From assembly GCA_963971405.1 (NCBI GenBank), contig OZ020488.1:23145089-23209088 (forward strand): a DNA stretch of 64,000 nucleotides, written 5' to 3'. Source of the stretch: Psococerastis gibbosa (lineage: Eukaryota; Arthropoda; Insecta; Psocodea; Psocidae). Below are positions 1 through 64,000 of this stretch, one piece after another (the stretch's first letter is position 1; every line of letters begins with the position of its first letter). The notes beneath the pieces were generated by a model. It was not told the origin of the DNA. It saw only the letters and a list, made by a program, of their open reading frames with translations, and did not search any database. A program made the translations under genes and the position numbers.

Positions 1-99
1 GCAAACAAAAGGCGTACAATAAGACTATAAAGTCTTGTTTTCATGCTAACCTTGTGTGTTTTTTTTTTCTCGCGTACTTTACCATGTAAGTGTCATCGT

Positions 100-160
100 T
101 GTGGGACTGATCTGCTGATGGCTCAAATTTAAACTATTATTATTATTATTTATTAATGAC
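100..160 (+). repeat. ATT-rich tract, possible LINE tail
   Basis: CTGATGGCTCAAATTTAAAC is followed by (ATT)n at about 136-152. It resembles the ends of the LINE tails elsewhere in the window but has no coding remnant. Confidence 0.3.
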
Positions 161-780
161 AGGTGGGTGAACCCCCAAAGACGCCAAACAACAAAAAAAA
201 ACATTCAGGCGTAATGGGTACGCTGTATATACTGTATACATGGTGTACCAACTAGTCAGCTAAACATTGAATACATCAGTGGCATGTGAAATGCCTAAAA
301 CCATACTATTTCGTACCCATATTTTCACATTTCTACCCTTGGGTCAGTTTACCATGGTTTATAGAATTTATAAGAAGCCAGCACTTCAACCCCGGGGAGC
401 ATTTCACCTGGGTTTGATAACGTCTTGCTCACCCCGTTGTCGAGATCCTGAATAGCCTGCTTCTTTACATGCGCCTGTGTCCAGGTCGCGTGATTGTCAA
501 ATTGTAAAAGTCATTAAAATGTCCTCTGCCGTAGGCTACATTATTACCTTAGTAATCCAAATGGTAACACCAAATTCCATACATTGTAGAGAAACAGTCA
601 TAAGGATGAAGAAAGTACTATATTGTATAATCAAAAGTCACACCATTTTCTAATTTCTCATTAAAGTAAAGAGCATTAACTAATATTATTGGGCAGCATG
701 ATTGCAAGTAGTTCCATATTCAGGTGCAGCGCGTGCATTATAAGTAGGCTACTACAATACTAGTAATATGGTTGGACACA
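161..780. other. no recognisable feature
   Basis: AT-rich sequence with only short chance ORFs; nothing seen. Confidence 0.5.
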
Positions 781-781
781 G

Positions 782-990
782 TCCCAGGCCACGGTGTGGG
801 CCCACAGGACAGTGGACCTCCTGATTATAGTGGATTCCGAACCACTTGGGAAACACAGTGAAGTCACACAATTAGTTCGGAGGTGACCAGGACAAGTCCT
901 ACCATGTTTCCCTACCGGCACTGTGCACACGACCAAGTTATCTGCATCTTTGAACTTGCTCTGATCCGCTGGATTAAGCTTGGTTACTGC
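782..990 (-). repeat. dispersed retroposon-like repeat (family A), copy 1
   Basis: Minus-strand copy of a family also at 5066-5463, 30215-30420 and 40741-40950. Landmarks include AACTTGGTCGTGTGCACAGT, GGAAACATGGTAGGACTTGT and ACTATAATCAGGAGGTCCAC. It is truncated after the GGTCCACTGTCC block. Open frames across it look like chance. Confidence 0.7.
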
Positions 991-2858
991 AATACTAGAG
1001 ATAGAGGTATAGTATATATGTATATTATTGATAGTACAGTATAGTTGCATGATACAAATATAATACAATATGACTACTTTCTTTGCACAGCATACAGTGG
1101 AATCGTATAGCCTACTGTGTCTGCATTATCCTGATTTCATCAGAAATATTGGAAGCAAGGGGAACTTTTCATTCAAAAATAATTAATTTCGTTATAATTA
1201 ATTATTGTGTAAACCTAAATAGAGATGGATTCTGCGGCTTCAGTGAATGTTTTACTTATTTTATGAAATAAGGAAAACTTATAAGCTAAACATACAAAGT
1301 TTTGGAAAGCACATAAAATAAAGCATACAGGTAATTAATTTGTCATCTCCCAAGCCAGAAATAATGCGTTAGTCTTGGTTGACTAATATACTTTTTGTTG
1401 CTGTAATTTCTCCATTAATGGTTCCTCTGCTCGTTTTTATGTCCCTCGTTGGTATTTTATATGAAAATGTGGCAAAACCCTTTGACTGTTGAATTATTTA
1501 TAGGTTAGGAAATTTTCTTGTTGTTAATTCCACAGCTGAGCGGAGAGATTAACATTTTCGCCTTTTATGGAAGGGATTATAAGTTTGAAAATGAACTCTC
1601 TACAGGCTACAGGCATTTTCAATTTAAATTTAAGAAGGCCCTATTTAGGTACCATACCTTTTCTTTCTTAGAATGCTTCATTATATTGTTTTATATAGGA
1701 ATATAGTGCAATTGCATTGTGATTATTGAAATTTCCCTATTTTATGATTGAACAATCTACAAAAAAAATTTTACGTAGCCTATGTCTCGAGAAATTAACA
1801 GATTTAGTATAGGTATACTATCGTATATCATCATCATATACTGCCAAGAGCAACATCCTTGATTTTCCACCACACTGGCTGAAAGAAGAAAAGTTCATTT
1901 GCTTTGTAATATCATTTTCATTTCATTAAAAAAAATAGACAATTAGGCTGTCGCTCTCCAAGTACCGAACTGCATCCGCCATTCTTAGACAAAGAGATCA
2001 CTAAAATTATATGGAGCCCCATAATCGTAGCAAATGAACATTTCAGTCTCGAGGCAGATGTTCTTTATTTTCAGCAGGGAAATATTTCATGAAGAGTTAC
2101 AGTATTAGATGAAGCAGGCAGCCATAAGGAAAGTACAGGTGGACAAGGAAATATGGGAGACCCCTGGGCACGACGGCCAGCTGTTGCTAGTCCTGATCCA
2201 TACGTAAATGATGCATTATTAATTTGGCGAGATGCAATTACTGTATAAAACGAGCTTTTGTCTCAAGCTGGCATCTCAGAGCGTCTTATTAAATATGTTT
2301 CTGCTCGCCTTCTCGATAATACTGCAGAGCAGCACTTTGCTGAGTGCTGCCATGGTCATATCTAGAGGAAACAGGATACGGTATTGTACAGTATTACATT
2401 ACACTAAATATGATTTCTCTGTGTTATCAAAGGATCATAAAATATAATAGATGGCGCCTAAAAATAAGCTACGGTAAGTATTGCCGATAGCGGCAAGGCT
2501 GTACCCAGCATTTTGACTGTATTGGGCTTATGGCTAGAACCACCCACTTAGACTATAGGAAACGATTTTTTGCCACTTCACTGGTGATGGTCATCCAGCT
2601 AGTCTGGTTAGTTAGTAAGTTACCAATTATTACCTGTTCACAAAAGGCAATTTATCTGGGCATAATTTATGTATAATATTTTTGTATTTCCTAAAGTACA
2701 TAGTCTTTGTTCGACATACTGCATGTCCAATGCACGGAACATGCGTTTTCGGATCCGGATTCAAATTTATGATTACGAGAAAGTTTGTTTCCTGTATCAT
2801 TGCAAAGCTGTGGCTAGCCAGAAGTTATATGATCAATGGTTGCTCAATCAGGGCTATT
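991..2858. other. no recognisable feature
   Basis: AT-rich, many short chance ORFs; no repeat, splice-flanked frame or RNA gene recognised. Confidence 0.5.
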
Positions 2859-2944
2859 TTAAAACTTCGAAACCATTATGTAAAACTGTACAATATTTCG
2901 TATTAATTTATAACAGCCTATAATATAATACGCTGCGCTCTTAC

Positions 2945-3176
2945 CGAATTGAATATCACTATAATTCTTGATAAAGTAAAGTGGAACTCTCAAACTCGAT
3001 TTATTTTTCACACAAATGCTGCGCTCCAAATTTACTTCAGCCAAGTTATGGTTGAATGGAATAGCATCAATCCAAAATGTTTCAATCCCAAGTGAAAACT
3101 TTAGGCGCGATTTGTAGTCATATATTCTCACATTCTTTTCTTGAAGAAACTGCAATATCATTTCTTCCATAATCAT
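2945..3176 (-). CDS. possible orphan coding exon, unrecognised
   Basis: Minus-strand open frame from ATG 3176. It encodes 77 residues up to a canonical donor (CG|GTAAGAG at 2945/2944), leaving phase 1. The peptide has ordinary protein composition, for example FSLGIETFWIDAIPFNHNLA. I recognise no family. Weak points: ORFs of this length arise by chance here, no partner exon was identified, and a TATAAATA sits only about 15 bp before the ATG. Confidence 0.2.
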
Positions 3177-3280
3177 AGGCCACGCTTGTATTTATAAGAT
3201 GCAGTTGTATAGGGGTTTATTGCACTAGCTCTTTACTGACTTGTCCTATGCAATACTATCATTTCATGATACATACATAA

Positions 3281-3663
3281 GGCGCCCATTCCATTGACCG
3301 GCTAGGGCTATTTCCAACAACGGTGACGTGGTAGCAGACATTCAAGACTTAGGTAACGTTTCCACCGACCTCGCATTGCAGATTGCAAATGACATTGACG
3401 GAAATGTTTGTTTTTCTTTTTATAGAAATCTATTAAAATATTTGTAATTAACATATCCCATGAAGCCATTTTTTAATTTTAGTTTGTTTGTTTGTGATTT
3501 TACTGTATGATCATTGATCAATTTTAACTATGGCATAGAGGAAAATAAACATTTCCGTCAATTCTGCAATGCGAGGTTGGTGGAAACGCCACCTAAGTCT
3601 TGAGTGTCTGCTACCACGTCACCGTTTTGGAAATAGCCCTAGCCGGTCAATGGAATGGGCACC
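3281..3663. mobile_element. PIF/Harbinger-like foldback MITE (family H), copy 1
   Basis: Long hairpin with near-complete inverted arms starting GGCGCCCATTCCATTGACCG and sharing GTGACGTGGTAGCAGACATT. It is flanked on both sides by TAA (3278-3280 and 3664-3666). A 3-bp TWA duplication and termini beginning GG fit PIF/Harbinger elements. No transposase. Relatives are at 11081, 20772, 21626 and 49313. Confidence 0.7.
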
Positions 3664-4337
3664 TAAATAAATGATGACAATTTTGGAAGCGTTGCATATA
3701 CCCGCAACATTGCAGTCAGTGGTTGGAGTCGGCTGCAATAAAATAAGGGATCTAAACTGAATGCATGACACACAGGTATGCAATTATCATGGAGCAAATG
3801 AAAGAATGCTAAAGTCAGTCATTCATTTTCACATGACAATGTGATTTGTGGTCAGCTGTTCATTTCCATTTTAGATTCCTGTAATTTTATTTCACAATTT
3901 CAGTGCTTCAGACAAATTGCTAGACAAATTATCAGCCATTTTGTGTGCATCTTTAACCAGTTAGTGGCGTGCGATATATGGCCAAGCATGATTTTTCATT
4001 TTGATATTCAAATTTTCGTTTATTATTCTAAGATATGCATCATTCATCTTATTACATTTATAAACATTCATTAAAATAAATTTCATATTTTCTTGTTGCT
4101 GACTAAATTTCTAACAAGGTATGACGTCAATTTATTCTTAATTAACTAAACTATGAATAAACCCATAGATATAATCAATTTCGTCTCGTAAAAACGCTTA
4201 AAATTGTGGATCAGTTGCGTCTTCTATCTTCAATAATTTTAAGTATAATGAAGTTCCACGAAGTCACTTTGGAGAATCCCACCATCATGAGTAGAGGAAG
4301 AAGAACGCAATGATCCACAGTAAAATACTTTAATAGT

Positions 4338-4366
4338 GACCGGTTTCGGATAAAATCCATCATCAG
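4338..4366 (-). ncRNA. hammerhead ribozyme-like motif, minus strand
   Basis: Mirror image in the left arm of the foldback: read on the minus strand it gives CTGATGA, GGATTTTATCC, GAAA and CCGGTC, identical in core to the + strand motif at 4467-4495. Confidence 0.5.
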
Positions 4367-4462
4367 ACTAACAACACATGAAAAAACGCCAGCTTATATA
4401 CTACATATAGTATACTACTAATACTACTATAGTATATAAGCTGGCGTTTTTTCATGTGTTGT

Positions 4463-4499
4463 TAGTCTGATGATGGATTTTATCCGAAACCGGTCACTA
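4463..4499 (+). ncRNA. hammerhead ribozyme-like motif, + strand
   Basis: Stem I TAGT (4463-4466) pairs with ACTA (4496-4499). The core CTGATGA is at 4467-4473. Stem II is GGAT/ATCC (4475-4478 with 4482-4485). GAAA is at 4486-4489. The minimal stem III is ACCGGT, closing on the cleavage triplet GTC (cut expected after 4495). One extra T between A9 and stem II departs from the consensus. ACCGGT is self-complementary, as in dimeric short-stem-III hammerheads. Confidence 0.5.
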
Positions 4500-5065
4500 T
4501 TAAAGTATTTTACTGTGGATCATTGCGTTCTTCTTCCTCTACTCATGATGTTCTCCAAGTTCCACAAAGTCACCAAGGAAACTCTCACAAGGAATCCCAC
4601 CATGATTCGTAAAAACGCAGTTATTCCTTTAAATATTCTGTGCAACGAAGCATCAGGTGAGCTCGATTATAGTGCAGTCATCAAAGAAAAAAACATCGCG
4701 CCTAGGGGTTGAAAGGCACCTCAACGAGAATGAGCCTGCTGTTACTTTCTACGGTTATGGTGCCATTTCTCCCCATACACCTTTCACTTTCACTTGCCCC
4801 TATCTCTTCCAGTGTCATCTTCATCACCCCACTTCTGCAGCCAACAATCGCGTAAGGGTGAGAGCTCTTAGCCTGGACTGCTCTGCGACTATTACATACT
4901 TCAGTTTTACTGCCTCAACGGGCCATCCATTTAGGTTTTTTTTAAATCCGATTTTTCTTCACATGTGCACACGTATGGTTCTAAGTGTAATATAGGCTAC
5001 ACAAAGCATTCACATAAATAATCTCCCGGAGTTGGTGTAAGGAACAGCGTTATATGCATGAAAGC

Positions 5066-5463
5066 CGGCCGCCATACCAAGTTGAATACAGCGGTCTAGA
5101 GCAGGTTCAAAGCTGCAGATAACTTGGCCGTGTGCACAGTGCCGGTAGGGAAACATGGTAGGACTTGTCCTGGTCACCTCCGAACTAATCGTGTGACTTC
5201 ACTGTGTTTCCCAAGTGGCTCGGAATGCACTATAATCAGGAGGTCCACTGTCCTATGGGCTGGCATAGGACAGTCATGTCGGAGTCGCTCTATGGGCCCA
5301 AATATGAGGCCTAAGTCGTTATTAACCCGACGAACTATATGCATGAAAGTCAACTCTCCTTACCCCAGGGTGAAAGAGTATGCCCTTAGGTATTGGCTCA
5401 CTCCCCTCTCCAAGCTGACAGAGTTGCTTAAGGCAGAAATGCTGAAAGCAGGCATTAGAAACA
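5066..5463 (+). repeat. dispersed retroposon-like repeat (family A), longest copy
   Basis: Runs from GGCCGCCATACCAAGTTG to GAAAGCAGGCATTAGAAAC and ends in a short A/C-rich tail. It includes a perfect small hairpin (GTCCTATG, loop, CATAGGAC) next to the ACTATAATCAGGAGGTCCAC block. Probably the 3' part of a LINE or SINE: copies share the tail end while their 5' extents vary. Confidence 0.7.
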
Positions 5464-6089
5464 ACAACATATGATATGCGTGAAAGAAACGGTCATACCT
5501 GCAAAAAGCACAGTACATACGACAAACACTACTTAATAAACAGTCATGCTTCGAGAATGTGTGGAACATAAAAAAATAATTTGATGGCTCCGTTTCCAGA
5601 CTTTCTGTAGCTTCACGATGGCGGAAGGCCTGGTGTCGAAACCGGTCGTTTTTATACATATTTTTAGAAGAACTTGACATAGTTATTTTATTTTTACAAT
5701 CAAGATATCAATATGATAGCCTATGTTTCCAATGTAAGCTTTCTACGTGACGGTTGGTTGATATCCTAACAGCACAGCTGGTCTCTGTCCATTACAACCC
5801 CTTCTTCCTGTCTAACGGACACCTACTGGCTATGGAACATAACGCACCTGCTTGGGGTCTGCACTGAACCTTGCTACGAGGCAAGAGATAATGCTCTCGT
5901 ATTAGATTTGCATGGCGTGTAATTAAATAGGTACTGTTCGGATAATATATGGAATGTATTAATAATATAGGGGTACTCATATATCACATAGGAAACCGTC
6001 AAAATCTAAAATCAGACATAACCCATGAAGTGAGAAATATGCATCTAAAAAGTTCCTTAGGAAGCAAATTATTGTCTGGGTTAGAATTC
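5464..6089. other. no recognisable feature
   Basis: Unique-looking DNA between a family A repeat and a possible SINE; nothing seen. Confidence 0.5.
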
Positions 6090-6195
6090 CATGTAAGGAC
6101 ATGTAGAGTAGTGGCCTGGACTCCGACTTTCTCCAGAAAGGTTGTTGGTCCGGGTACCACACATGCTGCACTTTCTGGGATTTCCTAGTCGAGTA
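6090..6195 (+). repeat. dispersed repeat, possible decayed SINE, second copy
   Basis: Diverged partner of 62225-62350 with the same block order, ending in TTTCCTAGTC. No target duplication or A-rich tail is visible. Confidence 0.35.
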
Positions 6196-6697
6196 TGAGA
6201 GAGGGCTTTATTGTCCTAACTCCACTGAGTTGGCTAAGTAACAGAATTAATTCATTATTTATTTATTTATCCCCGACGTCATAATGTATTAATTTTCTAA
6301 TCCTGCGGTAATTTCGTCAAACCTTTTGGTCTGATTGCTGCATGCAGCACATGGCGAATAGAGGGGAAGAGTCATTGCCAAGTACTGAAATATGGCTGGA
6401 AAATTCACCCTAACTCTGTTAAACCATTAACTTTTAGCCGCAACCCTCTTTAGCGGGAAAACGAAAAACTTGAACAATGAACTAACTAGAGGAGACCCGA
6501 AGTTTAAGTATCGAATCAATTCATTGACGCTAGGTGTATCGCACTTAGCGATTTACCCACTGATAAATTAATGAAGCACTCAGTTTTATAAAAGTATCAT
6601 ACTATTTATCTTAGTTGATGACCCACTATCCAAAAAAATATATACATATAATACCTGTACCTGTGCATACAGTTTTTTACTAGTGCAGTGTCTAGTA

Positions 6698-6860
6698 CAA
6701 GGCCGTAGCGGGTTCATGGGGGTTCAACCCCCCCCCCCCCCCCGAATTGAAATGGCTTGATACTAGATAGAATTGGATTTTGAGAGGAAAAATAAAAACC
6801 ACTAATATCCAATGAAATTTCTGACCCCCCCCCAAAAAAAAAATCCTGGCTACGGCCTTG
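6698..6860. mobile_element. hAT-type MITE with G/C runs
   Basis: Terminal inverted repeats CAAGGCCGTAGC and GCTACGGCCTTG are flanked by an exact 8-bp duplication GTCTAGTA (6690-6697 and 6861-6868). An 8-bp duplication plus CA...TG ends is the hAT signature. Inside are a 16-base C run and a second C run followed by A. A sister copy is at 31455-31627. No transposase. Confidence 0.85.
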
Positions 6861-6868
6861 GTCTAGTA

Positions 6869-7449
6869 TACACTAAACACCGAGCAAAAGCAGATATTTT
6901 GTTTACGATTCAAAAATAGAAAACCTTTTGCTCCTGCCAAATTTCTATTTTCCCTTTCGGAATTAATTAAGATGAATTTAATATCATCAATCGGCACATA
7001 TTGCAACCCTCTTCTTTAGCATGGAGGCTCAGCAGGGACATAAAGGCAGAAATGATTTAACACGATGAAGAGTCCAGCAACAGCTTGCAAAGGGGTGGCG
7101 GAGCAGGGGTGCCGATTCAGCTGTTGCTCACCACCTGGTCCCAACCCTGAGCAGCAAACTCCCTCCCTTTTAATAATGAAAAACCTCATTTCACAAAAAT
7201 ATGGGGGCAAACTAGACGGCATTATGGGCCGGGGGGAATTTCTCATAGTCCCCGATCAGGGGGATGTTATGAAAACTTTGACGCAGTCTGCTTCATTATG
7301 AATTGCTTGAATATTTATTGAAAATTCAAGCTTTAAAACTTCTTATAGCTGAATGTAAACAAAAAATAAATAAATTTCTAAGTATTTGGGTAATTAGCAC
7401 GGTTTGTATGATGAAAGTCAAACATCAATGACAGGTACGTTAGGAAAAT
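6869..7449. other. no assigned feature; GC-richer patch
   Basis: A GC-richer patch at about 7060-7260 with short G and C runs recalls the hAT MITEs, but no matching ends or 8-bp duplication were found. Confidence 0.4.
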
Positions 7450-7650
7450 ACTGAAACAAATGACATTGACGACAGAAAATCAGAGGATAAAGAAAAATTG
7501 GGCTTGGCGTGATTCGAACCCAAGATCTACGCCAAACCCAGTTTTTCTATATTCTCTCATTTTCGGTTATAACGAGGAGGTTACCATTTCAAACCAAAGT
7601 TAATTTAATGTCATTGTTAGTAAATCATTAATGAGGATATTGTTGACACA
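7450..7650 (-). mobile_element. tRNA-like hairpin element (family T), minus-strand copy
   Basis: Read on the minus strand: ACATTAAATTAACTTTGGTT, ATAACCGAAAATGAGAGAAT, AGAAAAACTGGGTTTGGC, a loop with B-box-like GGGTTCGAATC, then GCCAAGCCCAATTTTTCTTT and ATCCTCTGATTTTC, which fold back on the first part. Matches 16990-17240 and 26785-27115. Confidence 0.6.
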
Positions 7651-8978
7651 TGAAAACTGACAGAATGCAGCATAAAATGCACGATAGTTCAACTAATACT
7701 GAACAGGCTAACTTAGTTTTCTTCTTCTGAGGTCACAATGTCAACGATTGGTTGGCAGCAACTCCCCGCATATCATGCTCCAGCTCGCCTTCCTCTTCAG
7801 CGCTTTGTACGGTCGAGCTGCTGTGTTCTCCTTCAGTTCATCCATGAATTCCTCCTTTGGTCGCCCTCTTCTATTATAGTTCCTTCCACTGTTGTTTATT
7901 TATTTATGATTAAGAAGTTTCAATCTCTAATTTACCTGAGGTTTTCTATTTTGCAACAGAATAGTGAGTTCCGCTACTAATGCATATAATACAATATAAA
8001 TACAATTATGTATATATACAGTACATACAATATAAATAGGAGCTTTGCCTTTTTGGGCATCCGCTCTCATGTTGTTCTCAACATACACCATACAACATAC
8101 AATATGTATGTAATAAATATACTATACGCAATGACGCATTTATGTATGCTATAACTACCCCTGGATTGGGGGTTATCACATGACACTGACTTGTAGAGAT
8201 ACTTTAAATACGTATCATTTACTTCCCAAAAGAAATTATTTACCAGATTAGATTGAAATGTTTGCTATGATTTAGCAGCTGTACAAGCAGGTGATAGCTA
8301 ATATTATTTTACAAACGCTCATTGCCAGCAGTAAACCCTACAACAATATAAGATAAGTCAGTGAACCTATTGGTTTCCTGAAGGGGTTGATTGTTGTTTA
8401 GTAAGGGTGACAGCTGGGTGAAACAATGCTGGTCTACTTGCGTCTACGCTCATATTCTACAGCCCTTTGTTCTATTTATGCGCTCTAGTCTGTCCGTTAT
8501 TGCGCAGATGTTGCTTTTAGGCCAAGCAATACTCAGATTGTCAATCCATTGATAGGGGATAGCAACAGATGTACCGACCTTTTTAAAATTGCAATTACTG
8601 TATGTTATTTACATTTTGGGGTGGTTCTCGCAATCGTTCATAAAGTTGAGGATAGTGGATTCCTATCCATGGCAGCTTCCTAGTTCGGCTTCCAAATCAA
8701 CGATGATGAGTCACCCTCAAAGTGTACAACAGCAAAAGAAAAACTCTCAAACAATACCTATAAACTCCCTGCCGAGTATTTTTATTATTGTTAGTGATGT
8801 GGTGACCGCAGACTGCTAACTAACAACGCGGTTTGCTGTCTGCCTAGGCTTCATTAAAAACAAAAAATAAAACAAAAGGGCTACATAATGAATGATTCAA
8901 AAAGGAAGGAAACGGTCAATCAAAAGCTTGTAAAGACGTTTAACAACCGAAGTAGGCCCTCATCATAAAACTTTTAGG
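7651..8978. other. no recognisable feature
   Basis: AT-rich; a short GC-rich stem near 8040-8075 (GAGCTTTGCCTTTTTGGGC) resembles a LINE tail but is not supported further. Confidence 0.4.
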
Positions 8979-9105
8979 TACCCGACCACGATAGAATGTC
9001 AATTCGAACACTTATGAAAATAGAAGAAACTCAGTGTTCCGCTTATGCGAGTTTTCGAATAAACAAAGCGCTCCAAATGTCATCCTATCGGTCGGGTAGT
9101 AGATG
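8979..9105. repeat. imperfect inverted repeat, possible small MITE
   Basis: TACCCGACCACGATAGAATG at the left faces CATCCTATCGGTCGGGTA at the right. No convincing target duplication; the interior is not recognised. Confidence 0.35.
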
Positions 9106-9139
9106 ACTTCACTTAAATTATTAAATACGGAGACCTTCT

Positions 9140-9415
9140 TCTTACTCTTCCCCATTAGTGCTCCGTTCCCAGAGGGGGGGGGGGTCGCCCCGAGCCCATT
9201 TCCTGAACCCGCTCCGGTCGGACGCTAACGCCTTGTGCTCCTCTTGCTCCGGCGAGCTGTTCAATCCTTTCCTCGAGGGTTGTTCTCGGTCTATCGATGG
9301 GTCTTCTACCTTGTGGCCTTGCTTCCGCCAACCTCAGGGTGGTCCTGTTTTCGTCCATCCTTTGGACGTGGCCGAACCATTGCAGCTGCTTGTTCTTGGA
9401 AACCAACATACTTTA
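9140..9415 (-). mobile_element. LINE reverse-transcriptase C-terminal fragment
   Basis: The minus strand encodes LQWFGHVQRMDENRTTLRLA, then RPQGRRPIDRPRTTLEERIE. This is the WxGHVxRMxxxR...GRRxxGRP block that closes many arthropod LINE ORFs. After one frameshift it continues ALASDRSGFRKWARGDPPP. A G/C run lies in the last part. The same 3' end is repeated at 34461-34560. Confidence 0.75.
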
Positions 9416-9494
9416 TTCTCAGATTTGGAAGAAGTAATGGATGATGAGAAGTCTAAGGGTAAGTTGAAAATTGGAGCGTGTATAGGATAGGGCT

Positions 9495-9515
9495 CCCCCC
9501 CCCCCCCCCCCCCCC
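9495..9515 (+). repeat. poly-C run (21 bases)
   Basis: Uninterrupted C run in otherwise AT-rich DNA. Here no terminal repeats or target duplication were found, unlike the C runs inside the hAT elements. Confidence 0.9.
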
Positions 9516-11080
9516 GATCGTGGTGGGTGAATATTTAAACCGGACCAGGTAATTACATTACCTATCTTCCAAGTTTCCCTCAGAAAGCCCCCTTATCCAA
9601 CCAATACTATTTGCTTTACACCAGTTTATTGTTCGTATCTTCAACTTGTATGATATATCCTACGGATACAACAGACTATGTTATAGTAGTTAGTACACCA
9701 CTTCATAGTGCATGAAGCCTATATAATATATTGAAAATTAATTAGCTTGATGTAGTAGACAGGGCAGTTTACAATAATAATATATTCAATATTTTAGAAT
9801 GTGTACCTAAACCGACCGGAACAAAGGGGCACGACAGCCCTTCAAGGGTTCAGGTCTGCAGACTAGAAGAGGATTTTCTTTTTGTTATATAATAGTGAGG
9901 CAGCCGGAGTAATAGTTAGGTTGGTGTGGGCCGATGACACAATATTAATCGCTAAGCCAGGCAATACTTTACATCATGGTACTAAATTTGATTATAAGAG
10001 CTTTCATTTGTTACAAGCCATACCTTTTCAAAAATGAAGAACTTTTGTTGTGCATTTTACAATATAAATTTACTGTCTCTATCGACGCAAAAATGTTTGG
10101 TTACTGTTCGAACAAATATTGAATATTAAACAAAACAATCCTAGTGCGCCTCACATTCTCATTCAAATTGAGAAATAGTATTGTAACATTAGCGCGAATA
10201 TAATTTTCTAGTCAAAAATATACATTTTTTTTTTAAAGTGCATTAAATTCTATTTATATTTATTTTAAATTAGAATTCGTATGTGTTCTGTGTTTTTTTT
10301 ATAATGAACCTATATACAGAGACCTAGCCGGTTGTGACGCACTAAGACGCGTGTCTGGGGTGTATTTGACCCCCGTGGCCTGTTAAAGTCAGCTAAGTGA
10401 CCTGTGGAGAAAGAGAAAGGGGGGGGGGGCACCAGGCGGCGGTGGACACGGTGAATGCGCCGCACGTGCACTATGCGTGGTCCACGCCATGTTGACTCAC
10501 CCCTACTCCAATTAGAACCCGACTGGTACTACACAGACCAAATACGATAAAACGTGCTTCTTGCCTTTTTCCCACGAAAAGCACGGAATATTCGTGTGAC
10601 TTTCAAATGAGAGGAAATATAAAAATGCACGGAGTGCTTTATCACTTGATAACCTAATTGTCCGACTGTTTTTTTTTCTCAGTCGTATTTTAAGTTGAAT
10701 TCATGCCTTATCTAACGTCATTTGTGGCATTAGAATTGCCATAGATCAGACTTGAGACCTAAATAACGAATAGCTTATGAAAATTTCTTCACAAGCATCA
10801 TCTCTTATAGTTTGTCCCCCAGTCACATAATATACATTGACAGTCCCACTGTGGCAATTAATTTATTTTTAATCTTAATAAACGGGGATTAAAAATGTAA
10901 ACAAGATAGTTTTAGAATGGAATGTTCCAATCAAAATTGTTTTGTTTACATTTCTAAGTTAATATTAAACGGTGGAATACGCCTGCAGGGCTTCAACCAG
11001 GATAAGTTTAATGCAGGCCTAGACGAACGTCAAAAACATCATTGATAATAAAGGCCTATCATTCTTCTCAACATTTCTAA
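9516..11080. other. no gene seen; one small repeat core
   Basis: Apart from the 10855-10975 repeat core, there is a GC-rich patch at about 10330-10510 with a G run, whose identity I cannot give. Confidence 0.4.
10855..10975. repeat. small inverted-repeat element core
   Basis: GATTAAAAATGTAAACAAGA on the left and TTTTGTTTACATTTCTAA on the right form an inverted pair, followed by TTAATATTAAACGG. The same core occurs at 25641-25796 and, in part, at 25335-25440. Confidence 0.5.
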
Positions 11081-11344
11081 GGCGGCAATTCCCCCGGCGA
11101 ATTTACTTCATTTGTGATTTGAGATTTTTGTTTGTTTAGTTTTAAGGAGACTATTACGAAGATACTTATACTCTATTATAAATTATGTTATAATATGGTA
11201 GCAGACATCATTAATACGTCTCTTAAATATATAACATAATTTATAATAGATAAGTTAAGTATCGACATAATAGTCTCCTTAAAACAAAACAAACAAAAAA
11301 TCTCAAATAACAAATGAAGTAAATTCGCCGGTGGAATTGCCGCC
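11081..11344. mobile_element. foldback MITE related to family H
   Basis: Inverted arms begin GGCGGCAATTCC and continue with CGGCGAATTTACTTCATTTG. The left flank is TAA, the right TAT. The centre contains the block GGTAGCAGACATCATTAATA and a paired TTATAATAGATAAGTTAAG segment, both shared with the 21626 element although the arms differ. Confidence 0.65.
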
Positions 11345-13573
11345 TATGAAATAAGCAGTAATAAAATTGTGGAATGACCACAGAAGAGCAGTTCAAAATG
11401 TTCGAGCCACGTTAGATTTGTTATTTTTCTCCCCGAGAACCAGCGAGACTACCGCCTAACATGCCATTAATGCCGGTTATTCATTATACGACATGGTAGG
11501 ACCGCAAGTTTAACGGAAAAAGAAATGCAGCCTATTTTCAATTACCAAAGACAAGTCCTCGTTGTTTTTGACTTATACCGTGAAGTCTAGTTTTTTCATA
11601 AATAATTTATAATTGGTTAAAGTATCTCTAGATTTACTAAAACCCAGTTACCCCAGTTTGCACTTGTACGGTAGAATATTATTAGAATTATAATGAATGG
11701 TGTTATAAACTGTTGATTTAAGCTGTAGGTCACATTTAAGTTATGCATTTCAGGGACTGCTGCCAGATATTATGAAAATAAAAAGGGAGATAAGGATATG
11801 GCTGTCAGAGCCACTGGTGGCTACCAACAGCAGGCGCCAACGAATCTCAACTTCCAAGTTTTTCGATTTATTGCAACTTTTCTGACGCCAAATTTCCATT
11901 TATCTCCCAAAAGTTATCATACGTTATCCTATGACAATGTGATATTATTATAAAACTTGCTTATGCGGGGCACTGCTGCCTCCGAATATTCAGTTGTTTT
12001 TGACAGTTTTATTTTTCGTAATAAAAAGATTAATCATTCAAATATGTCAACTTTTATCCGAGCAGTGGATTCCGTGAACGAACTTAAAACACAATTTTAT
12101 ATTTATTTCTACACAATTCTCTTTCAGTGCCTAACATTTTTATCTAATGTTATGTTGTCAAGCACAGAATGAATTTAGTTTAAGTAAACCTGATAATAAT
12201 AACTATACATGGTCTACTATAAGAATTATGTACAAATTTAGTTACCTAGTATTAATTAGGCATTTTAGGTTCCAACCGTATTATAGGTATGTGACAGTAG
12301 TACCAAGTTACCATCGTAAGTAGTGTGTGTTAATTTTAAATTAATCAATCACGCAACAAAATTACGCGAATATTGGCCAGCACCAACAAAGTTCTATGAG
12401 AAGTAAAAAAAAGAAGATTTATTAACAGCGCTTTCTAATATAAGGGTAATACACAAATTAGATCACTAATTGCGAAAAGTAGCTCATCCGTTAAGAATTC
12501 CAATTAAAACTAGGTTACATGTGAGGCCCATTAGGCTATAAAAAATCCAATCAGGGCTGGTTGCTATCATTCGTGAGAATCGACTGCAATCCATGTAATT
12601 AAATAGCACGGATTACCGGAGAATCCAACTAGTTTGCGAATGGATCAGTTGCATTTGGATTGGATTTCCTCACTTTTAATGGCCCGTGACATTTGGTTGA
12701 CGTTCAATTTCCGTTTGGTACGGTGACTGGGCAGAGTGCCGGAACACTCGATGCAATGCATTCATGATATGCACTTAAAGTATATTATATATGCTGGTAG
12801 AGGTTCATTTTCAGCTTTATATTCGAGATGGTGGGCAACTACTAACATTAGATTGTAATTGAAGGGCCTATAAGCCAAGGGGTGCAAGTGACATTTTTTT
12901 GCGTTTTGGAGTTAAGTGCACCATGCTGTTACTCTAGCATTTGGAACATAGGTATTTGTCATATTGGCAATGCTATTGAATTCATGAAAAGGGTTTCATT
13001 TGAGTAGTAGCCTCAATTATCTCAAATGTTTATTTTTGTCACTTGCACCACTTGACCTCTAGGCGCTTCAATTTAAATCTGAAATGCAGGCACTAACAGT
13101 TGCACAGTATTGTTCCATACCATGCATGTACTCATAAAGAAAGTAAGAAAGAAAATTGTCTTTACTCTCTATATGGGCGAATTTAGGGCCTTTTCGCCCA
13201 CTCTTACAATAAATTCATAGGTGGACCTCAGATTTCACTTCCAAATTTGGTCATAATAAGTTAATTTCGGCTATTCGGAATGATCGAATGATACTGTATT
13301 TATATTATTTAATTGCAATATACATATTTTTAATTTTTAATTTTGTAGGCCTTTAATATTCCTATAACCTTGCCAGTTTTTTCTTAGTAATAACAAATTA
13401 TAATCCTTAACCCATTTTTAACCGTTGGTATACTGGCACATGTTCCTGAAACCCATCGACTAATGCAACTGGGGGGTTGCTTACCGGTGACTCACTAGAA
13501 CAAAGTCTGAGCAAAAATATCTATTCAGTCATTGTTTCAGTAGCCAACAAACCATTTTTAAGCTATCAAATAC
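11345..13573. other. no recognisable feature
   Basis: AT-rich, no coding signature or repeat recognised. Confidence 0.5.
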
Positions 13574-14284
13574 AAGAACCGGTCCGAGTTTACTCGAACA
13601 TGCTTTCCAATTTAACAATTAGTAGATAGAGAAAATGAGTAATATAATGGAAAATAATTTTCCTATGCTTCAATTTCCGACATCTCGGGGGGGGGGGGGG
13701 GGGGTTGTCCACCTGACGCCACTGGAGGTGACGTAAATTCTAGATAGGTCAGACCAACACATTTAGCCTCACAGTAATAATGGCAGGGTACGCAATGCAT
13801 TTGAAGTGAATTTTCTATCATTTTCTTAAAAAACATTTTTTTTACACAAAACCAAATTGTTTCTTGGGAAAGCAACCTGTCCGGTTTCGTTGCGCAATTT
13901 AGCACCTAAAACTTGCCTGAAGGTAGAAATCATCGATAGAAAGGTTTCGCAGAAAAATTATTTTTTAGACATTTCTCATGAAAATTGAGCTATTTTTATT
14001 TTTTTACCCCCATAAGCAAACTATCAAGGGGCAAGTGACCCCTTGCATTTTATCAACAATAATAACGACTACAATACATGTGAATTTAAAAGAAATCGTT
14101 GGAGCCGTTTTTAGGAAATAATTTTATTAGACGTTTTTTTTGGAGTTTTCTCAGAATAAAACTCCCCCAAATTAAGTTAGCCCAAACTAAAAAAAAATTG
14201 ATCCGAGGTATAATTTTTATAAACCTACATGCCGAATTTTATCAAAATCCACCGAGTAGTTTGCCCGGAAATCGATGAACAAAA

Positions 14285-14317
<33 letters not shown>

Positions 14318-14441
14318 TTTCGTAAAAACCACTTTTTTGTGTTCCTTGTACCGCAAAACGTGTAAATCCGTTGAAATCTCAGAATCGAAAATTTCGACCA
14401 TCACAAAGCTTTCCTTATACTACGTATAAATTGGAAAGCAA
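13574..14441. mobile_element. ~840-bp element with TTGCTTTCCAATTTA-type ends, copy 1
   Basis: Inner inverted ends TGCTTTCCAATTTA and TAAATTGGAAAGCA. Homology with the 32699-33532 copy starts a little further out at AGAACCGGTCCGAGTTTACT. Shared interior landmarks are CCGGAAATCGATGAAC, a GACA repeat and CAAAGCTTTCCTTATACTAC. It contains an 18-base G run next to GACGCCACTG, which resembles a hAT terminus and may mark a further insertion. No transposase frame. Superfamily unassigned. Confidence 0.6.
14286..14310 (+). repeat. (GACA)n microsatellite inside the 13574 element
   Basis: About six GACA units; the corresponding place in the 32699 copy has a shorter, degraded GACAGA tract. Confidence 0.9.
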
Positions 14442-16841
14442 TAATACAGTAGTACTAAAGTGTACTGCACCTGGCCTATGCTGTAAATATATTTCTATTG
14501 TTGCATCCTGCATCCTGAATCAATTTCAGCATTTTCGCGTTAAATAACCTTTATTGATTTAAGTCGTAGAAATGTTGCAAGCCCGAGACTTGAGGCGATA
14601 AAGGGAAGGTCAGCTTTGTTGATGGGTATGTCCCTTGGGGCGGACAAGTGTCAGATTCAGAGAGGGACGTTTACAAGGATTATATCTGACCGTACCTAAT
14701 AGAATCTAAAAGCAAAAAGTCATTCCCCCATGGCCTCCCCTTCTCTCGGCGCTTGCTTGTATCTCTAGCGCATAATTTTTGGTAAACTGAACACAATCAT
14801 TATTAGCCCGCTATAATTGAAATCAGACATATTACAACAGTAGTACTATATTTTATCAGTTTTGAAAGAAAATAATTTCTTAACTGGCCCTAGCAGTAAT
14901 AGCATAGCCATAGCATGATAGTCTAGTGGTATGTAGAATACTTAATCATCGAGCCGCATTAGGGTAAATTGGAAGGTACAAGTCGATTTCTATCCATCAT
15001 AGGCATTCGGTAGGCTTTAAAAAGTACCTATACAAATATGAGTGATACTAAGCATTTCAGCAACGAAACAAAAAAATTAAAGTAATAACATCTGACTGAG
15101 GTCTGACGATGCGTAACTGTGGATACTATCATCCAAAATGCCATGTTTGGTTCGGAACATTTTAATACAAGGAAAGGCTTCAATAGGTAGAAAATTTTAA
15201 AATTCACGCTTGCCTTATCTGTTTTAGTTGAATAATTACTATTAAGCATCCCACACTTTTTCATGCCAGGCCAAACAGTTTAAGAGAGAAATTCAAAAAA
15301 AATGTTGGAAAATGCAGGGCTTTTACCCCAATTCATCTTGTTAAGGGAGACAGAGGGTCGTTTCGAGAAAAACTCTTGTTTTGAATGTGTGGGGAACGTG
15401 AACTGTCCGTGTTGGTTTTCATTTCAATGAAATTTTTTGAACTTTTTGAAGTAGCTGAAGTGAGCAAAATACAACAAATTTAAATTGATTTATCAAATAA
15501 ATTATTTATTTGCAAAAAGCAAATAATATTTTTTACAAAATTGTCTTACAATTGGCCAAAAACACAATACAGCGATACAAAAATAGAATAGGCTACTTGA
15601 CAGTTGTAACAATAAAATATGCTAGATAATTTACCTTATAGGATAACAATAATAATAATAATAATAATAATACACGTTTTTGGCAAGAAAAATAGTTGCA
15701 AAAAAAATTGGTGCTTTTCACCGTGAATTACAAGAGCGAAAACGCCAGTGGGCATTGGTGACGTCACATTAGCGTCACTACCAATAGAACTTGTAGTAGT
15801 TCCCCAACAGGCGATTACTCCTCGGCATCGCATATGACGTCACATTCTGAAGTCACGTGACCCCTTTTTTACGAGAAGCTCAAATCGATGGGATGTTTTT
15901 CCTTTTAATTAATTGACCGTTGAGCGTTGAATACATAGAAATATAATAGAACTGGAGCGGCAGGAGTCATAATATGCCTTACGAGGCACCCGTTAACCAT
16001 AAGCCAACTATAAGAGATGAGTACCAACGCAAAAAATATCAAAGTCTTACACATTGCAGCATAGGAAAGCGGATACCTGGACCCGGTCAAAATTCTGTTG
16101 TTGAGTAGTTAGCTTGTGCACGCTATTTCCCCGCCGAATTGCATACTTATCTTGGGCAGGCTACACTAGCAGCCATATTGATAACGGTCTCCAGCCACGG
16201 GATCATTGAATATCCATTTTATAAACAAAGCCCCGCGTCCCGTAGCCTACCTGTTCCGTATTTGACTTGTATTATTTCAAATAATGCAGTTTTACCTATT
16301 TCTGGCGCTTTACTGTCAAATTAAGTGTTTAGCTTCTGACTAAAATGCATTTCATTACAAAAGTTGGAGGTTTTTCTTCCCTGTGGGGTACGTAAAAATG
16401 TTCTAAAAGGTATGTTTTCAATTGCTTCATGCACAAATTTTAGACCTAATGTAATTGTAATTTTCGGTTTAGTGTTTAGTCAATAGTGTAAGCATGTCTA
16501 CGCGTATACTATACCCTTCTATCGATTTTTACTATACCACTGCGGTTTAAACCATATATTACGAACCCTCTGCAAAGACATTTCCAGGCCAGTCACGTGA
16601 CCCCCTCCAGTTTGGCCTTAAGGGTTATATAAAAAAATGCATTAAAATAGGCTTTCAAAAATTGTTAAGCAGCCTATTATATAAATTTGGGAAATAATTA
16701 GATTTATTGAGTGTGAATTTGGCTCTCGGGATAAGCTCTGAATTGAAAAAATTTTAAATAGTCAATAAATAGTCAATTTTTTAATGTATTACATACTTCT
16801 AAAAATATAAGCTGTTTTAAATTAACAGGGGGCCACAGCTC
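14442..16841. other. no gene seen; microsatellite and two CRE-type palindromes
   Basis: Holds the (AAT)n tract and two TGACGTCA octamers (15759-15766 and 15835-15842), with a CACGTG box just after the second. No transcription unit is evident nearby. Confidence 0.4.
15648..15672 (+). repeat. (AAT)n microsatellite
   Basis: About eight AAT units. Confidence 0.9.
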
Positions 16842-16909
16842 GGGTCAATCCTTTGGGGTACCCCTACCACCTATTAATATAACATGTTCTGATATAATGC
16901 TGTAAAAAA

Positions 16910-16946
<37 letters not shown>
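16842..16946 (+). mobile_element. LINE-like 3' tail ending in (ATT)n
   Basis: The block CGGGTCAATCCTTTGGGGT and CCCCTACCACCTATTAATAT, followed by an (ATT)n microsatellite, recurs near 63857. LINEs of the CR1/Jockey groups often end in such microsatellites; no coding part is left here. Confidence 0.5.
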
Positions 16947-16989
16947 GTATTGTATTTTTGTAATATATGCTCCTTGTCCAGGGAATACT

Positions 16990-17240
16990 GAACAAGGAAA
17001 AGAAAGAAGAAGATATTGCATATTGCAGTATTATATGGTATATGTAACACTGACATTAAATTGACTTTGCAGGTTGAAGAGGAAATCTTCTCGTTATAAC
17101 CGAAATTAGAGGATATAGAAAAAACTGGACTTGGCACTTGGCACTTGGCTTGTGGTCCAGCGGTTAAGACGACGCCCCGGTTAGGTGGGTTCGAATCCCG
17201 CCAAGTCCAGTTTTTTCTACGTATATCCTCTAATTTTGGT
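16990..17240 (+). mobile_element. tRNA-like hairpin element (family T), clearest copy
   Basis: Inverted arms ATTAGAGGATATAGAAAAAA and CTGGACTTGGC face GCCAAGTCCAG and TTTTTTCTACGTATATCCTC. The loop holds A-box-like TGGTCCAGCGGTTAA and B-box-like GGTTCGAATCC. ACTTGGC occurs three times in tandem just before the A box. Upstream, TAACACTGACATTAAATTGA is shared with the other copies. Confidence 0.65.
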
Positions 17241-17934
17241 TATGGCAACAAGTATAGCACTATAGTCTATGTAGGCTAAAGTATGTGATATATATATAAT
17301 ATAACTAGAATAATAGAATATTATAATAATAATAATGAAATAGGAAAAAAAAATGTCCCAAAGATAGTACCTACACTGAAGTTCTAAGGCGTAATTTAAT
17401 CTGTTCGTAGTCTCGTACACATATATATTATATTGGCCATAATATAGATGCCCTCTCAGTATGACATGATGATACTGAATCATCAGTTTAAGTGCAAATG
17501 AGAGACATAAACCCTTGTCCACTACACGCGAGATATCGGCTCTCAGTGTTGGAAATTTTCCATCAGGGAAATGCTCTGTATTACAGAGTTGGATGTTGGA
17601 TCATCGTATCCGAATACATTTATCTCCATTTGCAGACATTAATAGTAATGGATCTCATCTGTCTGATCAAATATTAAGGATTGCTTTCAGACTACACTTA
17701 ATTTCCTCAAGTGTTTCCCAGTGCTGGGGAGCGCATTAGCGTTGGACCCGGCGGCGGGGTTCCATCTCCTAGCATGCCGCCTTTCACTTTTCAAATTAGC
17801 CCAAGCCTAGGTCTATACAGCTCAGTTTTGCGTCTTGGAAAGTAGCTTCTGCATTGCTTCATTGGACTGTCAGTAATATGATATAATACTGTACCTACTA
17901 TTTATTACAAATAGTCTTTGGCCGTTTACTTGTA
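17241..17934. other. no recognisable feature
   Basis: Short AT repeats near 17285-17330; otherwise nothing seen. Confidence 0.5.
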
Positions 17935-18540
17935 GCTTACTTACTTAACGTGTCCGAGCCTAGGACGCGTTGATCCAAAACGTTGCGGCCTAAATGACCT
18001 TGACATTGGCATCTAAAGGATCTGTCTGGGTCACAGCTTCGCCTAGTCTCGGGAAAACCGGAAGGAGGCCGTCGTCTTGAAGTTGTCCGCATTCGCATGC
18101 CTTCCGCCAGTCCCCACCTACACAGGTTCGCGCGGCATCTTGTTACCCCCCTTCTTACAGGTATTGAGGCTCCACCACGTAGTGTGCGGTAGTTGAGCTC
18201 CGAGCGCTATTTCTTCCTGGATGTTGGAGTTATGTTCTTCCATCTGTCGATGCGATTTGAGCTGGCTGTTCCTTCCATCCGTGTGGTTCGACTGAAGAAA
18301 CTTTTTCTGGACTTGAGGCGGTTGCGCCTAGCTGACTGAAGTGGATGCCGGGGGTCATCCTCTAGTTTTGTTCTTTGAACGTCTTCCAGAACGGAGCGTC
18401 GGATAGCTGGAGGAGCAATTCCGATGATGGGGTAGAGCTTGTGAACGGGAGTGGGTTTGAAACAGCCTGAGATGATTCGTGTAGCCTCATTTACAGCGAC
18501 AGGACCTCTTTGGTGTGTGCAGACGCGTTCCAAACCGGTG
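17935..18540 (-). mobile_element. LINE reverse-transcriptase C-terminus, 5'-truncated
   Basis: The minus strand encodes NEATRIISGCFKPTPVHKLY, then IIGIAPPAIRRSVLEDVQRT, then LEDDPRHPL, a strong match to the thumb region of Jockey/I-type LINE ORF2. Further on, in shifted frames, come VTRCRANLCRWGLA and ACECGQLQDDGLL, the C-terminal CxC zinc-knuckle region, and VTQTDPLDANVKVI. Frameshifts and stops show it is dead. Confidence 0.8.
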
Positions 18541-19327
18541 CTGCGTATATATGCGTTAATAATTACTAATAGCTAATCATTGTGCGTGCCACTATCGGTT
18601 ATTCTAGAACTTATTAAATTATTAAAATATTTATAGTTCACTGTGTCCTTGGCCCTCACCAGGGCCTGGGACTTACCAAATTTACTACTACTATAGTTCT
18701 CGCTGAAATGCGAGACTATTTAAGTTTGACGTGCTGACATGTCAGAGCCTCTTCCAACCGAAAGTTCTTGTTTGAATCAGGATAGCTTTTAACTAATTAT
18801 TGCATGAGTAGTTATCAGTTTCTCTGAACTTTTTTCCCGAGTGAGGTTCTATACAAAACCGGAATGACGTATAAGATATCAACAAGCTAGAGGGCTCTGC
18901 ACTTTGTTAATTCCTGAAAACTGAGGTCAAGGAGATTCTGTCGAAGGCAGCAGTTGCGACGTGTCAGCAGAACGAAGTATGCTTCACCTTTATTACTTTT
19001 TCATTCTCGCATAGCTTTTTATATATCAGAGCGATAAAAACTTTATGCTCTCGATTCATCAGAACTTTCTACCAAATGTCATTCGTCGAGAAGCATGTGA
19101 TTTGTCCGTGCAGTTTTGTTACCCACCGTTACTTTGCCAGTTCATTCGTCCTTTATTAAACGAGATTTATTTAATTTAGCTACTGGGCTAGATGAACATG
19201 ATGGGCTACTGTAGCGCTTATTACTCCATTGGTTATTGCATCTAAATACTGAATAATAAATAAAGCTTTGCTTGAATACACTAGTAAAAAACTTATACTG
19301 TATCAAGACTCGTATCTGTACTTGGTC
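18541..19327. other. no gene seen; possible LINE tail near 18650
   Basis: CCTTGGCCCTCACCAGGGCC forms a small GC-rich stem of the kind seen at LINE 3' ends; no coding remnant on this strand. Confidence 0.3.
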
Positions 19328-19570
19328 AAGTCATGCTTCCACCTGTTTTATTGCGTCAGCGGTAAGCTTGTCTCAGCTTGTCCATTATCGCTTGTAGCTG
19401 GTGTAGGTTGACATCGGGGATATACTATTTCAGTTGGTCAATGGCCAAAAATGCAAACGGAAATAATACAAATAATGTCGGAAATCCATGGGGTCGTTGG
19501 CATTGGACAAGGGAACAATAACTAGGCATAGGTCCATAAAAAGTTTTTCAGAAACTAAATAAATAAATAT
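19328..19570 (+). repeat. dispersed retroposon-like repeat (family B), copy 1
   Basis: Shares with 32455-32699 the blocks TTGTCTCAGCTTGTCCATTA, TCGCTTGTAGC and CATGGGGTCGTTGGCATTGG, and a 3' end CTAAATAAATAAATA. The AAAT-type tail suggests a SINE or LINE 3' end. Confidence 0.65.
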
Positions 19571-19630
19571 ACTGTATCAACTAAGAATCATTGGTACGTA
19601 AGAAAGCAAAGATATAAAAAGGTGCCATCT

Positions 19631-19941
19631 AAAGCTGGCCATTCACGAGGGCTCCAAACGGACTCGCGCCAAGCCAAATGGCCCGTCCTGTTCCACTTGG
19701 CGTTAGCGCCATTTAGAGGGGTCATCACGAATACGCTGCAGCAGTCGCTCCAAATCTTTCAAATTGTTCAGTGTAAAAGTATCTCTTCCATATCGTCACA
19801 CTGTACAATTTGAAAGATTTGGAGTGACTGGTTCAGCGTAGTCGTGATGACCCCTCTAGATGGCGGTAACGCCAAATGGAACAGGACGCGCCATTTGGCT
19901 TGGCGCGAGTCCGTTTGGAGACCTCGTGAATGGCCAGCTTT
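19631..19941. mobile_element. 311-bp foldback MITE
   Basis: Arms AAAGCTGGCCATTCACGAGG and CTCCAAACGGACTCGCGCCA on the left are matched inverted on the right, continuing inward through GGGGTCATCACGA and CTCCAAATCTTTCAAATTGT. Almost the whole element is one hairpin. Target duplication unclear; superfamily unassigned. Confidence 0.75.
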
Positions 19942-20771
19942 TTATAAATAAAATAAATTGCATTATTGCAAAATGTTGTAGCTGCTGTCCACTGTCGGCC
20001 TATAGCCACGGTATATTATACTCCCGTTATAAATATTGTATATCATTGCTAGGTATATGGTATATATACAGTATATGCTAGGTATACACAATATGTGAGT
20101 ATAAATATTATATAAGATTTCTGTGGTGAAATGGGTTACAGAAGAATAGGCACCTAACTTTTGTTTTGGCAGCTAATTTAAAATGAAATGACGGCGAGGT
20201 AGGCTTTAAAATTTTGATGGGGAGTACCTGTGGAAGGAGTGGAGAGAGATGACTGCAGGTGGGGCTGTAAAACCAGCAGGATCGCTGACAGTAATAAGCC
20301 CTCCCGCCGTCACATCAACTGACACTTACTCCTGTTCTAATGCAACGCTTATTCCTTCATAAACCTCGAAATTCTCCTCATTCTCCAATAAAATTAAAAG
20401 CTGAGAATTATGACACCCATTTAATAAAATTTTATGACAAAATGTCGCTTAAAAATATGTTAATGCGACCAATATTAAATGTTTTGAAATACAGTACCTA
20501 CTGTTTATTTTTCTACCTGAGAAAAAAAATCCCTTTCGGCTCTGGCCGATCAGGTGTAGGTAGATTCCGCAGATCCTGCTCTTCCTCTACGCTACCTATG
20601 TAATGTATGCAATAAAAAATAAAAAATACTTCATTATTTTCCCACACACAAAACACTCTTGTTTGTGTTCCAACTTTTGAACCAACCACAATGCCGACTA
20701 TGAACTTTTAATTATCAAATTATTTTCACTTTGACTGGACGCCATCTTAAAATGGTTGATTTGTCGTAAAA
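19942..20771. other. no recognisable feature
   Basis: AT-rich sequence between two foldback elements; nothing seen. Confidence 0.5.
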
Positions 20772-21167
20772 AGGCGCCGATTCCACCGTCAGGCTAGGGC
20801 TAAATACAAAAACGGTGACGTGGTAGCAGACATTCAAGACTTAGGCGAGGTTTCCTCCGACCTCGCATTGCAGAATGCAAATGACATTGACGGAAATTAG
20901 AATTTTTTTTTTCTAGAAATCTATTAAAATGTTTGTACTTAACAGATCCCATGACGCCATTTTTTAATTTTAGTTTGTTTGTTTGTGATTTTACTGTACG
21001 ATCATTGATCAATTTTAACTATGGCATAGAGGAAAACAAACATTTCCGTCAATGTCATTTCCATTCTGCAATGCAAGGTAGATGGAAACCCCGCCTAAGT
21101 CTTGAATGTCTGCTACCACGTCACCGTTTTTGTATTTAGCCCCAGCCGGTCGGTGGAATCCCCGCCT
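20772..21167. mobile_element. PIF/Harbinger-like foldback MITE (family H), copy 2
   Basis: Same arms and centre as the 3281 copy (ACGGTGACGTGGTAGCAGAC, ATGATCATTGATCAATTTTA-like centre) with scattered differences. Terminal repeats begin GGCGCCGATTCCACCG on the left. Flanks are AAA and TTA, so the target duplication has decayed or the ends are slightly off. Confidence 0.65.
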
Positions 21168-21401
21168 TACCATTATCGTAGATAATAATACGGGCTTTCT
21201 GTCAGATTTTATTTCATTCCCTTGCGACCAATATAACTGAGATATGAATTATATAAGGTTTCAATCGGCCGCCATCTTGTAACTAAATAATGGATCTAGC
21301 TGGTTAACAAACTCGAGCAAGACATTTGTATGATCAAGTTTTGTGCCAAGCTTAATCAAAATCGGATAATATCTTCGGAAGTTAGGGTGTTTTCTAAAAT
21401 C

Positions 21402-21422
21402 GATATATATATATATATATAT
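21402..21422 (+). repeat. (AT)n microsatellite
   Basis: About ten AT units. Confidence 0.9.
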
Positions 21423-21625
21423 CATTTTGAACGGAGGGTGGTTTTAGGCTCAGGGGGTCATGAAATGAAAAGTTGTGAAGAAATTTTCCCGAAGTCGAAC
21501 ATTGGTCGCCATCTCAATAGGTAGATGAATCTCCCTAAAATCATCTATGCAACAAATGTAAATCTATGTAAGTAACTAAATGTATGCAACAATGTAACAG
21601 GTCCTGATCGCGTACGGGCTGCTAA

Positions 21626-21843
21626 GGCGCTTATTCCACCGACGTCAATTTTTAATGTGCATGTGGATGACGTGGTAGCAGACATCATTAATTAGTCTCT
21701 GCCATATTATATGTTAATTTATAATAGATAAGTTAAGTATCTACATTATAGTCTCCTTAAAATATGGCAGAGACTAATTAATGATGTCTGCTACCACGTC
21801 ATCCACATGCACATTGAAAATTGACGTCGGTGGAATAAGCGCC
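21626..21843. mobile_element. PIF/Harbinger-like foldback MITE, short variant
   Basis: Near-perfect arms GGCGCTTATTCCACCGACGT and GATGACGTGGTAGCAGACAT fold onto each other. An exact TAA lies on both sides (21623-21625 and 21844-21846). The central TTATAATAGATAAGTTAAG block is shared with the 11081 element. Very high arm identity suggests recent origin. Confidence 0.75.
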
Positions 21844-22119
21844 TAAAGCCCAGCGATAGTAATTTTTATGAAATGATATTGTATGTGTTTGTAAAATTGT
21901 AATATAATTGATTGATTGATATGTACGCACTGTTTAGGGCAGAGCCTATACTCACTCCACTGCAGTTCCTCTAAAGTACGCACCTTTATTGGTCTAGGTA
22001 ACCTGCCTTATTTCTCTGTTATGCTCTGTTGGAATCTTGGATGAGTTACTTTTTAATAATAAAATAGAGTCCACATTTAGTATAACTGGCCAACAAGAGC
22101 ATAGCTGTGTATATTGTAC

Positions 22120-22363
22120 AACTACGCTGAGCTGAATCATACGCCGCAACAGAAAAATCACGGTAAGTTGACTGAGGCACACTGTGCAAGTGTTACGCGC
22201 ACAACGGTCATCTTACAAATGATATAATGTATACGACAGCTTGCATCCCAAACAAGTATATCATTTGTGAGATGACTGTTGTTCGCACAGCACTTGTACA
22301 GTATGCCTCAGTCAACACACCTTGATTTTTCTGCGGTGACGTTTAGCTCAACTCAGTGTAGTG
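22120..22363. mobile_element. 244-bp foldback MITE (family G), uninterrupted copy
   Basis: Left arm ACTACGCTGAGCTGAATCAT, AGAAAAATCACGGTAAGTTG and ACTGAGGCACACTGTGCAAG folds onto the right arm CTTGTACAGTATGCCTCAGT, GATTTTTCTGCGGTGAC and CTCAACTCAGTGTAGTG. A diverged relative at 37302-37656 carries an insertion. Confidence 0.7.
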
Positions 22364-22835
22364 TTACTATGCATTAGCATTAGTGTTGAGATATACTATA
22401 AAGTAGGTCTAGAGCCTTTTTATGCACTTCAGCTACCGAAATGAAAGACGATATAATGTGAGACTTCATAGGCACGGTAATGAATTTTAAATTACGGTTG
22501 CAGCCAATGCTGTATTGTACTACACAATAACCAGAGTTTTATTCCATACTTGATGCAACTTACTTTCTGCTTCTTATTTTGTTCCCCCTGAAATGGGCCT
22601 TCAACTTGGTTTATTCCCTAAACATGTCGGGGATCTCCGTGCAAATTGCCATAAACATCGTCTCTTCTCACATTGGAAACTTTGACCAAGATAGGAGTTA
22701 AGTGCTCAATTATAGCAATATGGTATCATAATCCCTAAAGTATCCCCCCCCCCCGCGCCGAGCATAACTCTAATGTGAAACTCAAACCAACGATCTTTCG
22801 GGTAAGTTGAGTGAGTCCTTACCATTACTTGCGAT

Positions 22836-22986
22836 CATGACCGTGCAACCCCTGGGCACGGTAGTCCGGACCCCCTCCGAAATAAAAGGGCTTTACACTG
22901 GATAGAATTGCTTTCATTAATAAAATACGTAAAAAAAATTTGGACTCCCCCCCCCCCCTACATACAAAAACCTGGGCACGGCTATG
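22836..22986. mobile_element. hAT-type MITE
   Basis: Ends CATGACCGTGC and GCACGGCTATG (inverted, two mismatches). Flanks CTTGCGAT (22828-22835) and CTTACGAT (22987-22994) match at 7 of 8. It contains a C run followed by CTACATACAAAAACCTGGGC. Confidence 0.7.
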
Positions 22987-25334
22987 CTTACGATGTTGTC
23001 TTTCCAAAACAAAACGAAAATCCTCAAAACTTTCACTCAGCAAGAACAGTAAAAGTCGTAAGACCCTAAAATTTTTTAAAAATGACAAAATTACCGAAAA
23101 TCTATCTCAATTGAACTCGCAATTTTCTCCGAAAATCCTCACTCCAAACTCAGCAGCGAGAGAGAAAGCCATAAAGGTTTTCAATGATTGCCATAATCGG
23201 CCAACAAATCTGGCGATGTCACCGTTAAGAATTCTGGGCAAAAGCTAGCGAAGTTGGTGATTGAGCATGGTCGGTAAATCAGAAAAGCTATCTGCAGAGG
23301 ACAGCAGCAGTAGTTAGGAGATCCTCCCACTACAGAGATGCACCCCGTCCTTGTCTCCGCCATGCGCATCTACATTGTTCCCGCGATTTATGTTCCGAGG
23401 GTTACAAACTAGGGGTGCCATTTCGACGGGCGCTGTTGCTTCTGTTGTTAAAGGTTTTTGCCACTACAGGTTACAATGCCGTATCAGCATTTACTTACCA
23501 TAGAAATTTTAAGCAGCACACTTACCAATCGATGCCCCACATGGCAGCAGTGTCCGCATAATTGAGACTTGGGAGAGTACTATTTTTACTCTTCATAGAC
23601 AGTAAGTTATAGTCAACGTAGCCTATTGTCACTACAATATTAGGTTACACATGACTATACTAGCCTATCGAGGCGACTGAAGAGGTTATTCGGATGCATG
23701 CAGTCAATTCCTTGCATGCGATTAGCCTTTAAAAATATATTTATGATACACTAGTAAAATGAACATCGTATATGAAATTATCTCCCTTGTAATGTAATAT
23801 TTTGAACACATTGTAATTTATACTAGTATAACTTGGTAAAGTAAATAGTACTTCAATTTAATAATTAAGTAATATTTACTTAGTTATTTAAATTACAATA
23901 TGAACATAAGCCTGTGGCCGATTAAGTTATTGTTGAAATGTTAGATAACAAATTCGCAGGTACGGCAGATAGAGAATAACAGATGCTTGATAAATGGATC
24001 TGTACCAATAGAAAGCTTTAATAAGACCCGGACTCCGCGCCATCGATTTTGATAGAACCCGAGGTTTCAAGGGTACGGTAATCTATGGGCATTGAGAAAC
24101 AAACGCACCTTATTGTGGAAAACGAAATTAGATTCATTAGATCAGGCATTAAGATTTGTACGCAACGTCATGACAAAAATTGGGTTGATTAAAAATGGTA
24201 CACCCATTTTGATCGCTAGAAGAGTCCAATTCTATAATAAGACATACAATGAGCAATGAGTTGGAAGTTTACGATTCATTCTACAGTACGTGTAGCTGTA
24301 TTGTGCAATAATAGGCTACACATTCTAAACTTATTACTCTTATACACGAGGTCTTTACTTTTAGCAAAGTTGCCTAACGATACCCATCATTCAACATAAT
24401 GTACAGTAGAAAAGAATCGCGCTTAATAGTGTCAGGAATGTGAATAAAGAAAAATGACGCAAGTTATTTAAAACGATTTCATTTATTTTTCCCAACTCAT
24501 TTTACAACAAACTTCAGCAGTTATTCAAAAAGAGAGTCCACATTTTAAAAAAAATCAATGATTCCATCCCTTCATTTCAATTTAAGCGTTACAAATTTCT
24601 TCATTTTTCATTTATCCTCATTAAATAAAGGAATAAGTTACATCCCTCATCATTGGAATGCTAAGTCTGCAATTCAAAGGTTGAATATCTGTAATTATTT
24701 TCGTATTTAAGCTGAATGGCCAACAGTTTTTAAGTGGAGGATGCAAAATGACGAAGCCGACCCAGATGAGACAAATTTTTGAAAGGTTTCTGGGCTGCTT
24801 AATGAGCGACTTGTGCTGAATCAGATGAGCAACTTGATTCATTCCCCCATGCCTCTTTTGATTTCGAATTAGCGAAACAACAACTCAGCAGCACAACAAC
24901 TTGCTTTTATTTGCACTATTTTAATGAGAGAAGTTGTTTATTGCCTGGAATCTTCACATTTTCTTCTCGTAATTTCTACAGAATTCTCCTCTCACTGTTC
25001 TTATACTACTATTTTGTCATTCTATTATTTTACTACACCCATTTTCATCCAACTTGGTCTCTTATTGCGACGCCATATTAAAAGAAAAATAGTAATCACT
25101 TTGGGCTACACAACTATTGTAATGTGAGCTGTAGACTGTAAAGTATGTACCGTAAGTACTGTATTAATGTGCTATAGGCGCAATGCGAATCCGCAACCAC
25201 ATTATGATAATGTGCACAAAATCAATAAAGCTCTTGTTCTTGTACAGTACAGTATAGAACATAAAAAGACGACGAGGACCTGCAGCCTGATCATGGCGAG
25301 TATAATACCGGTATTTATTTATTCCCCTGGTATT
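22987..25334. other. no gene seen; one partial family C repeat
   Basis: Apart from 23665-23740, no repeat or coding signature recognised. Confidence 0.4.
23665..23740 (+). repeat. A-tailed dispersed repeat (family C), 3' half
   Basis: TCGAGGCGACTGAAGAGGTT, CGGATGCATGCAGTCAATTC and CATGCGATTAGCCTTTAAAA match the 3' half of the other copies. Confidence 0.5.
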
Positions 25335-25440
25335 AGAAATGTAAACAAGATAAGTTTATAATGGAAAGTGCTATTCAAAATTTGTTTGTTTACAGTTATT
25401 ATCCAAGGGTATTTATTTAACCCGGGTATTATAATCGCTT
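25335..25440. repeat. small inverted-repeat element core, partial copy
   Basis: AAATGTAAACAAGATAAGTT and the opposing TTTGTTTGTTTACA match the 10855 core. Confidence 0.45.
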
Positions 25441-25640
25441 CGATCAGGCTGCAGGCTAACGGTAGAAGCAAAAGTCCGCCAATACCTACAAGTATTATAG
25501 GAGCAGCTGCAACCGAAACACAGAATCGCAAGGTGTGGAAGAGGACCTGCCATATCGCTGACCCCCCCTAGGGATAGAAAGGAGGAAAAAGTGAGTACTT
25601 GCAAAGTACAAATACATTGCGTTAGAGTATTAGAGATCAG

Positions 25641-25796
25641 CGGACCTACTACGGCGATTATTTTTAATCTGGGATTAAAAATGTAAATAAGATAATCTTA
25701 AAACAAAAAGTGTCATTCAAAATTATTGGTTTACTTACATTTTTAACCCCAAGAATAAGTTAATACTAAACGGTATAGTAGGCCCGCTAGGATTAT
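25641..25796. mobile_element. small MITE with AGCGGRCCTACTA ends
   Basis: Ends AGCGGACCTACTA and TAGTAGGCCCGCT are inverted, and the interior is the GATTAAAAATGTAAATAAGA core. No clear target duplication was seen. Confidence 0.55.
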
Positions 25797-26138
25797 GAGA
25801 TCGGAGAGTTAGGTAGAGCTCTTGGTCATAGAATGGTAGGCCTAATTATTTTGTAGTCTGAACCGAATGCATTCCCTGTTTCCAACCCTTTAGCTACTGT
25901 GAGTGCTATTTACATTTTGTCTCTTATTCTTGTCTCCTTATAGGGTATATGCAGTGGCGGATTTTCCAGTAGGCAACTGAGGCAAATGCCTCTATCCGCG
26001 CACGCGTACAGTACTTCAAATTTGTTTTTGGTGCATATTATGTAAAAAAAATTAAAATAATTATGTTTAACATTTTAGTTAAGTATGAGGAACCAGTAGA
26101 ATCCGGGCTGATGGGCCGTGGTCGAAGTGAAAGTGAAC

Positions 26139-26183
26139 TTCCAAACGTTTCATCAACATCTGCGGTCGACATCTTCAGTGGAA
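26139..26183 (-). ncRNA. hammerhead ribozyme-like motif, minus strand
   Basis: Inverted partner in the other arm of the same foldback. Identical core, except that the last stem II pair becomes G-U (GTTGAT in place of GTTGAC). Stem I TTCCA/TGGAA is intact. Confidence 0.45.
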
Positions 26184-26241
26184 CTGCGTAGACTTCAGTC
26201 GCTGCTGAGCCTCCGAGATACAATCTTAGAAGTCTACGCAG

Positions 26242-26286
26242 TTCCACTGAAGATGTCGACCGCAGATGTTGACGAAACGTTTGGAA
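26242..26286 (+). ncRNA. hammerhead ribozyme-like motif, + strand
   Basis: Stem I TTCCA (26242-26246) pairs fully with TGGAA (26282-26286). Core CTGAAGA (26247-26253) fits CUGANGA. Stem II GTCGAC/GTTGAC (26255-26260 with 26268-26273) has 6 pairs with a 7-base loop. GAAA is at 26274-26277, and a short stem III ACGT leads to triplet GTT with cleavage expected after 26281. As in the 4467 motif, one extra T lies between A9 and stem II. Confidence 0.5.
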
Positions 26287-26491
26287 GTTCACTTTCACTT
26301 CGACCACGGCCCATCAGCCCGGATTCTACTGGTTCCTCATTCGACTCCGGCCGTGAAAGCCTTTGCAGTTATATTATTTTAGTTAAGGTTAAGAAAGTAG
26401 GTTATTTTGATTACAAACAAAAAAAAGTGGTTTTATTAGTGAACACCCCCCCCCCTACAATATCCAAACAAAAGCCTAATCCGGCCCTGGG

Positions 26492-26696
26492 TATAGTCCA
26501 CGAAAATGAGAAAAGTATGGACAATGAATGTATTGATCCTGTGCAACACTAAAAACATTCTTTGTACCATTTTGTGTTACCTTGTTGCATTGGATGCAAG
26601 GCATAACAAAAATTGTGCAAAAAATATTTTTACAGTGTTGCACAGGATCAAAACATTCCATGTCCATACTTTCTCATCATTTTGCGTGGACTATAA
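26492..26696. mobile_element. foldback MITE with TAGTCCACG ends
   Basis: Arms TAGTCCACGAAAATGAGAAA and GATCCTGTGCAACACT on the left face AGTGTTGCACAGGATC and CATTTTGCGTGGACTA on the right. It starts five bases after the hAT element at 25952-26487. Target duplication not clear. Confidence 0.7.
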
Positions 26697-26784
26697 ATGA
26701 CATCAGTTGTGAATTGATGCGATCAATTTTTCTCGTGATATTTGTCACACGGACTGCTACTTGTGCTCTTTTAATATCCCCAGA

Positions 26785-27115
26785 AGAAAGTATTGTATTG
26801 CAGTATTATATGATATATATCGTATAACACTGACATTAAATTAACTTTGGTTTGAAGAGGTTACCTCTGCAAAGCATTGCTTTTATGACATAAAGTAAGC
26901 TCATAGACCTGTTCGGTCAGAGATAGTCGTGTAGCTGTGCTTACCTGTCTAGCAAAACGAATCATGTCAATACGAGCATATACAGGTAAGTAGAGGATAA
27001 TATCAACTGTTCTTGTCGAGGCTTGTGGTCCAGCGGTTAAGACGACGTCCAGGTTAGACGTGGGTTCAAATCCCGCCAAGCCCAGTTTTCCTATATCTTC
27101 TAATTATCGGTCGCA
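26785..27115 (+). mobile_element. tRNA-like hairpin element (family T), copy with an internal insertion
   Basis: Shares TATTGCAGTATTATATG and ACACTGACATTAAATTAACT with the 17-kb copy, then diverges for about 150 bp (26875-27015, origin not recognised), then resumes at GGCTTGTGGTCCAGCGGTTA. The ends of the tRNA-like part pair as GGCTTG/CAAGCC. At about 66 nt the anticodon arm is too short for a functional tRNA. Confidence 0.6.
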
Positions 27116-28789
27116 GAAGAAAGCCATGAATTTATCTATGATCAACAAAGCCAAATTCCAAGTTAAATTCCAGTTATTATGACAAAGAAAACGTCATGCA
27201 ATATAATGTCAGTTGTATATTCTTGGGAAAACTTATGACTTTAATCAGCAGATCCTTATAAAAGCACCACCTTACCCATAGTGACAAGAGCCTAGGAATT
27301 TGCATAACATTTCACCCTAGTGCACAGGGGTAGGGAAAACGAGACAACTCCTGGTACATATTCAATTCAGAGGGGGAATGGGGGAGGTTGGAACGAGTTT
27401 GAGGTCTACCTTAACTTGGAAGCATCGCAGTGCAGAGTCGCTCGCTGCTGGGGTGATAGGTGTTGCTATAGATATAATAAATTAATATCTCTAATATCTG
27501 GGATCGCTTTAATAGGTCTTTGTGCTAACTCCACTTTCAACATTGCTGCAACCACTTGTGAGAGCTTCTAAACAATTTAACCCCCCCCCCCCTTTATTCG
27601 ATTGGATACCAAGGTAATTTTGAAATGGATTGAACGATACTATTGTTATAAGAAACATGTCGTTAGAAATAATTGTGCCAATTATATTTCTTAAATTTGT
27701 TTGAAATTAGTTCACTAACTGACAGGAGAAGCATGTATGGTGTTATTGCTATTTACAATATCCTATCGAATACGTCTGAATGTTCTTCACCCCTAGTGAA
27801 CATTAATATCCATGTCCCTTCAAACACCCGGCACAAAAGTCTGTTTTATATTAATTTGTACTGAACCTCTGGGTCTCAACGGAATGCTAACCTGATGTAA
27901 TATTCTTAACCAGAAGTGTAACATAACCAAAGTGACCAAAGTATAAATACTCTTAAGCAAAAACCTAGCAAGTATATAAATATAATTTTTTTTATAAACA
28001 TACGCTACCTAACACTACATAATAAGAATAGTTCAGAATTATGGACTTAAAGGTAGATTCAAAATAAATCCAATTTATTATTGCCTGCAATCTAGACTAT
28101 ATTTTTATAACCATCAGTATGTCCCATAAAATTTCCCTAGCCTATTCACTTCTTGATTCTTCGTTGAAATAATTCGGTATTTTATGACTCGTAAAGTAAA
28201 ATTCATCACCCTCTCATAAGATTGATGCATTGTCAGCACTGATAGTTTAATAATTTATCTTTTCATTTCTCAATCAAGCCATATTATTATCCAAACTAAT
28301 CAAATCTTTTGCAACATCATTATATAGGCAACATTTAACCAAATTACATCAGTGGTCAGAAGATTTTTTTTTAAACTTTTGTGAAGGAGACTGCGATATG
28401 TTATTGACGATACAATGTGCCGAAGAATAGACGTCAAGGGATTTGGAAGTGGTCCAATAATACCATTACAAGTATTAGTTTTGCTGTGACTGCATAACTT
28501 AGCAAAAGTTGGGAAAAGATAAACTCATTATTAAAAAGCTTTTGTTTGACAACCATCATAGCTGAACACTTGAATCATGCTTTTCTGTAATCTACTGCCC
28601 GGCCACTGAATTTTGCCGTAATGCAGGCGCAAAAAGATGACTATACATATACATACAGTATGTATGCCACATTGCATTAAGTTAGTAGCAATAGTTTCAA
28701 TGTGGTCCAGTTATTATCTTACTATAATTAATTACATCTGGGATGTATTGTATAGGTACTTGTATAAAAATTTTAGCAAATTTTGTTGA
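27116..28789. other. no recognisable feature
   Basis: Contains a C run near 27582; no matching element ends found. No coding signature. Confidence 0.5.
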
Positions 28790-28975
28790 CATCCCTACCC
28801 GCATCCCTTTGCTGAGCAAAAGCTTCGGCGGCAAGGTGGTAGCGTGCTTGTCCTTGTGCGAGTCTGTACACACCTTGCGATCGGAGACGTGTCGTAAGTC
28901 AGCACAAGTACCTATTAGGTCAATCGGATACATTCAAAATTGTTTGTATGCGATTAACCTTAAAAAAAAAATTGT
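28790..28975 (+). repeat. A-tailed dispersed repeat (family C), longest copy
   Basis: Landmarks GGTGGTAGCGTGCTTGTCCT, TTGCGATCGGAGACGTGTCG and TAGGTCAATCGGATACATTC, then TGCGATTAACCTT followed by poly-A. Other copies are at 37367-37522 (inside a family G element) and 23665-23740 (3' half). Probably a SINE-like retroposon; no certain tRNA-like head. Confidence 0.55.
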
Positions 28976-29844
28976 ACCTGATTGACGCAAAGTGTAGTGA
29001 CTTACTACATTACCATAGGCCTACTCGAACAGGTATAAAACGAATAACTTAAACGAAATTATTGTAAATAACGAGTATGTAAAACATATTAAAAAAATAC
29101 TTAAAAAATAAATTTTTAGCATAATTATTAAACCTCGCCGCCTTAACAAAATGAATAGGGTAGGCTACGGCAGACTGTGACCAGTCAACGATTTCGTTAT
29201 TGACATACCGTACATTTCTCGTAAAAATTGTGTAACCATAAAGGGATTTCTTTAAAGAAATATTTCAAACACCACTAGGGGATGGCATTTCACAAAGTAG
29301 ACCCCTGGGATTGCGGCTTAGTTATAATATACGTTGCTTTCGATTTCAGTTCACCAAATGAAGTAAGGTTTTCCGAGCCGAATAGGGGATAATCAAACCT
29401 TTGGTGCCTTTGCACACTTCTTTAAGTTCTCCCTTATTCTATTCCGCGCTCTTTCCCTTCGTATAGGACTTGGGAGATCAGTGAGCCGTGGTTGCGTCTA
29501 CCCAGCTTGCAAACTTGACTGACTTCACAAACATAATCATTTTATTCTTTCTTCTGCAATCATCCTGCCGTCTATAACACATACTCCCTTTTCCTGAACT
29601 TTCTTCCGATTCACTTGTTGGAATTTTCTGCGCGCTTAGTTGCAGGTTCTTAGTCAGAAGGATTTCAAATAATATTATTTATACTAGTAAAGCCTTCCCG
29701 CAATTCTATTTTGTATGGGAAACGTTACCTTACTGAATGAAAAATTATATAATTATAGTACCTTTTCTAGTAATGTTTCCACTTAAACTTCCACTTCTAC
29801 GATCTACGCCCGTAACTTTCATAAGCGAAGAAGGTTGCTACTAA
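28976..29844. other. no recognisable feature
   Basis: AT-rich; nothing seen. Confidence 0.5.
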
Positions 29845-29990
29845 GCCTCTGGGATACAATCTTAGAAGTCTACGCAGTACTCCTGCTGAAGATGTCAACC
29901 GCAGATGCAGACGAAACGTTTGTAATATAGATAGACCACGGCCCATCAGTCAGCACTGCTTCCTCATCTGACTCCAGCCAGGGGAACCTG
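29845..29990 (+). mobile_element. foldback family F, truncated right-arm copy
   Basis: Contains the right-arm series GATACAATCTTAGAAGTCTA, then CTGAAGATGT, then GACGAAACGTTTG, then CCACGGCCCATCAG. Stem I and stem II of the hammerhead-like core are degraded. The left arm is missing. Confidence 0.65.
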
Positions 29991-30214
29991 GTGGGACATG
30001 ATAACTCGCTTAGGCAGTATAAGTCGAATCCTGGTCACCTCCGATCCGTCCCGGTCATTTTTCTTGTGGAGATTTCTCTTGAACTGACTCTAAAATCTCC
30101 TCAAGCATCCAACTAGCTATGGATAGGTCATTCTGCTAATTAATAAGAAATATCGTTGGTATACATGGTTGTACATTATATTATTCACATATAGCGGACT
30201 TACTCTATAAGACT

Positions 30215-30420
30215 GAGACGTTCCCCAAGTGGTTCGGAATCCACTATAATCAGGAGGTCCACCCTGTTAGTCAACTCCCCTTTCCCCGAGGTGAAAAAAT
30301 CTGCCCTTAGGGTGCCTCAAGTTAACAAACAGACTGACTCCCCCCGCCAGGCTGACAGGGTTGCTTAAAGCAGAAATGCTGAAAGCAGGCGTTAGAAAAA
30401 ACAAAAACAAAAAACAAAAA
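30215..30420 (+). repeat. dispersed retroposon-like repeat (family A), tailed copy
   Basis: Begins within the CCCAAGTGGTTCGGAATCC block and carries the GAAATGCTGAAAGCAGGC block. It ends in an AAAAACAAAAACAAAAAAC-type tail, the clearest sign that the family moves by retroposition. Confidence 0.65.
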
Positions 30421-31446
30421 ACTCCAGCCATGAAATCATAATTTTGTAATAATTATATTCTATAAACGTAGCTGTAACGATGTTCATTAAAATATTATTG
30501 TTATTTCCTCGCTGCAGTATCTAGTTTTGTAGAGACAATATTGTCGTACAAGATGTACATGAAATGATATACTAACTTCCTAAATTCCTTAGAGACCATC
30601 TCTAAGAGAAAGCATTCTACACTGTCACTGAGGCACAAACACAAGGACAATGACAGAACTACCTGATTTTGAAAATTTTACTTTATACTTTCTTGTCAAT
30701 TCCTTGTTGATTGCTTGATTGTATAATTTAATCTGATATTTATTTATTTATTTCCATCAACTGCAATCCAGTCGGAGAATAACATTGGCGTGCTCAGATT
30801 GAATTACCAAATTGCTGCATCGAGTCACAGTATGGACTGTATAGTCACATACTATACTATTGAGTTAATTAAAAATAATTAACAATTAATGAGAATATGG
30901 CAAGAATGAAATTACCAGTTACAAGATATAATTTGATGGGGGAAATTTTCTACTACAATATCCCCCCTCCCCCAATGGAACGAGAAAAACAGGCGCACTC
31001 GGGGATAATTACACAAGTTCCCCAGCTCCTTTTTCCCTTGAACCTATAAAATGAAATCATACAGATAGTTGGGTAGAAACCTCAAAGGTCTAGTTTTGAG
31101 TTTAACACGATGAGAGGGCATCCTTTGAAATACAGTGCAGATACACTTGGTGCCTCACTTAACCTCTCACTCCGCAACTCTAATTTTGCAAATTAACTAT
31201 GTCTAAGAATTATAAGATTTATTAGGAGTTAATTAACCTGCTCTCAAATATTTTAGGAGGAAAATAAATATCATAATTTAAATTTTAAAGCAGTGTTCCT
31301 ACCAGCTAGACACTCGACGTAGTACTAATAACATAAGCCGAAACAATTCTTTAATGCTTCTGCTGTTTATATCGCAACATACGTATTAAAAAGTTTAGGC
31401 TACACCCATACAGCAAAGTGTTCCCTATTATTATAGAATAAGAACA
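30421..31446. other. no recognisable feature
   Basis: AT-rich; nothing seen. Confidence 0.5.
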
Positions 31447-31454
31447 TGCTTGGC

Positions 31455-31627
31455 CAAGGCCGTAGCCAGGATTCTTTTTCGGGGGGGGGGGTTATTACAT
31501 AGTGGATATTACATAGTGGTTTTTATTTTTCCTCTGAAAATCCGATTCTATCTAGTATCAAGCCATTTCATTTCGGGGGGGGGGGGTTGGACCCCCATGA
31601 ACCCCCCCCCCCTTGGGTACAGCCTTG
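31455..31627. mobile_element. hAT-type MITE with G/C runs, sister copy
   Basis: Begins CAAGGCCGTAGCCAGG and ends GGTACAGCCTTG. An exact 8-bp duplication TGCTTGGC lies at 31447-31454 and 31628-31635. The interior (TCTATCTAGTATCAAGCCAT) matches the 6698 element in opposite orientation. Internal G and C runs differ in length between copies. Confidence 0.85.
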
Positions 31628-31635
31628 TGCTTGGC

Positions 31636-32316
31636 CAAAGGGCTACATGCACTGAATGTGCTATACAATACAAGTTAATGAACATACCATAAGGAAGATG
31701 TATCGTAAAGACCTATCGAAAACACACACATAATATTGGCATGAACGACACTATGCGATACATGAAAAGTAATTTTCCAAAAGTACCCAGAGTACGATAA
31801 AGCTGACATCTTCATTTTTTTTTCAATAATCAGCAATTCTCGCGCAATCATCAGAGCAATATTGCACCCGGTAAATAGTGAGTAGTGTTTGCGAGATGGG
31901 GGTTTAGCTCGCGCTTATGTTTAGCGCGTGAGCTATGCATGTATTCACTTGAACTCAACAGTTATATTACATCCCTATGTCCTCTTTTCTACTCTCTCTT
32001 CCTTCTTTTCTCTTAATAGAATGGCTTATGATTTTCTTTGTGGGTGTTTTTTATCAATTCGATATGGTATTCAAATTCATATCTAAGATAGACTCCACCC
32101 ACGTAAAAGAAATGGGACCAAAAGTTCGTAGCCTATGAAAATACAAGCGGATGTTGACCCGCATCCGCCTTTCAAAATCATTTCTTAGTCCTACTCGGCA
32201 GCTTAAACAAGCCTGGCCTGTGTGTACCTATAAAATATTATACTGCCTAAAAAACAATAATGGGCGGTAAAATAACAACATCGGCATACAGGTCTAGTCT
32301 GTAGTGACAGTGAAGC
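31636..32316. other. no recognisable feature
   Basis: Unique-looking sequence between a hAT MITE and a family F copy; nothing seen. Confidence 0.5.
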
Positions 32317-32326
32317 TGCGTTCAAA

Positions 32327-32426
32327 GCGAATGAAGTACCAGAAGAATCCGGGCAGATGAGCCCATCAGCCCGGATTCTACTGGTTCTTCATTCCACTCC
32401 GACCGTGAAAGCCTTTGCAGTTACAT
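32327..32426. mobile_element. foldback family F, internally deleted 100-bp copy
   Basis: Keeps only the tips of the inverted arms (AGAATCCGGGC...GCCCGGATTCT) and the 3' tail GTGAAAGCCTTTGCAGTTAC. An exact 10-bp duplication TGCGTTCAAA lies at 32317-32326 and 32427-32436. The hammerhead-like cores are lost, yet this copy has its own target duplication. Confidence 0.75.
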
Positions 32427-32454
32427 TGCGTTCAAATCATTCAAAGCAGAGGTT

Positions 32455-32699
32455 AAGTCATGCTTTCGCCTGTTTTATTGCGTCAATGGTAGGCTTGTCT
32501 CAGCTTGTCCATTATCGCTTGTAGCCGGTGTAGGATGACATCGAGAACATATACCAGCTAGTTTGCCAATGGTCAAAGTTTAACGGGAAACAATACAAAT
32601 AATGCACGAAATACATGGGGTCGTTGGCATTGGACAAAGGACCTATCATGGGCCACTATAAGTAGGCCTGGGTCCATAAAAAGTCCTTAAATAAATAAA
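32455..32699 (+). repeat. dispersed retroposon-like repeat (family B), copy 2
   Basis: Same blocks and AAATAAATAAA tail as 19328-19570. It abuts the ~840-bp element that begins at 32699. Confidence 0.65.
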
Positions 32700-33532
32700 G
32701 AACCGGTCCGAGTTTACTCGAAATTGCTTTCCAATTTATAAATTAGTAGATAGAGTTTAGATAATAGTAAATAACTTCCCAATGGTTAAATTTCGGTCTA
32801 CGGCCTTGGATATCCGGGATATCCCCTATCCCAAAGCGCTCAATTGATCGATGAGATTGTATATTTTGGAAAAAAAAGACCAATACATTGTTACAGTAGT
32901 AACAATGACAGGGCACGCAATGTATTGGAGCGTGAATTTTCCATAATTCCTTCAAAAATTAATTTTGATATTATTTTGGAAAAGCCACCTGTTTGGTTTC
33001 GTTACGCCAATGAACGCCTAAAACATACTCGAAGGTAGAAATCATCGATAGAAAGGTTCCACAGAAAAATTATTTTTTAGTCATTTAACTTAAATGAAAA
33101 TCGAATTATTTTTATTTTTTTACCCCCAGAAGCAAACTATCAAGGGGCAAGCGACCCACCGCATTTTGTTAACATTAATAACAACTACAATATATGTGAA
33201 TTTAAAAGAAATCGTTGGAGACGTTTTTGAGAAATCATTTTTTTAGACGTTTTTTTGAAAATAAACACCCCCCCCCCAAATTGAGTTAGCCCAAAAAAAA
33301 AAATGGTCCCGAGGTATGATTTTTGTGAACCTACATGTCAAATTTCATAATCGATCGAGTAGTTTGCCCGGAAATCGATGAACAGACAGATAGAGTGAGA
33401 CAGACATTTCGTAAAAACCCCTTTTTTGGGTTCCTGGGACCTCAAAACGTGTAAATCCGTTGAAATCTCGGAATTGAACATTTTGACCGTCACAAAGCTT
33501 TCCTTATACTACGTATAAATTGGAAAGCAATA
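32699..33532. mobile_element. ~840-bp element with TTGCTTTCCAATTTA-type ends, copy 2
   Basis: Same ends and interior order as the 13574 copy. It begins exactly where the AAATAAATAAA tail of the 32455 repeat stops. The G-run block of copy 1 is absent here. Confidence 0.6.
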
Positions 33533-36500
33533 ACTAGAATAACTAACAACTAGGCCTAGTTCAAATCTATAAGGGAAATTATCATTAGACTTGTGCGGTG
33601 TCACCGTACAATAAAAAGACGCATCTTCTGTGAAAGCTCGATGTCAGCATTACTATAGCCTGCGAGTTAATTAATGGAAGCTATTTTAAACGCAATCGTT
33701 TCCACCATGCTGACTATCGTTGATGGGTCATTTATTATGAAATAGGCTGCACAAAGAGGCTTAAACCATGCATGGAAGATGCCCCGTTTGAGCCCCTCAT
33801 TCTAGTTTTATGCTAAGAGTAGGAGTTACCCCCTCCCCCTAATTTCCCAGCATTTTCTCACCTTCTCTACTCCCTTTAACCCTCAGGGACTATTCCAGAC
33901 AAAAATAATTACTAACTTTGAATTTCCCTTTCCGTTATTATCGCTTCTTGTTCTTTAGACTCGTTACAGAATTTTAATACCTTCTGACTCGTGACGATTC
34001 TGAATTGTAAATTCAATTCTCTTTTCTGAAGTGTATTATATTCTTAGCCGGGAATATAATCCGACTTCTTGAAAAATGACGACCTATCTGAATAATTTAT
34101 AGCGAGCAATGCCTCCAAATATATGTTCGGGGGTGAAGTACAGTAGGTAGATACAATGAATTAACTTTTCAGCTTTTGTTTGTATTTTAAACATTAAGTC
34201 GAAATAATACAAACTTTCTAATTATACATTCGTATTTTGTTTTCAAATCTAACGTAAGAACATAATATTGTGAATAAAAAATAGTAAAAAGTAAGACAAT
34301 GTCAAAAATTTGAAATTTGACGATTTTTTATGGCGAATTAACCTTGCGAAAAAATTTGTCAAATTTTTAAAGGGACAACAGAACAGAAATTAATTACGAA
34401 AACTCATAGCACAATCATAATCATGTTGTTGACTTTGAATTTTGTTTTGAAAATAAACTTCTTCTTCTTCCCCCTCACTGCCGCGTGCGCAGCGTGGGGG
34501 AGGGGGAGGGGGGTCGCCCATTTCCTGAACTCACCCCGGTCGGACGTTAACGCCTTGAGGTAGAAAATAAACTAAAGTACGTAAATATGCTTACCTACAA
34601 ATATATTATACTTGCAAGGCACTCGTATATAATGCACACTGAACTCCATTATATGAAAAGAGGTCATAATATAAAATTCCAGCAAACTGTAACAAGCTTA
34701 AATGTATAACCATTCGTTTCAAACAGCATCTAATAAACATTGGAGCGAGATGTTACCAGGCTCCGTTGATCTCAAACAATAGCAATTTCTTGGAGCAGAT
34801 GCGTTTCATAGTTTTTCCAGAGGTGTTGTTTAATATGGTGATTAACAGGCTGGGTGGCAACAAGTCACGTCACACATGATAAGCTAAGCAGCAGCGGTGT
34901 ACTTCCAGCACCCTGCCGGAATACGTGCCAAGAATATTACTGCAGTAGGTAGCCTCTATATATATATATATGAAATCCCATGCAGACCAGCAGAAAATTT
35001 TCAAAACTGCTGGTGCATTCTTCGTACGACTCAGTAATTTTAGTCAGTACAATATAGTACTAATTCAACTTTGAAATTAATACTGTATACGCCAAATTTC
35101 TCTTTAAATTTTATAACTAATTTTATAATACGAGTATCTTAGTGTAGTGTTTCCTGTATATTCTGGCCGTGCTTCGAAGGGCATATAAATATACCAGTTG
35201 AGTGTTCCACTAGGTTGGTTTAGTAGTTGGAAAAATCCTTATTTAATAATTCATTTTTCTGACTCTTTAGGTAATTTAACATTGTAAATTTGTTATCGTT
35301 TAATTTATACAATATTTTTAACTTATAGAAAGGTAGGCCTACATTAATTTAATTACTCCGAATGTTATTTCATCGTAATATCCTATTTTGAATTAACCTA
35401 AGTTGTTTAATCCACATGGAACGAGAAATTAATTAATTTTAATAAAATAATTTGACTGCCGTTTTTTTAAAAAGTGTTTGCAAGATTTGCTTTCATCCCT
35501 TTTAGTCTAGGTCTTCATAGCAAATTTCACTGTCTTATAATTCTTGCATAGAGGTGACTTCAATAGATAGGTCCAAGTGAGCAGGTCCGCAAATCATGAT
35601 TTATATAGGCAAGATAGTTTGTGGGGCCAAAGAGTCAGTGTCAGAGATTAGAAGGAAGAACTACGGGGGTTGAAAATTTTCCCAAGAGTCCGTGGGGTGG
35701 GGGTGGGAAGCCACCAGCGCTCAGAACACCATTCATTACAGTCATTTGCGTAATGGCTTCAACTCCAGATCCACGGAGGCTGTTTGGGCTGTGTTGAATT
35801 CAGTACCGTACACCGCACTCTAATTATTATTAATTTTCGTATAAAAAGCGATATTATGGTAGTCCCTTACCGTAACCTAAAACACGTCAACCATTGGTTG
35901 TGGACGTAGTGTGGACTGAACTAGTACCACAACCAAAACATCAAGCAAAACCAAACCTAGCTCACTAAAATCTAGTCATGTTGAAATCGTTCAATTGAAA
36001 CTTATAGGCCTATAGACTAGGCTGTACAGTTGGAGCATAAAGTTCTAACTCATCAATTATAAACCTTGCACCCCATTCCATAACCGCAAACATCGTGTAG
36101 TACCATAAAAAAAGATAAAGGAACTTACATACATATAGTCTCATATAGTCTCAATAATTCTGTAACTTCGACCTTCGGGGGTTTCTTATTCTGACACATA
36201 GGAAACATGGGTAAAACGTGACACAACCACGTCTGTCTTGCATTCCGTTTAAGATACCTACCACTTAAATGCATTAGCTAACCATAAGAGAAAAATATCT
36301 GGCTTTTGTTTCCAAAAATGACCAAGTCACACGATATCGATGGTAGAGACAAAGATAGTTATCCAGAGCCTCATCACGGGCTACCTCTCTCTGCACAAAA
36401 ACAAATAATTATTATAAATACATCCACACGAAACAAAGCGAAACAAAAATTTAACAGTGCTAAATTTTGTAATTTTTAAATAATCACGCAAAATAAAAGT

Positions 36501-37301
36501 TGACGTACCTACTTAATGCCGCCCAGGCCACCTGATGTTTTAATGCCTTACGCAAAAAACGCATTCTGGCCTTAATGAAAAAATGCTCAACCAAGTGACG
36601 CAACTTTTTCTGTAATGAGAAAAAGTTATGTTTTTAAGAGTCATTTTAAGTGGGCTGTAAGGCAGACTCTCAGGTAACATTCCAATGTTTCATATCATTT
36701 AAATTATTAGAATAATAATGAGATTCCCAGAGGGTCAAAGTCAAAATATTCAGACAATAGATTGCTTTTGATTCTCTTATTTGTCAAAATGTCCATGTGA
36801 TGAGTGCATTGATAAAAAGAATGAAAATTGCAAAGCAGAGACAGGAGCGTCATACAGTTATTGAGGGTGTCAAAGAATGAAGATATAAGGAGGAGAGAAC
36901 GATGAGGAGGGCTCTCGACGAAACTCGAATAGGAAATTGAAAAATCCAAAATGATGTCGGAGTCCAAAGTTGTTTCATAATAAACATGGTAGAATCCCCA
37001 ATTTCATATTGAATCAGAGTGCACGGTGAGGATTCAGACGTGCTTTACAGAACTTGCGGTCAGTTTTCTGAAAAAATCCTTCTTGAACTCTGTGAAAATA
37101 CTGTGAGGTATGTGGTGATGAGGTGATGGGAATCCCATGAAATCTAAGATCAATGTTATTCATTTTGACTATATTATTAGGCTACGCTCAGAATATCTTG
37201 AAAATACTATTAGACCCCGTAGTCATAATGGAAAAAATTGATTTTACCGAAGCCTAACATACAGATCATTAAATAATAATTAATTGTTACAGAATAACAG
37301 T
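33533..37301. other. no gene seen; one LINE remnant
   Basis: Apart from the 34461-34560 LINE remnant and a short TA repeat near 34959, no repeat, RNA gene or splice-flanked frame recognised. Confidence 0.45.
34461..34560 (-). mobile_element. LINE 3' fragment, same family as 9140-9415
   Basis: The minus strand reads LKALTSDRGEFRKWAT in one frame, matching the end of the 9-kb fragment. Only about 100 bp survive. Confidence 0.6.
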
Positions 37302-37656
37302 AAAAGTAGGCTGAGTCGAGTCATACGTCACAGTGGAAAAATCACGGTATGTTGACTAAGGGATACTTTTCATGGGCAACGTGCTTGTACTAGTCTCTAC
37401 ACGCCATGCGATCGGAGACGTGTCGTAACTCAACACGGGTACAATCCTGCAGAGGCGACTGAAGAGGTCAATCGGATACATTCAATCAATTGTTTACATG
37501 CGATTAACATTAAAAAAAGAGTGTTACGCGATCTACAGTCATCGTACAAACATAATTATATCATTTGCAAGATGACTGTTGTCCGCGTAACATGTGCACA
37601 GCACCTCTCACTCCCTTAGTTAACTGACCGTAGGCTCAATTGTAGTTTCACTATGC
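37302..37656. mobile_element. foldback MITE (family G) split by a nested insertion
   Basis: Outer parts match 22120-22363: AAAAATCACGGTATGTTGAC on the left; GTGTTACGCG, CAAGATGACTGTTGTCCGCG and ACTCCCTTAGTTAACTGACC on the right. Between about 37367 and 37522 lies an A-tailed repeat related to 28790-28975. Confidence 0.6.
37367..37522 (+). repeat. A-tailed dispersed repeat (family C), nested copy
   Basis: ATGCGATCGGAGACGTGTCG, AGAGGCGACTGAAGAGGTCA, ATCGGATACATTCAATCAAT and ATGCGATTAACATTAAAAAA. It sits between the two halves of the family G element. Confidence 0.55.
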
Positions 37657-39574
37657 CTAATCTAATGTTTAAAAACCTCGTTTAGAAGTAACATTACACT
37701 CATTACAGCATATTATGAGCATGGATTGGCTTAATTTGTTCTCCCCCTGTCGTCATTATTTTATAAACGAGCAAGATGGTGCTGGCAGCCATAGCTCATC
37801 CATGCGAAAATAAATTCTCGTTCCCTCAAAAAGAGGCAAAACCAGAACAGCTAGTCAGCGTCAGCAACAATCACTTTCAGCCGCCACACGAACACTGCAG
37901 CTTCAGTACGATTCCTATATTCCCGTATATTACTTTGTACCATGCATTATTGCAAATGGGCAACTTTTAGCACCAAGGAAGTTTTCTAGTATTGCCATTC
38001 AAGTCTAGCCATTGACCCGCACAAAACACCCGAGTTTGCTCGATTTTATTCATGTAGGCTTACGCTGGATGTTTTGTAAAAAAAAACACAGTGTTTCGTT
38101 TGTTTCAATGCCAGGTCCAACAAGCAATAAATTATTTTCTATGGAAGCAATAACTACTATACTATAGTCATGTAGTCTAAGAACCAAGCCATGTTACAGT
38201 GCAAATAAGCAAATGCAAGCTAATGAAAAGCTGTGTTTTGTGGATTTTCTTAACGTATTAAGTTTGTTTAATATTTAGATACAATAGTTACAGTAGACTC
38301 TGGTAGGTATATAACTTAGACTATGTTATGGAGAAACAAAATTGGTGGGAAAACTAACACCTTTCCCCACCCTCTTGTTCCTTGCGGTAAAGATATAAAA
38401 AGCAAATTATTATGAAAAAAATACAAGCTAACTAGGCATAGTACAGTAAGACTCATAAGCAAGCACCCTCACGGAATAGAATAAAGTACTATAGATGTAG
38501 CTACAACAGTAAGCAATAATAAAGCGACATGACCACTGTCAATACCCCTGCAAGTTTGTAATTATGCATCCGATCAAAAATTAGTCACATAACATGAATG
38601 GAAACGCACAGTAAGTTAGCGTACGCACTATTACTAAGAGGGGTCAATGGCCTCAAAGATTGACATCCTTGCGCCTACAAATAAGTGATTATGCAGCCAA
38701 GCGTCGCAGCTACCGTTTATGGGGCTGAGTTATTCTGTAAAGTGTAAATTATCAATTTAAAATCAAAATATTTAATTATAATAGTCTTACAATGAATACA
38801 TGGTATTTTTAATATCACGAAGAAATTGCCATACGGTACATGCTATGTTAATGTACTATACCTGCCGTTTCCTTTCGTATAGGCTACCTGTGCTATGGTC
38901 ACAGCAACCCTTTTATATTACCAACGGATTTACTATAGACAGCTATGCACAGCCTCAGATTTATCGTTCAGTGCCAAGTTCACCTAAGGAAGTTTTCACT
39001 TTAGTTATCTGAAAAACATTTCTTTTATTCTATCATTTTCTATATAGGCCTAGGTGGGAGCAATTGGTGAGGAGTAGTTTTCATCACCTACAGTAGGCTA
39101 CCTAACTAATAATTGGACGAAAAATTCAAATTTCCGAAAGGTTAAGAAGAAATATCTGATCTGAAAACGGGAAATAACATAAACTCTACCACGGATCAGA
39201 ACGCTCTCCCTGCAGTAAAAAGCACTCTAATTTGTAGGATGATGGGGCTTTTACAAGTCATGTGTATTTTGCATTACAACGAATATGAGAAAATACGAAT
39301 AAAATGGAGAGCCTCTCACTCTCCGCAAAATCGTTTTAATATAAAGGAATGATGCAGTTTCCACTAATGCATTCCTAAATTGAATTCCACCATTTTTTTG
39401 TAGGTGGAAAATTAATATTCTTTTACTGTTGGCACTGCTGCATTCATTGCAGAGGGCTCGACACATAAAAAAGTAGCCTACTAATGGCTACGGGTAATCT
39501 GAGCCACGTATGAGTAACCCTTCGTTTTTGATATTTTGATTTTTGATATTTAAAAGTCAAGGTTCATAAAAGGG
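37657..39574. other. no recognisable feature
   Basis: Short chance ORFs only. Confidence 0.5.
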
Positions 39575-39811
39575 CAACGCATAAGGTGGCTGGGACGCGT
39601 CGTAAGAATGTCAGACGACCGCATGCCGAAAAAGATGTAGAAAGCAAGCATGACAGGAAGACGACTGGCCGGACGTTCTCGAAAACGCTGGAAGGGTGAG
39701 TTGGAAATTGACCTTCGCGAGTTGGGAGTCCGTAGGTGGTGGAGCGCTGTTCAAAACCGAGATGTATAGAAGAGTGTTTTCGAGCAGCTCAAAGCCCATC
39801 AAGGGCTGTAG
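39575..39811 (+). mobile_element. LINE reverse-transcriptase C-terminal fragment (family L), copy 1
   Basis: The + strand reads QRIRWLGRVVRMSDDRMPKK, stop, then RRLAGRSRKRWKGELEIDLR, then ELGVRRWWSAVQNRDV, with two further stops. This is the WLGxVxRMxxxRxPKK...GRxxxRWxxxxxxDL block. It is followed by a GAAGAAGAA tract. Confidence 0.75.
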
Positions 39812-41710
39812 AGCCAGAAGAAGAAGAAGAAAAGTCAATGTACTTTTCAGCTGAATAGCAGATACGGGTAAATAGCATAATAAAAAGTAGAAAATTACAG
39901 AAGATGTATTTACAACATACGAGAAAAACTGTAAACTACCCAGTGTAATAGTTTCCCATAAAGTCTCCTTAAGTAGCCATCACATCATCTGATAATAACG
40001 GCAAGTTAAGGCTATTTTTCTTTCCACAGCTAATGACAAAACGATAAGTGATAACCCAAACAACTTCCCCGGGGAAAAATCTTTTTCCATCTTCTCCCCC
40101 TCCGTCGGAAAATGAAGAAAACGCAAAGAAAAGTAAATTCCTTAGAATTCCATTTTCGTTGGTCATTTTGGTTAGCGGGTTCTTGAGGCAAGGAAAAAAC
40201 ACTTTCGCCTTTCAAGTTGGCAGCATTTAATTAAAATTTCTATTAGCACGCTCCGGGTAATGCTGGGGATTTCTAGAACCATCGTTATCCTCTAGGAGAA
40301 AATAAACTTGGCTAAGGCTTAAATCAAGATCCTATTGATCACAGTGGCTATCCCCTTTCTCAACCTGATTGCTTTCTTTGCAACTTTCTTCTTATGTTTA
40401 ACTTACCTACTGGCTCTTTCAACACCATTCGATCCCTCTTATACCACCCCCTTCCTTCGGTCTTCTTTCTCGATTGAATTAGACTATTGTTATGATAATT
40501 TGGAAATTTGATTTAAAAGTTTTTAAATAAAAAATATATGTACGGAGTTTTGGTTTAATATTTACATGAAATTGTAAAATGGTACTCGTAGATTCGGCAC
40601 GTTACAGTTTATTGTTGCATGTTGCTTCTTGCCTACTTTTGTCTACATATTGTATTCATAACCATTTCCGTGATTATTTAGTACAAAAAACCTTCGGTAT
40701 GGTACGGTATAAAAATAGCTCCAATATGTATGACTTGACTGTCCTATGCCAGCCCATAGGACAGTGGACCTCCTGATTATAGTGGATTCCGAACCACTCG
40801 GGAAACCACAGTGAAGTCACACGATTAGTTCGGAGGTGACCAGGACAAGTCCTACCATGTTTCCCGACAGGCACTGTGCACACGACCAAGTTATCTGCAG
40901 CATTGAACCTGCTCTGGTCCGCTGGATTCAACTTGGTATGGCGGCCGGCCCAGCTCCAATATACTGTGTATCGTAATTAACAAAACGTTCAAAGGAAATA
41001 CAGTATACTTCTACTGTGCCTACCAGAAACAATCGAGAAGTTTCAAGACGTGTTCATTGTTGGAAAGGAAGATATGTTTTCTTTACTTGTTGGTATTACA
41101 AATGGAAAATATGTATCGTAAATATCCCGCCACATGCCCATATAATTAAGTATTGCAGATGGATAACATATACAGGTAGTATAAAATTATCATCCCAAAG
41201 TTGACTCGGCCGCAGCATGTTCCTTAGTTTGGCCTTACATGAAAAATTTTCAGAATGAAAAATCAACCTTTACCTTTAATCCTTAAAATTTGTTTGTATT
41301 CCACGGCACTAAAACATCCTGAATCAAAATGAAATACAACAACGCGGAGTTATAGGTACCAATATAGCCATAAATTAGAAAGGAAGTTCTAGAGAAAGTT
41401 TCTGTGAAGTTATTAAGGGATGAAAAACCACTTTAATAAAAAGAATAACTTTATAAGTGAAAAGTTTTTCAAAATTATTATAGCAGGCTTGCCACAGGAG
41501 AAGGGCGTTTGCAGATTGTAAAAAGAAATCTATTGTGCTCTCTTTTAACAACTTATTGCTGTCTGCAGTGTATCTTATACAGTATATGGTTGAGTAATTT
41601 GCAAGTCTTGTTCGTTTTTTTTTTATATAAGTTGGGGTACAGGTGTTACCTGTGTGCACTTAAGCCTATTGGCCTATTGTGCCCCCTACAACAAAGTATC
41701 TACATCACTT
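39812..41710. other. no gene seen; one family A repeat
   Basis: A good acceptor-like sequence (TTTTTCTTTCCACAG, about 40016-40030) precedes a short open frame, but there is no donor or recognisable peptide. Otherwise only the 40741-40950 repeat. Confidence 0.4.
40741..40950 (-). repeat. dispersed retroposon-like repeat (family A), copy 4
   Basis: Minus-strand copy with the same boundaries as copy 1 at the hairpin side (GTCCTATGCCAGCCCATAGG). It extends to GGCGGCCGGCC on the other side, matching the start of the 5066 copy. Confidence 0.7.
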
Positions 41711-42285
41711 CTACATCACTTTCTCGAGGCCTATCTCCCTCACGAGAGCCAGGATCTTGAGGGGATTCAGAAGTGGTAGGTCTTTTACATGTAACTGCAA
41801 GCTTTCCGAGCATGCTGCTCTTCGTGCGATTGCATCGCATCGCATCGCAGGTCCTCCGCACCTTCATTGCAGAATCTGCAAGACTATAGTTGTCTCCCTA
41901 AGAGACTCCAGATATTTAACCCCAGGACCAAAGACGCCAAGGCCTGTTCTTGGTTTGGTACTTCCTAGCCTAGAGCCATCAGTATACCACTTGATTGTGT
42001 GACTATTGAGAATTCCTGCTGATTCGCAGCATTCTTTCATTGTCCCTAATATAGTTTCGAATTCCCTCCTAAAACAGTATTTTGGATGGATTCTATCGCT
42101 TGGCATATCCAGGCAGTGGTCAGACGTAGTCAGAGAGGCTGAGTCTCTCTTAATTGACCTTCCACTCCTAGTAATGCCATTTCTGCAGAAGTTTCCACTG
42201 CAACATGGAGGGGTGGGAAGTCCAGTACTATCTCCATTGCTGCAGTGGGACAGGATTACATAGCCCCTGTAAAGCATCATGTTAG
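41711..42285 (-). mobile_element. LINE RNase H domain and C-terminus, internally deleted
   Basis: The minus strand encodes PSDRIHPKYCFRREFETILG and then IKWYTDGSRLGS with GLGVFGPG, the first catalytic block (YTDGS) of the RNase H domain found in Jockey/I/R1-group LINEs. After a deletion comes CRFCNEGAEDL, the zinc-knuckle part, then AIARRAACSESLQLHVKDLP and a C-terminus EIGLEKVM before the stop at 41711. The rest of RNase H is missing. Short ATCGC repeats mark the deletion point near 41832. Confidence 0.8.
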
Positions 42286-45200
42286 AGAATACGGGCTTCT
42301 GAGTGTAGCCATAATTTGGATTATTCAGAGAAAAATTCTCATGTGGTTTGATTTTGCCATGTCCATGAAGCCATGACCAATGATATGGTTACAGCAGGAA
42401 AAGACAGGCAGAAAGTCTTGTTCGTACTACATTACGCTTATCGAATTGGAGAAAAATAAACCAAAAATCAAGCCTTTTATAGGTTAAAAATAAAACAACA
42501 CGAGCCACCACTCTTTCTTTGCCAAACAATGTCGAGTCAACTCTGTCGCAATCCAAATTTTGTTTGAAAGACTTAAGATCAAAATTATTAAAATTAAAGT
42601 CGAAATCTATATAGTCCCTTATAAATAACACAATTTTACATAAAATAAACATAACAATAGGAAATATGTATTTAGAGTTCGAACCTTCCCCGTAACGCAA
42701 CATAGCAACAGAGTTTGGTTGTTTCATTACGTTTATGGTAAATTCTGTGCTACTCTGCTACAACCATTGGAATTATGATATTTCGATTCGAGGAAAGTTT
42801 ATGCAATAAATGCGATGAGATCGAGGTACTCAATGAAGTGGGCGAGTTAAGGGCAAAGTCAAATTTATCAAGAAATATCAATCGTAGAACCATAAACTAT
42901 TTGTCACTGTAAATGTTATGGGTTGAAGGAATTCCAAAACTGTGTTAAATTTGTGTTAGACAAGGCCACATGCTATGTATCAAAATGAAGGGGAACATTT
43001 CTACTACATTATGACATCTCATTTCTGACTCGACGGTTGAAATTTCATGCAAAATTTAACTTTGTGCAAAAACATTGAGAGTACGGGGGTTCATTTAGTC
43101 ATAACTTACGAATTTTTATGGCAATACTAATTATTTCTCTATACTATGAAGCAAGTGGGCAACATTTTAAAACAATCTTATAAATATAGTGAATTGCTGG
43201 CCACTCCCCACTACCTTTTTACTATGCATTGAAGTGAAAGAAAGTAGGAATCAGCAACAGTTTAGTCTGTAGAATTCTTGAATTCAGATGGTCGAAAACG
43301 TGCTCAGACGAAAATGTGGAATTGGATTCCCCATTTCCATGTCACTGATCTCAATCCCCCAAAAACCATATCACTGCTTTATCCTTCTAACCTTATGATA
43401 TGCTACTACTTTACCCTATTTTACCATTCTTACTTATTGAGAATGGTACGTAGGCTACATATTATTTCCTTATAAATCATTTTTTTTATGGGCGCAACTA
43501 ACCAATCCATGATAGCAAATTTATTGCTTTATATTCCGGGCAAATATTGGGCATACGCTAACCTAACCTAACCTTGGATACAGTAGTATGTATGTAGATG
43601 TATATAATAATATACTGTAAATTGAAATTAAACAGAGTTTAATGGAGTCTTGAACATTTCTTCGTATCTAGTTTTTCCAATTACATTATAATATTTTCTA
43701 CCGAGATTTATTGGCAGATTCCCCAACTAATTGGATTTTTTGTACTATCAAACAACGTTTCCGCCAACCAGCCGGTTTCATTTCTGCCTTGTCCCTTGAA
43801 TGCAAACCTATTTGCCATGCCCTAGCTAGATAAAAGTTTCTTCCACTAAGGTACCATATCACAACAACAATAAAAACACGGGAGTTTAAAGCAAAAACTA
43901 ATACGGCTGTCAGTTAGTTTTCCCGCTGACATTTCGTCGATTCCATATATCCGCGCGGACGTTTATAAATTTCTCCCTCCCTCCCATGACACCTTGCTTT
44001 ATAGCAGCCATTTCTCTAGGTTCAAATCTGAATTGGAGCTACTATAAATAAGGGGTGAAGGATGTTTTGCAAAGGCCCCCGCTTCTTGGAACTGACAACT
44101 TAAGGACACTGGAGAGACTTTTCCCTTGGGCTTGATTTACGAAGGGGCTTGGAAGCATGAATAATTATCGAGGTTCTTAGAACAGTTTTTTTTCCTCTCT
44201 CAATGGAGAGTAGCGAACGGCCATATTTCTAGTTGGTTCTGCTTTTTCTGTCTCCCGTGGAACAATGCCAATTTCTGGTTCATCTTATTTTTTATGCCTA
44301 TTCCCATTATATGAAATCTTAGAACAGAGGTCAAGTTTTATCGTCTCATTCAACTTCAACCTCATTTCTTCTACGTACACTTAAAAATAATGGTAATTTC
44401 ACAAAATATTATAATGACATTTTTTATTGACGACACGCTGAAGCATATTCTGTTGATGATAAAATATAAGAATCCCGTCTATTACTATCTTTGAAGTTTA
44501 CATTGTGCCACTGAAGATCAAATCGACCATTTACCATCTGATATCTATTTAATTGACATATTCTAGTGTTCTATTGTTATGTAGATACTGTGTCACTTTA
44601 TAAATAAATCCCACAATTAATGTTGGGATATTGGGGTTAATAAAAAGAATTAGGCTAGCGCAATAGGTTCAAGAGTAAAATAGACCAGAAAAATGTAGCG
44701 GAACCAGTCCAGAAAATCATTTACTTGAAGATTTTATGGACCCAACATTTGCTACAAATTGGTGAATTTCATTAGGTTGGCTTCCTTTTATGAATTCCAC
44801 TGGATAGGATAATTTTTGTAATGGACACCACGGCTCAATTTCGAACCGACAAACTTTTCCACTTAAGTCTTCTGTAACCTGTTATAATACGTATGTCTCT
44901 GCAAAGTATTAGGTTACTACTATTATACCGATGAGGAGGGCAAGGAAATCGTCCATAATTGGTTAAACCTGTTGTAGCCCACCGAACTAACTAATCTTTT
45001 TGTTTTACTATAGATATAGTCCACTCAACAACCGCCTCACACATACACACACAGAGTTTAAAGAGGAGCTCAAGCTATCAGATGTAGATAAATAAATTAA
45101 ATATATCAGTCTGCCAGCTCAATGAAGAGGGATAGGAAGAAATTGTGAGGTATGGTAGGGTAACCTCGGTATCCATCTTGCTGTATGGCCCTAATTTTCC

Positions 45201-48200
45201 GACGGAATGAGAAAGGGGCAGTCCATTATTTAAGACATTTTGAGGTCCGTCTGAAACTCCGTTCTATCTAACCCAGGTGATCAATTTCTAACCATTTAAT
45301 GAAGCACCAACTTTCCCGATAAACCAGCCACATTACCAACGAACATGTACACATGATTTTTTCAATATTGTCTTTAATCCCTTCCCATTGTTCTGTTCTT
45401 TGTTGATTCCTTCGTCAAAACGAAAACAAAATTCCATATAGCTTGGGCCAAACTGTTTGGCCAGGGTGCCCTAAATTAGGTGCATGTCATTTTTCTCGGA
45501 AACGGTTGGAGATACAAAAGTATAAGCAATACAAAGGCTACATATATAACTTGAATTAAAAATAAATTTAATAGGTAAACACACGAAGCTAGATGTAGAA
45601 GAATCTAAAAATAATGTCAAACCAAAATTTAAAATAGGGGACTGCACCTGACGGATCAATTGAAAAAAAGAATATCTACACCCATTTTATCAGTGCCCAC
45701 ACACCATGGTCTGTAAAGCCTAATGTAAAGGGTTTAGGGATGAATTATTCTGTAAAATACTTGTCGGATTCAATCTTTTTTTGCCGTTGGAAAATCCATG
45801 CGTACGAAATGGAAGGAATTGGGTTGGTAGTGAAGGATGAAGCTCCGAAGTCGAGACAGCGGCCCAGATGAAATCGTTTGTTTCGATCCGCTCCCACAAA
45901 TTACCCGGAAAATGGCGTCCATAATGAACCATTCTCCCTTCATCCTCCTCAGGCTTTCTTCTCACGCCTCACTACAACGTGTACACTACTACATTGTGGA
46001 GACTTGCTGGGATGGGATAAATTGTGACACCTAGTCCCACAATACAATAATTTGAATTTTGAATGGTAGTTTCACATGCTGATGAGAATACATTTTCCGG
46101 TAGACTTTATCCGTGTATTTTTATTTAATTTAAATCTGTTAAGAATTTCTGTCTCATGGAGAGACTTTGAAAACGGGAAGGGCGTGTTCTTTAAAACTGT
46201 TCAATTGCTGTGGCAGAAAACTAATGTTCATCTGAATTTAATCGTCAGTAGGTGCAATGTAGGAGCCGTTCAAAGATGCAGACTGTACTCTGTATTGTGC
46301 GGTAGCCGGTAGTAGCACTATGAAGGCATACTTGTTACAAGAAAGATTATAATAATAATAAGTTAACCTCCAAATAAAAATGGAGCAGAGCAACTAGCAT
46401 TGTTCTGTATAGTGTAGGTATAAGTAGACTTACGGTAGTCTTTCCCTTCTTGAGGAGAATTAAAGTAAATATACAACCAGGAATTCAACCAGGTTCTTAT
46501 ATTTTATAAATGTATGTTCATGCAAGTATTGGCATAAAGAGGTTCACTATCTTTCACCCTCTTTAATTAATGTATGAAAATGTTGGTATAATTTCAAAGT
46601 AAAATGTCAAAAACTTCATCAACTATAGGTGATAGAATAAAGCGAGGACAAGAAGACTTAAATCAATTGAGGAAAATCACCCACAGAGGTAAAAATAACA
46701 TTGACTACAACAGGTTCTGCAATCGCCAATTCTATTAAAGAAAGAACCGGCAGTTTCAGAACAAAGGCCAGATAATACGAAAATCTCTGGGGTATCCAAA
46801 AGAGAAAAGAGTTCACTCAAAAAACGACTCTCACTTTCAACCCTCTAAATCCCCCACCCCATCCCATAGCAACACTTTTCCTGGGGAGGGGTAGAAAAAT
46901 GGACGAGATGTGTCAGTTGTGAAGACTCCCGGAAGACCTTGGAACGAGGGGTGAGGGACAAGTTAATTAAGTGTTCAGTAGATGTGGGTGAGAAATGAGG
47001 CTCGGTTCGAATTCTCTCTGGTGTCAAACTAAACAGTGCTGCATTCATCTTCAGCAATGAGATGACGCAGTACTCATTCTCTTTTTCATAACGCTCACAT
47101 ATCTGCAGAACGTGGTGCGAATACTAACACCCACCGACGAATTATTATAGGTGTCAACAGAAATAAACTCGTTCTAAAATTGCTTTGAAATGGTTTCTTG
47201 TTAGTTGGGGTGGGGATATGACAAAAAGAAGGACTAGGCTGGGTAGTGAGTAGTGTATTTAAGAATGCCTATTTATGGTAGTTCAAATCTATTGAAGCAA
47301 AAAACATTTCACCCATACTACTAATAACATTAAAAAATAGCTCGAAAAATTGTATCAACCTATAGGGTCAATATTAAGAGGTTATACAACAATTTATGCA
47401 AGTGAGAACCTAACAGAATTTTGTGAGATGTTGAAAAGGTTCTGCTGAGTCTTGAGACGATGTAAGCCCATTCTTATAAACCATGAGTGGAATTTCAAGG
47501 GTATCAAAAGGATAAAAGAGCACCCACTTGAAGTTTTTCTTGAAAAGAAAAGAGACATGTGACACGGTGGGGCAGAGGACGTCTCGCGTCCGTTGAAAGT
47601 GATTTCCGCCTTTCGAGCGACCCTCCGAACGTCTCAACAAGTCGGGGCACGTCCAACCTCTGTCTCTCTAAGCTGAACGAAAGGGAAAGACATCGAATTC
47701 GAATTGCATACCAAGACGCTTTTGGAATACTACTTTTTCAAGAATTCAAATTTTCTTTGAAATATGAAATGTTGTTGTAAGTTTTTGAATATTTTAACAG
47801 TGGGGGAGACCTGTTGGGAAAAGACTTAAGAACACTGAAGGAATGTGCTTGGAATTCGTGATAATCCTCAGGCTGCGGCTAAGAAATCGAAGACAAGTGG
47901 CTGCAACTCGCGGTGAATGCTAATTTCCGGCACAACTCTGATGTATCAAACTTTGTGCCGTCCTTTCTATGGATTCCTTCACAACTTCAGTGTAGGTCCG
48001 CTAATCCTCTTATGTTATTAGCATACCGGTCAGCTGTAATGCGCTCATCAGTTTGTTTTACCTGTTGGAAACATTTTACTCGTTTAAATGAGTATGTTTT
48101 GGTTTATATAGCCTAAAATACCCAATTTGTAGTATGCGTTGCAGTGTCTACCAAATCTGCATTACATAGCCGGTCAGCTACCTGATGTATAGCGCCTTTT

Positions 48201-49051
48201 GCTGCTGGGTTCCACATTAAATGGAAAAACCTATTTGTGACGTATAACCAATGTTAAAAGGTATCTTCATACGTTACGTTTTTTTTTACACACGAGACAG
48301 ACAATGTCGATACCTCATAATTCTACAAAGAAAGTTTTATTATATTTATTGGTTATCTCTCAATTCACTCCAAAGTCACTCCATGGAATTTGTCAATTGA
48401 CGAGGCTGCTTGTTTGTTATATTTAATGGTAATTATAATACCGGTAAGTACTATAGTCGCTCAATTAAGGTCGACCATAACAAGCTGATAGGAATGGCTG
48501 AATAGCTATTGTACTTGTTGATAACAAAAAACATTCAAAAACTGAACCCAGTTGAGCTGTTCATTATAAAGTGCATATCGGACACGTCCAGTATTAGTTT
48601 TGTTTATTAAAAACATAAAACCAAACTTCACAGGAAATTGTTTTGTATACATAGAGCTGAAGAAATTGCACATCCCTTAGAAGAAATACTCCTCTACATT
48701 TTGATATATGCTATGTGGCCGTCACTAACATCGATTAGCCTCAGTTTATGAATTCCCCGCACCCGACACCTTCACTGGGTCACTTTTTAAAAACCAGAGT
48801 CAATAATATTGTAGCCATTTTTCGTTAAGAGAAAGGCACATAACATACACCAAAATGCCGAGGAACATTTATTCTAATTGATTTGACAATTTAGACAGCT
48901 CTACAATAGATCTAACATGTGGTATTTTATTTTTTACACATTTAAGTATAATGTTCTTCCCCCTCCGGTCGTCTCTTAACGATCCCACAGTCTTTTGCCT
49001 ACATTAAAGATATAATAAATATAATTGCTATTGTAGATATTTAATATAATT
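42286..49051. other. 6.8-kb stretch without recognisable repeat or gene
   Basis: None of the repeat families above occurs here. Modestly GC-richer patches lie at about 45720-46030 and 46800-47060. ORFs are short and without family signature. It could hold regulatory DNA or small exons that cannot be seen by eye. Confidence 0.4.
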
Positions 49052-49290
49052 ACACTTCGTAAGAATTTCAGAAGACTGCATGTCGGAAAAGATGTGCAAA
49101 ACAAGCATGGCAGGAGGATGACTGGCCGGACGTCCCCCAAAACGCTGGAAAGATGATTAGGAAACTGACGTTCGCGAGTTGGGAGTCCGTAGATGGTGGA
49201 GCGTTGTACAAAACCGAGATGAATGGAGGAGTGTTACCGAGCAGGCCAAAGGCCATCAAGGGCTGTTGAGCCAGAAGATGGAGAAGAATA
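49052..49290 (+). mobile_element. LINE reverse-transcriptase C-terminal fragment (family L), copy 2
   Basis: Same family as 39575-39811: ELGVRRWWSVVQNRDEWRSV and TEQAKGHQGL in one frame, with upstream frame breaks. It lies about 20 bp before the 49313 foldback element. Confidence 0.75.
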
Positions 49291-49312
49291 TAATTATTTT
49301 TGACGTTCTTAA

Positions 49313-49696
49313 GGCGCCCATTCCATTGACCGGCTAGGGCTATTTCCAAAAACAGTGACGTGGTAGGAGACATTCAAGACTTAGGTTGCGTTTCCACCGA
49401 TCTCGCATTGCAGAATGCAAATGACATTGACGGAAATTAGAATTTTTCTTTTTATAGAAATCTATTAAAATGTTTGTACTTAACATATCCCATGACGCCA
49501 TTTTTTAATTTTAGTTTGTTTGTTTGTGATTTTACTGTATGATCATTGATCAATTTCAACTATGGTATAGAGGAAAATAAACATTTCCGTCAATTCTGCA
49601 ATGCGAGGTCGGTGGAAACACCACCTAAGTCTTGAATGTCTGCTACCACGTCACCGTTGTTGGAAATAGCCCTAGCCGGTCAATGGAATGGGCGCC
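49313..49696. mobile_element. PIF/Harbinger-like foldback MITE (family H), copy 3
   Basis: Nearly identical to the 3281 copy in arms and centre. Termini are GGCGCCCATTCC and GGAATGGGCGCC, flanked by TTAA on both sides. It sits about 20 bp after a LINE fragment. Confidence 0.7.
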
Positions 49697-51486
49697 TTAA
49701 CGTATTGATTGGCGGATTGCGCAAACAGCATATAAGCCCGACAGTCCGTCATATGGTGATGTAGAGAAGGGAGGAAGGGGGGAGGGGGGGTGGAGGTGCA
49801 GTTCGGAGAGGGGTAGGCAGAAGGACACTTGAGACGAGTGGCGAGTCGTGTTTAAAACGACATTCGTGTCTTAACAAAGCGAGGCGGTGACTCTACTAAG
49901 GGTAAAACCCCCTATGTGGTGTCGATACCGTTCCCATCACCTCTATTGCCTATTTCCGTTCTTTGAAAGCCCCGTCCATCCTTTACAAAAGCCCCCAGTC
50001 GATCTTGACGACGTGTCAAAATGGGTTAGACTAACAAAAACTGGTTAATTACCAATTTACATTAGTTTTATGAAAATGAATTTGCTATACCCACCACCAG
50101 TTATTTAGAAATAATTAATATTGTATTAAACTTCTTAATCAGCCTATATGGTCGGTACTTTAAATTTTATATGATGTCGTCTTTGTCATAGATGATATCT
50201 ACAATTCTTAAAATATCTAAGGCTGTATTGTATAGGCCTATTGTATTTTATAAGATTTGGAAATAAGTCATTTAACATCATCATAATCATCATCGATCGT
50301 CTAGATGCCAACATCAGAAGAGGTTTTTGAAAAAAATGCAAAAGCAAATTCTGTTCATCGTCTTCCTAAGATAGTAGACATAAGATAGAATTAAATAAAA
50401 TGTGTGTAAAATTATCGAATGAATCCGTTTTTTGCATGAAATAATGAAAATGAGTCAAATAGGTACTCGTAAAAGTCGTAAAACGTCCACTGGAAAACGG
50501 AATTTGTAGTAACCTAAGTATAGCCCAAGATATTATTGTAGGCTAAAAATTTGTGAAACCCCTTAACCTCTTATACCAAAAAATCGTACAATAAGCAAAG
50601 GCAAACTACTGATGTAGACGGTATCTGGGCAACTCGTTGTCTAGCGCACTTTGTAGCAGTTTGCCGAACGACACTAGCGCATACCACACCAACCCTATTC
50701 AAAACCACAGTATTGCACTACACATAAACACACAAAGTGTACGCCCCAAAGGGCGTAGCGTTAAGATTAAAAAAAAAAAAAAATGTAGGCTATATAAACA
50801 AAAACTTCAGTTGTCTAGATTTTTCCTAAACATTATAACGACAGCAACCTTTCATATTCTCATTACACAAGTCGTTCTGCATGGGTTACTTACTGCTAGC
50901 TTAAAACGGAAAAATACCCGAAAAAACTAAAATTATTCACGGTGAATCGAGTCTTTGAAAATTCCTGGATGACGAGGAGCAAAAATCAAGATACTCGTAC
51001 AAACACGACGAGATCATAGGGGGATAGGTTGGGAGAGAGGAAGTGCGAAACCAGGCCTGATATCGACGCCCAACGTGTTAGGCCTACTTGTGGATGCGGC
51101 GATAAAAATTCGACCATGAAAAGGGCGGGAAAATTAAAACGTACCGACATTGAATGCTTACCCATCTTGTTGGCGCGATGGCAACTGCAAGCAAACCACA
51201 TTTTCGTACACTACAATTAGCAATAGCTCATTTCAAATCGTCATGAAAAAAGGATATTTTTAAATAATCACAGCACTCAACCCATTGCTCTGCCTTTCTA
51301 TAAGCCATAAAATAAAATAAACGTAAAATCGAGCAGGCCATCTCTTAAAAATGGAAAGATGTTACACCTACCACGATCGTATCTAAGGGCTGGTGGATCT
51401 CATTGAAGAGGGGGTTATGGAAAACAGAAAAGATTTTCGCGCCGATTAGCGGATGTGAGTTTTAAAATAATTGAGTACTTTCCATC
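49697..51486. other. no recognisable feature
   Basis: A purine-rich tract (G/A) at about 49765-49830 is the only notable composition; no coding signature. Confidence 0.5.
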
Positions 51487-52022
51487 TGAAATTGTGAGGT
51501 GAATATTTGATGGAGAAGGGGTGTAGTATGTGTATAGAGTTCTCTCGCATGTCTACTAATTCGCAAAGGGAATTTCGCCAGTTCCATATGAATTTTATTG
51601 AAATGAGTTTGAAGAGTCGTTTTTCCGTACATCAGGTGTAATCCTTGTTCCATCGGGGAAATGTAAGTTTGGCCTATTCCCCTTGGCTATAAGTCAGCCG
51701 ATCCTGGATGCAATATTTTTAAGTTCTAGTCTAGTTATCTATGCTGCTACTGAAATTGTGAGGTGAATATTTGATGGTGAAGAGGTGTGGTATGTGTATA
51801 GAGTTCTCTCGCATGTCTACTAATTTGCAAAGTGAATTTCGCCAGTTCCATATTATTTCATGAATTTTGTTGAAATGAGTTTGAAGAGCCATTTTGCCGT
51901 ACATCAGGTGTAATCCTTGTTCCATCGGGGAAATGTAAGTGTGGCCTATTCCCCTGGGCTATAAGTCAGCCGATCCTGGTTGCAATATTTTTATGTTCTA
52001 GTCTAGTTATCTATGCTGCAAC
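51487..52022 (+). repeat. tandem duplication, two units of about 264 and 272 bp
   Basis: Units 51487-51750 and 51751-52022 both start TGAAATTGTGAGGTGAATAT and end near CTAGTTATCTATGCTGC. They differ by scattered substitutions and a small insertion in unit 2 (TTATTTCA around 51855). No open frame is conserved. Function unknown. Confidence 0.9.
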
Positions 52023-52136
52023 TATAATTGAATGTAGTCTATATATGTCTATAAACGTATCTGTTTTGTTTTAGCTAAAGGTAGTGACATTGAATGATAA
52101 GATATTCCCTGAATCAAAATCAAATATAGCTCTCAC

Positions 52137-52198
52137 CTAGCCAACAATCGGTTTGTAATGATAATTACTAGTACGATATACAACCGATTATTGGCTAG
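52137..52198. other. 62-bp hairpin
   Basis: CTAGCCAACAATCGGTTTGT pairs with ACAACCGATTATTGGCTAG with one mismatch and a loop of about 22 bases. Candidates: a miniature foldback element or a small-RNA precursor. Nothing seen in sequence decides. Confidence 0.5.
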
Positions 52199-52305
52199 AA
52201 ATTCGAAGGACTACAGTACTACGATACCACAAAGTGATATTAAAATCTAAAACTATATTACGTATTATATTATTTCTTCCTCCAGCCATTTCCTGTAATA
52301 ATAAA

Positions 52306-52458
52306 TAGGTTAGCTGGTAGAGTTGCCCTTCGGGGCTAAAGCTCGCCTAATATAAGGCCGTCTTTCATTTCATTTCATTCATTCCATTTCATTCGTTCCA
52401 TTTCATTCATTCCATTAATTTCTTTGCATTCATTCATTTCGTTCATTTCATTTCGTTT
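52306..52458 (+). mobile_element. LINE-like 3' tail ending in (CATTT)n
   Basis: TTGCCCTTCGGGGCTAAAGC and CTAATATAAGGCCGTC are followed by about 95 bp of degenerate CATTT/CATTC repeats. GC-rich short stem plus pentamer repeats is typical of L2/CR1-type tails; the coding part is absent. Confidence 0.5.
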
Positions 52459-53060
52459 CCTCGCGTAGTTGCTACATTATCCAACAGCTTTACGTGTCCG
52501 AACAGTCTGTCTCACTGGCTTCTCCAGCAATGGTTCTTCCACTATAAAGATGTTCCATTCATGGAGCTAAACAGTCAAAAAAGTGGCAATAAAAAGACTA
52601 TTTGGTCATTGGCAGCGTTGCTTGCACTTTTGAGTAAAGCGTCAGCGATGAAAAGGCCCCGGGGAGGTTTTGTGTTGACAGAGCTGTAAAGTTGTTGTGT
52701 GTACTTTGGAATTATCCGGATGAGGTTGATTACAATGGCTGCTGTCAGTTTGCTGGCCTGCTGTCACTCAGCTGCATTCTTCAGTCGGCTTGTTTACACA
52801 GCAGAATCACGTTACGCATTTTAAATACAGAAAACGGGTGGAAGATTTTCTTGCTTTTACTATTGTAGCTAATGGATGAGGATGTTTTACTGATTATCCC
52901 TCCCTGACTCCTTATGTCTTTGTACAGATTATAAGATCCTGATGTATAAAACAATATTTATGCGCTGGGGGTTATTTATACATTGGCAAGCCCATGTTAC
53001 AAATGAAGACGTTCTAACCAGAGTAAGCGAAACAAAAACTCTCTTTGCATCGATAAGTAA
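52459..53060. other. no recognisable feature
   Basis: Unique-looking sequence between two LINE remnants; nothing seen. Confidence 0.5.
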
Positions 53061-53297
53061 AAGAAGAGCTCACTGGATTCGACATTTGCTTTCGAGAACT
53101 TCGTAAGCTGCATCATAGAGGGAACAATAGATGGCGTCAACCGACCTGGGCGCCCAAGAAACGAGTATCTGCAGGAAGTTATGGAGGATGTAGGGGCCAA
53201 GACATACGTGGAGCTGAAGAGGGCGTGCCAGGATCGAGGGGAGTGGAGACATCGAAGTTATACGTTGCTGACAACCAGCCATCCGGCTGTAACTTGA
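53061..53297 (+). mobile_element. LINE reverse-transcriptase C-terminal fragment
   Basis: An open frame at 53100-53297 reads SCIIEGTIDGVNRPGRPRNE, then YLQEVMEDVGAKTYVELKRA, then CQDRGEWRHRSY, ending at TGA. This is the GRPRxxYxxQ...YxELKRxAxDRxxWR block at the end of many LINE ORFs. One frameshift separates it from upstream AHWIRHLLSRTS. Best-preserved LINE end in the window. Confidence 0.8.
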
Positions 53298-54045
53298 ACA
53301 AGAAGATTTATAACATAAAAATTAAGAGAAAATCCCGTACTGTACCTATTCATTTTCAGTGGGACGGCTAAACCTCGCATAGTAAAGAACCTCGGTCAGT
53401 AGAGAACGACCATGCCTCTACCTTATAGTAACGAAGTGCGACTTTAATTATTTTTATGCTTAACTTTTTTATGGTCTAAATTAGCTAAAGAGAAACAAAA
53501 TGAAATAGTCTAATTATACTTCATACGACTCACAAAATTACAGAAGACAGACTAATCAAATTATTACTGTACAGTAGAACCCCATACCCGCTTGTCATCT
53601 CTATACTTTGCCCTATTTCTTCGAGAAAAATATACCCATAAATATACTAAGAAATATTTTTATAGAGTACCGTCTTGCAATTTATTTGAAGAGAAAAATA
53701 GCTGACTCGAAACGAGTATCTAGACATTAACAAAGGAAAATGGGAAACGTAAGCTTTCCGAAATTGCAAATATAGCAAATGAAAGAAAAACTTATTCCAC
53801 CCAGCCCCAGGCCAAACAGTCTCGTCAGCTAAATAATCTCCATTGTTCTCTTCGTTCGATATTCCTTACATTACCGCGCTCAAATATTGTCGGCACCCTG
53901 TTGCATTATTGGCCTATTTGTGTTTTCTTCATAAGCTTATCTTGTAAGTTGTTTCACAACGATTAAGTAGGAGCAGGGATTTTCCCACAAAATGAGGTTA
54001 GACCAGTGCAGTGGTGCCAACTTGCTTAGTGCTCAGGGGCTCATG

Positions 54046-54114
54046 CACCCCCAACTTTCAAAAGATGTGCACTAAGCACCCCCAACTTTCAAAAGATGTG
54101 CACTAAGCACCCCC
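54046..54114 (+). repeat. 31-bp tandem repeat, two copies and a partial third
   Basis: Unit begins CACCCCCAACTTTCAAAAGA and ends TGTGCACTAAG. A diverged, inverted-looking relative (CACCCCCAAAAATTCAAAAG) lies at about 54392, so the pair may bound a MITE; no target duplication seen. Confidence 0.8.
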
Positions 54115-54846
54115 AAAATAATTTACCATTCCCACCAAGAAAGCCACTGAATGATCAGATACTGTAGGCTTCCCTACATTATGAAAATAAGCGCTAGGTA
54201 AGATAGACATTTTAACATATCTAGGCTTTTGTTCATATTTCCCGCGTTTGGCACTATCTAACAGATAGCATAGGCTACAAGTCATTTTCGTATGGAAAAT
54301 GGTACATATTATATCAACCAACTTAACAGACTCATCGAAACACCATATTACCAGAGACTGCTATGATAAAGTAGTTTATTCTCCGACTAAGCACCCCCAA
54401 AAATTCAAAAGTTGGGCAAGACTTGAAAATAGCGCCTTCTCCGAAGAAGGCAAAGGTACAAACAGTTAACTATAAAAATTCGTTCAGACTAGAGTTCTAC
54501 ATAGGAAAGGTGGGACAATCAAGCGTGCTTACAATATTTTTTGAATCCTTTTTTCAATGGCTGGTTATAGGAGACGTGGCGAGAGCCCCAGAAATTCAAA
54601 CATGTGTATATTTCTGGGGGGAAGCGAACGTCCCATCTCTCCTATATAGAACTCTAATTCAGGTCACGTGGGGCAAGCTCAGACATGCTTACCAATGTCA
54701 TTGCAACAGGTGTTAACTCCACTTAACTAAGTATAGGAACGACTCTAAACAAGACTTTAGCAAATGATATGGCGGTACGCCTCATAGGACCATACTAGCT
54801 ACTATAGGTGTAGGTTTCTTGATTGTCTTAACATTTCTCTCTGCAG

Positions 54847-54917
54847 AGTGGGCTATGAAATATGGATTGAATGATTATGGATTACCGAATCTTCAATATA
54901 ATCAAAGTCTTTGGCAG
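54847..54917 (+). CDS. possible orphan 71-nt coding exon
   Basis: A pyrimidine-rich tract (TTAACATTTCTCTCTGCAG) precedes 71 nt that read WAMKYGLNDYGLPNLQYNQS then LWQ, and the segment ends in CAG|GTAACC. Both splice sites are good and the peptide is not low-complexity. No flanking exon was identified and I recognise no family, so this could be chance or a relic. Confidence 0.2.
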
Positions 54918-56470
54918 GTAACCTACGCACAGAATCAAACGCTCCTTACCGGCAAGTGCAAACCTATTCAAAAATCGGATGATCTTCTCCATGCTTTGTA
55001 GGAAAACGTAAGATGACTTCTTAACAAGGTAAAGGTTGAAGCTTTTTCCAAACAATTCAAAATTCAATTTTAATTTGCTTCTTTTACCATGCATGGTCTA
55101 AGTCGTATTGTAGAGCATATAGCTCGCAGGGATGTTCACCTTTCCGTGATAAAACATGGTGAAGCAGTAATGGCAGACAGGAAGGGGCTGGACCACGGTC
55201 CGTTAGCTACTACATGGAAACCTACTCTACCCCCCTCCCCCCTCCTCATCACTGTCCGAGATCCCAGGCCTCATCTGCTCATCAAAGCTTTCCAGCTATC
55301 TTGTCCTGCCAGTTGTCACATTCCCTGTTTTATCTTGATCAGCAGCAGAGCCAGAGTTGCTAACTAAGTGCGTAGATGTGACCATCCTCGGTCCACAACC
55401 ACATCTTACGTGTGTTACGTTACACCCTATCGCAAGAGCAAGAATCTTGTCAGTTATTGCATATTCAAAAAATCGTTTTTATTGCGTAAAATAAAACAAT
55501 AAAGGCTATAATAAGTACAGTAAATAGGTAACGCCCTCATATCGCACTAAAAAGAGTAAAAAGGTTTGACTGGTGGAAGACACCATGTGCAAAATGCTTT
55601 GAAATGCTTAAGACTATTTCTACTGTTACTATTGCAGTTTTTCAACTATACAGGTTTATTCATCATAAAATGGCTGTATGTTATAGGTAAAGTTGATCTA
55701 GACCAACAATCACTAAGAACGTCAAGAAATTGTTGTTAATGTTAATATATAATATAATAATAATTGTTAAGTTGGTAATGAATAAGTTTCAATGGTATAA
55801 TGTATAGTATAATGGTCCCGCGTAAAATTAGTTTTCCCCAGAGATATTATGATCGACTAAGGAGACTTAACAAAAGCTAATTCTGATATCTTTAATACCT
55901 ACCCTTTGCGGTGATGATATTATTAAGCATTGTTCACGAATTCAAAAAGTAATGAGCACTCACTGTCGGTTCCAGATATGAATAAATTTACCAGTTTTTG
56001 GGGCATATCTGGACTAAACTACTGTTATTTTGGAAATTTTGGCTGTGTTGGGTGGTATGGGGAAAGTCGCGAACAATATAGCTGGTATAGACTATAGGCT
56101 TTGCAAGCACACCACAGCAATTAAATTTTAATGTGCGATGATCTTTCAAAAGTTCTTCGAGAACAACGCGATATAGAGCCTCGGCTGATATCAGTTCTTT
56201 TTAGTGAGCCGGGAAAACCTGATGGAAAATGACTAAGTCCCAACGAACGTGCTGGTGAAGTTAGCGACAAGATGGCGGCCAAGGGCCATCATGACGGCCT
56301 GATTTTCAACAACTTCACTTAATTAATAGTCGTCCGGGAGTTGTTGAGTTTAATTATCCAGCCAGAGTGCTTCCATCTAGTTAGTCGTGGACTCTGAAGT
56401 GCTAGGCTCTTGGTAATACCAGGTCGCCTGAACGCGGAGCATCTCATCCCTTGCCACTTGTCAGCAGTGC

Positions 56471-57070
56471 CGACAGCTTCAGCAGATTAACAATTTTCCA
56501 TGAGAAAACATCCTAGAAATGCCTGTATTATTGCACAACAAAGCAAAGTACTTCAGGTCCTCGAAAATATTCGCAATCTACCTGGAGCTGTCATCATAAC
56601 CAATCCTCAGACGCGATACACCCGCGCTAGATTAACAGTCCATCAAAAATGCCTCGACCGTCCGTCCGTCCTTCACGAACCAGTTACAGAAATGGCTGAT
56701 TTTATGTGTTCTTTCCTCTAGCAGAGCTTCTCGTCCCTGACATCTGCATTAGCATTATCTGAGTGGTAGGCTTCAGCAACTTAACAATTACATAACATGA
56801 GAAAATATTCTAGTAATGCCTGTATTATTGCACAACAAACCAAAGTACCTACTTTAGGTCCTCCAAAGTATTCGCAATCTACCTGGAGCTGTCATCATAA
56901 CCAACCCACAGACGCGTTACACCCGCGCTAGATTAAAAGTCCATCAAAAAAGCCTCGTCCATCCGTCCTTCACTAACCAATTACAGAAATGGCTAATATC
57001 TTGTGTCATTTTCTCTAGCAGAGCTTCTCGCCCCTGATATCAGCATTTACATTATCTGAGTGGTAGTGGT
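56471..57070 (+). repeat. tandem duplication, two units of about 298 bp
   Basis: Both units contain ATGCCTGTATTATTGCACAA, TCTACCTGGAGCTGTCATCA and CACCCGCGCTAGATTAA, and end with CATTATCTGAGTGGTAG. The 73-codon frame in unit 1 is broken in unit 2, so coding is unlikely. Confidence 0.85.
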
Positions 57071-57711
57071 AGGCTACAGCAGGTTTAACTAGTTAAAAAA
57101 AAGTCGACAGCAATGTAACCGTCTCTGCGGAATAATCATAAAAGCCAAGCGTTAAAAAGAAAAGATTTAGTCGCAGCACAATCTACTTAGAAATGGAAGA
57201 AAATGAGATAAGAAAAGCATAAGTTGCGAGAGGTATAAATTCTAAGTTCGCTAAGATAAATGAACAAAGAAAATGTAATTAAGAAATCTGGAATTGTTTT
57301 TGTATGTAAATGCAGGGGAGGAGGTGTGAAATGTAGGTTGGCTCCTTATCTGTTGCTCCTCCAGAAATTTTCGGATTCTTTACAGCTTTGCCGAACAAAT
57401 TCTTCACTAGCGTGACTAGCCTATGAACAGCATAAGACTGCATTACTGTAGTAACTCAATTTTTTACTCTTAACTACCTGTAATAAGTAATTTTAAGATA
57501 ATTTTCCTTAGGCCGAATTTATGTATTTGCCCATACTATTTATGCTATGTAGTCTTACTCATCCTCTATGTAAAGTAATGAAGTTTCTACAAAGTATGTA
57601 AGGCGGCTATGGATACTCTAAAAAAGTATCATTAATATAGACTGCTTCCACTTTGGTCGGACATTAGTTAGTACCATAATTATACAGTAACTGTTTTGAA
57701 TTGTTACAATA
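57071..57711. other. no recognisable feature
   Basis: AT-rich; nothing seen. Confidence 0.5.
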
Positions 57712-57719
57712 ATATATTA

Positions 57720-58405
57720 CAGGGGCGAAAATTTGGGGGGCACGGTCCAACTTGCCCCCCCCAGCTCCTTTTGGCGGGGGGGGGGCTTTGCCTCCCCAGC
57801 CTCGAGCAATGTAAGACGTGGTTCATACAAAGAACTTACATAATTCATAATTCATGGTCCCCTTTGCAGCAATATGAATGTAAGCATTCCTTTTTTAGCT
57901 TTGTAAAATCTACAGCTATACTTTACAACTATAATAAAATGCGTAAAACCCTACTACTTTGCTCTTAAATTTTCAATTTTTCCTTATCCTGCCTGATGAT
58001 TTGTAAATGTCTGCCGCCAGTGGAACTCCCTAGATAAGGAAATTAGATCGCAGCCAAAGATTCGTGGGTTCAAAAGCCAGTTGCTGAAAAAATTACTAGG
58101 AACAGAATAGGTTTAGAATAAGAATACTGTCTAGATATTTACTGTACGTGTTGTTTTTTTTACGTCACGTCACTTTAGAATAAGTTCTTTTTATACATTG
58201 TTAGAATAAGATTGTTTACGTTAAGCGTATGTATTTTGTAAATTGTATTGTTTTTGGACGTGGGTTAGGCAGAAAAAGACTGTCTAGTCTTAAGTCTCGC
58301 CCCGTAAATATAAGACGTTTATTATTATTATTATTATTATTATTATGACGTCATAAGGTCTACTTAGTTTTGCCCCCGCCATCATTCTAAAACTTTACGC
58401 CTCTG
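57720..58405. mobile_element. hAT-type element with a nested LINE tail
   Basis: Ends CAGGGGCGAAAATTT and, inverted, CAGAGGCGTAAAGTTTT, flanked by an exact 8-bp duplication ATATATTA (57712-57719 and 58406-58413). G and C runs lie near the left end, as in the other hAT MITEs. The right half is occupied by a LINE 3' end (58012-58347). Confidence 0.8.
58012..58347 (+). mobile_element. LINE C-terminus and 3' UTR ending in (ATT)n
   Basis: The + strand encodes CRQWNSLDKEIRSQPKIRGF then KSQLLKKLLGTE and stops at 58110. This is the WNSLxxEIR...FKxxLxxxL block. The 3' UTR ends in ATT repeats (58318-58347) inside the hAT element. Confidence 0.75.
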
Positions 58406-58413
58406 ATATATTA

Positions 58414-59139
58414 TTCTTTGTTCCTCAGATTTTTCTGTTCTAATTTTCACTACAAATCCCGTATTCACAAAAAAAAAAATGAAAACCTGGCCAATAAGTT
58501 AGAAAAATACTGATTGAAACTATACGGTAGGATATAATTTAAATTTAAATTATGCTCCTAAATTCAGTGCGTATTTTGGTGTGATTTAGAATAATTTTCC
58601 ATCAAATAGCAAGACCTACGTGTAGGCTATAAAAATATTTGATTAACATGAACATTTGAGTGTATGCGACAACACTTTTTATGGTGAAACAATACTTATC
58701 ATACTGTAGTTTACGGCAGTCTTATGATCGCAACAATACATTCGTAACTTGAACATTTAAAGTTTATAAATGTAAACAGTGAGTTACGAATTTGAAAATA
58801 AATTGTGAACTCAGCACCCTGCAGCTGACAGTTGTAAAATTAAATGCTGGTCCTTCGAAATTTATTATAATTTTAAACTGTTAAATTCGAGGAAACTTCT
58901 CTTACTTCCAAATTAGGCTGCCTACCTCACACCTTTGACATTCCCTTCCCTTTCCCATGCTATAGTAAAAATTTCATATTCTAATAGGTTACCGGTATTT
59001 TAAAACGATCATGCAGGACATAATGTTCATTTACAACGAGTAGCATCGGTACATTAACACTGTCATGAGAATAATTCATTTTAGTACACATGAAAAATTC
59101 GAAATATGTATAATCTATATTGACGTAAGATGATGCAGC
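58414..59139. other. no recognisable feature
   Basis: AT-rich; nothing seen. Confidence 0.5.
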
Positions 59140-59390
59140 AGTAGAATCCGGGATGATAGGCCGTGGTCAATCTGAAAGCGTACTGCGAACGCTCCAGCTG
59201 TTGCTGCGGAGCCTCTGAGATACTCGTACAATCTTAGAAGTCTACGCAGTGCCACTGATGTCGACCCGGGATGCTAACGAAACGTTTGCGGAAGTAGCCT
59301 ACGCTTTCAAATCGACCACGGCATATCATCCCGGATTCTACTGCTTCATCATGTAACTCCGGCCGTGAAAGTATTTGTAATTATAGTGTT
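59140..59390. mobile_element. foldback family F, decayed copy upstream of OBP
   Basis: Inverted tips CAGTAGAATCCGGGATGATA and TATCATCCCGGATTCTACTG, centre ATCTTAGAAGTCTACGCAGT, and tail CCGGCCGTGAAAG. The core region has small deletions (CTGATGTCGACC...AACGAAACGTTTG), so the helices no longer form. It lies about 440 bp before the OBP start codon. Confidence 0.65.
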
Positions 59391-59825
59391 AATCTATTTT
59401 AGAAAAAATCTATTAAATAGGCATGTCATGGTCAGCAGATGAGTAAGATGGTTCGTTGATTTTTCAGGTTTCAAGCTACCTACTTAATAATTCCTTGCCA
59501 CATAATTTGCTGTAATTCCAATGCCTAGACAGGATCTTTGGTACACTACGACGCCTGCGGCAGCTTTCTGGTAAAACGCCACTTACCATATTTATATTAC
59601 CTACATTACAATATACATTTCATTAGTTAATTGTACAAATTTACTCCATACGATTGTTAGTCTATACGCGAATGCAGAAGGCTAGTTGATTCATTCTAAA
59701 TTGCAAAAGTATTATTACAGAGACTATGATTATCTATAGGCTGGTTGAACGACAAAGACCTACAATCAAGTCAAATCAGCACAATAAAACCCCGCTGCGA
59801 AAAATTTGAGAAATCAGTGTTTACG
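59391..59825 (+). promoter_or_regulatory. presumed OBP upstream region and 5' UTR
   Basis: No strong TATA box. Weak candidates are TATCTATAG at about 59731 and an arthropod-type initiator TCAGT at 59814-59818. Placement is inferred only from the start codon at 59826; an upstream non-coding exon cannot be excluded. Confidence 0.3.
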
Positions 59826-61989
59826 ATGTTTATCTACCTGACAGTTGTCGTTTTAGCCGTTGCGGGGGCAGTTCAGTGTCGGGTAAACCTGCCTGCCGAA
59901 CTCCAGGAGATGATGAGACATCTCGCAAATGTCTGCGAGACGGAGACTGGGGTTGATCGAGGTATGTGAGGAATTGTTAGGGTACTTATGCATGTGGTAT
60001 TGTGGTTGCCCAAATCCAAGTAACCTATTTTTTAAATTTAAAAATAAAATAAAAACTGATAAGTACTACAAAAATGTGCAAGAGTACTACTTTTTTTAAA
60101 AGTACAATACTCTTCTGCGGGCATTTTTATTTTTTGAAGGAAAATGATAATCTTAGAAATTAATTTAAATTTTAAAAAAATCGCTTGAATTCAAACCCAA
60201 TTCAGGCGAGAGGCACCTTCTTATATTATGATGAGAGTTGCCCCTGTATTAGTCCTCTAATCATGCTTTCCAATGAAAGAGACAAGCCTACTGCTTGCTA
60301 CTGCTCAACATGGCCAGTATCTAGCTCTCCGTATCTAGCTCAGGCGGTATTAATGCATTTCGACACCTTTTGCATATACATGCTCCTTAGACCTCAACTA
60401 ACTAACTAAGTTTCGCATGTCCATGGCCTAATAAAGAACTTGGCAAGATTGCCCATCTCAGACCTTTAACAGGCAAAAGAACACGGCCAGCTTTTATGTC
60501 AGAAATCATTAAAAGGCTAAACTTTTGGAACGTCTAAGGAACGATGGAAAGTTTTGGAGGCCTGTTTTCACACGAAAAGGTTTGGTTGTGATACAATAGT
60601 TTCTAACTGATTTCAGGAATAATTGAAGCTGCCAGGAAGTTTGAACTGAAAGATGATCCCAAACTGAAGTGTTTTTTTAAGTGCATGATGGTCAATATGC
60701 AAGTGGTATGTAATGCGAACTCTGTTTCCAAATAATATACAATATTCGAAGGCTAGACCTACCTTTTGTCCTATATGCATTATAGCTACTGTTCACTACA
60801 ATAAATGAGTGTTAGCCATAGTCCGTAAACATTTCACCTTTCAATAATTCCCATGAACCTAAATTATAGTAAGACTTTTCAACCGGTGATGGGCAAAAGG
60901 TTCCCTTGGTGACATTTTGGAACTTCCTCAACTAAGGTATGCGAGTACCCTTAAAAATCACTTGGTATCATCCGAAAATCAGAGTTAGCCGTGCTGAGCG
61001 TGTTGAACTCATTGCAACACTTTCGTGTTACAATGTGTTTATGAGATCTACCCGCAGAACACCCAGAGAACATTACATATATTACATTATGTATTATATT
61101 ATATTATATATTACATTACATAACAAATAATTATAAATAAAGGTCTAAAACACTTACAAATTTTAGAATATTTTATCTATTTATTTAGATTTATGTCATA
61201 TTATTTTATTTTTACATTATCGCTTCAAAATATCTTTAAGTTCAGTAAAAGGCATATTGTAATTTTTTTTTTGTGTTTGTTCTAAATTTTAAAAAACTGT
61301 CAGTAAAATACCGTACTTTAATTTCCTTAGGCAAAGCATTAAAAACCTTGACGGCTCTGAAATTTCGCGATTGATTAAAGTGCACAAAGAGCGCCGCATA
61401 CTGGGATTGGTTAAAATCCTCAGTAGAGGTCGCCATCACTGTTGATAACCTCTCACTAGGGTTGGTACAGTGACAATCCACACTAGGTAACATCTTGGCC
61501 AGAAGGCGATGTTCACATTCGCTCAATCTACATTCTTCTTCAGCCAACGCCCGTCCTTGGCTGGTGGGCCATTAGACACCGTGCCGTATAGTAGAGCTGA
61601 GCCATTCCCTCCTGGGTCGTGTTGGCACGGCTCCGCTGCGGCATAGCTAAGACGCAGGAATATAGCTAGCTCGTTTTGTCGAACTTCGAAAAATGCGTCC
61701 AACGTGAACTTTTGCTCGGACGCGAGCTATGTCACCCAATACAAGAGTAGCTAGCCTACAGTTTGAAATTTAAAATAATAAAATAATTATTTTCTAGCTC
61801 AACGACGATGGTAATCTTGATCACGACGTGATAGAGCAGACAATGGCAGAGGAACTGAAGAAGGTAGGCGCCCTGGAAGTTGTTGAGATGTGCAAGGGGA
61901 CCAAGGGCACCGACAACTGTGACACGGCCTTCCAACTCATAAAATGCTTCCTCAAGAATGGCAAAGACCTTGCCGAGCTCTTCCTTTAA
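59826..61989 (+). CDS. odorant-binding protein (PBP/GOBP family), 3 exons
   Basis: Secreted carrier of small hydrophobic ligands, by family in sensillum lymph or other extracellular fluid. Exons are 59826-59961, 60617-60705 and 61798-61989, giving 138 codons and a TAA stop. Both introns start GTATGT; the acceptors read TTTCAG and TTCTAG; intron phases are 1 and 0. Residues 1-18 form a hydrophobic signal peptide (FIYLTVVVLAVAGAVQ), with cleavage likely before R19. The six mature cysteines are C37, C64, C68, C107, C116 and C125, spaced 26, 3, 38, 8 and 8, which matches the classic OBP signature (X3 between C2 and C3, X8 between C5 and C6). The mature length of about 120 residues is usual for the family. 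The in-frame ATG at 59745 is less likely as the start because it would place 27 polar residues before the signal peptide. Exons are more GC-rich than their surroundings and have no disablements. No neighbouring OBP exon was seen. The family call is firm; ligand and orthologue are unknown. Confidence 0.95.
59962..60616 (+). other. OBP intron 1
   Basis: 655-bp phase-1 intron between the exon carrying the signal peptide and C1 and the exon carrying C2 and C3. It is AT-rich and holds no repeat or ORF I recognise. Confidence 0.9.
60706..61797 (+). other. OBP intron 2
   Basis: 1092-bp phase-0 intron just after the C2-X3-C3 exon. It carries an antisense LINE C-terminal fragment (61242-61570, listed separately) and an AT-only stretch near 61075-61130. 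Confidence 0.9.
61242..61570 (-). mobile_element. LINE reverse-transcriptase C-terminal fragment in OBP intron 2
   Basis: On the minus strand an open frame of about 100 codons ends with FRAVKVFNALPKEIKVRY, then SFLKFRTNTKKKL. This is the VFNxLPxEIK...F..xLKxxL signature that closes the ORF of Jockey/CR1-type non-LTR retrotransposons. No catalytic reverse-transcriptase motif remains, so it is a 5'-truncated insertion antisense to the host gene. Family level is inference. Confidence 0.55.
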
Positions 61990-62224
61990 ATTTTCAAGAC
62001 GTTGGAATTTGGAATTGGAATAGCTACTTATACATATAAAAATTAACTTGGAGCTAAGCGGTAAATCAATAGCACATAATAGTTCACCGAAAGCATTGCA
62101 CAATATATCGTCGTACTCTTGCAGTACGTCACATTGAAATCTTTTGTGGCTAATGATACTTTCTTATTCCTTTCGCAAAATTGAACTAGATACTACTAAT
62201 ATACAATAGCACTTTTAGGGTCTG

Positions 62225-62350
62225 TGAGAGTACTGTCAGGACATGTCAAGATATCTACTTGTCCTGGTGGTCAGGACATGTAGAGTTGACTTTCACCCGA
62301 AAGGTTATTGGTTTGAGCCCCACACTTGCTACATTTCCTAGTCACGCTTT
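62225..62350 (+). repeat. dispersed repeat, possible decayed SINE, copy downstream of OBP
   Basis: Shares an ordered set of blocks with 6090-6195: GGACATGTAGAGT, then CCGAAAGGTTATTGGT (CCAGAAAGGTTGTTGGT in the other copy), then ACTTGCTACATTTCCTAGTC. The segment GGTTTGAGCCC resembles a degenerate RNA polymerase III B box, hence the SINE suggestion. An upstream A box is not clear. Confidence 0.35.
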
Positions 62351-62373
62351 GGACGACTATGTTGGTGCCACAC

Positions 62374-62379
62374 AATAAA
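62374..62379 (+). promoter_or_regulatory. candidate poly(A) signal of the OBP gene
   Basis: AATAAA hexamer 385 bp after the stop, the first canonical one downstream. A TATAAA variant lies much nearer, around 62035, and could be the one used. A repeat-like segment lies between stop and hexamer. Confidence 0.3.
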
Positions 62380-63856
62380 TTGCCGTACCGTACATAAAAA
62401 TAAGAAACTTTGAATCAATAGCCTGCAAAAATTTAAAGCAGTTCCCTTTTCAAATTCTTTTGCACACTGAGAATTTTAGGAATGTCGTCATGTTCTTTTT
62501 AGTTTTGTGGTAAAATGGGGTGGATGAACGAAACAACTAAGGGGCCCGGAGAAAATGTTTTGAATATGTGGGCGTAAAATAGTGAGATTGTATCATTTCT
62601 TAGTATGAGTTTCCAGAAAAGCAAGTTTTAGTTTTTTCACGGCGGACGCCGGGCCATTGTCTGCGGCCCTGTTTGTTATATACAATATTCGATCCAATAA
62701 ATTTGTGTATCGAAAAATTGGAAAGTGTAATACCTAAATTCAGATTCAAATCGTATACGTCAACATAAACACTCCAAATATTTCTTCGAATAAACAATCA
62801 TGGCAATCAGGGCAATTGATGAATTTTTTTTTACGTTTTAATGAAAATTCAAAGGCCTATGTGTTTTGAATACAATAATATTTTATTGTGAAGTATTCTG
62901 GGTGTGGAAAGTGGCTAAACATGCAAACAATGCAAAAAAAATGTTAGCGGCACCAAAAAACTAGCATACTCGATGAACTGGGAAGATATGGAGGAAGATG
63001 CTGTATAAAACTGACAAATAGAAAATGCCCCGCATCCGCAAAGTCGGGGAAGCTGAAGCAAGGGCTCGGGTAAATAGTCAGGGAGCGTCAGAACTGGGGA
63101 GACGAGAAGCAAGCAAAAACTGAGGGATTAATCAACAAATAGCAAACGAGGACTTTGTTTTTCCCTCCAAACATTATACTGGAGAGATAAAAACACTTGG
63201 CTCCCTAAATGACGTCACATATATATTTCTTAACGTCAAAACATCAAATCTAACTAGTAAAATCTCGTAAGAGCTCAACAATACGACGGAGAAATGTTTT
63301 CGTTTTATCGTGAGCATTAATCCGGGTTTACCTCCATCTCCTCATGCTTTCACTCACAACGCAAAACCTCAGAAATTTTTTTTAATTTTAGTTTCTGTTT
63401 TCTCATGAAAAATCTGCTTTCAAGAATTTTTCTCGGGGGGAAACATAGTTGCGACATATTTCCAGCCTTACATTCAGTATACACCGTATCTGTTTACTCT
63501 CGCCATTAACGGCGTCGTTTCCTGCAAATTTATACTTGCAAGCCAACATCTTTCTCCTCTTTACTACTTGTAGCTCTATTATGGTTATATCTGTCTGTCT
63601 CACTTTATCGAAGGTATAACGATAGAATAGAATGTAGAAACGCGAAAAAAATACATTCAAAGTATCTCAAAGGCAGAATCATTACCTACGATGACCATTA
63701 ATATAGGCTACCAAACTTACATTTTCAGACACACTATGTAGTTGTTTTTAATTTCTTATGTAAAATATTCAAATCAAATAAACCTCTATCGTATGTAGAG
63801 TATACTATAAGTACAAAAAGTGACTGCTAAATGTTCTTGTGCAGGCTTATGGAATA
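62380..63856. other. no recognisable feature
   Basis: Downstream of the OBP gene; short chance ORFs only, no neighbouring OBP exon seen. Confidence 0.5.
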
Positions 63857-63935
63857 ACACGGGTTAATCCTTTGGGGTCCCCCTACCACCAATTACTGTA
63901 ATATGCTGTGAATTATTATCATTATAATTTTGTGG
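63857..63935 (+). mobile_element. LINE-like 3' tail, second copy
   Basis: CGGGTTAATCCTTTGGGGTC and CCCCTACCACCAATTACTGT match the 16842 tail; it ends in a degenerate ATT-rich tract. Confidence 0.5.
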
Positions 63936-64000
63936 TAGCACTACACTACCAACAAAAACTTAGAAATTTAAATAAGATGAAGGTATAAAACATGACTATT

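Follow-up and report, generated by a model that had tools for sequence, protein, structure and literature searches.

Insertion ends of a Penelope-like element coincide with the predicted cut site of a minimal hammerhead motif

The window (the whole 64-kb stretch of Psococerastis gibbosa DNA that was analysed) contains a hairpin in which two pseudo-LTRs of a Penelope-like element (PLE) form a solo inverted pair with an optional 3' tail. Such a pair is an already known kind of object; the new part is a footprint, found in sister insertions, at the predicted cut site of a hammerhead-like motif. The best explanation, in which we place considerable confidence, is that the pair forms by the joining of two cDNAs and that some of the templates are hammerhead-cut. 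It further seems probable from the sequences that ribozyme-cut germ-line RNAs whose 5' end is 26282 serve as templates for two-sided target-primed reverse transcription (RT), with the insertion ends marking the scissile bond. As genomic evidence, these ends suggest in vivo cleavage by a minimal ribozyme, with the cut RNA perhaps acting as a template. No report of such a cut-site footprint was found in the literature searched, which took in only part of the key PLE work.

A pseudo-LTR pair inserted in a host DNA transposon

The preliminary description of this DNA had recognized a foldback insertion whose two strands each carry a hammerhead-like core and which has an exact 12-bp target duplication, and both claims hold (Table 1). 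The insertion consists of 112-bp arms, a 32-nt loop between them and a 35-bp tail, flanked by the two copies of the duplication; the arms are complementary at 111 of 112 positions (99%), both cores were located, and the joint of this copy lies at about 26196/26197. Folded as RNA, the whole insert gives a single long hairpin (-235 kcal/mol, z = -32 versus shuffles). An Rfam match to mir-237 (28 bits, cut-off 80) was rejected, being the hairpin itself.

Table 1. Features of the insertion, its host and its relatives in the window
Feature	Position	Strand	Remarks
Non-autonomous host DNA transposon	25952..26489	+	ends CAGTGGCGGATT / AATCCGGCCCTG; PLE copy inserted within
Left target-site duplication	26072..26083	.	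ATTTTAGTTAAG; exact 12 bp
PLE insertion	26084..26375	+	inverted pseudo-LTR fragment, joint, direct pseudo-LTR, tail
Left (inverted) arm	26085..26196	-	putative cDNA from inner RT start; no tail, far end truncated
Core CTGAAGA...GAAA in inverted arm	26148..26178	-	
Loop	26197..26228	+	upstream end of direct arm, almost at transcription-start-like site
Right (direct) pseudo-LTR arm	26229..26340	+	
Minimal hammerhead-like motif	26242..26286	+	predicted cut 26281/26282
PLE ORF N-terminus	26253..26375	+	ATG at 26253-26255; MSTADVDETFGSSLSLRPRP...
Tail, 35 bp	26341..26375	+	inner to outer RT start sites, single arm only; compare the anole PLE (PMC11167929, in part)
Right target-site duplication	26376..26387	.	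ATTTTAGTTAAG; exact 12 bp
Diverged pseudo-LTR relative (77%)	29834..29979	+	
Short foldback relative	32328..32427	+	both arms truncated, tail kept
Diverged foldback relative (78%)	59130..59385	+	with tail

The copy lies within a host DNA transposon with an imperfect 8-bp flank (GGTATATG / GGTATAGT), which we take to be hAT-like from its ends and this flank. A genome search with the flanks of the insertion (40 of 689 first-look candidates scored, 42 rows) returned 40 rows at other genomic sites, each running across the joined flanks at 82-90% identity; the other two were the window's own flanks. Empty sites of the host transposon are thus seen directly, and the PLE insertion is certain. The earlier proposal of a retro-insertion was right.

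Several other repeats were seen nearby. A MITE-like sequence (26492-26695) with inverted ends TATAGTCCACG... / ...CGTGGACTATA abuts the host transposon, and 27019-27084 matches tRNA in Rfam (39 bits) with no ARAGORN call and is perhaps a SINE head. Two-copy tandem repeats occupy 51486-52030 and 56499-57066, with units of ~272 bp and ~297 bp.

The tail, the inverted arm and an ORF N-terminus found near GIY-YIG loci confirm the suspected link to PLEs. The layout had been called a form that could not be named; published PLE anatomy, as given in the part of PMC3846280 available, does include an inverted pseudo-LTR pair with an optional tail. The two opposed cores are accounted for by the presence of the same pseudo-LTR twice.

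A foldback query of the 409-Mb genome gave at least 81 matches (40 of 1798 candidates scored). The direct arm plus tail occurs at 100% identity over 147 bases in at least 17 places including the window, counted among the 40 scored of 1127 candidates, so the family has probably moved recently. GIY-YIG gave at least 48 matches (150 of 707 candidates scored). At one of these loci (L060), RVT_1 and GIY-YIG share one 463-aa frame, with no pseudo-LTR match there; at L062 and L072, damaged or diverged GIY-YIG frames lie near related pseudo-LTRs, and the window copy contains none. Within the stretches examined around GIY-YIG matches (32 loci, L048-L079), five related pseudo-LTRs carry the ORF N-terminus in frame from its Met, over 41 residues in L062 and L072, 30 in L076 and 25 in L074 (one stop inside) and L075. 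The plus-strand core overlaps the ATG of this ORF, and the pseudo-LTR contains the ORF start. The genome search that had been proposed found many sister copies and PLE RT/GIY-YIG genes, and the loci examined yielded no full-length element with exactly this pseudo-LTR and an intact ORF.

Across 74 copies, picked mostly through the foldback or arm queries, an inverted arm and tail were found in 59 (counting both L107 and its duplicate L112), no inverted arm was found in 11, two of which (L033 and L037) do carry one by the orientation analysis, and four were not settled. Target duplications in the 59 copies measure 12-15 bp in 48 and 6-10 bp in eight, with none in three.

Variable joints between fixed outer ends

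We compared 40 foldback copies (the window copy and 39 others), of which 39 could be oriented by their tail and one (L020) was dropped. Among the oriented copies, 38 different loop strings occur and as many different pairs of arm extents; L026 and L044 have a common loop string, and L012 and L038 common arm extents. The joint differs even between the window copy and L009, a sister 99% identical to it. Exactly one arm reaches 30-38 nt upstream of 26229 in 34 of the 39 copies, both arms do so in none, and neither does in L010, L017, L019, L029 and L042. Longer copies contain CCAAT and a TATAAA that starts 28 nt ahead of CTCACAGTC, a position that makes the shared arm end look like a pol II start.

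Since the foldback query favoured full arms, a second set was drawn from the arm-plus-tail query (20 of its 40 places). Here the inverted arm ranges from full length down to 13-14 nt (L085, L098), some copies have none within the ~450 bases upstream that were examined, and in L087 and L099 the inverted piece continues past the edge of the examined stretch. The outer end of the arm without the tail is far less variable, lying at reference 348-351 (26339-26342) in 51 of 59 copies.

With many copies of one layout, two of which share their arm extents, the hairpin might be a mobile foldback family that transposes as a unit. The variable joints, which differ even between near-identical sisters, and an inverted arm that is full, very short or not found led us to reject this extremely improbable reading. 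The distinct joints between fixed outer ends indicate instead that hairpins are made afresh by the head-to-head meeting of two cDNAs; two fixed ends, a variable joint and a stagger of 12-14 bp fit two target-primed cDNAs.

A single cDNA could also snap back and prime itself, as has been proposed, on an antisense template, for rotifer PLEs (PMC3846280, in part). The inverted joints and a few copies with short palindromic or repeated joints agree with such self-priming. Snap-back should, however, copy the tail and the target end into the second arm, and the 51 arms that end at the inner site do so without a tail; the overlap at the joint is moreover only 0-2 nt in 33 of 39 copies. We therefore regard self-priming as unlikely and favour two priming events.

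Two further observations concern these copies. Distances between arms are 0.054 within copies versus 0.073 between copies, and the own partner is nearest or tied in 12 of 39, so there is no sign that arms are homogenised and no strong same-RNA signal. In L086, L093, L095 and L096 the joints repeat short pieces of the RNA 5' end (such as GTCGCTG and GACTGTG), as if the RT had gone back over the end of the template several times ahead of the joining step.

The available part of the study of Adineta vaga Penelope families describes inverted pseudo-LTR pairs with a ~31-bp tail on one member, short duplications, the first ORF codons within the pseudo-LTR and palindromes at inverted joints (PMC3846280). 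The psocid copies resemble them in their inverted pairs, single tail, ORF start in the pseudo-LTR, short duplications and joint palindromes, and differ in that duplications are 12-14 bp here versus 8-10 bp there, where self-priming was the proposed route. The word hammerhead does not occur in the main text of that paper, as far as it was available.

A minimal hammerhead-like motif over the ORF start

The hammerhead core consists of C3U4G5A6N7G8A9 ... G12A13A14 with an NUH cut site (here U17), and in the classical form stem II directly follows A9 and a stem III is present. The plus-strand core reads UUCCA / CUGAAGA / U / GUCGAC-loop-GUUGAC / GAA / ACGU / U / UGGAA, with a stem I of 5 bp, a stem II of 6 bp and one extra U between A9 and stem II. 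The core letters, both stems and the extra U are thus as first described. The short stem III is not: ACGU is simply a palindrome that lacks a loop, from which a hairpin in cis would be impossible. The classical layout is therefore departed from by the extra U and by the ACGU palindrome in place of stem III, and what is present is the set of minimal PLE-type core letters, an NUH site and stems I and II. The same motif, likewise predicted for the opposite strand, does occur there, with GUUGAU for GUUGAC, which turns a G-C pair of stem II into G-U. As to the further expectation that transcripts of either strand would contain such a core, when the transcript is the whole insert both cores would be buried in the predicted duplex.

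Rfam returned no hammerhead at the gathering score in the 64-kb window, nor at E <= 10 on segments of 551 and 65 bases. The isolated 51-nt motif forms stems I and II in its minimum-free-energy (MFE) structure, with a stability that does not stand out from shuffles (z -0.22). When the whole 112-nt arm is folded, its MFE structure lacks the hammerhead stems. The examined loci gave 97 ungapped cores (gapped ones were dropped), of which 79 keep all tested core letters, 75 stem I and 87 stem II. The helices do not covary: the 97 cores are almost uniform, and diverged copies have broken stems. The preliminary description had named a missing model match and missing covariation among the results that would refute a hammerhead. 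We give both little weight, because most copies are probably dead and young ones uniform, so that helix decay tells little, and because helix III is absent from PLE hammerheads as these are described (PMC6155905, PMC7761336, in the parts available), so that Rfam models may well miss them. Sequence, fold and conservation of the motif are, by themselves, no proof of ribozyme activity.

The minimal type I hammerheads that these sources describe in PLEs and Terminons likewise lack helix III and lie in pseudo-LTRs, and the additional U that follows A9, ahead of stem II, may set the present motif apart from them. The closest parallel is PAc, a Penelope/Poseidon-type element of Anolis carolinensis whose ribozyme, according to the available part of PMC11167929, lies over the ORF start and cuts 26 nt after the start codon, and whose two RT start sites bound a tail of 30-40 bp. 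In the psocid element the ribozyme motif also overlaps the ORF start, the predicted cut falls 26 nt past the ATG codon, the outer ends lie 35 nt apart with the tail between the RT starts, and the target is, as for PAc, AT-rich in the window copy. Unlike PAc, the copies studied here are solo inverted pairs.

A conserved coding sequence with its start codon could in principle give rise to the hammerhead likeness as a by-product, with no ribozyme involved. The segment does encode the ORF N-terminus, and neither covariation nor an Rfam match supports the motif. Against this, some of the core residues precede the ATG, the tested core letters are intact in most cores, cDNA ends coincide with the predicted cut (see below), and the geometry is that of the anole PLE ribozyme, which cleaves in vitro with protein (PMC11167929, in part). 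A mere coding by-product is thus quite improbable.

Animal retrozymes, too, are short repeats that are non-autonomous and carry type I hammerhead motifs, and PLEs have been named as their candidate movers; the psocid copies differ from them in being non-tandem, in having no canonical helix III and in carrying an ORF N-terminus (PMC7229834, in part). We rejected a retrozyme reading because the copies are dispersed inverted pairs with target duplications, with no tandem 150-450 bp repeats and no stem III.

Insertion ends at the predicted cut site

The predicted cut after 26281, taken from the preliminary description, finds support in genomic insertion ends. An exact-stop pattern for arms that begin at 26282, the base right after this cut, matched 14 times genome-wide, and its reversed control matched nowhere. 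All 13 sites of these matches were examined, and dropping L112 as a repeat of L107 left 13 arms in 12 loci. (L112, on the small contig C47, duplicates the C14 locus L107 and is probably an unplaced assembly duplicate.) A tail and a target duplication are present in 11 of the 12 loci, the duplication measuring 12-15 bp in ten and 6 bp in L108; L101 has no tail, and the duplication routine gave no result there.

In ten of the 12 loci any partner arm is at most 1 nt longer. The partner arm starts at 26281 in L105, L108 and L110, and the two exceptions, L102 and L104, contain another piece that reaches the start site. In four of 11 loci (L102, L105, L108 and L110), the arm that the pattern had not selected comes to within 1 nt of the cut, and in L100 the pattern selected both arms. 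Another locus, L071, was located independently through a nearby GIY-YIG match: both of its arms end at 26281, and its joint contains a further TGGAAGTTC start. As an arm carries one extra T in L105, L108, L110 and L071, the end is fixed only within 1 nt. The bases next to the cut end differ from locus to locus, except that L101, L103 and L109 have one joint in common and L108 and L110 another, so that these loci are not fully independent as joints. L102 has three parts, an inverted arm from 26282, a direct piece 26196-26331 and then 26282-26375 with the tail, and looks like the product of a jump between templates, out of a cut RNA and into the middle of an uncut one.

The same form of pattern was applied to control positions, giving ten matches at 26274, four at 26278, three at 26283 and one each at 26286 and 26290, all 19 of which were examined. 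At 26274, L117 and L120 proved to be full arms with a 1-nt deletion rather than truncations, which leaves up to eight real cases. The 12 loci at the cut are more than the four farther controls give on average (3.25, from 8, 3, 1 and 1; p = 1.5e-4) and do not differ clearly from 26274 (12 versus 8; p = 0.11), so the cut does not stand out by the raw number of truncations.

The partner arm does distinguish the cut site. At 26274, 26278, 26286 and 26290 (16 matches), all nine resolvable truncated arms are joined to a longer partner starting at 26193-26230; left out were L115, L118 and L124 (not settled), L123 and L125 (internal deletion) and the untruncated L117 and L120. A longer partner is thus lacking in 10 of 12 loci at 26282 versus 0 of 9 resolvable controls (Fisher p = 2e-4, or 0.006 when L115, L118 and L124 are counted against the cut reading), in a test framed after the first loci had been seen. 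At the adjacent position 26283, L129 has no longer partner, L131 has one and L130 shows an odd joint. By sequence, the control truncations would so be second arms that stopped early, whereas 26282 behaves as the 5' end of a template RNA, like the start site. A cryptic start site at 26282 is possible, though the window sequence has no TATA 30 nt upstream.

The main rival keeps the same PLE insertion and has the ends at 26282 arise with no cleavage, from RT stalling at the folded ribozyme or from a sequence hotspot. The frequent ends at 26274 and the formation of stems I and II by the short motif lend it some support. An RT arriving from the 3' side would, however, be expected to halt before stem I, near 26287, and the nearby positions 26286 and 26290 gave only single matches. 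The letters at the 26282 end also vary among loci, the two shared joints apart, and a stalled arm should have a longer partner, as in the resolvable controls, which most 26282 loci lack. On this evidence stalling or a hotspot seems rather unlikely, and cleavage of some templates is the preferred reading.

The following sequence of events would account for the insertions; its priming, joining and cut-template steps are inferred from insertion ends. A TATA-box promoter in the pseudo-LTR would give an RNA starting about 38 nt upstream of 26229, a start site deduced from TATAAA and the shared cDNA end. PLE protein (RT and GIY-YIG), acting in trans, would cut both target strands 12-14 bp apart; the stagger is read from the duplications, and cutting of both strands is taken from the published anole PLE. 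The target ends would then prime RT, at the outer site 26375 on one side, giving the tail, and at the inner site 26340 on the other. Usually one cDNA would reach the RNA 5' end and the other would stop early, and their head-to-head joining would create a new joint nearly every time. Some template RNAs would first be hammerhead-cut at 26281/26282, and their cDNAs would end exactly there.

For PAc, the available part of the published work reports no RNA-seq ends at the cut site and a ribozyme dispensable for in vitro insertion (PMC11167929); the psocid genome, in contrast, does show ends at the cut site, in its insertions. The interpretation with which this analysis began is, overall, partly supported. 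For PLE inverted repeats more generally, variable joints together with two fixed outer ends favour two priming events over self-priming. Any genome that has such elements keeps a permanent, readable record in its insertion ends, so the question can be tested from sequence. If the proposed reading is true, the genome records both cleavage and the joining of two cDNAs in vivo, and the sister insertions that end exactly at the predicted cut suggest that the motif works in the animal.
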